DNA of 35,260 bases. It comes from Rhodothermales bacterium (GTDB lineage Bacteria; Bacteroidota; Rhodothermia; Rhodothermales; UBA10348). The stretch spans positions 1 through 35,260 of the forward strand of contig JAFMNH010000015.1 of NCBI GenBank assembly GCA_017859335.1, in the 5' to 3' direction. Positions 1-35,260 of this stretch are shown here, in pieces (within the stretch, counting starts at the first letter, position 1; every line of letters starts with the position of its first letter). The notes under the pieces were generated by a model. That model was given only the letters and a program-made list of their open reading frames with translations, was not told where the DNA came from and did no database searches. The translations under genes were made by a program, and so were the position numbers.

Positions 1-86
1 AAGCTCCTGCTGAAGAAGCTCCTGCTGAAGAAGCTCCTGCTGAAGAAGCTCCTGCAGAGGACGGCGACGACAAGAAAGATTCCTGA
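1..86 (+). CDS. rpsP: 30S ribosomal protein S16, C-terminal tail (partial, 5' end outside window)
   Basis: The frame using codons from position 3 is open from the window edge and ends at TGA 84-86. It encodes an alanine/proline/glutamate tail of repeated APAEE pentapeptides, then a charged end (EDGDDKKDS). The S16 fold itself lies outside the window. The assignment is inferred from position: the gene sits 53 bases before rimM, followed by trmD and rplS, and rpsP-rimM-trmD-rplS is a widely conserved order. From family knowledge, S16 is a small-subunit protein that helps 30S assembly and is usually about 80-90 residues, so this low-complexity tail would be a lineage-specific extension. Another short gene in this slot cannot be excluded from the visible part. 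Confidence 0.72.
   Translation, partial: APAEEAPAEEAPAEEAPAEDGDDKKDS
3..47 (+). repeat. 15-bp in-frame tandem repeat, three exact copies
   Basis: The unit GCTCCTGCTGAAGAA occurs exactly at 3-17, 18-32 and 33-47, and a degenerate fourth copy starts at 48. Each unit encodes APAEE. The array may extend to the left of the window. Exact DNA identity between units suggests recent slippage expansion, so copy number could vary between strains. Confidence 0.95.
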
Positions 87-139
87 TCAAACCGTTTCTG
101 GACCGCATGAAAGCCGGCTCCACCCCATCGGATGAAGGC

Positions 140-658
140 ATGATCCTTCGGGAAATGGGGCGCATCGTGAAGCCTCACGGTGTGGTGGGTGAGCTCAAGG
201 TGGCTCCAGAAACCGATGATCCCGGCCGCTTCCAACAGTTGGAGACGGTCCATGTCGGACCCGATGAGGATTCGACAACGTCCTTTGACATTCTGTCAGT
301 CAGATTGCAGTCATCCCGACACGGGATAACCGTTCTACTCGAGCTTGAGGGTGTATCATCCAGGGAAGCGGCGCAGGCGCTCGCAAGGCAGCGTGTGTTC
401 GCCAACCAGGAGGATTTGCCGCCACTCGAGGATGGCGAGTTCTTTTTCAGCGACCTCATCGGCCTGACCGTTGAGACGCTCGATGGAGACACCGTTGGCT
501 CGGTGGTCGATGTGTTCGAGAAACCGGGACAGGACCTCTTGGTCATCCAGCGTCCAGAAGGCGGGAGGGTCATGATCCCTCTCGTTCCTGACCTCGTCCC
601 GGAAATCGACATCGAAGGATCTGTCCTTCGCATTGACCCGATTGAAGGCTTGCTTTGA
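140..658 (+). CDS. rimM: Ribosome maturation factor RimM
   Basis: RimM binds S19 in the 30S head and assists late assembly of the small subunit. From ATG 140 the protein has 172 residues, a normal length. It opens with [20 protein letters not shown], the characteristic start of the RimM N-terminal beta-barrel (the [10 protein letters not shown] motif). The C-terminal PRC-barrel-like half carries [13 protein letters not shown] and [16 protein letters not shown], close to the usual IP-V--+++-+D pattern. An ATG at 107 would add 11 residues that lack family character, so 140 is preferred, although its upstream GAAGG lies only one base away. The gene lies between rpsP and trmD, whose ATG begins 7 bases after this stop, so the genes are surely cotranscribed. 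Confidence 0.93.
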
Positions 659-665
659 GGAGCCC

Positions 666-1364
666 ATGCGAGTAGACATCGTCACATGCTTGCCCGACAT
701 CCTGAAGGGTCCGCTCGAAGAGAGCATTCCCGGCAGGGCGCGTGCCAAGGGGCTACTGGATATTCATATCCACGACCTCCGGGAGTATGCGGAGGGCAAA
801 CACCGGCAGGTTGATGACTATCCGTTTGGTGGAGGGGCCGGCATGGTCCTGAAACCGGAGCCCATCTTCGCCTGCATCGAAGCGCTCGCCTCCTCGGGTG
901 AGCCCATCGACGAGGTGATTTTCATGACTCCGGATGGGGAGGTCCTGGACCAACCCATGGTCAACGGCCTGTCGCTCAGTGGGCGGCTGGTCATCCTGGC
1001 GGGTCATTACAAGGGCATCGATCAACGGGTACGTGATCATCTCGTGACGAGGGAGATTTCCGTGGGAGACTATGTCCTCAGCGGAGGGGAACTAGCGGCA
1101 ATGGTTCTTGTTGACGCGGTTGCCCGTTTGCTGCCAGGCGTGTTGGGAGATGCCACCTCGGCATTGACCGACTCGTTCCAAGACGGACTGCTGGATGCAC
1201 CAGCCTATACCCGACCGGCTGATTTCAGGGGACATGTCGTCCCTCCTGTGCTCACCTCAGGTGACCACAAACGAATCGACGCCTGGCGGGATGAGCAGCG
1301 CCTCCGCAAGACACAGGAACGCAGGCCGGATTTACTCGATCAGCGTAATACGTCATCTGACTGA
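666..1364 (+). CDS. trmD: tRNA (guanine-N1-)-methyltransferase TrmD
   Basis: TrmD methylates G37 of tRNAs reading CNN and UNN codons, using S-adenosylmethionine, and so prevents +1 frameshifting. The 232-residue product starts [13 protein letters not shown] and carries the SPOUT trefoil-knot segments [14 protein letters not shown] (about residues 106-119) and [16 protein letters not shown] (about 129-144). The latter holds the S-adenosylmethionine-binding loop and the adjacent catalytic region. The SRPADFRGH-like motif near residues 181-189 (here [15 protein letters not shown]) is also typical. ATG 666 was chosen over an in-frame start at 633 because it gives the family N-terminus and has GAGGAG at 657-662 just upstream, overlapping the rimM stop. 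This is one of the few clear Shine-Dalgarno-like sites in the window. Confidence 0.96.
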
Positions 1365-1406
1365 CGAACGACTTTTTAACCTACTTATTGCCAGTTGAGG
1401 TACGCC

Positions 1407-1760
1407 ATGGCTACCGATTTGATGAACCTGATCGAAGCTTCCCAGAAGCGCGACGACCTTCCCGAGTTCGAAGCCGGGGATACGGTGAACGTACACGTCC
1501 GGGTTGTGGAGGGCGAGAAAGAACGCATCCAGCAGTACCAGGGTGTCGTCATCGCATTCCGCGCCAGTGGGGCACGCCGCACGTTCACTGTGCGCAAAGT
1601 CTCCAACGGTGTTGGTGTTGAGCGTGTATTCCCGCTGAACTCGCCAAAGATTGCGAAGATTGAGGTTGTCCGCAGAGGCAGCGTCCGTCGCGCCAAACTT
1701 TATTACCTGCGTGAGCGGGTAGGTAAATCGGCACGTATCAAAGAGCGTCGCCAGAACTGA
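1407..1760 (+). CDS. rplS: 50S ribosomal protein L19
   Basis: L19 sits at the 30S-50S interface of the large subunit. The product from ATG 1407 has 117 residues, the usual length, and shows the L19 signature: [20 protein letters not shown], then [33 protein letters not shown] and the C-terminal [20 protein letters not shown]. An upstream in-frame ATG at 1395 would add four residues. It is disfavoured because TTGAGG at 1395-1400 is well placed as a ribosome binding site for 1407. It is the last gene of the rpsP-rimM-trmD-rplS group and is followed by a strong hairpin at 1841-1870. Confidence 0.97.
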
Positions 1761-1840
1761 TCAGGTCTGGCCGCGCGCCGCACCCGACGTAACGCTTACT
1801 TGGTGGTTCCATCCGGACCATCGAGCCGACTGATTGATCT

Positions 1841-1870
1841 CGGGCCGCCGGCGCACGCGCCGGCGGCCCG
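1841..1870 (+). terminator. GC-rich hairpin after rplS, likely operon terminator
   Basis: A perfect inverted repeat pairs 1841-1853 with 1858-1870 (13 G/C pairs) around a four-base loop (1854-1857). It lies 80 bases after the rplS stop and 59 bases before the next gene. The sequence that follows (CGTCGTTATC) has only a poor T-run, so it may act as an imperfect intrinsic terminator or as a 3'-end stabilising stem. Confidence 0.65.
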
Positions 1871-1929
1871 CGTCGTTATCATGAAGTCACGACTGATAGG
1901 AGTGCCCCGATACATTTAACCGCACGACC

Positions 1930-2766
1930 ATGCGCATTGCAGTCTGGAACAATCCGGTCAATGAATCCCTGATTCTTGCATTGGAAGAGGCCTATCCGGG
2001 TGCTATCGACCGCCTTCCGCTGAAAGATGTCCTGCAGGCGGTTCTGGACAACCAAGCCGATGTGGCCCTCGTGCCCAGTGATCAGGCGCTTTCCAGTCAG
2101 GGTCAGGTGGATATACTGCCCGCCGTCGGTGTTTCTTCCTGGACCAACCCGTGGCTGTCCCTTGTCGTTGGAAATCAGTTGGGCGCGGCAACCATGGGGA
2201 TCATGCATGCTCCCGATGGGCGCTCCGGCGCGCTTCTGGCCGCCCTGGTCCTCAAGGAGCATTATAACACGGTCGTCGCCCTGCATGAGCAGCCTGCGCT
2301 ACCCGTCGGTCTGTCGGAGCATGCTTTAATCACCGTTCCACTTGATGAAGGGGATGACCTCGTTTCACCAGCTTCCGGTACGAGCGAAGGTGTGGCTCTG
2401 GATTTGGGTCAGGAGTGGGCCGAGATGGCTGGGTATCCGTTCGTCTGGTCGCTATTCGTGGGGCGAAAGGATGAAAACCACGACGATGCCATTCGACAGC
2501 TCCGTGATGTGGTCACGCAATTGGATCAGCATCGCGTGGCGCTGGAGCGCGCCTGGGACCTCGATGAGATTGGATCGGATTTCTTCCTGAACCATGTTCG
2601 GTTGGCCGTCGATGATCTGGCCATTGCCAGTCTGACACAGCTGTGCGATCATCTGTTCTATTACGGGGTCACTGACGAAGTCCTGCCGGTACAGTTTGTG
2701 ACGCTTCCTGCGGATGAAGATGCCGCCGTTCACCCCGACGATGCACCCGAATCGATTGATGGCTGA
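1930..2766 (+). CDS. MqnA/MqnD-family protein, divergent chorismate dehydratase-like
   Basis: The 278-residue product resembles the periplasmic-binding-protein fold of MqnA, which dehydrates chorismate in the futalosine route to menaquinone. Supporting segments are ADVALVPSDQAL (about residues 43-54), the RSGALLAALVLKEHY region near 97-111, and especially DLGQEWAEMAGYPFVWSLFV (about 159-178), close to the family's DLG-EW---TG-PFV-A-W block. The N-terminal motif is unusual: where MqnA proteins normally have a V-YLNS-PL-like stretch with a key Asn, this protein has RIAVWNNPVNESLILALE, with Asn residues shifted. Family membership is fairly secure; chorismate dehydratase activity is not. No other mqn gene is present in the window. 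The 3' end overlaps smpB by 8 bases. Confidence 0.75.
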   Translation: MRIAVWNNPVNESLILALEEAYPGAIDRLPLKDVLQAVLDNQADVALVPSDQALSSQGQVDILPAVGVSSWTNPWLSLVVGNQLGAATMGIMHAPDGRSGALLAALVLKEHYNTVVALHEQPALPVGLSEHALITVPLDEGDDLVSPASGTSEGVALDLGQEWAEMAGYPFVWSLFVGRKDENHDDAIRQLRDVVTQLDQHRVALERAWDLDEIGSDFFLNHVRLAVDDLAIASLTQLCDHLFYYGVTDEVLPVQFVTLPADEDAAVHPDDAPESIDG

Positions 2767-3226
2767 CGCTCACAAAATCGTAACGTCCAACCGGAAGGCA
2801 TCCCACGAATACCACATCGATGATCGGGTAGAGGCGGGGATGGTTTTGAAGGGTACCGAGGTGAAATCGGTCCGGCAGGGGAAGGTGAACCTGCAGGAGG
2901 CCTACTGTCAGGTGGAGGGTGGTGAAATGTGGCTGTATCAATGCCACATTGCTCCCTACAGCCATGGGAATATTGCCAATCATGACCCGGTGCGGCGCAG
3001 GAAGTTGCTTCTTCACAAGCGTGAAATCGAGCGTCTCGAAAAGGCCGCCGCGCAAAAAGGCTACACGATCGTTCCGCTGAAGGTGTATCTGCAACGGGGC
3101 CGGGTCAAGTTGGAAATCGGTCTGGGTAAAGGCAAAAAGCTGTACGATAAGCGAGCCGACATTGCAGCCAAGGATGTGAAGCGCAAGCTCAGCCGTGCCG
3201 ACGTACAGCGGGCACGGGAAGAGTGA
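2759..3226 (+). CDS. smpB: SsrA-binding protein SmpB
   Basis: SmpB binds tmRNA and delivers it to stalled ribosomes in trans-translation. The product from ATG 2759 has 155 residues, the usual length. It starts MADAHKIVTSNRKASHEYHI, which matches the family start (I--NRKA-H-Y-I). The core motifs GMVLKGTEVKSVRQGKVNL and LLLHKREIERL follow, then the basic tail GKGKKLYDKRADIAAKDVKR that becomes ordered on the ribosome. An in-frame upstream ATG at 2714 lies inside the preceding gene and gives no family sequence. The start codon overlaps the preceding gene's end in the arrangement ATGGCTGA, which suggests translational coupling. Confidence 0.97.
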   Translation: MADAHKIVTSNRKASHEYHIDDRVEAGMVLKGTEVKSVRQGKVNLQEAYCQVEGGEMWLYQCHIAPYSHGNIANHDPVRRRKLLLHKREIERLEKAAAQKGYTIVPLKVYLQRGRVKLEIGLGKGKKLYDKRADIAAKDVKRKLSRADVQRAREE

Positions 3227-3412
3227 GAGCTGCTGCTCCGGATCTGTTTGTGCCTGCCGCACGTTTGTGAGATGGCCGTGAGTCACGCGGTGCCTCAACC
3301 TGACCTGTCACCCCCATTGCTTGCCGTACGCCCCATGTCAGCGCCTACGCACCATTCCTCTCCAACAAGCTTGCATGTTGTGCATGGTTTGGGATTTGGT
3401 GACGTTAGAACG

Positions 3413-5662
3413 ATGTGGATCAGCGCATATCTGCTCATACTGCTGACGGCCGTCCTGCCGGTTTCCGCTCAGCAATCCATTGTACGGGGTACCGTGGTAG
3501 CCGAGAAAGATGGCGAGCCTCTGCAAGGTGTGAATGTGGCCCTGTATACCGGGGAATCGCTTGTCGCAGGCACGGCCTCCGGGTCGGACGGCATTTATGC
3601 CCTGGCTGATCTCCCGTCCGGTTCCTACACCCTGCGAGCCAGTTTCATCGGCTTCATGCCGTGGGAGCAGGAAATTGGCATTGGTGTGTCGGACAGGCGA
3701 ATCATCAACATCGTATTGATTGAGGGCGAGACCGAGCTGGAGGAAGTGGTCGTGGAAAGCGATTCTGATGCCGGCATGGCGCGTGTCCGCGCGGGTCAAA
3801 CGACCGTGCGTCCGGCAGACGTGGAGCGCATTCCTTCGCCTGATGTCTCAGGGGACCTGGTCAATTACCTGACCACTGTTCCTGGTATCGTATCCATCGG
3901 GGACAGAGGGGGGCAGCTTTTTATACGGGGTGGAGAGCCTTGGCAAAACCTCGTACTGCTCGATGGAATGTGGGTGTATCAGCCTTTTCACATCCTCGGA
4001 TTCTTTTCCTCCTTTCCGTCCGAGATCCTGCAGCAGGTTGATATTTATGCAGGTGGCTACACGAGTCAGTATGGCGGTCGTATCTCGTCGGTCATCGATG
4101 TCAAGAGTCGCAATGGGGACAAGCGAGACTACGCGGGAACCGCCTCCGTGGCGCCGTTCGTGTCTGGCTTTACCCTGGAGGGTCCGATTGCGGATGACGT
4201 GGTTTCTTTCCTCGTCTCCTATCGGGAGAGCGTGATTGATAAAGGAGCTGCCCGTATCGTCGATGACGAGTTGCCGTTCGCCTTCGATGACTTCTTTGCC
4301 AAGACCCACGCCTTCATCAATGCCAACACCCAGCTCTCGCTCTCGCTCTTGCGAACAAACGACCGTGGGTCGGTCTTTGAGGGGAATGATCTGGAAGAGC
4401 CGCAGTCCATTGCATGGGAGAATCGATCAGCCTCTGCCCGCTACCTCGTTTTTCCTCGTGCCTTTCCCATTATGGCTGAGTTCATCATCTCGGGGTCGCG
4501 TCTGACCTCTGAGCAGAGTGGGATTACCGAAGATGTTCGTTTCTCCAAGCTCTCGAGCGTGAACACGACGGTAAACGTCACCCATTTCCATCGCAACTCA
4601 GAGGTCAGATGGGGGCTTTTCGCCCGAACTCTCGAGTTGCAGAGCAGCCTTGACGGTTTGTATCAGGGCTTTTTTTACCGGAAGGAATATGCGACCGAGG
4701 TCGGAGCCTACCTCGAACCGGAATTCATGCTGCCCTTTGGATGGCAGGTTCGTGCGGGATTGCGAATCCATTCCTTTCCAAGTCAGGATTCCGGATTCCT
4801 CGAGCCCCGGTTTCGTGCTGTCAAGCAGCGTGAACGGGACGAATTCACTATCGCTGCCGGTACGTTCCATCAGGAAATTGTGGGTCTGACCGACCGTAGG
4901 GACGCTGCAGGTATATTCACGGCGTGGACGACGAGTACGTTCGACCAGGGCGTACCAGAGGCCGTTCATGCCATCATGGGGTATCGAAGGGCTCTCAGCA
5001 GGGACGTTGAGGCCAGTGTGGAAGTCTATGCCAAGCGGCTCAACAACCTCTTCATACCTGAGTGGACGGCCTATCCGAGGTTTACGACGCGCATCCAGCC
5101 GGCAGAGGGCAGGGTGTACGGTGCCGATATGCGATTGGAGTACACTCGAGGGGGCTTTTCCAGCTTCCTGACCTACGGTTTGTCCAATGTTCGTTACACG
5201 GCACAGCAGGATGCACTCGAGGTCTGGTATGGTAGCTCAGAGCTAAACTTCAGACCGCCCCATGACCGTCGTCATCAAGTCAACGCGGTAGTCTCATGGG
5301 ATACGGACCTACTTGATCTCGACATCCGTTGGCAATTCGGATCGGGGCTACCATTCAGTCGGGCGCTTGGATTCGATGGATTCATGATCGTTGACGGAAA
5401 CCTGGATGTCTTTGACGAGCCCGGCAGTCGTCGGGTCATCTACGAGCGGCCTTACAATGGCATCCTGCCGACCTACCATCGCTTGGACATAACGGTCGGA
5501 CGCGATGTGGACTTCGGCAACGGGATTCGTTTGAAGGCACTTGCTGGCGTAATAAACATGTACGACAGGCAGAATCTCTTCTACCTGGATGTTTTCACCT
5601 TGCGTCGAGTGGACCAGCTACCGTTCATTCCCACTCTCGGACTGAAACTGGAGTATGATTGA
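3413..5662 (+). CDS. TonB-dependent outer-membrane receptor with N-terminal carboxypeptidase-regulatory-like domain
   Basis: A 749-residue outer-membrane transporter of the TonB-dependent family; the substrate is unknown. From ATG 3413 it begins with a signal peptide (MWISAYLLILLTAVLPVSA, predicted cleavage after Ala19). Next is a CarboxypepD_reg-like beta-sandwich of about residues 23-105, with RGTVVAEKDGEPLQGVNV and DLPSGSYTLRASFIGF. EVVVES follows, possibly a degenerate TonB contact. The plug domain carries LTTVPGIVSIGDRGGQLFIR, LVLLDGMWVYQPFH and IYAGGYTSQYGGRISSVIDV. The rest is beta-barrel rich in aromatic, alternating strands and ends in LGLKLEYD. The frame is open 55 codons further upstream to 3248, but that part lacks secretion features and precedes the signal peptide, so it is not included. 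The stop overlaps the next start (TGATG). Confidence 0.93.
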   Translation: MWISAYLLILLTAVLPVSAQQSIVRGTVVAEKDGEPLQGVNVALYTGESLVAGTASGSDGIYALADLPSGSYTLRASFIGFMPWEQEIGIGVSDRRIINIVLIEGETELEEVVVESDSDAGMARVRAGQTTVRPADVERIPSPDVSGDLVNYLTTVPGIVSIGDRGGQLFIRGGEPWQNLVLLDGMWVYQPFHILGFFSSFPSEILQQVDIYAGGYTSQYGGRISSVIDVKSRNGDKRDYAGTASVAPFVSGFTLEGPIADDVVSFLVSYRESVIDKGAARIVDDELPFAFDDFFAKTHAFINANTQLSLSLLRTNDRGSVFEGNDLEEPQSIAWENRSASARYLVFPRAFPIMAEFIISGSRLTSEQSGITEDVRFSKLSSVNTTVNVTHFHRNSEVRWGLFARTLELQSSLDGLYQGFFYRKEYATEVGAYLEPEFMLPFGWQVRAGLRIHSFPSQDSGFLEPRFRAVKQRERDEFTIAAGTFHQEIVGLTDRRDAAGIFTAWTTSTFDQGVPEAVHAIMGYRRALSRDVEASVEVYAKRLNNLFIPEWTAYPRFTTRIQPAEGRVYGADMRLEYTRGGFSSFLTYGLSNVRYTAQQDALEVWYGSSELNFRPPHDRRHQVNAVVSWDTDLLDLDIRWQFGSGLPFSRALGFDGFMIVDGNLDVFDEPGSRRVIYERPYNGILPTYHRLDITVGRDVDFGNGIRLKALAGVINMYDRQNLFYLDVFTLRRVDQLPFIPTLGLKLEYD

Positions 5663-6567
5663 TGGCTGAATCCGCAACCAGTTTTCATTTTCGAGGGCTT
5701 CTCGCCGTTTGGCTCGTCCTGTTGTCATGGACCGCCCTCGGCTGCGAGGAAACCGTCGACCCCGTGCTCGAGACCGATGAAGTATTCTCGTTGTACGGAT
5801 TTCTGAATCCATCATCGGAGCGACAGGCGATCCGGGTGTTCTCCATTGACGGTACCTTGGAGCATACCCGCCCTGAGCCCATGGACGCGGTGGTTCGAAC
5901 CCGTAATCATGCAAGCGGGGAGGAAGTGGTCTGGAGGGATTCCATCGTCACCTACGACAATCGAACGGTCGGGCATGTCTTCTATGCTGATTTCAGAGCG
6001 GACCATGGCACCCGCTATACGCTATCGGCCACGCGCTCGGATGGTCGGGAAACAACGGTATCAATAGAGACACCGCCGGACGGTATCGTAGCCATCGATA
6101 CCATACTCTCGGCTCGCAGCTCCGTTATTGTCGACCTTATCTGGTCGAACGTACCCAGGGTCATTCAGGCCGAGGCCAGCTACGTTGTTCGCGTGCCGTT
6201 TCCCGATGGAAGCGACACGACAACCGTTCAGGTTAATATTCAGAGCGGTCGTGTAGAGCAAAACAGCGATGGTACCTGGCGCGTATCTATCCTTCCTTCG
6301 GCTGATATTGCGGCCGTGTTCTCTGCCTTGCAGATCCAGCCCGGCGTGACGCCCGTCTACCTGGACAAGATCATAGTCAGCGCGTTCGTGACGTCGAGCG
6401 ACTGGACCAGCGCAGCGGGCGTGTCCGATCCGGAGCTGCTGGTTCAGCCGGGTACCTTCTCCAACGTCGAGAACGGATTCGGCTTCGTGGGTGGAGGATA
6501 TTTCGACCGATTTGAACTTAAACTTGATGATTCCGCGGCACGAAATGCGGGATTCTCGGTAGACTGA
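5662..6567 (+). CDS. DUF4249-like lipoprotein
   Basis: A 301-residue exported protein. The N-terminus (residues 1-28) is a lipoprotein signal: a hydrophobic stretch LLAVWLVLLSWTALGC with the lipobox Cys at residue 28. The mature part continues EETVDPVLETDEVFSLYGFL and contains beta-rich segments such as HGTRYTLSATRSDGRETTVS. This pattern, and the position directly after a TonB-dependent receptor, match DUF4249 proteins of Bacteroidota, whose function is unknown. ATG 5662 shares its A with the receptor's TGA stop, so the two are translationally coupled and probably act together at the outer membrane. The family call is by pattern only and is less certain than the lipoprotein call. Confidence 0.75.
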   Translation: MAESATSFHFRGLLAVWLVLLSWTALGCEETVDPVLETDEVFSLYGFLNPSSERQAIRVFSIDGTLEHTRPEPMDAVVRTRNHASGEEVVWRDSIVTYDNRTVGHVFYADFRADHGTRYTLSATRSDGRETTVSIETPPDGIVAIDTILSARSSVIVDLIWSNVPRVIQAEASYVVRVPFPDGSDTTTVQVNIQSGRVEQNSDGTWRVSILPSADIAAVFSALQIQPGVTPVYLDKIIVSAFVTSSDWTSAAGVSDPELLVQPGTFSNVENGFGFVGGGYFDRFELKLDDSAARNAGFSVD

Positions 6568-6609
6568 CTTGTCCCCTCATTCCGGACCTACATATACCAC
6601 CTCATCGTG

Positions 6610-9084
6610 ATGACTCCATCTCGTTTTTTTGCAGTGAAAGCAGGCGGATGCCTTGGCTGGGAGCGGATGCTATCCCTGGCCCTGGTATCCATGGTGTCCC
6701 TGGTGCTTGTCATGCCGCTCTCGGCGCAGCAGACCGATCCCATGACGGACGGTATTCTCGCATTCCGCGCTGGAGAGCATGCCTCTGCTGTTGCCTCTTT
6801 CAACCGGGCGTTGAAGGAGGATCCTGCCAATGCCGAGGCCCACTTTCTGTTGGCTCGACTCTACTGGGAGACGGATCTTCGGGATGTCAAGGAGGCTGGC
6901 CGTCACTTGGAGTCTGCGCTGGCCATCGACCCGGGAAACGTTCAATACATGGTAGCGCTGTTGCAGCAACTGCGCGCGGATTCGCAGCTGTTCATCATTG
7001 ACCAATCCAGGGAAGCCCGTCGTCGCCGCCTGGCAATGGATATTCTGGAGAGGGACAGTACGAACTCGTTTGCCAATGAAGAGCTCGGCGATACCTATAT
7101 CCGGGACTTTTGGCGATATCGTAATGCTCTTATGTATCCGGCACTCGACTTTCTGCGGGCAGAATACAGGGCACGAACGGAGTACGATCCCATGGCCGGA
7201 TATCTGGTTGACCAGGCCAACCGGTTCGATCAGGCGAATGGCGGCATAACGGAGTCCGATGTACCCCAGACGTTGGCTCAGGCCGGACCGACCTGGAATC
7301 CCAACCAGGTATTCATGGCAGATGAGTTCGATGTGGAGGCCTTGAAAAATCAGGGCGTCCCGGTTCTCGACCTCTCTGGCCGCGCCCAAGTAGCCTATGA
7401 GAGGGCCATATCCCACCTGAATACGGCCCTGGAGGCCGATCCGCGTCAGCGATCCGTGTATGATCACCTCATGGAAATCTACGCGCTAAAGGGGGAGTAT
7501 GGCGAGGCATTGAACATGCTGGCCCAGATGTACATTTTCTTTCCTGAGGACCCAGAGCTTTGGACCTATCTGGGGTACGCGCATTACCATTCGGGCAACA
7601 TGGAGGCGGCCTCCAAGTCCTTTGAATCGGCCTTCCGCTTCATGGATGAGGAGTCGGCCTACGCCTACAACCAGATCGAGAATATTCTTCCGAAGGACGA
7701 GCTTGAGGCCTATCGGGCGGATGAGGCAGGCTACACGTCGCGTTTTTGGATGTCGAAGGACCCACGGTACCTGACCTCCTACAACGAGCGCAAAATGGAG
7801 CACTACGCGCGTCTTACCTACGCCGACCTGTTGTACGGCTCCCCGCAGTTGGGCATCAAGGGATGGAACACGGAGCGGGGTAATATCCTGGTTCGCTATG
7901 GCATCCCGAATGGTGATGTGGTCATCATCCCCCGCTCAGGCAGCGGTGTGATGATGGGAACGCCAGACCGGGGCAACTCGCTCGAGGATCTCGACGGCAA
8001 TGTGGGTGTGGCGCTCAATGTGGGACGTTATGGCTCTGGATGGGATATGTTCGAGGAGGCAAACACCTATAATATATGGGATTACGGGGAGTTCAAATTT
8101 GTCTTTGAGGACCCCTTCCGTAATGGCGAGTTCAGACTGTACAGCCCATCGGCTTCGGACATATCTGACGGTGCGGTGGCTTACATCAATGATTATGTGA
8201 TCAAGGCAGCGGAAACCATCAGGGAGACCCCGGAGCGTTACGAGTACGAAGCGCCCGGCCGCCAGATAGAACTCCCGTATGCTGTTGCTGCATTCAAGGG
8301 GAGCGATGGTTCGACTGACCTGTATGTGAATTACGCTATCCCGATCACGGATGCCTACAGCCCGGACGATGAGTTCATCAACATCACGGCCAACGCAGGA
8401 ACGTTCGTAGTGGCGGACAACCGGGATATCCTGGTGGAGCGCCGTCGCACGATCTATGGTCTGCCGACCGCTCAGATCGTACGGTTCGACGAATCCAATC
8501 TATGGGTGGATACTGAGCGCATGAGCACGCCTCCCGGGCGGCATGAGGTATCGGTGGAGTTCGAAACGGCCGGGGGTGGCACGGTGGCCGTGCAGCGTCG
8601 TGCCGTGGATGTGCCGGACTTCTCCGGCACCACATTGGCCATGTCAGATATTCTGCTCTCCTATCGGATCGAGGAGAGTTTCGACGGAAAACCAGTCAGT
8701 GGATCAGATATCCTGCGTAAGGGCCTGTCCATCCAGCCTGCGCCTTGGACCGTGTACGGCACGGATCAACCGATATACATCTATTTCGAGGTCTACAACC
8801 TGACCCAGGATGCCGAGGGTATGTCCCGCTACGAAGTGGAAGCAGAACTGACGCCCCGGGAAAGTGGCAGCGGCGTAGGCCGGGCCATTCGAAACCTGTT
8901 CGGAGGCGGCGGTCAGGGCGTATCCACCGGTGTGCCCATCAATGTCGAGGCCACAGAGGACGGGCAGTACCTGATTCTGGATGCGGAAAACCTGGAAACG
9001 GGCCTTTACACCTTGAGGGTCACGATTACCGATCAGGTCACCGGTCGGGACGTGGACATGTCCAAGGACCTGTTTCTGGAATAA
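6610..9084 (+). CDS. Exported TPR protein with GWxTD domain
   Basis: An 824-residue protein. A signal-peptide-like hydrophobic stretch (MLSLALVSMVSLVLVMPLSA, about residues 19-38) predicts export. TPR-like helices follow at about 45-115 (AFRAGEHASAVASFNRALKE, HLESALAIDPGNV) and again at about 255-345 (ALEADPRQRSVYDHLMEIYA, LGYAHYHSGNMEAASKSF). The GWxTD motif appears as GWNTERGNILVRYGIPNGD from Gly418, with Glu in place of the usual Asp. The C-terminal third is beta-rich and ends TLRVTITDQVTGRDVDMSKD. GWxTD proteins occur in Bacteroidota, Acidobacteriota and relatives and have no established function. ATG 6610 was preferred over the adjacent GTG 6607. The gene lies 42 bases after the DUF4249-like gene and probably belongs to the same transcript. 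Confidence 0.87.
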   Translation: MTPSRFFAVKAGGCLGWERMLSLALVSMVSLVLVMPLSAQQTDPMTDGILAFRAGEHASAVASFNRALKEDPANAEAHFLLARLYWETDLRDVKEAGRHLESALAIDPGNVQYMVALLQQLRADSQLFIIDQSREARRRRLAMDILERDSTNSFANEELGDTYIRDFWRYRNALMYPALDFLRAEYRARTEYDPMAGYLVDQANRFDQANGGITESDVPQTLAQAGPTWNPNQVFMADEFDVEALKNQGVPVLDLSGRAQVAYERAISHLNTALEADPRQRSVYDHLMEIYALKGEYGEALNMLAQMYIFFPEDPELWTYLGYAHYHSGNMEAASKSFESAFRFMDEESAYAYNQIENILPKDELEAYRADEAGYTSRFWMSKDPRYLTSYNERKMEHYARLTYADLLYGSPQLGIKGWNTERGNILVRYGIPNGDVVIIPRSGSGVMMGTPDRGNSLEDLDGNVGVALNVGRYGSGWDMFEEANTYNIWDYGEFKFVFEDPFRNGEFRLYSPSASDISDGAVAYINDYVIKAAETIRETPERYEYEAPGRQIELPYAVAAFKGSDGSTDLYVNYAIPITDAYSPDDEFINITANAGTFVVADNRDILVERRRTIYGLPTAQIVRFDESNLWVDTERMSTPPGRHEVSVEFETAGGGTVAVQRRAVDVPDFSGTTLAMSDILLSYRIEESFDGKPVSGSDILRKGLSIQPAPWTVYGTDQPIYIYFEVYNLTQDAEGMSRYEVEAELTPRESGSGVGRAIRNLFGGGGQGVSTGVPINVEATEDGQYLILDAENLETGLYTLRVTITDQVTGRDVDMSKDLFLE

Positions 9085-9164
9085 CGACGTCCAAGCAAGG
9101 TCGATAACGGCTGTCAGGCAGGGCCTTACATGCGATCAGGACCTCATAAGGTAATGGGACCCTG

Positions 9165-9725
9165 TCAGGTAGTGTGGCCTTGCGTGGCTCCTGGACCACC
9201 TTTGCCGGCTGCTGTTGCCGCCACGGTGTCATCCATGGCGCTGACCAGCGTTTCCAGCGATGTCTTGTACGCTGACAGGGATTCACGCAGCGCAGGATCG
9301 GAGAGGCTCAGGATCTGAACAGCCAACAGTGCGGCATTCTTGGCACCTCCGATGGCCACTGTCGCCACGGGCACCCCACCGGGCATCTGGACGATGGAAA
9401 GGAGCGAATCGAGGCCTTTCATGTGCCGAGTGGGCACCGGTACTCCGATGACCGGGACAGTTGTTGAGGCAGCCAGCATGCCCGGAAGGTGTGCGGCGCC
9501 GCCAGCACCGGCTATGATAACGCCAATCCCGCGATCCACAGCCTCCTCCGCATACGTAGTCATGGCCTTCGGCGTGCGATGGGCACTCAGGACCCGTGCT
9601 TCAAAGGGTACCCCGAATTCTGCCAGGATATCCGCAGCGTCCTCCATGATTGGCCAATCTGATTGACTACCCATGGCAATGCCAACGATGGGCGTAGGCG
9701 AGGAAGGTGAGGCCGTTGATGACAT
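9165..9725 (-). CDS. purE: N5-carboxyaminoimidazole ribonucleotide mutase (class I PurE)
   Basis: PurE converts N5-CAIR to CAIR in purine biosynthesis. The 186-residue product begins [20 protein letters not shown] and carries the class I motifs GSQSDWPIM (residues 19-27), LSAHRTP with His49, [14 protein letters not shown] and [20 protein letters not shown], followed by [17 protein letters not shown]. The usual core is about 160 residues; here there is a short N-terminal extension and a Gly/Thr/His-rich tail. An upstream in-frame ATG at 9773 would overlap purK, so 9725 is preferred. It follows purK by 31 bases on the same strand, and the two catalyse successive steps, so they should be cotranscribed. 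It ends 80 bases from the convergent GWxTD gene; no clear terminator was seen between them. Confidence 0.95.
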
Positions 9726-9756
9726 GTTCGCTTCGTTCTGATGATGATGGACAGGG

Positions 9757-10902
9757 TTACAACTGGACGGCATGGGCTGCCGCCTCAGCTTCGGCCCGCA
9801 GCGTGTCCAAGTTGGATCCGGTAATGGTTACGTGTCCCATCTTGCGTTTGGGACGGGCCTCCTCCTTGCCATACACATGCAAGCCGGCCTGAGTGTGCGA
9901 CAAGGCCTCCACGAGTCCGTCAGTCCGGACGGATCCTGCACGGTGACCCAGTATGTTGATCATGACCGCTGCCGGCGTTCGCATCTCGGGACTTCCCAGT
10001 GGCAGGTCCAGGATCGAGCGTGCATGGTTTTCGAATTGGGAAGAAAAGCAGGCCTCGATCGTGTAGTGCCCGGTATTGTGGGGGCGGGGAGCCAATTCGT
10101 TGAGAAGGATACTGCCGTCCTCAAGCTCGAAGAACTCCACACCGAGCACACCGACCAGATTCACGGCTGAGGCTGCCTGTAAAGCGGCTTCCCGGGCGGC
10201 TGCTGCTGTTTCGGGGCGAATGCGTGCCGGAGCCATCACGGCATGACAGCGATGGTCCCTCTGCTCAGTTTCCACTACAGGATACACCACGGACTCGCCC
10301 TGCGGTCTGCGGGCCACCATGACAGCCAGTTCCCGAACGAAAGGCACGAAGGCTTCCATTAGAAGTCCTTCATTGGATGCCAGCTCGTCCCACGCCTTTT
10401 CCAGGTCGGAAACGGAGGTAACAGTGGCATTGCCATATCCGTCGTAGGATCCCTCAAATTTCTTTGCTACGGCCTTTCCACCGAAGACGGTAAGGGCAGC
10501 CCGTGCCTCCTGGAAAGAGGAGCACGCCAGATAAGCACCCACAGGGATGCCCGCTTCCTGGATGGCATCCTTTTGACGACCCTTGTGCCGGATGGTCAGG
10601 AGGGTGCTGGAAGCTGGCCACACCGGTATCCTTCCGTTACTGACTTTTTCCGCAACCTCTGCCGGTGCCCATTCACTTTCCACCGTGATGACATCGCAGC
10701 CGTCGATGAACGCTTCCATCACAGCTTCATCCGTCCAATCGCCAACGACGGCCTGTCCCAAGGGAGCAACCGACCCGGATGGGGAGGGAGACAGGGTCTT
10801 GATATGAATACCCATGCGTATGGCGGCCAGCGCGGTCATTCGACCGAGCTGGCCGCCACCGAGGATACCTATGGTCGGAAAACGGGCGTTGGAATCGGAC
10901 AT
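9757..10902 (-). CDS. purK: N5-carboxyaminoimidazole ribonucleotide synthase PurK
   Basis: PurK carboxylates AIR with bicarbonate and ATP to give N5-CAIR, the substrate of PurE. The 381-residue product has the pre-ATP-grasp Rossmann start [18 protein letters not shown] (residues 10-27). The ATP-grasp core has [20 protein letters not shown] and [20 protein letters not shown]. The metal/ATP site is in [20 protein letters not shown], followed by [19 protein letters not shown]. The C-terminal PurK domain ends with [20 protein letters not shown]. Length and motif order are normal. It begins 14 bases after the ftsK stop and precedes purE, as part of a tightly spaced minus-strand run. Confidence 0.96.
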
Positions 10903-10916
10903 GGGGGTGGCAAACC

Positions 10917-13331
10917 TCAGGAGGAAAGGAATTCATCGAGCGTAGCTTCATCCTCAACCAGGACCTGCCGCGCCTTCGACCCTTCGAAGGGACCAACGAT
11001 GCCCGCATCTTCGAGTTGATCCACGATACGGGCCGCGCGCGAATATCCAACCGACAATTTGCGCTGCAGCAGGGAAACCGAGCCTTGTTGGGCACGAACG
11101 ATGATCTGGGCGGCTTCAACGAACAATTCGTCGCGCGGCCCGCCACCACCACCGGCCAGAGATGCCGGTCCCGAATCCTCTTCAATGGAGGGCAGCAGAT
11201 AGGGTCCGGGGCCTTCCTGGTCGCCAATAAAACCTGTGATCCGGTCAATTTCCTCGTTGGAAACGAAGGGTCCCTGCAGCCGGATGACTTTAGAACCCAG
11301 CATGTAGAGCATGTCGCCATTACCCACCAGGCCCTGCGCACCGTTCTGATCCAAAATGGTGCGGGAATCGATCTTTGAGGCCACCTGATAGGCCAGTCGG
11401 GCCGGGAAGTTGGCCTTTATAAGTCCCGTGATGACATCCACCGAGGGGCGCTGCGTAGCCAGGATGAGATGTATTCCCACGGCGCGTGCCATCTGTGCAA
11501 GACGCGCAATAGGACCCTCGATATCCTTGCCCGCGGTCATCATCAGGTCGGCCAGCTCGTCTACGACCACCACGATGTAGGGTAACAGGCGGTGGTTTTC
11601 CTCTGGGTCAAGCCCGCCAGCCCTGAACCGCTTGTTGTATTCCCGTATGGAGCGCACCTCGGCCTTCGCCAGGAGGTCGTAGCGGGATTCCATTTCCTTC
11701 TCGCAGCTCTTGAGGGTCCCGAGCGCCTGCGAGACATCTGTGATGATGGCATCATCCGCCTCTGGCGGCATGGCCACATAGTGCGAGGCAATACGCGCAT
11801 AAGCTGCCAGTTCGATCTTCTTGGGGTCGATCATCACGAACTTGAGCAGCGACGGAGGGACAGAATAGAGCAGTCCTGCCACGAATGTATTCACGCCGAC
11901 TGACTTGCCAGACCCCGTTGCCCCTGCAATGAGCACGTGGGGCATCTTGGTCAGGTCTTGTAGTACGGTTTCTCCTTCAATGGACTTACCCAGAATGAGG
12001 GGCAACTCCATCGGCGTCTCCTGGAAGGTCCGCGTCTCGATGATGTCCCGGATGCGGACGAACTCGCGGTGACGGTTCGGGATCTCGACACCGATGGCTG
12101 ACTTGCCGGGAATTGGCGCAATGATACGGATGCCGCGGGCAGCCAGTGCCATGGCAATATCGTTCTCGAGCGCGGTAATGCGACTGATCTTGACACCGGG
12201 AGCCGGAGTCAATTCGTACAGGGTTACCGTCGGGCCCACAACAGCGTCGATGCCGATGATATCGATGTTGTAGGTGGCCAACTTGTCGAGGAGGATCTGC
12301 TTGTTTTCCTCGAGCTCATCATAGTCGATGCTGTGCCCGTTTTCATCCGAGGCGTCCAGCAGGTCCAGTCCCGGTTGGGAAAAATCGTAGTCTGCAGCAG
12401 ACAACTCGTTGCGCGACAGTCGCCTGGCTTTTTCTTCCCGCTTCTGCTCATGAACCACGATGGCTACGTCATCGCTGCTACCCTGGGGGTGGCGGGGTGC
12501 TTCCTCGGACACCGGCGGGGGTGGCGGCGCAGGCACTTCGGGTGGGGCCGGCAGTGGGATGTCCTTCTTGCGTGTCAGGCGTTCTTCTTCGCGCTTTCGC
12601 GCGGCCTCCACCTTGTCCGCCTCTTGTCGTCTGGCCGATTCCCGCTTCTGCTCTTCGCGCTGGATCTTGCGCTCCTTCTGTTGCCGACCGCGGTCGCTCC
12701 AGGCGCGTCGCACTGCGGCCAGTCCCATCTCCACACGATCCATGCTGCGCTGTATGTCGCGGTCTACCAAAAGCAGCAGTGAACTGACAAGAAGGGCGAG
12801 AATGATGATCAGCGATCCCGTCATTCCGAAGATCTGCTTCATCCAGAGGGCCATACCCTGCCCGATATAACCGCTCCATGCCATGAGGTCCGATCCGGTT
12901 GCAACGGAAATCCATCCAAACAACGTTGCGGCAATGAAGGCGCCTCCCAAGGCCAAAATGCTGGCCAGTATCAGACGCTCATCCGAACGATGCCGTAGCC
13001 GGCCATATCCCCAAATACCGCCAAGGATGGGGAGGAAAAGGGCGAAATATCCCAGAAACCCGGGAACCAGGAGCCGGGCCAGCGCTGCTCCCGTCAGTCC
13101 GAGGGCATTGGCAGCGGTTCGACTGCCGGGATCAATCAGCGAGTCGAGCGAGAACCGGCGGGCGAGCATATCGTCCGCCGGGTTGTAGGTCAGGACGGCC
13201 AAGGCAACCAGCAACGAGACGACCATCATGAGCAGTCCAAGGACCTCATGCTTACGCTCTACTGGTACAATGGGCGTTTGGGCTGGTTTTTTCGAGCGCG
13301 ACGGTTTGCGCTTCTGGACAGTTGTCGGCAT
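10917..13331 (-). CDS. ftsK: DNA translocase FtsK
   Basis: FtsK is a septum-anchored hexameric motor that clears and resolves chromosome termini during division. The 804-residue protein begins with a basic cytosolic stretch, then four hydrophobic segments (about residues 28-48, 75-110, 120-143 and 165-190). A low-complexity linker rich in Arg/Glu and Pro follows (about 210-290), holding PLPAPPEVPAPPPPPVS. The motor has Walker A GATGSGKS at 470-477 and Walker B VVVVDE with Asp591-Glu592, then LAQMARAVGIHLILATQRPS. The C-terminal winged-helix gamma domain (about 735-800: LLQRKLSVGYSRAARIVDQL) is the part that reads polar KOPS-like sequences in known FtsK proteins. It sits between gcvT and purK with 39- and 14-base gaps. 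Confidence 0.97.
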   Translation of the reverse strand: MPTTVQKRKPSRSKKPAQTPIVPVERKHEVLGLLMMVVSLLVALAVLTYNPADDMLARRFSLDSLIDPGSRTAANALGLTGAALARLLVPGFLGYFALFLPILGGIWGYGRLRHRSDERLILASILALGGAFIAATLFGWISVATGSDLMAWSGYIGQGMALWMKQIFGMTGSLIIILALLVSSLLLLVDRDIQRSMDRVEMGLAAVRRAWSDRGRQQKERKIQREEQKRESARRQEADKVEAARKREEERLTRKKDIPLPAPPEVPAPPPPPVSEEAPRHPQGSSDDVAIVVHEQKREEKARRLSRNELSAADYDFSQPGLDLLDASDENGHSIDYDELEENKQILLDKLATYNIDIIGIDAVVGPTVTLYELTPAPGVKISRITALENDIAMALAARGIRIIAPIPGKSAIGVEIPNRHREFVRIRDIIETRTFQETPMELPLILGKSIEGETVLQDLTKMPHVLIAGATGSGKSVGVNTFVAGLLYSVPPSLLKFVMIDPKKIELAAYARIASHYVAMPPEADDAIITDVSQALGTLKSCEKEMESRYDLLAKAEVRSIREYNKRFRAGGLDPEENHRLLPYIVVVVDELADLMMTAGKDIEGPIARLAQMARAVGIHLILATQRPSVDVITGLIKANFPARLAYQVASKIDSRTILDQNGAQGLVGNGDMLYMLGSKVIRLQGPFVSNEEIDRITGFIGDQEGPGPYLLPSIEEDSGPASLAGGGGGPRDELFVEAAQIIVRAQQGSVSLLQRKLSVGYSRAARIVDQLEDAGIVGPFEGSKARQVLVEDEATLDEFLSS

Positions 13332-13370
13332 GCCGGAATCTACGCAGTGTGGCCTCCAACCGCCAACGTA

Positions 13371-14486
13371 TCAGGCGGAAGCCTGCTTGTGGAACGGCGG
13401 TTTTGTCACTTTAACCTCAAACGATCTTCGACCCTGAGAAACCATCAATACCGAACCTTCGGTGGTCCACGCCGGGTCGTTCTTCACGTAGCCGAGCCCG
13501 ATCCCCTTACCGAGGACAGGAGACTGCGTCCCGCTTGTCACCGTCCCGATCACAGTTCCCTGCGCATCGGTGATGTCGTATCCATTGCGCGGGATACCAC
13601 GTTCCTGCGAAATGAAACCAATCAATTTCCGGGCGGGGCCGGTTTCCTTGATCGCTGCCAGGGGCGCCCTGCCTACGAAATCCGAGGCATCAAGTTTGGT
13701 TATCCAGCCCAGACCAGCCTCCAATGGATTGGTCTGCGTCGTGATATCATTTCCGTAGAGGCAGTAGCCGCTCTCGAGGCGAAGCGTATCACGGGCTCCC
13801 AGCCCTGTCGGCTTCATGCCGAATGTGTCGGCCACGGCCATGAGCGCGTCCCATACGGCTCCCGCGTCCTCGGCGCGGACATAGACCTCGACACCTGTTT
13901 CACCCGTGTATCCGGTTCGGGAGATGATGACATCGGATAGGCCCAGGAAACGGCCATCCTCGGGCTCTGAAAACGTGTAGAAGCCGAGTCCCGTCGCATC
14001 GTACCCCGTGGCCTCTGCAAGCAGGTCGATGGAAGCAGGTCCTTGCAGGGCAAGCAGCCCGATGGTGCTGCTGACGTCCTCGATGGTAGCACCCATGGGG
14101 TTGTTCTGTAGCATCCATGCTACATCGCCCTCGATGTTCGATGCATTGATGACCAGCATGTAGCTGTCCGCTGCTCGCCGGTAGACGAGAAGGTCATCCA
14201 CGATCCCGCCGTCTTCATGGCACATGACGGTGTAGAGCGCTTTGCCATCGACAAGTTTCGAAACATCGTTCGAGACGAGGTGCTGAACGAAGTCGAAGGC
14301 AGCCGGCCCGGTCACGAACACCTCGCCCATGTGGCTGACATCGAACAGTCCTGCTTTCTCCCGTACCGCGTGATGTTCATCCAGGATGCCCGAGTATTGG
14401 ACCGGCATGTCAAAGCCCGCAAAAGGAACCATTTTGGCCCCTAGAGCCACATGCCGGTCATACAGCGGGGTACGTTTCAATTCCAT
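13371..14486 (-). CDS. gcvT: Glycine cleavage system T protein (aminomethyltransferase)
   Basis: GcvT transfers the aminomethyl carbon from lipoylated H protein to tetrahydrofolate, releasing ammonia. The 371-residue product begins MELKRTPLYDRHVALGAKMV. Family motifs follow: PFAGFDMPVQYSGILDEHHA, GLFDVSHMGEV, HLVSNDVSKL, and GGIVDDLLVY with the catalytic-type Asp at 97. ISRTGYTGETGVEVY and GLGARDTLRLESGYCLYGND come later, and the C-terminal barrel ends near RRSFEVKVTK. ATG 14486 was chosen over one at 14552 because only the shorter form starts at the family N-terminus. No gcvH or gcvP is visible nearby, so the rest of the system must be encoded elsewhere. Confidence 0.96.
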   Translation of the reverse strand: MELKRTPLYDRHVALGAKMVPFAGFDMPVQYSGILDEHHAVREKAGLFDVSHMGEVFVTGPAAFDFVQHLVSNDVSKLVDGKALYTVMCHEDGGIVDDLLVYRRAADSYMLVINASNIEGDVAWMLQNNPMGATIEDVSSTIGLLALQGPASIDLLAEATGYDATGLGFYTFSEPEDGRFLGLSDVIISRTGYTGETGVEVYVRAEDAGAVWDALMAVADTFGMKPTGLGARDTLRLESGYCLYGNDITTQTNPLEAGLGWITKLDASDFVGRAPLAAIKETGPARKLIGFISQERGIPRNGYDITDAQGTVIGTVTSGTQSPVLGKGIGLGYVKNDPAWTTEGSVLMVSQGRRSFEVKVTKPPFHKQASA

Positions 14487-14591
14487 GGTTGGATCGGGCT
14501 GCGTTTTTTTGGGTCGATTGGCCCGGCATGATACGCGCCCCGTCAGGTGCACACAATGACGGTAATGGATGGCGTGTCCAATTGCGACAAT

Positions 14592-14629
14592 CTTGACCGA
14601 CGCTGCCTTGACCGACGCTGCCTTGACCG
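14592..14629. repeat. 15-bp tandem repeat, about 2.5 copies, between tyrA and gcvT
   Basis: CTTGACCGACGCTGC occurs exactly at 14592-14606 and 14607-14621, and CTTGACCG follows at 14622-14629. It begins 4 bases downstream of the tyrA stop (minus strand) in the 146-base gap before gcvT. No function is evident. It contains no stop in the continued tyrA frame, so it may derive from a former coding tail or from slippage. Confidence 0.9.
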
Positions 14630-14632
14630 TCC

Positions 14633-15724
14633 TCAGAGGCGGTATGCGGTAAAGTCTGCTGCTGACAGCACCTTGATGGCCTCGATGGCCTCCCTTGACG
14701 TTTCGAAGCCGATACGGAACGTACCGCCCCGGTTCTCACGAATGCGAAGCAATTCGATGTCCTTGATGCTTAGATCCGCCTCGTAGAGCGTGCTCGTCAG
14801 GGATACGAGGGCGCCGGGTCGGTCCTGGGTAAAGACGAAAACATCGGCCAGCGGTTTGAGGAATCCCTTTCCATCGGCTGGAATGAAGTCCCTTGTCTGC
14901 TCGGCCGACTGGAACAGCTCTGCGATGCGTTCGAAGTGTCCATTTTCGAGCAGCAGGATGAGGCTTTCCAGTGCCTTTCTGAAAGATGAGAGCGCTTCGT
15001 GGACGTCTGCCTGATTGGCTTGCAGGATGTCCTCCCACATGGGGAAGGGCGAACTGGCGATGCGTGTCATGTCCCGGAAGCCCCCTGCTGCAAGTCTGAG
15101 GACTTGAGGGTCCCGGGACCGTGCCTCATCTGCCAGGTTGACCAGAAGTACAGAAAGGAGCTGGGGGACGTGGGATACGTGGGCGGCAATACGATCGTGG
15201 GTCTCCGTATCCATTTCCAGTAGCATGGCTCCTGTGGCCTCAAGCAGCGACATGAGCACATGGTAGGAGTCATCCCTGGGCATTTGCTGCCCGGGACAGA
15301 CAACGTAAGTAGCGTTTTCGTACAGGGCTGCGTCGGCAAACCGGATACCGGACTTTTCGGAGCCCGTCATGGGGTGGCCGCCCAGAAACCGGTGGTGCCC
15401 GAGTTCCTGACCAACCTTCACAGCCACGGGTGCCTTCACCGAGCACAGGTCATGAATCCAGGTATCAGCAGGAATGTGTCCTTTCAACTCCTCGATGAGT
15501 TGCATCGTGGAGGAGAGGGGGGTTGCAAGGATGATGAGGTCGGCTCCGTCAACGGCCGCGTACAACGAAGGCGCTGCTTCATCAATTGCACCTCGCTGGA
15601 GCGCTGATTCCAGGGTGCCTGGGGCGTCCCAGCCCGCTATGTGCAGGTCGGGCCGGGCCATCTTGAGGGCAAGACCCAGCGAGCCGCCCATGAGGCCGCA
15701 GCCGATGATCGTTATGGAGCGCAT
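14633..15724 (-). CDS. tyrA: Prephenate dehydrogenase with C-terminal ACT domain
   Basis: It oxidatively decarboxylates prephenate to 4-hydroxyphenylpyruvate in tyrosine synthesis. The 363-residue protein starts with the NAD-binding fold MRSITIIGCGLMGGSLGLAL. It continues with DLIILATPLSSTMQLIEEL, IHDLCSVKAPV, the conserved GGHPMTGSEKSGIRFADAAL block (about residues 115-134), and the helical dimerisation region with AAHVSHVPQLLSVLLVNLAD and AAGGFRDMTRIASSPFPMWEDI. An ACT domain covers about residues 290-360 (FVFTQDRPGALVSLTSTLYE), which suggests allosteric control, probably by tyrosine. ACT-bearing forms are common in Gram-positives and also occur in Bacteroidota. It is the first gene of the minus-strand run tyrA-gcvT-ftsK-purK-purE and diverges from gcdH. 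Confidence 0.94.
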   Translation of the reverse strand: MRSITIIGCGLMGGSLGLALKMARPDLHIAGWDAPGTLESALQRGAIDEAAPSLYAAVDGADLIILATPLSSTMQLIEELKGHIPADTWIHDLCSVKAPVAVKVGQELGHHRFLGGHPMTGSEKSGIRFADAALYENATYVVCPGQQMPRDDSYHVLMSLLEATGAMLLEMDTETHDRIAAHVSHVPQLLSVLLVNLADEARSRDPQVLRLAAGGFRDMTRIASSPFPMWEDILQANQADVHEALSSFRKALESLILLLENGHFERIAELFQSAEQTRDFIPADGKGFLKPLADVFVFTQDRPGALVSLTSTLYEADLSIKDIELLRIRENRGGTFRIGFETSREAIEAIKVLSAADFTAYRL

Positions 15725-16001
15725 GGCAGAGGATGAAGGACCCGGGAGAAGAGTTGAAAGGTAATCAACGAAACGGAGTGGTGAGCACAGGTCTCTCCCG
15801 TCAGAATCAGAAACATGATGGAAAACACGTCAAGTTCCACGAGTGGTCGCCAATCCACTTCCCGGTGGGTTCGTGCGTGGGTATCTTCGGCCATACCGTG
15901 CAAGGAAGCATGAAACGATAGCAGGAGCCGTCTGGATCAGGGATCCTGACCGGACGTCCCGGGTCCAAGCCACAACCATCCACCATTCCCGAACCGAGTG
16001 C

Positions 16002-17213
16002 ATGTCTAAGCCATTCTTCAATCCGGACGACGCGTTCCAGTTTGAATCCCTGCTGGGAGAGGAAGAGCGTCTGATCATGGAAACGGCGCGTGAGTACGCC
16101 CAGACCCAGTTGGAACCGCGCGCCATGGAGGGCAATCAGGAGGGTATCTTCCATCAGGAGATACCGAAGGAGCTTGGTGAGCTCGGCTTGCTTGGCGCTA
16201 CCATCCCTGAGGAATACGGTGGGGTAGGTGCATCCTACACGGCCTACGGTCTGATTGCACGTGAGCTCGAGCGCGTCGATTCGGGATACCGTTCTTTCGC
16301 ATCCGTGCAGTCCTCCCTGGTCATGTATCCGATCATGGACTTCGGCACGGAAGAGATGCGCAGGAAGTATCTCCCGAAGCTGGCCACAGCCGAGTGGATT
16401 GGGTGCTTCGGTCTTACGGAACCTGATCATGGCTCAGACCCGGGCTCCATGGTCACGACAGCAACGCGGGGCGACGGGGGATTCATCTTGAATGGTGCCA
16501 AGATGTGGATCACCAACTCGCCGGTCGCGGATGTCTTTGTGGTGTGGGCCAAGTTGAAGGAGCATGCGGGAGATAGTGGCGTGATCCGAGGTTTTGTCCT
16601 GGAAAAGGGAATGGAAGGCCTCTCGGCACCCGTTACGCACAACAAGATGTCGTTGCGGGCTTCTCACACGGGGGAGATTGTCATGGACAACGTCTTCGTA
16701 CCCGAGGAAAACATGTTTCCAGAGGTGAAAGGCCTGAAAGGACCTTTTTCATGCCTGAACAACGCCCGCTACGGCATTGTCTGGGGCACGCTGGGAGCCG
16801 CCGAGAACTGCTACACACGTGCCCGGCAGTATGTCATGGAACGCAAACAGTTCGGATATCCGCTCGGCGCCATGCAACTGGTTCAGACAAAGCTGGCGAA
16901 CATGGTGACGGATATTACCCAGATGCAGCTTCTGGCCTGGCGCCTGGGGCATCTCAAGGATGCCGGTCAGTCACATCCTTCCATGATTTCGCTGGCCAAA
17001 CGCAATAACTGCGGTACAGCGCTGGACATTGCCCGTGTCGCACGGGACATGATGGGTGGCAACGGTATTACGGGAGAATATCGGGTCATCCATCACCTGG
17101 TCAATCTGGAAAGTGTCAACACGTACGAGGGTACCTACGACATTCACGGCCTCATTCTGGGACGCGAGCTTACCGGAATCCAATCGTTCACCCCACGGGG
17201 CAATGATCTGTAG
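16002..17213 (+). CDS. gcdH: Glutaryl-CoA dehydrogenase (acyl-CoA dehydrogenase family)
   Basis: An FAD flavoprotein expected to oxidise and decarboxylate glutaryl-CoA to crotonyl-CoA, a late step in lysine and tryptophan breakdown. The 403-residue product begins MSKPFFNPDDAFQFESLLGE. It has the glutaryl-specific block ERVDSGYRSFASVQSSLVMY, with Arg97 in place to bind the substrate's distal carboxylate. FGLTEPDHGSDPGSM and WITNSPVADVFVVWA (FAD/acyl-CoA binding) follow, then FSCLNNARYGIVWG and the catalytic base Glu376 in NTYEGTYDIHGLILGREL. The Arg/Glu pair sets it apart from ordinary acyl-CoA dehydrogenases. Upstream in-frame starts (to 15843) add sequence without family character. Downstream are two small membrane-protein genes; no other degradation genes are nearby. 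Confidence 0.93.
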   Translation: MSKPFFNPDDAFQFESLLGEEERLIMETAREYAQTQLEPRAMEGNQEGIFHQEIPKELGELGLLGATIPEEYGGVGASYTAYGLIARELERVDSGYRSFASVQSSLVMYPIMDFGTEEMRRKYLPKLATAEWIGCFGLTEPDHGSDPGSMVTTATRGDGGFILNGAKMWITNSPVADVFVVWAKLKEHAGDSGVIRGFVLEKGMEGLSAPVTHNKMSLRASHTGEIVMDNVFVPEENMFPEVKGLKGPFSCLNNARYGIVWGTLGAAENCYTRARQYVMERKQFGYPLGAMQLVQTKLANMVTDITQMQLLAWRLGHLKDAGQSHPSMISLAKRNNCGTALDIARVARDMMGGNGITGEYRVIHHLVNLESVNTYEGTYDIHGLILGRELTGIQSFTPRGNDL

Positions 17214-17329
17214 GTTCTGACGCCCCGGCAACGACCGCATTGCAGGGAATGGCACGCTGGATGTAACCCGAGACCAACTGGGCGCGTAAACGAAGTGATC
17301 CAGCACCCCGCAACCATCCCCCCGGCCTG

Positions 17330-17620
17330 ATGAGTTTTGCAATCGTTGCCATGATTCTTGGCTTCACCCTGATTGTGGTGAAGATGGGGCTAGACTATTC
17401 CAGAGCGCGATTGGAAGCATTGCCCGAGGCGCCTCCGGATGCTACGCTGCTTGTGTCCGAACTCGAGGAAATGATTTCAGGTGCGATAGCAGAGGCAGTT
17501 CGACCCCTTGAGCACCGCATAGAGGAACTGGAGACCTTGCGGTTGCCGTCTGCGTCTTCGGATGGCCCTGCGCAAACGCTCGGAAATACAGAGGACCATT
17601 CGCAATCCGCGGGATCGTGA
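17330..17620 (+). CDS. Small single-pass membrane protein with coiled-coil segment (paralogue 1)
   Basis: A 96-residue protein that I do not recognise. Residues 2-20 (SFAIVAMILGFTLIVVKMG) form one transmembrane helix, followed by a basic YSRAR and a proline-rich linker. An amphipathic helix likely to form a coiled coil runs from about 43 to 70 (SELEEMISGAIAEAVRPLEH), and the tail is polar and Ser-rich. The next gene has the same plan and a clearly similar helix, so the two look like a tandem duplication. It lies 116 bases after gcdH on the same strand. The architecture loosely recalls PspB-like envelope-stress proteins, but no sequence motif supports that call. Confidence 0.7.
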   Translation: MSFAIVAMILGFTLIVVKMGLDYSRARLEALPEAPPDATLLVSELEEMISGAIAEAVRPLEHRIEELETLRLPSASSDGPAQTLGNTEDHSQSAGS

Positions 17621-17730
17621 TCTGGGTTGTATGTTGGGTACTCCGATGGCTGGAGATTCCGATCCTGTGCGTTCACTGATGTATGTGCACGCTACCTCAG
17701 GTGAGTCCGAACCGAACCCACGACATCGCC

Positions 17731-18075
17731 ATGCCTGAAGAAATTTTCGTCCTGCTCCTGATGCTCATCCTGAGCATGTTCGGTGTGACCGTTACATCCA
17801 TGATCCTGCGTCATCGGCGTAAGCTTCGCGCCGGGACCCAATCATCCGGGACCAGTATGACCACCTCCGAGCTGGAGCGGATCATGCGTCATGCAGTCCA
17901 GGAGGCAACCTTGCCTCTTGCGGCCAAGATCGAGGGCCTCGAAATGGAGCTTTCCCATCTAGGCACCGTTCGTGGGCATCTTGGTGCACCAGAGGCCTCT
18001 CGTCAGGCACTGACCAATGCGGAGAGGCCATCAGAATCGGAGTCCATGACGACCACAGCCACTTACCGGACGTAA
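17731..18075 (+). CDS. Small single-pass membrane protein with coiled-coil segment (paralogue 2)
   Basis: A 114-residue protein of unknown function. Residues 4-26 (EIFVLLLMLILSMFGVTVTS) are transmembrane, then RHRRK marks the cytosolic side. A linker follows, and residues 46-74 form a predicted amphipathic helix starting SELERIMRHAVQEATLPLAA. Aligned without gaps to the previous gene's helix, 13 of 26 positions are identical (SELE, A, EA, PL, I, E and LE). ATG 17731 was chosen because the transmembrane helix starts right after it; an upstream in-frame ATG at 17683 adds 16 polar residues. The gene ends one base before the rsgA GTG start, so the two are probably translated together. Confidence 0.72.
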   Translation: MPEEIFVLLLMLILSMFGVTVTSMILRHRRKLRAGTQSSGTSMTTSELERIMRHAVQEATLPLAAKIEGLEMELSHLGTVRGHLGAPEASRQALTNAERPSESESMTTTATYRT

Positions 18076-18076
18076 C

Positions 18077-19021
18077 GTGGAAGGTCTCATCCTACGATCC
18101 ACGGGCAGTCGGCATGAGGTGCTGACCGAGGATGGTGTCATCTCGTGCACCATCAGAGGCAAGTTTCGGCTGCAGGAAGAGGACGCTACCAATCCGGTGG
18201 TTATCGGTGACCGGGTGGTCATTCAGACCAATCTGGATGGCAGTGGGGTAATCATTGAAAGGCTTGAACGACATGGCAAGCTCAGTCGTCGGGCTGCCGG
18301 CAGGAAAGTGGGCCGTGAGCACGTCATCATCGCCAATCTGGATATGGCTTGGGTCGTTCAGAGCGTCCGAAAGCCGCGAATGAATCCGGGTTTCATCGAT
18401 CGTTTTCTGGTGATGGCTGAATATCGCGGCATTGCGGCAGGCATCGTCCTGAACAAAATGGACCTGATGGATGAGCGAGCCGAGGAGTACATTGGCTTTT
18501 TCGTTGAGCTCTATTCCGGATTGGGCTATCCGATGATGTTCACCTCGGTGGAGAGGGAGGAGGGTATTGAGGACCTTCGCTCGGCCATGCAAACAGGTAT
18601 CCACGTACTGGTCGGTCCTTCGGGTGTAGGAAAATCGTCGTTGCTCAATGCCCTCAGACCGAATCTGGCCCTCCGCACCGGGGGCATCAGTGAGGCAACG
18701 CAGAAGGGAAAACATACCACCACGTATGCCGAGCTCCTGCCCATCGGGGACCTACGCCTTGATGGTGGATTCATCGGAGATACGCCGGGCCTCAGGGAGT
18801 TTGGCCTGGTGGACATCGAAGCCGGCGAGCTGTCCCATTACTTCGTGGAATTCAGGGACCACCTGGACGACTGCCGTTTCCCGAACTGTACGCACGATCA
18901 CGAGCCGGGCTGTCGAATCAAAGAGTTGGTGCAGGACGACATACTTGCCGTTGAACGGTATGAGAGCTACATCAACATGCTGCGCTCCATACAGTTGGGC
19001 GATCAGGACGTGGGGCGCTGA
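18077..19021 (+). CDS. rsgA: Ribosome small-subunit GTPase RsgA
   Basis: RsgA is a circularly permuted GTPase that checks late 30S maturation and releases assembly factors. The 314-residue protein has an N-terminal OB-fold (about residues 1-75). The G motifs come in permuted order: G4 NKMD at 126-129, then G1 GPSGVGKS at 180-187, the TQKGKHTTT switch region near 212-220, and G3 DTPG at 235-238. The C-terminal zinc site is Cys266, Cys271, His273 and Cys279, in CRFPNCTHDHEPGC. The start is GTG at 18077, placed directly after the upstream stop. It converges on topA with a 22-base gap. Confidence 0.96.
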   Translation: MEGLILRSTGSRHEVLTEDGVISCTIRGKFRLQEEDATNPVVIGDRVVIQTNLDGSGVIIERLERHGKLSRRAAGRKVGREHVIIANLDMAWVVQSVRKPRMNPGFIDRFLVMAEYRGIAAGIVLNKMDLMDERAEEYIGFFVELYSGLGYPMMFTSVEREEGIEDLRSAMQTGIHVLVGPSGVGKSSLLNALRPNLALRTGGISEATQKGKHTTTYAELLPIGDLRLDGGFIGDTPGLREFGLVDIEAGELSHYFVEFRDHLDDCRFPNCTHDHEPGCRIKELVQDDILAVERYESYINMLRSIQLGDQDVGR

Positions 19022-19043
19022 ACAGGCGCTTACGTTCAGGGCG

Positions 19044-21614
19044 TCACTTCTTTTTTTTCGAGCGGCTGGTCCCCTTTTTCTTCGTCGCTTTGGCGTTCAA
19101 AAGTTCAATGGCATCCTGCAGTGTGACGGCTTCCACGGGCTGATTTTTGGGTAGGGATGCGTTGACGCGCTGGTGTTTGACGTACGGACCATAGCGGCCT
19201 TCCCAGACTTCTATCATGTCGCCCGATTCGGGATGCTCGCCAATCACCCGGAGTGGCTTGTTGCGCGCCTCTTTTTTGGCAATCAGTTCGAGCGCCCGGT
19301 CATAACCGATCCCGAGAATGTCGTCATCCTTGGTCAGCGATGCGAAGACGGAGCCGTGTTGGACGTAGGGACCGAACCGGCCAATATTAGCCTTGATCAC
19401 TTTGCCGGTATCCGGGTGATTGCCCAGTTCCTTGGGTAATTCCAGCAGCTTGAGTGCCTTGTCGAAATCTACGTCCGCGGCGTCCATGTTCTTGGGCACG
19501 GACACCCGCTTCGGTTTGCCCTCCTGTTCGTCGTCACCCAACTGCACATATGAACCGTAGGGGCCTTTCTTGACGAAAACCGGCATTTCATGGGCCGGGT
19601 GGATACCCAGGATATCATCGCCACGCTCCTTTTCCTCGATGAACCTGGCAAGATCAGCCTGTTCGATGTCGCCCGGTGCAGCGTCCGGCGGTATGGATGC
19701 CACTTTGCGCTCTTCGTCTTCACCGAACTCGACGTACGGACCGTATTTTCCGACCCGAACGACATACGGCATCCACTTCTCGAAGGTAATGCCCGATACT
19801 TCCCTTGCGTCGATGGTGTCGAGTCCGGCATCTATAGAAGCTGAAAGTCCGTTCTCTCCGTCGTAGAACGATTTCAGATACGGTGTGGCCTCGATCTTTC
19901 CGTCCGCAATGTCATCGAGTACCTGCTCCATGCCGGCCGTGAATCCGGTGTCGACCAGATTACCGAATTGCTGCTCAAGCAGATTGTTCGTGGCAAAGGC
20001 TGTGAACGTTGGGATGAGCTGACTGCGGTCACGACGGACGTATCCTCGGCGCACAATCGTGTCAATGATGGAGGCGTAGGTACTCGGCCTCCCGATACCT
20101 TCCTGCTCCAGCATACGGATCAACGTGGCATCCGTATAGCGGGCCGGGGGTTTTGTGGCATGGCCGGACGCTTCCAGCGCTTTAAGGTCGACTACATCGC
20201 CCTCGTTCAGGGGAGGCAGTGGGTTCTCTGAGTTGTCCAGTGCAGCATCCGGGTCATCTGATCCTTCCACGTAGGCCCGCATGAAGCCGGCGAACTCAAT
20301 GGTCTGTCCGCTGGCCCGGAACACGGATGCGTCCGTACCCGATCCGGCCTGGATGCGAACCGTAGTCCGCCGGATACTGGCGTCGGCCATCTGTGATGCC
20401 ATCGTACGCTTCCAGATCATGTCGTACAGGGCCGCTTCGTTACCGGACAGTCTCAGTTCCTCGGCAGTCCGCATTTCCGTACCTGCGGGCCGGATAGCCT
20501 CGTGCGCTTCTTGTGCATTACGGACTTTGCCGGTAAAGGTGCGGGGGCCATCGCTCAGGAAGTCATCCCCATAGCGCTTGGAAACGGCTGCCCGGGCTGC
20601 TGAGACAGCTTCCTTCGAGAGCGTCGTGGAATCCGTTCGCATGTAGGTAATGAAACCCTGCTCGTAAAGCTTCTGGGCTACGCGCATGGTGTCCCGGGCT
20701 GATAATCTCAGCTTCCGGCTGGACTCCTGTTGCAGGGTGGAGGTAATGAATGGCGCTGTTGGCTTGCGGGTCGTGCTCCGGTGCTGGACTTCCGTTACTG
20801 TCCAGGCCCCCTTGGGCAAGGTGGATTCGAGTTCGCGCGCACGGGTTTCCTTCAGCACAATGACATCCTTTCCGTCAACCGTTCCCTCGGCCAGACGGCC
20901 GGTGTTGTCGTCAAAATCCCGACCCGAGGCCAGGCGCAGCCCAGCGGTGTGGGTCATGACAGCGTCAAACGGGGCGCCCTTCGTGGCCAGATCAGCCTTC
21001 AGATCCCAGTATTCTGCCGGTACAAAAAGAATGCGTTCCTTCTCCCGCTGCACCAGAATGCGTACGGCCACACTCTGCACACGTCCTGCCGACAATTTGG
21101 GGGCAATCTTCTTCCAGAGCAGGGGGGAGATGGAATACCCTACGAGCCGATCCAGCACGCGCCGCGTCTCCTGCGCTTCGACCAGGTTCTGATCCATCTC
21201 GCGCGTGTTCTCAAGCGCCTCGAGAATGGCGGGTTTGGTGATTTCGTGGAAGACCATGCGGCGCACGGGCACCTTCGGGGAGAGTACTTCCAAGAGGTGC
21301 CATCCGATCGACTCACCTTCACGATCTTCATCCGTCGCGATAAACAGCTCGTCAGCACCTTTCAGCGCATCCTTGAGCTGCTTGACGACCTTTTTCTTGT
21401 CTGTCGGTACGATGTACAGAGGAGAGTAATCCTCTTCCACGTTCACACCGAGTCGGGACCATTTCTGCTTTTTGTACTTCTCTGGGATCTGGGAAGCAGA
21501 CGGCGGGAGGTCCCTGACGTGTCCCATGCTGGCCTCCACGACATAACTGTCCGGGAGGAATTTGCGGATGGTACGGGCTTTAGTCGGGGATTCGACGACA
21601 ACGAGTCGCTTCAT
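19044..21614 (-). CDS. topA: DNA topoisomerase I
   Basis: A type IA topoisomerase that relaxes negative supercoils. The 856-residue enzyme starts MKRLVVVESPTKARTIRKFL, the toprim start with Glu8. The toprim acidic triad is in TDEDREGE (Asp95, Asp97, Glu99). The active-site tyrosine is Tyr324 in GFITYMRTDST, and PKLSAGRVQSVAVRILVQRE and EGIGRPSTYASIIDTIVRRG are also diagnostic. The C-terminal part, from about residue 600, holds four repeats of the GKYGPYVEFG / GPYGSYVQLG / GRFGPYVQHG / GRYGPYVKH type. There are no Cys4 zinc ribbons, and the end is a Lys-rich tail. A longer form starting at 21725 is open but lacks family sequence before ATG 21614. It diverges from ppdK. Confidence 0.97.
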   Translation of the reverse strand: MKRLVVVESPTKARTIRKFLPDSYVVEASMGHVRDLPPSASQIPEKYKKQKWSRLGVNVEEDYSPLYIVPTDKKKVVKQLKDALKGADELFIATDEDREGESIGWHLLEVLSPKVPVRRMVFHEITKPAILEALENTREMDQNLVEAQETRRVLDRLVGYSISPLLWKKIAPKLSAGRVQSVAVRILVQREKERILFVPAEYWDLKADLATKGAPFDAVMTHTAGLRLASGRDFDDNTGRLAEGTVDGKDVIVLKETRARELESTLPKGAWTVTEVQHRSTTRKPTAPFITSTLQQESSRKLRLSARDTMRVAQKLYEQGFITYMRTDSTTLSKEAVSAARAAVSKRYGDDFLSDGPRTFTGKVRNAQEAHEAIRPAGTEMRTAEELRLSGNEAALYDMIWKRTMASQMADASIRRTTVRIQAGSGTDASVFRASGQTIEFAGFMRAYVEGSDDPDAALDNSENPLPPLNEGDVVDLKALEASGHATKPPARYTDATLIRMLEQEGIGRPSTYASIIDTIVRRGYVRRDRSQLIPTFTAFATNNLLEQQFGNLVDTGFTAGMEQVLDDIADGKIEATPYLKSFYDGENGLSASIDAGLDTIDAREVSGITFEKWMPYVVRVGKYGPYVEFGEDEERKVASIPPDAAPGDIEQADLARFIEEKERGDDILGIHPAHEMPVFVKKGPYGSYVQLGDDEQEGKPKRVSVPKNMDAADVDFDKALKLLELPKELGNHPDTGKVIKANIGRFGPYVQHGSVFASLTKDDDILGIGYDRALELIAKKEARNKPLRVIGEHPESGDMIEVWEGRYGPYVKHQRVNASLPKNQPVEAVTLQDAIELLNAKATKKKGTSRSKKKK

Positions 21615-21931
21615 GGGAATCAGATTCGAGGAAGGATATGCGGCGCAGATCGAGGCGAGCACCGAGGCTGTACTGCGACGGGCCAGCAAGGACCCTCTCA
21701 CGCATCGCCCGGCGCTGCGTTCCAAGAGGGGCCGGAAGCGCTACCAGTCTTTAATGATTTCTTAGAACGCTGAAGAGGGGGCGAGAGAAGGATCTCCGTA
21801 TATTCGTTCAGTTTCGCCACAAGCGAAAAGCTGGCCTGGCGAGGCGAGGTGCCCCTTCCGATCGCGACGATTTCGATCGGCACGGTTCAGCGGCACCGAC
21901 ACCATTCCCTTCAACGGATCAATTACACGAG
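21615..21931. promoter_or_regulatory. 317-base divergent intergenic region between topA and ppdK
   Basis: No convincing gene is visible here; the in-frame extension of topA to 21725 lacks family sequence. Promoters for both genes should lie here, but I cannot assign -35/-10 pairs with confidence. An A/T-rich patch spans about 21748-21772. Two short inverted repeats stand out: TTTCGC/GCGAAA (21812-21817 and 21823-21828, 5-base spacer) and CCGATCG/CGATCGG (21858-21864 and 21874-21880, 9-base spacer). The second has operator-like geometry and lies 52 bases before the ppdK start. The ppdK ATG lacks a clear Shine-Dalgarno sequence. Confidence 0.45.
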
Positions 21932-24577
21932 ATGGCAGACAATCTGACGAAACTGGTCTACAAGTTCGGTGATGGCATTGCCGAAGGCGACAAGTCCATG
22001 AAAGCCCATTTGGGTGGCAAGGGCGCCAACCTGTCCGAGATGAGTTCGATCGGGCTCCCGGTACCTCCCGGGTTCACCATCAACACGGACAGCTGCAAGT
22101 ACTACAGCGAACACGGTGGCCAATGGCCGCAGAATCTCGACGATCAGGTCCGCGATGGCATTGATCATATCGCCTCCCAGATGGGAGCCGGATTCGGCGA
22201 TTCGGACAACCCGCTGTTGGTATCGGTTCGATCCGGCGCCGCCGTTTCGATGCCCGGCATGATGGACACCGTCCTCAACCTGGGTCTGAATGATGCAGCC
22301 GTGGAAGGTCTTGCCCGCAAGAGTGGCAACGAACGTTTCGCCTACGATGCCTATCGTCGTTTCATCGATATGTTCGGTGACGTGGTCATGGGCGTACACC
22401 ACGAGTATTTCGAGGAGGCCATCGAGGCGCTCAAGAAAGAACGCGGCGTGGAGAACGATGTCGACCTCTCGGCAGGTGACCTCAAAGTGCTGGTGGACCG
22501 CTACAAGGCCATCTACCGTGAGCACACGGGTGCCATGTTCCCCGAAGATCCCTACGAGCAGCTCAAGCTGTCCATCAATGCTGTTTTTGGTTCCTGGGAC
22601 AGCGATCGTGCCCTCAAGTATCGTACGATCAACAAGATTACCGGTCTTATCGGCACGGCTGTCAACGTGCAGGCCATGGTCTTCGGCAACATGGGTGAGG
22701 GCAGTGGAACGGGCGTTTTGTTCACGCGCAACCCCTCCACGGGGGAGAACACGCTCTACGGCGAATTCCTGGTCAATGCCCAGGGCGAGGATGTGGTAGC
22801 CGGAATCCGGACGCCCGAGGATCTCTCTCGCATGGCAGATGTGTTTCCTTCGGCCTATGCCCGCCTTGTCGAGGTGACGCAGCAGCTTGAAAAGCACTAC
22901 CGCAACATGCAGGACATCGAGTTCACCGTCCAGGACGGTAACCTCTTCATCCTGCAAACCCGCAACGGAAAACGGACGGGTGCTGCCGCTGTCAAGATTG
23001 CGGTGGACATGGTTGACGAAGGCCTGATTACGACGAAAGAGGCCGTTCGCGACATGGTGGAGCCGGGTCATCTGGACCAGCTCTTGCACCCGGGTTTCGA
23101 AAATCCGGATGCGTACAAGAACGACGTCATCGCCACGGGACTTCCAGCCTCTCCGGGAGCGGCTGTCGGGAAGGTCGTTTTCTCCGCTGACGAGGCCGAG
23201 GCGCGGCACGCTGCCGGAGAGAAGGTCATTCTCGTCCGTATCGAAACCAGCCCAGAGGATGTGGGCGGCATGAACGCGGCCGAGGGTATCCTGACCAGTC
23301 GAGGCGGCATGACGTCGCACGCGGCGGTTGTGGCTCGTGGATGGGGCAAACCGTGCGTGGCGGGTTGTGGCGACGTCGTGATCGATTACAAGGCACAGAA
23401 ATTCACAGCGGGCGGCACCACGGTCAGCGACGGCGACTGGATTTCCATCAATGGAACGACCGGGGAAGTCATTACGGGTGCGCAGAGCCTCGTAGCCCCG
23501 GAATTGACCGGTGATTTTGGCACGTTCATGACCTGGGTCGATACGTTCCGCACCATGAAAGTGCGTACGAACGCCGACGCCCCGGCCGATGCCGCCAAGG
23601 CCATCGAGTTCGGCGCCGAGGGTATCGGTCTGTGTCGCACGGAGCACATGTTCTTCGAGGGCGATCGCATTGACAGCGTGCGGGAAATGATCCTTGCATC
23701 CGACGAAGCGGCACGCCGCAACGCGCTGGCCAAATTGCTCCCCTACCAGAAGGAGGACTTCCTTGGCATCTTCAAGGCGATGGCGGGCAAGCCGGTGACC
23801 GTACGCCTCCTGGATCCACCGCTCCACGAATTCCTCCCGCACGGAGAGGAAGACATGAAGGAGATGGCCGAAAAGATGGGTGTCAGCCTGGATGTGGTCA
23901 AGGCCAAAGTGGATGCACTCTCCGAGTTCAACCCGATGCTTGGTCACCGCGGATGTCGCCTCGGCATCACGTATCCGGAAATCACCGAGATGCAGACGCG
24001 CGCCATCATTGAGGCAGCGGTGGAACTGTCTGAGGACGGCGTAGCCGTGTATCCCGAGATCATGGTGCCCCTGATCGGTACCGTAGAAGAGTTTGCCAAC
24101 CAGAAGGCGGTCATCTCGGCGACGGCAGAACTCGTGTTTGCCGAGAAAAGCGCCCGCGTCGATTTCCTCATCGGAACGATGATCGAGATTCCCCGTGCTG
24201 CACTTACGGCGGACAAGATTGCAGCGGAAGCCGAGTTCTTCTCGTTTGGAACGAACGACCTTACGCAGATGACCTTCGGTTATTCGCGGGACGATGCGGG
24301 CGTATTCCTGCCCGAGTATGTAGGCCGCAAGATCCTTCCAGAGGACCCGTTCCAGTCGCTCGATGTCGATGGCGTTGGTCAGCTCGTCCAGATCGGAACG
24401 GAACGCGGACGTACGGCTCGTGAGGGCCTCAAAGTGGGTATCTGTGGCGAGCATGGTGGCGATCCACGCTCGGTGCACTTCTGCTTTGAGGTCGGCATGG
24501 ACTATGTGTCCTGCTCACCGTTCCGTGTGCCGATAGCCCGTCTAGCTGCAGCGCAGGCTGCGTTGGCGGCCGAGTAA
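21932..24577 (+). CDS. ppdK: Pyruvate, phosphate dikinase
   Basis: It interconverts pyruvate, ATP and phosphate with phosphoenolpyruvate, AMP and pyrophosphate. The 881-residue protein, of typical length, starts [20 protein letters not shown]. The nucleotide-binding domain carries [40 protein letters not shown] and [18 protein letters not shown]. The swivelling phosphohistidine domain has [20 protein letters not shown] with catalytic His463. The PEP/pyruvate barrel has [51 protein letters not shown] and the acid/base Cys838 in [10 protein letters not shown]. Transcription ends at a strong terminator at 24604-24645. The opposite strand is also open over almost the whole gene, which I read as a codon-bias effect. 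Confidence 0.98.
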
Positions 24578-24603
24578 ATAGGGGCGTATTCCACGATGCG
24601 CTC

Positions 24604-24645
24604 GACGGGCGGGCGGCCATCAGGCCGCCCGCCCGTCCTATTTTT
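24604..24645 (+). terminator. Intrinsic terminator after ppdK
   Basis: A perfect 15-bp stem (24604-24618 with 24623-24637) closes a four-base ATCA loop and is followed by CTATTTTT (the T-run is 24641-24645). It starts 27 bases after the ppdK stop. This is the clearest rho-independent terminator in the window. Confidence 0.9.
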
Positions 24646-24710
24646 GTACCCTGGTGCCGATGATCGATGTCGCAGAGCGCTGGCGCTGTAACCTCCGGCT
24701 CCAGCATGCG

Positions 24711-24739
24711 TTGACTCAGGTGTACCCCAATGATATTGG
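24711..24739 (+). promoter_or_regulatory. Possible promoter for the small-gene pair after ppdK
   Basis: TTGACT at 24711-24716 resembles a -35 box. At 17 bases spacing lies TATTGG (24734-24739), a mediocre -10. It sits between the ppdK terminator and ATG 24758, where a promoter is required. The match is partial, and primary sigma-factor preferences in this lineage may differ. Confidence 0.33.
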
Positions 24740-24757
24740 CACCAACCGGACCTGGTC

Positions 24758-25066
24758 ATGGCATCAGAAAATCAGACGAACGATCAAAGGCAGGCATCAT
24801 CCGGGCATCATCGCTCGAAGGCATACGACGATGCCCGCAGCGGTTTTGACCGCCTGCGCATGGAAGAGAAGGCTGCCTTTCTGCTCGAATCCATCCTGAA
24901 CACCGTCGCAGACGGTCTCAAAGACGTGTCTGCTCAGGTCTCTGATGCCCTTCGTCATGGATGCAGCAGCAGCGATCCAGATAACGACGCAGCCTCAGAG
25001 GAAGAGGTCCACATGGGCGAAGAGCATGAAGGCGAAGCCGGTGACGAGCATGGGGAGCATGTCTGA
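24758..25066 (+). CDS. Small hypothetical protein, acidic His/Glu-rich tail (pair member 1)
   Basis: A 102-residue protein that I do not recognise. The N-terminal 25 residues are polar. Residues 30-60 form a predicted amphipathic helix (FDRLRMEEKAAFLLESILNT), and the last 30 residues are very acidic with scattered His (EEEVHMGEEHEGEAGDEHGE). No signal peptide or full transmembrane helix is present. The next gene overlaps its end by 8 bases (ATGTCTGA) and shares the ungapped pattern F-x-R-L-x4-K-A-x-F-L. The acidic tail might bind metal, but that is only a composition-based thought. The gene is isolated between the ppdK terminator and convergent lon. Confidence 0.6.
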   Translation: MASENQTNDQRQASSGHHRSKAYDDARSGFDRLRMEEKAAFLLESILNTVADGLKDVSAQVSDALRHGCSSSDPDNDAASEEEVHMGEEHEGEAGDEHGEHV

Positions 25067-25277
25067 CTCCGACCATCGGCTCGTCGAATTTCGCCGGCTC
25101 AATGTTGTTGGCAAGGCCGTATTCCTGGCCGGCAGTGCCTTCAAGACGTTGGGTGCGATGGCCACCTTTGCCGTCGGTACGGCAGGGGTGGTATGGCGTG
25201 AGGCTGAGCGGGCACTTCGTGACGAACTCGATGATGGCATCGAGGATGCAAAAGTCATTGACGAGGACCTGCCCTGA
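25059..25277 (+). CDS. Small hypothetical protein with hydrophobic helix (pair member 2)
   Basis: A 72-residue protein of unknown function. It begins MSDSDHRLVEFRRLNVVGKA. A mostly hydrophobic stretch runs from about 16 to 46 (VVGKAVFLAGSAFKTLGAMA, then TFAVGTAGVVW), suggesting membrane association, and the end is acidic (DELDDGIEDAKVIDEDLP). ATG 25059 overlaps the previous stop, so translation is probably coupled. An in-frame start at 24945 lies inside the previous gene and adds residues with no clear structure. The FxRLx4KAxFL pattern (residues 11-23) matches residues 30-42 of the previous protein. It converges on lon with a 53-base gap. Confidence 0.62.
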   Translation: MSDSDHRLVEFRRLNVVGKAVFLAGSAFKTLGAMATFAVGTAGVVWREAERALRDELDDGIEDAKVIDEDLP

Positions 25278-25330
25278 GGTCTCCAGTAGGGGCGCTGCTC
25301 CGGCAGGCTCTCCTCGAATGCTGAACGGGG

Positions 25331-27826
25331 TCAGGCCGAGGCCTGCACCGTCGCCGGCAGGATCCCTTTGGCGTGCCTATCCTTTTCAGGAATGGTGAAG
25401 TAGCGCACGGGGTTGTTGACCTGTGTCTTTAGTAGCACCTGTTCCACAACGTCATCCATACGAGAGACATAGTGGATGCTGAGGCCTTTCAAGCTGGATT
25501 TCTTGATCTCCTCGACATCTTTTCGATTCTTTTCAGGCAAGATGACCTGCTTGATGCCCGCACGCTTGGCCGCGAGAACCTTCTCCTTGATGCCGCCCAC
25601 GGGCAAGACCATGCCCCGAAGGGTGATTTCGCCGGTCATGGCGATGTTGTGCTTGACCTTTCGCTGCGTGTAGATGGAGATCAGTGCACTCAGCATGGCG
25701 ACACCTGCCGACGGACCGTCCTTGGGAATGGCTCCAGCCGGGACGTGGATGTGTAGATCCCAGTAGCGGAAGGCATCGGCTGGAATCTCCCAGCGGTCGG
25801 CGTTGGCCTTGACGTAGGAAAGGGCAGCCTGTGCGGACTCCTTCATGACGTCCCCCAGCTGCCCTGTCAGGATCATGCGCCCGTTGCCGTGAGAGACGGA
25901 TGCTTCTATGAACAGAATGTCTCCACCCACGGGTGTCCACGCCAGTCCGGTGGCTACTCCCGGAACGGCCGTGCGCTCGGCTACATCAGAGAAGTACTTG
26001 CGCGCCTTGAGGTATGACTCAATTTCCTCAGGTACTACCTTTTCACCCTCGGATTCATCCATCGCCACTTTCTTGGCCACGCCACGCGCTACGGAGCCGA
26101 TGGTCCGCTCCAGCTGTCGCACCCCAGACTCGCGGGTGTAGCCATCAATAACCAGTTCAAGAGCCGGTTTGGTCAGGCTGAACTGGTCCTTGGTCAGGCC
26201 ATTGCGCTCAATCTGACGGGGTACCAGGTACTGCTGAGCAATAGCCAGCTTCTCTTCCTGGGTGTAGCCGTTGATCTCGATCATCTCCATGCGGTCGCGC
26301 AGGGGAGCCGGGATCTGTTCCAGATAGTTCGCTGTGGCAATGAAAAGGACGTTGGAGAGGTCGTAGTCTGCCTCCAGGTAATGGTCATTGAAAGCGTTGT
26401 TCTGCTCAGGGTCCAACACCTCCAGGAGGGCTGATGATGGGTCTCCCCGAAAGTCTGAACCCAGTTTGTCCACCTCGTCGAGCATGAAGACAGGGTTCGC
26501 CGTACCGGCCTTCTTCATGCCCTGGATGATGCGACCCGGAAGAGCGCCTACATAGGTCCGGCGATGACCGCGGATCTCGGCCTCATCGCGCACGCCACCG
26601 AGGGACATGCGCACAAACTCACGACCCAGGGCGCGTGCAATACTCTTGCCCAGGCTCGTTTTGCCTACGCCCGGAGGGCCATGGAAGCACAGGATAGGTG
26701 CTTTCATGTCCCCCTTGAGTTTCAGGACAGCCAGGTATTCCAGGATGCGTTGCTTGACCGATTCGAGACCGTAGTGGTCTTCGTCCAGTACCTTGCCCGC
26801 TTTTTTGATGTCGAGCATGTCCTTGGAGTAATCCAGCCAAGGAATATCCAGGATCCAGTCAACGTAGTTGCGGGTGACGGCATAATCGGGCGAGGCGGGA
26901 TTGGAGCGGCCCAATTTCTGAAGTTCTTTCTCCAGGATGTCCCGTACGTGATCGGGGAGTGATTTCTTGTCCGCCTTCTCACGCAATTCCCGGACTTCGC
27001 CTGCATTGCCCTCGCTCTCGCCCAGCTCATCCTGGATGGCTTTCAGTTGTTGGCGAAGCAGGTATTCCCGCTGCTGCTGATCGACATCGGTCTTTACACG
27101 CGAGCGGATCTCCTCCGAAAGCTGAAGCACCTGCAGTTCCTGGTTCAGGTGCTCGAGAACCAGCTCTGCACGGTCAATCAGGGGCAGGGTTTCGAGCAGT
27201 TGCTGTTTGTCCTCGACCTCAATCTGCAGATTGGAGGCAATGAAGTGGATCAGGAACGTCGGGGATTCGATGTTCTGGATGGCATAGGCGGCTTCGCTGG
27301 GGAGGTTGGGTGACAGGTTCACGATCTGGATGGCCAGTTCCTTGATCGAACGGATTCTCGCCTGAACCTCAATATCTTCGTCCCCCATGTCTTCCACGAT
27401 GGGAGCCACGCGTGCCGTGAAGTAGGGCTCGGTTTCCACGTATTCAGCCACGCGAAAACGTCGCTTGCCCTGGATGACGATGGACTTGCTTCCATCGGGC
27501 ATCTTGATCAGCTTGAGGATTGTGGCGACGGTCCCGAACTCGTAGAGGTCTTCGGGGGAAGGGTCCTCGGTGTCTGCGCTGCGCTGGGCAACCACGCCGA
27601 TCATCCGGTCATCTCCAAAGGCATCCTTGACCAATTTCAGGGAGGTGTCCCGACCCACCGTGATGGGCAGAACGACGCCGGGAAAGAGAACCGTGTTGCG
27701 AAGCGTGAGAATGGGCAGCGTGTCCGGTACATCGGACCGGCTCATCTCCTTTTCCTCATCTGCCGTTGGCAGAGGTATGCTGTGTTCCAGGTCGTCGTCG
27801 AGCAGCAGTACGAGATCTTGATGCAT
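25331..27826 (-). CDS. lon: ATP-dependent protease Lon
   Basis: A hexameric AAA+ serine protease that degrades misfolded and regulatory proteins. The 831-residue protein has an N-terminal LON substrate domain from about residue 35 ([20 protein letters not shown]), then a helical region. The AAA+ module has Walker A GPPGVGKT with Lys389, followed by [20 protein letters not shown], the Walker B region [10 protein letters not shown], and the sensor [20 protein letters not shown]. The protease domain carries the Ser-Lys dyad Ser706 (PKDGPSAG) and Lys749 ([11 protein letters not shown]). Translation could also start at an internal ATG at residue 28 ([15 protein letters not shown]), closer to many Lon N-termini; 27826 is kept as the longer option. 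A kinase gene lies upstream on the same strand. Confidence 0.97.
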
Positions 27827-27881
27827 GAGCCGGGTTTTTTTGGATGCACGATTCCTGCACCGCCTCTACCAAAAACCACGC

Positions 27882-27900
27882 CAAACCGCAGCCCGGTTTG
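27882..27900 (-). terminator. Short hairpin between the kinase gene and lon (weak terminator or operator)
   Basis: CAAACCG and CGGTTTG (27882-27888 and 27894-27900) form 7-bp arms around a 5-base loop, in the 120 bases separating the kinase stop from the lon start. On the minus strand a TTTTT run follows about 6 bases later. It could be a weak terminator for the kinase gene or an operator for lon. Neither role is established. Confidence 0.35.
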
Positions 27901-27946
27901 ATTTCTGACAATGTGTCTTGTTGGGCTCGGCTATCCGGCAGATCCG

Positions 27947-29386
27947 TCAGGTCAATTCAGCAATGACAGCCTCCACATCGGCTATCTTGAACGGCTTTGT
28001 CAGGACCGCGCTGATCTCAGTCGGATTGACGTCAATGTCAGTATCACCGGTCAGAAGCAGAATGGGCAGTTCTGCATGCCGTTTCCTGATCTGATGGGCC
28101 AACTCACGACCTGTCATGCCCGGCATGCCCTGATCGGTAAGCACGAGGTCCCATGACCGGGACCCGAGAAGATCGAGTGCCTCGTGTGCGGAGCCCACAG
28201 CGACTGTCGTGTGCCCCCGCAGGTCCAGGAGCCGGGATATGACGTTGCGTACCATCTCCTCATCGTCCACCACCAGGATGGTCCGGGGTGACAGGGAATC
28301 GGCGCGAGCGGAGGCCTGCGGCTGGATGGTCGCCGTCGACCGGGTGGCGCGTTGGATCGGGAAACGAAGGGTGAATTGCGTCCCGTTTCCTTCTTTCGAT
28401 TGGACAGCAATACTGCCGCCATGCTCCCGAACGGTTCCGGCAGCCACGGCAAGCCCCATGCCGTTGCCGGCATCTCCTTTGGTGGAGAACAACGGTTCAA
28501 AGACCCTCTTGGCCACTTCGGTCGGCATGCCAATGCCCGTGTCTGCCACCTCTACACCGATCCCTTCGTCATTCACGAAGCTCCTGATACGGATGGCTCC
28601 ACCATCAGGAAGGGCATGGATGGCATTCAGTATCAGATTCACGAACACATCCCTGAGCTCGCTCCGGGTACCGCGGATGGCGGGAAGATCCATTCGGTCG
28701 AAGGTGGTTTCGATATGGATTCCTTGACGCCGGGGTTCATTATACCAGTACGGTCGCGTGAACTGCACGCAGTCCTCGATGAGGGCGTTCAGGTCCAGCG
28801 GCTCAAAGGCAGACTGCGCTTCCTGGCGGATGTAGCGTTGGATGCGTCCGATCAGGTCGGCACCCGATGCTGCGGCAGATTCGATCGTATCCAGATGAGC
28901 AGCCTGCGATGCACTCGGTGGAGATTCCAGACGCCAGAGTTCAAGGTGCCCCAGAATTCCCGAGAGCAGATTGTTGAAGTCGTGGGCCATCCCCATGGTC
29001 ATGCGTCCCAGGGTTTCCATCCGGTGCCGCTGGGTTTGGTTCTCCGTCCATGTCGTGGGCTCGGCCAGAACTTCGCCTGTCACACTGACTGCTCGGATAC
29101 GGCCGTCGACCGCGTCGGGGACAGGCACGAAATGGAGGAGGACAGGCGTGGGAATATCCCGTTGACGCGATGGGACCATGAAGAGCGCATGGGTGACCAG
29201 GGAGCCCCCCAAAGCCTCCTTCTGGTTCGTGGCTGCCAGTTCCTGATCTTCGGTTGAAAGGGTATCCCAGAGTCCATCGCCATCGCCCAGAAGGTGAATC
29301 CACGCCAGATTACGCGAAAGGACCAGGCCATCCGATGAGACCGTGGCAACGAGCAGATCAGGATCCAGGGAAGGCAGGGTTTCCAT
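27947..29386 (-). CDS. Hybrid sensor histidine kinase with C-terminal receiver domain
   Basis: A 479-residue soluble signalling protein with no transmembrane helix from this start. Residues 1-115 look PAS-like (DLLVATVSSDGLVLSRNLAW). The dimerisation/phosphoacceptor helix has His135 in GMAHDFNNLLSGILGHLEL. The ATPase domain shows the N box NLILNAIHALPDGG, the G1 box VADTGIGMP, the F box VFEPLFST and the G2 box GNGMGLAVA. A response-regulator domain from about residue 359 (ILVVDDEEMVRNVI) has the phosphoacceptor Asp418 in LVLTDQGMPGM and LTKPFK at the end. The frame is open to 29590, but the extra 68 residues resemble no domain. There is no output domain, so the phosphate probably passes on to another protein. 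It lies upstream of lon and diverges from the CBS gene. Confidence 0.9.
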   Translation of the reverse strand: METLPSLDPDLLVATVSSDGLVLSRNLAWIHLLGDGDGLWDTLSTEDQELAATNQKEALGGSLVTHALFMVPSRQRDIPTPVLLHFVPVPDAVDGRIRAVSVTGEVLAEPTTWTENQTQRHRMETLGRMTMGMAHDFNNLLSGILGHLELWRLESPPSASQAAHLDTIESAAASGADLIGRIQRYIRQEAQSAFEPLDLNALIEDCVQFTRPYWYNEPRRQGIHIETTFDRMDLPAIRGTRSELRDVFVNLILNAIHALPDGGAIRIRSFVNDEGIGVEVADTGIGMPTEVAKRVFEPLFSTKGDAGNGMGLAVAAGTVREHGGSIAVQSKEGNGTQFTLRFPIQRATRSTATIQPQASARADSLSPRTILVVDDEEMVRNVISRLLDLRGHTTVAVGSAHEALDLLGSRSWDLVLTDQGMPGMTGRELAHQIRKRHAELPILLLTGDTDIDVNPTEISAVLTKPFKIADVEAVIAELT

Positions 29387-29616
29387 ACCGGCGATGAGTG
29401 GAACGTGAAGGCCGTGGTCACAGCCCAATTGGCTGATTCGGAGGGCGCAGGACCCGCCCCATCCCCGGGAAAGCATGGCAGACCTCTGCCTACGATGCCG
29501 TATGTTGCCCGGGCAGGCGCAGGTGTCCTGCAGGTGGGCAATATACTCAGCGCGCAGTACTGCGACTGCCATGGCCTGCTCAAAAGCCATTCAAGCAAAA
29601 CGTGAAAGACCCTGTC

Positions 29617-30999
29617 ATGTGGCTTCATTCGATTGTCGATGCTATCGGGAATACGCCCCTCATAAAACTGAACAGTATCGCCTCTGACTACCCCTGCACG
29701 GTGTTGGCCAAGGTGGAGTATTTCAACCCCGGCGGCTCCGTGAAGGACCGTATCGGACTGGCCATGATTGAGGCCGCCGAAGCGTCGGGAGAGCTGAAAC
29801 CGGGAGGTACCATCGTGGAAGGCACCAGCGGTAATACTGGTGCCGGGATAGCGCTGGCAGCCATCAAAAAGGGGTATCGCTGCGTCTTCGTGACAACAGA
29901 CAAGCAGAGTCCCGAGAAGGCGGATGTACTACGGGCGCTGGGCGCCAAGGTACTGGTCTGTCCCACGAATGTGGCACCCGATGATCCGCGATCCTACTAC
30001 AGCGTTTCCCGCCGCCTGGCGGAAGAAACACCGGGGGCAGTGTACTTGAATCAGTACGATAATCCCGCCAATGCCCAGGCCCACTACGAAACCACCGGCC
30101 CTGAATTATGGCAGCAGACCGAGGGCCGGATATCCCATTATATTGCTTCGGCCGGGACGGGAGGTACACTCTCTGGCGCAGCGCGCTACCTGAAGGAGCA
30201 AAATCCGGAGATTCGGGTGATCGGGGTGGACACCTACGGTTCGGTCTACCACAAGTATTACTTCACGCGAACCTTCGATGAGTCCGAAATCTATCCCTAT
30301 CTGACCGAGGGAGCGGGGGAAGATATCCTGGCTGGGAATATGGACTTCGATATTGTCGACGATTTCGTGCGCTCCACAGATCGGGAGAATATGCTCATGA
30401 CGCGCCGCCTGGCACGGGAAGAGGGCTTGTTTGTCGGGCAATCCTGTGGGTTAGCGGTCAGCGGAGCACTCAAGTGGCTTGAAACGCACCGGGATCAGGT
30501 GACGGCCGACGATGTCGTGGTTGTCCTCCTACCGGACAGCGGATTCCGGTACCTGTCCAAGACGTACAATGACACCTGGATGCGCAGCCACGGATTCCTC
30601 GAGGAAGAACAGGAGATACTGGCAGGCGATGTCGCGTCGGCCGGTAAGGATGCCGTCATTGCCGTCCGCCCGCAGGATACACTGCAGATGGCCATTGACC
30701 GCATGGTCGAAAACTCGGTGTCCCAGTTGCCGGTCATGGATGGATCCGAGGTTGTGGGCAGCCTCACGGAATCCGTCGTACTGAACCGTCTCATTGATGA
30801 ACCAGGCGCCAAGGACCACGCGGTTTCAGACAATATGGGCCCGGCGCTTCCGGTTGTGGACCACAACATCCCGGTTCGCGGCCTTACGAACTATTTACGC
30901 GATGCTCCGGGAGCCGTCCTGGTACGTGACGAAAAAGGGATCCTGAGGATCATTACCAAGAGTGATCTTATTGAAGCCCTGGCTTCGAAAAACCACTGA
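29617..30999 (+). CDS. cbs: Cystathionine beta-synthase (PLP domain plus CBS pair)
   Basis: A PLP enzyme that condenses homocysteine with serine to cystathionine, or acts as a related cysteine-synthase-type enzyme. The 460-residue product begins MWLHSIVDAIGNTPLIKLNS. The PLP lysine is Lys43 in NPGGSVKDRIG. The phosphate/substrate loop is EGTSGNTGAGIALAAIKKGY, the PLP-phosphate glycine loop is ASAGTGGTLSGAARYL, and DSGFRYLSKTYND ends the catalytic core. A C-terminal pair of CBS motifs covers about residues 335-455 (RPQDTLQMAIDRMVENSVSQ and PVRGLTNYLRDAPGAVLVRD) and suggests regulation by a nucleotide or S-adenosylmethionine. No N-terminal heme domain is present. GTG 29602 is an alternative start; GAAAG upstream favours ATG 29617. 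A DUF3467 gene follows after 18 bases. Confidence 0.92.
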   Translation: MWLHSIVDAIGNTPLIKLNSIASDYPCTVLAKVEYFNPGGSVKDRIGLAMIEAAEASGELKPGGTIVEGTSGNTGAGIALAAIKKGYRCVFVTTDKQSPEKADVLRALGAKVLVCPTNVAPDDPRSYYSVSRRLAEETPGAVYLNQYDNPANAQAHYETTGPELWQQTEGRISHYIASAGTGGTLSGAARYLKEQNPEIRVIGVDTYGSVYHKYYFTRTFDESEIYPYLTEGAGEDILAGNMDFDIVDDFVRSTDRENMLMTRRLAREEGLFVGQSCGLAVSGALKWLETHRDQVTADDVVVVLLPDSGFRYLSKTYNDTWMRSHGFLEEEQEILAGDVASAGKDAVIAVRPQDTLQMAIDRMVENSVSQLPVMDGSEVVGSLTESVVLNRLIDEPGAKDHAVSDNMGPALPVVDHNIPVRGLTNYLRDAPGAVLVRDEKGILRIITKSDLIEALASKNH

Positions 31000-31017
31000 A
31001 ACCCTACAGGCTGGAAC

Positions 31018-31344
31018 ATGAGTGAAAAAAAAGACGACCAACGCCCCGCAGGTCCCCAGTTGAATATTGAGTTGAACGAGGACATTGCGGAGGGTACGTA
31101 CTCCAATCTCGTCATGCTTGCCCATTCGGCAGAGGAGTTCATCCTGGATTTCATTCGGGTCATGCCGGGCGTTCCAAAGGCACGTGTCAAGAGCCGCATC
31201 ATCGTCTCCCCGCCGCATGCCAAGCGGCTGCTGCGTGCACTCGCAGACAACATCGACCGCTTCGAGCAGGCACACGGGGAAATCGAGGATGCCCCGCAAC
31301 AGGGCCCTGCAGTGCATTTCGGGATGCCCGGTGGCGAAGCGTGA
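31018..31344 (+). CDS. DUF3467-family protein
   Basis: A 108-residue soluble protein. Its core, GTYSNLVMLAHSAEEFILDF, then IRVMPGVPKARVKSRIIVSP and PHAKRLLRALADNIDRFEQA, matches the DUF3467 pattern (Y-N---I-HS--EF-LDF, then a segment about aligning or repeating along P-HAK-L---L--NI--YE). The biochemical function of DUF3467 is unknown. Many Bacteroidota carry it as a small stand-alone gene. It begins 18 bases after the cbs stop and is almost certainly cotranscribed. It converges on the LptF/LptG-family gene with 46 bases between stops. Confidence 0.88.
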   Translation: MSEKKDDQRPAGPQLNIELNEDIAEGTYSNLVMLAHSAEEFILDFIRVMPGVPKARVKSRIIVSPPHAKRLLRALADNIDRFEQAHGEIEDAPQQGPAVHFGMPGGEA

Positions 31345-31390
31345 AAAAGGTCAAGGCGTCATCGGCACCATGATCATAGTCCGGTCCCGC

Positions 31391-32473
31391 TCAGGCTCTT
31401 GTTCGCCATAACAGCCACAGGGCCACAGCCGTGAAGCCGAGATGGGGTAACCATGCCGTGACTACCGGTGAAAGAGCACCGGCGTACCCGAAGGGCTCGG
31501 TCAATTTCATGGCTGCCAGGTACGTAAAGGCCACAAACAAGCCTATACCCAATTGTGCTGCGTGACCACCCCGCCGTCGCACACTGGCCAGGGGCACCGC
31601 AAGAAGGACCAGAATAAGATTGGACAGGGGGTAGGCGAACTTGGCGTTATAGGCCACCAGGGAGGGAGCCGTCCGGTTGGCTGCCGTTCGGCGCAGCGTT
31701 GACAGATAGTTGCGTGCCTCCGGAATGGTCATGGCCTCAACATCTCCTTCCACCCTTGCCAGGTCCCGGGGTTGCAGGGCGAGGGATGTATCCATTCGGG
31801 CCAGTTCAAGTCGTTGTCCGAATCCATGGGTGTCAAAGTACTGGACGGTCGGTGCCATGAGCGTCCAGACATTCAGTGAATCATTCCAGACCATCCTGTC
31901 GGCATCAATGCGCTGCACCAGGGTGCCCTCATCCGAAAATTGCTGCAGGGTGACACTGGTTGCCGTCCGTGATCGGCGCTCATAGTAGGAGACGGAAAGG
32001 ATACTGTTGGGTGCATTCTGGCGGTGGATGTTTGCGTACTCGGCACGGCTCGAAGCATCCTTGGTATAGTCCTGCTCGAAGGCCAGGCGAACCCGGTTTG
32101 TTTGCGGTACGATCCAACCATTGAACCCGAACATGAGCAAGGATAGGACGAGTCCCACCAGCGCAAATGGCAGCATCAGCCGTTTAAGGGAGACACCGGC
32201 TGCCTGCAGGGAAGCGACTTCCAGACGCTGGCTGATCTGGGAGGTCAGGAAAATGGCCGAGATGAAGAGCGCCAGGGGGGAAGTCAGCTTGATGATCTCC
32301 GGAATGTAATTGGGGTAGTAGACCTGGAACACATCCCGCATCGTGGCACCCCGATCCATGAAATCGTCCACGTATTCCACGTAGTGCAGAACGACGAAAA
32401 AGACGATCAGGCCGCCGGTCAGAAACAGATAGCCGGCCAGCAGTCGTCGGATGATATGGAGGTCGTATGTCAC
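31391..32473 (-). CDS. LptF/LptG-family permease of the LPS export system
   Basis: A 360-residue inner-membrane protein of the YjgP/YjgQ family, which forms the LptB2FG transporter that extracts lipopolysaccharide. Transmembrane segments are visible near residues 8-30 (LLAGYLFLTGGLIVFFVVLH), 60-80, 100-122 (LMLPFALVGLVLSLLMFGFN) and a C-terminal set at about 275-355 (FAYPLSNLILVLLAVPLASV, then two more). The soluble middle part (about 130-260) fits the periplasmic beta-jellyroll. ISQRLEVASLQAAGVSLKRL is the conserved coupling region that contacts the ATPase. The start is GTG at 32473. LptF and LptG cannot be told apart reliably here, though the single-gene context and N-terminus fit LptG slightly better. 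It diverges from sucC. Confidence 0.9.
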   Translation of the reverse strand: MTYDLHIIRRLLAGYLFLTGGLIVFFVVLHYVEYVDDFMDRGATMRDVFQVYYPNYIPEIIKLTSPLALFISAIFLTSQISQRLEVASLQAAGVSLKRLMLPFALVGLVLSLLMFGFNGWIVPQTNRVRLAFEQDYTKDASSRAEYANIHRQNAPNSILSVSYYERRSRTATSVTLQQFSDEGTLVQRIDADRMVWNDSLNVWTLMAPTVQYFDTHGFGQRLELARMDTSLALQPRDLARVEGDVEAMTIPEARNYLSTLRRTAANRTAPSLVAYNAKFAYPLSNLILVLLAVPLASVRRRGGHAAQLGIGLFVAFTYLAAMKLTEPFGYAGALSPVVTAWLPHLGFTAVALWLLWRTRA

Positions 32474-32622
32474 TGCGGAAGCGTCGGTCTGAAAAGGCTC
32501 TGTGGGTCTGTCCGGAGAGGCTGAAAAGAAACGGCGAAAAAGTCCCGACCCGGCGGTGCCGTCAGGAAAGAGCGCTTTCCGCTGTGTAGTTTACTCTCTC
32601 CAATCTACGCAAAACCCGAGCC

Positions 32623-33798
32623 ATGAAAGTCCACGAGTACCAGGCGAAAGACATTCTTGCTTCCTACGGCGTTGCCGTCCAGGAAGGCATCGTAGCCACG
32701 ACGACCGACGAGGCAGTATCCGCAGCTCAGAAGCTGCAAGCAGATCACGGTAGCACTCTCTTCGTCGTCAAGGCGCAGATCCACGCTGGTGGTCGCGGAA
32801 AGGGCGGCGGTGTCAAGCTGGCCAAATCCCTCGATGAGGTGCGTGAAAAAGCAGATGCCATCCTGGGTATGATGCTCAAAACGCCACAGACCGGTCCTGA
32901 AGGACAGGAAGTACGCTCGGTTCTGATAGCAGACGCTGTGGATATTGCCAAGGAATACTACCTGGGCATCACCCTCGACCGAGGCCGGAACCAGACGGTC
33001 ATCATGGCCTCCACGGAGGGCGGTGTGGAGATTGAGAAGGTCGCTGAGGAGACACCGGAAAAGATCCTCAAGGAGTGGGTGGATCCGCTCATCGGGTTGC
33101 AAGGATTCCAGGCCCGTCGCCTGGCCTTTGGTCTTGGCTTCGAGGGTAAGGCATTCAAACAGGCCGTCGGCTTCATCATGAAGCTTCACGAGGCGTACGA
33201 AGCCAGTGACTGCTCGATCGCTGAAATCAACCCGCTCACGCTTACGGATCAGGGCGATGTGTTGGCGGTCGATGCCAAGATCAATATTGACGACAACGCC
33301 CTCTATCGCCATAAGGAGTTGGCCGCCTTGCGCGACGTCCATGAAGAGGACCCTTTCGAACTCGAGGCGGGAGAGCACGGTCTGAACTATGTCAAGCTCG
33401 ACGGTAACGTGGGCTGCATGGTCAATGGTGCCGGGCTAGCCATGGCTACCATGGACATTATCAAACTGGCCGGCGGCGAACCGGCCAACTTCCTCGACGT
33501 CGGTGGTGGTGCCAATCCCGACACGGTGGCTGCAGGCTTTCGCATCATCCTCAAGGATCCGGAGGTCAAGGCCATTCTGGTCAACATCTTCGGAGGAATC
33601 GTCCGCTGTGATCGCGTTGCGAACGGCGTTGTGGAAGCAGCCAAGCGGGTAGACATCAACCTGCCGCTTATCGTTCGCCTCCAGGGCACGAATGCGGCCG
33701 AAGGCAAGGCCATTCTTGACGAGAGTGGACTCGAGGTCCAGACGGCCATCCTGTTCCAGGAAGCGGCCGACAAGGTACAGTCTGCGCTGGGCGCCTGA
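32623..33798 (+). CDS. sucC: Succinyl-CoA synthetase (ADP-forming) beta subunit
   Basis: This subunit, with the alpha subunit SucD, makes ATP or GTP from succinyl-CoA in the TCA cycle. The 391-residue protein starts [20 protein letters not shown], the typical ATP-grasp N-terminus. It carries [20 protein letters not shown] (nucleotide loop), [20 protein letters not shown] (metal-binding region) and the C-terminal ligase domain with [33 protein letters not shown] and [20 protein letters not shown]. Length and motifs are normal. sucD is not adjacent; the next gene on the strand is an ABC ATPase 11 bases away. The 149-base gap to the divergent lptG-like gene must contain promoters, but none is clear. 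Confidence 0.97.
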
Positions 33799-33809
33799 TC
33801 CGGTCGGCG

Positions 33810-34841
33810 TTGTCTGACGAGGCACATACGACGGTCACGAAGTCATACTCTTCGGCCAAGGGCGTGCGTCTTGAGGGCGTTTCCCGAAGTTTTGGGTCCC
33901 TCAAGGCGGTGGATGCCATTGACCTGGATGTGCCCGCGGGATCCTTCTTTTCGTTGCTTGGCCCGAGCGGATGCGGCAAATCCACTACGCTCAGGATCAT
34001 TTCGGGCTTCGAGACGCCGGATACGGGTCGCGTTATCATCGGCGAGGAGGACGTGACCGGTATGCAGGCCCGGCGTCGTCCGACAGCCATGGTGTTCCAG
34101 AACTATGCCCTGTTTCCCCACATGACGGTAGGGGAGAACGTTGCCTATGGACTGAAGGTCAGGAAATGGAGTTCAGCGGCTGTCAGGGAGCGCGTGGCGG
34201 ATGCCCTCCGCAGGGTGGATCTCTCGGAGTTTACGGATACCCCCGTCACGTCCCTGTCTGGAGGCCAGCAGCAGCGTACGGCCTTGGCGCGCGCCGTGGC
34301 CATTGAGCCCTCTGTCATCCTCTTCGATGAGCCGCTTTCAAACCTGGATGTAGCACTGCGCCATCAAACGCGAGCCGAGCTGAAGGCTCTGCAACACCGC
34401 TTGGGGCTGACGAGTGTCTACGTGACGCATGATCAGGAGGAGGCCATGGCGCTCTCGGATCGTATTGCTGTCATGCGCTTTGGCAGGATCATACAGGTTG
34501 GTACGCCACGACGTCTTTACCAGGAGCCTGAAACAGCATTCGTAGCCTCTTTCCTGGGTGGAAGCAATATTGTGGATGAGCCTTCCGTGGCCCACCGGTT
34601 AACCGGCCAAACGCTGTCACAGGGTCGTGTTTTGGCTGTTCGTCCCGAGCATGTACGCGTTGGGGTGGCCGGTGGAGAGCCGGCTGCTGTCCTGTCCCGC
34701 CAGTACCTGGGTTCGCACGCGATGGTTGCGATGGAGGTGAAGGGCCAGATCCTCCAGGCGCGGATTCCGGGTGATCAGGAGCTTTCAGAGCGCACTACGC
34801 TTGGCGTGGACGCCTTCCGGTCTGTATCGGACGATCGGTAG
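33810..34841 (+). CDS. ABC transporter ATP-binding protein with C-terminal TOBE domain
   Basis: A 343-residue importer-type ATPase of the PotA/MalK/FbpC group. Walker A is GPSGCGKST (51-59, Lys57), the Q-loop is MVFQNYALFPHMT, the signature is LSGGQQQR (149-156), Walker B is VILFDEP (169-175) and the switch His is His207 in VTHDQEEAMALSD. A TOBE-like domain occupies the last 80-90 residues (VLAVRPEHVRVGVAGGEPAA). The listed start is TTG 33810. GTG 33864 would begin VRLEGVSRSFG, where many relatives start, and has AAGG just upstream, so the true start may be there. No permease or binding-protein gene is next to it, so the substrate (polyamine, iron or sugar) is undetermined. It lies 11 bases after sucC. 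Confidence 0.9.
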   Translation: MSDEAHTTVTKSYSSAKGVRLEGVSRSFGSLKAVDAIDLDVPAGSFFSLLGPSGCGKSTTLRIISGFETPDTGRVIIGEEDVTGMQARRRPTAMVFQNYALFPHMTVGENVAYGLKVRKWSSAAVRERVADALRRVDLSEFTDTPVTSLSGGQQQRTALARAVAIEPSVILFDEPLSNLDVALRHQTRAELKALQHRLGLTSVYVTHDQEEAMALSDRIAVMRFGRIIQVGTPRRLYQEPETAFVASFLGGSNIVDEPSVAHRLTGQTLSQGRVLAVRPEHVRVGVAGGEPAAVLSRQYLGSHAMVAMEVKGQILQARIPGDQELSERTTLGVDAFRSVSDDR

Positions 34842-34863
34842 GGTTCCAGATAACCCGGTGGCA

Positions 34864-34878
34864 CGGGGCGCATCCCCG
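34864..34878. terminator. Weak hairpin between converging ABC and lptD-like genes
   Basis: CGGGG and CCCCG (34864-34868 and 34874-34878) form a 5-bp stem with a 5-base loop, in the 44 bases between two converging stops. No T-run follows on either strand. It may serve as a weak bidirectional terminator. Confidence 0.25.
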
Positions 34879-34885
34879 AGGCGGT

Positions 34886-35260
34886 TCAAAAAAGCGTGCC
34901 GAAGCGGTCGCGAACATCGGATTTGGGCTGACGAATACGGAGCAAATCCCTCAGATGTCCGCTTTTGACGTGCAAGTCAAAGCCCCAGGACTGGTAGAGT
35001 CCAAAGGGAACCCAATTGAAAGCCATCTGCCAACAGTCGAAATCGCGCGCCATACTGATATTGGTAGTCGCCATCTGCTTACGCTCGAAATCATAGCCGG
35101 TCCGTGAGGCAATCTTCCAATTCGGTGTCAGACTGAAGTCGAATGAGGCATTGAGGATGGCCCGTCTGATGGTGGCCGGCCCCGGTTTTGTCACCCCATA
35201 GGAGAAATCCATGTTCAATGACCAGGGGATGGAGAAATCGGCTCCGGCAGTGGCATAGTT
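34886..35260 (-). CDS. Putative LPS-assembly protein LptD, C-terminal part (partial, 5' end outside window)
   Basis: The minus-strand frame is open from the right window edge to a stop at 34886, giving 124 residues of an outer-membrane beta-barrel end. Segments such as ASFDFSLTPNWKIASRTGYD, FERKQMATTNISMARDFDCW and WQMAFNWVPFGLYQSWGFDL, then VKSGHLRDLL, match the C-terminus of the Bacteroidota-type putative LptD family (the DLHCWEM-FNWIPFG block). LptD inserts lipopolysaccharide into the outer leaflet. The sequence ends in RDRFGTLF, with a terminal Phe as is usual for outer-membrane barrels. The internal TTG near 35218 is not a real start. With the LptF/LptG-like gene 2.4 kb away, this gives two LPS-transport genes in the window. 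Confidence 0.82.
   Translation of the reverse strand, partial: NYATAGADFSIPWSLNMDFSYGVTKPGPATIRRAILNASFDFSLTPNWKIASRTGYDFERKQMATTNISMARDFDCWQMAFNWVPFGLYQSWGFDLHVKSGHLRDLLRIRQPKSDVRDRFGTLF

Follow-up and report, generated by a model that had tools for sequence, protein, structure and literature searches.

A TonB-dependent receptor and a DUF4249 lipoprotein inherited in one co-directional block with an exported TPR-GWxTD protein in Rhodothermales

The SusCD glycan importers of Bacteroidota combine a receptor bearing a carboxypeptidase-regulatory N-domain with a lipoprotein encoded by a partner gene. In the XusAB xenosiderophore system, whose complex has been solved, a surface lipoprotein lies on top of the TonB-dependent transporter like a lid (PMC13142918; PDB 9GBC). 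According to the accessible part of another report, BT2172 and BT2173 of Bacteroides thetaiotaomicron, a TonB-dependent transporter and a DUF4249 protein, act together, disruption of either having similar consequences, and the transporter subfamily almost always adjoins a DUF4249 gene in dozens of genera (PMC11003636). Here a pair of this kind was analyzed in a window of 35,260 nucleotides, which is the whole contig C149 of a Rhodothermales draft genome (G000; 2.6 Mb, 97% complete). Its closest named relatives are MAGs under the labels Rhodothermales, Rhodothermia, Rhodothermaceae or Bacteroidetes/Bacteroidota, with a few called only 'bacterium'.

Three genes on the forward strand make up the block at 3413-9084. 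The TonB-dependent receptor gene (749 aa; 3413..5662) runs from an ATG at 3413 to a TGA at 5660-5662, and its stop overlaps by one base (TGATG) the ATG at 5662-5664 of the DUF4249 lipoprotein gene (301 aa; 5662..6567), whose stop ends at 6567. After a gap of 42 bases (6568..6609) follows the gene of an exported GWxTD protein, here GWxTD-B (824 aa; 6610..9084), with an ATG at 6610 and a stop at 9084; a GTG at 6607 is a possible alternative start. An earlier note on this DNA had described a co-directional trio with this overlap and gap, export signals on all three products and the motif variant GWNTE. The coordinates agree, inspection by eye bears out the signal peptides and a lipobox (LGC), and the motif occupies residues 418-422 of GWxTD-B. 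On the 5′ side lie TrmD-, MqnA-like and SmpB genes, the last (2714..3226, forward strand; PF01668, 208 bits) separated from the block by a spacer of 186 bases (3227..3412). On the 3′ side PurE (9165..9773, reverse strand; PF00731, 221 bits), PurK and FtsK lie on the opposite strand. SmpB and the convergent PurE mark the boundaries of the block and are context rather than members. Purifying selection is apparent on all three genes (dN 0.06-0.30 against relatives, with dS >1.7 or saturated). Neither RNA families nor tRNAs were found in the window.

The receptor carries an N-terminal carboxypeptidase-regulatory-like domain (PF13715, CarbopepD_reg_2, 59.2 bits, over cut-off) and a plug (PF07715, 37.8 bits against a cut-off of 23.9), which places it among the TonB-dependent receptors. 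No barrel family was reported at E <= 0.1 in a family search of its sequence. With 53.8 bits against TIGR04056 (cut-off 368.25), it falls outside the SusC/RagA family. Its best sequence match among solved structures is 9gbc_A (XusA), a weak match of the N-terminal residues 24-221. The directly adjoining DUF4249 protein matches PF14054 with 37.4 bits (cut-off 28.5) over residues 33-186, and completes a receptor-DUF4249 pair. Its lipobox Cys28 is invariant in an alignment of 21 orthologues and is followed in the window by EETVDP, of which three of six residues are acidic. At least two acidic residues among the six after the cysteine, described for surface-exposed Bacteroidota lipoproteins in the part of the source available (PMC12578637), are present in all 21. 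The protein is modelled as two Ig-like beta-sandwich domains (pLDDT 84.3, pTM 0.73). Fold searches returned generic two-domain Ig-like matches only (best VIA Z 7.6), indicating no function, and a sequence search of solved structures gave no match. Clustering of 22 loci with other DUF4249 receptors for recurrent neighbours provided no clue to a substrate. Two receptor-DUF4249 pairs stand in tandem at a locus elsewhere in the window's genome (L166:6129-12572; G000:C124), and likewise at a locus of a genus mate (L168:926-7345; G002:C270).

GWxTD-B consists of TPR/helical regions (residues ~43-172 and ~256-354), a GWxTD domain (~350-520) and two Ig-like domains (~556-824). It belongs to the NCBIfam family TIGR04514 (50.3 bits, cut-off 28, residues 356-435) and lies outside Pfam PF20094, for which it was unreported at E <= 0.1; three short forms of the family score 72.7-88.2 bits there. 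The structural model (pLDDT 69.3, pTM 0.39) shows the TPR blocks and two beta-sandwich domains, the GWxTD region being of low confidence. Its fold matches, generic TPR proteins (VIA Z up to 19.7) and tandem domains of RbmA (Foldseek), indicate no function. A profile comparison with nine short sequences showed two homologies: the C-terminal Ig-like pair of GWxTD-B matched the N-terminal pair of the short forms (98.1%, E 1.1e-13), and the GWxTD regions of the two forms, C-terminal in the short one, matched each other (97.6%, E 2.9e-12); these E-values are for one comparison, and five controls gave <=0.4%. The order of the modules is thus swapped, TPR-GWxTD-Ig-Ig in GWxTD-B and Ig-Ig-GWxTD without TPR in the short form. 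The swap shows that the GWxTD domain and the Ig-like pair move together as one unit.

The domain was found in 228 of 394 Bacteroidota genomes sampled across the phylum, over half, yet the open literature searched, outside which most subscription papers lie, contains no mention of 'GWxTD', and 'DUF4249' appears there in the paper on BT2172 and BT2173 alone. The GWxTD-B form is narrower: at E <= 1e-40 its profile matches 30 of the 394 genomes, of which 28 belong to this order and two to family f16 within its class, a few of the matches spanning only part of the profile. Several other members deserve mention. The window's genome has a short GWxTD gene beside an AsnS-like gene (G000:C12:754-2220) and another between Fmt-like and FtsY-like genes (G000:C94; L078:8998-10542), both aligning with the phylum-wide short form. 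In what resembles a haem-biosynthesis cluster, a ferrochelatase-like gene is followed after about 70 bases by a long paralogue (L086:9230-11380; G013:C254), a single case with names given by eye. In G050:C126:3091-8755, four successive matches, with open frames of 416-477 aa, are similar to the Ig-like portion of GWxTD-B and apparently form a tandem array. The names RimM, RplS, RimO, HemH, FtsY, Fmt, AsnS and PfkB were all assigned by eye.

To follow the block in relatives, loci were fetched and their genes mapped by reference BLAST. A GWxTD protein search found some match in 58 of 60 relatives. GWxTD-B is present in 26 of the 27 genomes of the window's family, the one without it being 70% complete, and the receptor-DUF4249 pair is its immediate 5′ neighbour in 22 of the 26 and also in G047, a genome of another family; G010 is counted among the 22 by DUF4249 alone, as its contig ends there. 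The full order is GWxTD-A, receptor, DUF4249, GWxTD-B, between SmpB and PurE, where GWxTD-A is a second long GWxTD gene 5′ of the receptor, 23-28% identical to GWxTD-B. Wherever a pair-bearing locus extends far enough to include SmpB, that gene precedes the block. The block itself is thus real and inherited, and the proposal that the pair and the GWxTD gene are conserved neighbours is borne out; that they would never adjoin in related genomes, which the earlier note had named as one refutation, is contradicted by 23 genomes. Nevertheless, MqnA-like, SmpB, PurE, PurK and FtsK genes hold their positions around the block nearly as faithfully as the pair does, and because of this conserved adjacency alone is weak evidence for a functional tie. 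The conserved adjacency lies within a region that rearranges slowly.

GWxTD-B also occurs widely without the pair. Among 47 fetched GWxTD-B loci the pair is found in 23 and GWxTD-A in 20; the other 24 are without the pair, and four of these lack SmpB in the sequence retrieved and show their upstream side only in part. Among the matches listed from 114 genomes of the order, GWxTD-B occurs in 69 and an orthologue of the pair in 23. The top 23 DUF4249 orthologues by profile search all adjoin a GWxTD-B gene; the profile was built from GWxTD-B neighbours, which biases the ranking toward adjacent members, and the matches listed reach E about 5e-59, well past the weakest adjacent match (4.7e-94). Free of this bias is a tree of 43 receptors, in which 20 adjacent receptors form one clade (SH-aLRT 100) with the 23 others outside; it took adjacent receptors >450 aa, three of the 23 genomes being omitted for a receptor that is short or off the contig. 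The 20 non-adjacent receptor-DUF4249 pairs fetched all have the receptor gene immediately 5′ of DUF4249, and the 4-13 kb retrieved for each contain no GWxTD gene. Conversely, BLAST gave no match to the window's receptor or DUF4249 protein at 30 GWxTD loci elsewhere with 1.5-kb flanks or at 20 GWxTD loci of 10-13 kb, a search that may miss distant receptors. At two loci, L206 and L210, an ORF (641 and 629 aa) on the other strand a few genes off looks like a TonB receptor by eye and was uncaught by BLAST. In other families a gene of 403 aa separates SmpB from the GWxTD genes; considered as an envelope partner, it proved to encode tyrosyl-tRNA synthetase.

Mapped onto a GWxTD-B tree of 47 proteins, presence of the pair requires three changes. 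These may be read as one gain before the split of the window's family and family f11 (clade support 96), followed by two losses of the pair, in G007/G012/G013/G018 and in G036. Both this tree and that of the receptors are quick trees without bootstrap. GWxTD-B is older than its joining to the pair, and the majority of genomes carrying it lack the pair.

The spacer at 3227..3412 is the site where most family members carry GWxTD-A. Sixteen pair-bearing loci of the family include SmpB on their contig, and 13 of them have the gene. The three without it are the window (G000), its genus mate G001 and G014, all of which keep the pair and GWxTD-B. G001 retains, between its SmpB and receptor genes, a GWxTD-A remnant of 25 residues with 64% identity. 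In the window's spacer no significant match or remnant was detected, and a search of the window genome for GWxTD-A found none elsewhere, its matches being GWxTD-B itself and, weakly, a short GWxTD gene. The frequency of GWxTD-A at this site, the remnant in G001 and the absence in the window together lead us to read the three genes as the remainder of a four-gene block from which GWxTD-A was evidently lost. The genes of the three-gene set are as they had been described, with a fourth overlooked. In G008 (L044:12618-14522), GWxTD-A is split across two frames by a frameshift or an assembly error.

Gaps are short, 15-139 bases in 22 genomes and 205 in G047, with starts estimated from the alignment, and in genus g3 (G016, G023) the GWxTD-A stop overlaps the receptor start. 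Because the genes run in one direction, lie close together and, in one genus, overlap at the GWxTD-A/receptor junction, shared transcription is likely. Judged from spacing and direction, the block is probably co-transcribed; a separate promoter could lie in the gaps of >100 bases that several genomes have. Promoter and terminator scans were not above shuffled expectation and hence uninformative, no such site being listed within 6568..6609. The Bacteroidota-type promoter motif TAnnTTTG was found in none of 16 regions 5′ of the block (0.5 expected), once in 14 GWxTD-A/receptor gaps (0.2 expected) and twice in 23 DUF4249/GWxTD-B gaps (0.9 expected). Evolutionary rates of the receptor correlate with those of GWxTD-B at 0.95, against 0.96 for FtsK and 0.95 for the MqnA-like gene, none above background; after three housekeeping distances were regressed out, the values are 0.72, 0.82 and 0.76. 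Co-expression of the block genes is likely, and a dedicated role of GWxTD-B is unproven.

How the GWxTD protein relates to the receptor can be explained in different ways. The earlier note saw a dedicated uptake or assembly system of three, or now four, parts in which the GWxTD proteins would be obligate for the receptor. The pair and GWxTD-B do occur together in 22 of the 26 family genomes having GWxTD-B, the GWxTD-A stop does overlap the receptor start in G016 and G023, and no family locus retains GWxTD-A without the pair. Against such a system, the pair is missing from 24 of 47 GWxTD-B loci, no GWxTD gene lies in the sequence fetched for any of the 20 non-adjacent pairs, and GWxTD-A was lost in G000, G001 and G014 although the pair and GWxTD-B remain. 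An obligate system is distinctly improbable, and the evidence does not support GWxTD-B, older, mostly pairless and flanked by genes nearly as faithful, as its dedicated third part. What survives of the proposed system is the conserved adjacency, with its short gaps and the overlap in g3. At the other extreme, GWxTD-B could be unrelated to the receptor and the genes merely neighbours in a slowly rearranging region. The constancy of MqnA-like, SmpB, PurE, PurK and FtsK and the background rate correlation agree with this, as does the housekeeping setting of GWxTD genes elsewhere. That the pair came to lie between two GWxTD genes, co-directional and closely spaced with them and in one genus overlapping GWxTD-A, speaks against it, and we regard mere proximity as rather unlikely.

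We consider it moderately probable that an inherited co-directional block joins an uptake pair of known kind to an independent GWxTD scaffold that is auxiliary, not obligate, to the receptor. By analogy with the known kind of pair, the receptor and DUF4249 protein would form a TonB-driven uptake pair, in which the surface lipoprotein catches the substrate as a partner or lid on the barrel, a role modelled on known Bacteroidota receptor-lipoprotein pairs. GWxTD-B would be an older exported TPR-GWxTD-Ig-Ig protein, presumably in the periplasm or at the outer membrane, acting as a scaffold or assembly factor independently of the pair. In an ancestor common to the window's family and a related family, the pair may have become placed between GWxTD-A and GWxTD-B. 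The outcome would be one co-directional block of four genes, probably co-transcribed, of which the window keeps three. Co-expression may then let GWxTD-B serve the receptor complex in an auxiliary way, in assembly, anchoring or periplasmic hand-over of the substrate. Direct contact of GWxTD-B with the receptor is doubtful, if a real possibility. A pair embedded between two GWxTD genes offers a concrete, testable partner hypothesis for the GWxTD family.

A second lead comes from short GWxTD genes. In 12 of the 20 best-scoring phylum loci fetched (L199-L218), the gene is followed by a co-directional Omp85-type gene, directly in eight and with one gene between in four (for example, L213:5314-8428); Pfam confirmed Omp85 and POTRA domains in all three that were scanned. 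A RimO-like gene lies upstream of the short GWxTD gene in 15 of the 20 loci and other housekeeping genes are as constant, so this neighbourhood is also a conserved housekeeping region. The adjacency is a lead toward a role of GWxTD proteins in the service of outer-membrane barrels, and falls short of proof. It is an unlikely extension that GWxTD proteins are Bacteroidota periplasmic partners of outer-membrane beta-barrels, whose module-swapped Rhodothermales TPR form joined a TonB receptor and DUF4249 lid as a four-part receptor-scaffold machine, with the window carrying a three-part descendant.

Compared with the described systems, the locus resembles BT2172/BT2173 in that a receptor gene adjoins a DUF4249 gene; the two are likened by description, not sequence, and the accessible part of that report mentions no GWxTD or TPR neighbour and no substrate (PMC11003636). 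With SusCD it shares a receptor having a carboxypeptidase-regulatory N-domain and a lipoprotein partner gene, but the receptor scores 53.8 against the SusC/RagA cut-off of 368 and the partner is a DUF4249 protein, not of the SusD family. XusAB, as far as its available description goes, likewise combines a receptor with a surface lipoprotein, and XusA is the best solved-structure match of the window's receptor (E 7e-4). However, XusB is a DUF4374 beta-propeller, whereas the model of the window's DUF4249 protein shows two Ig-like sandwiches, and the third gene of XusAB encodes a PepSY inner-membrane protein where the window has GWxTD-B. The short GWxTD proteins (TIGR04514, PF20094) share with GWxTD-B the GWxTD domain and the Ig-like pair, which they arrange as Ig-Ig-GWxTD without TPR, in contrast to the TPR-GWxTD-Ig-Ig of the protein inherited beside the receptor.
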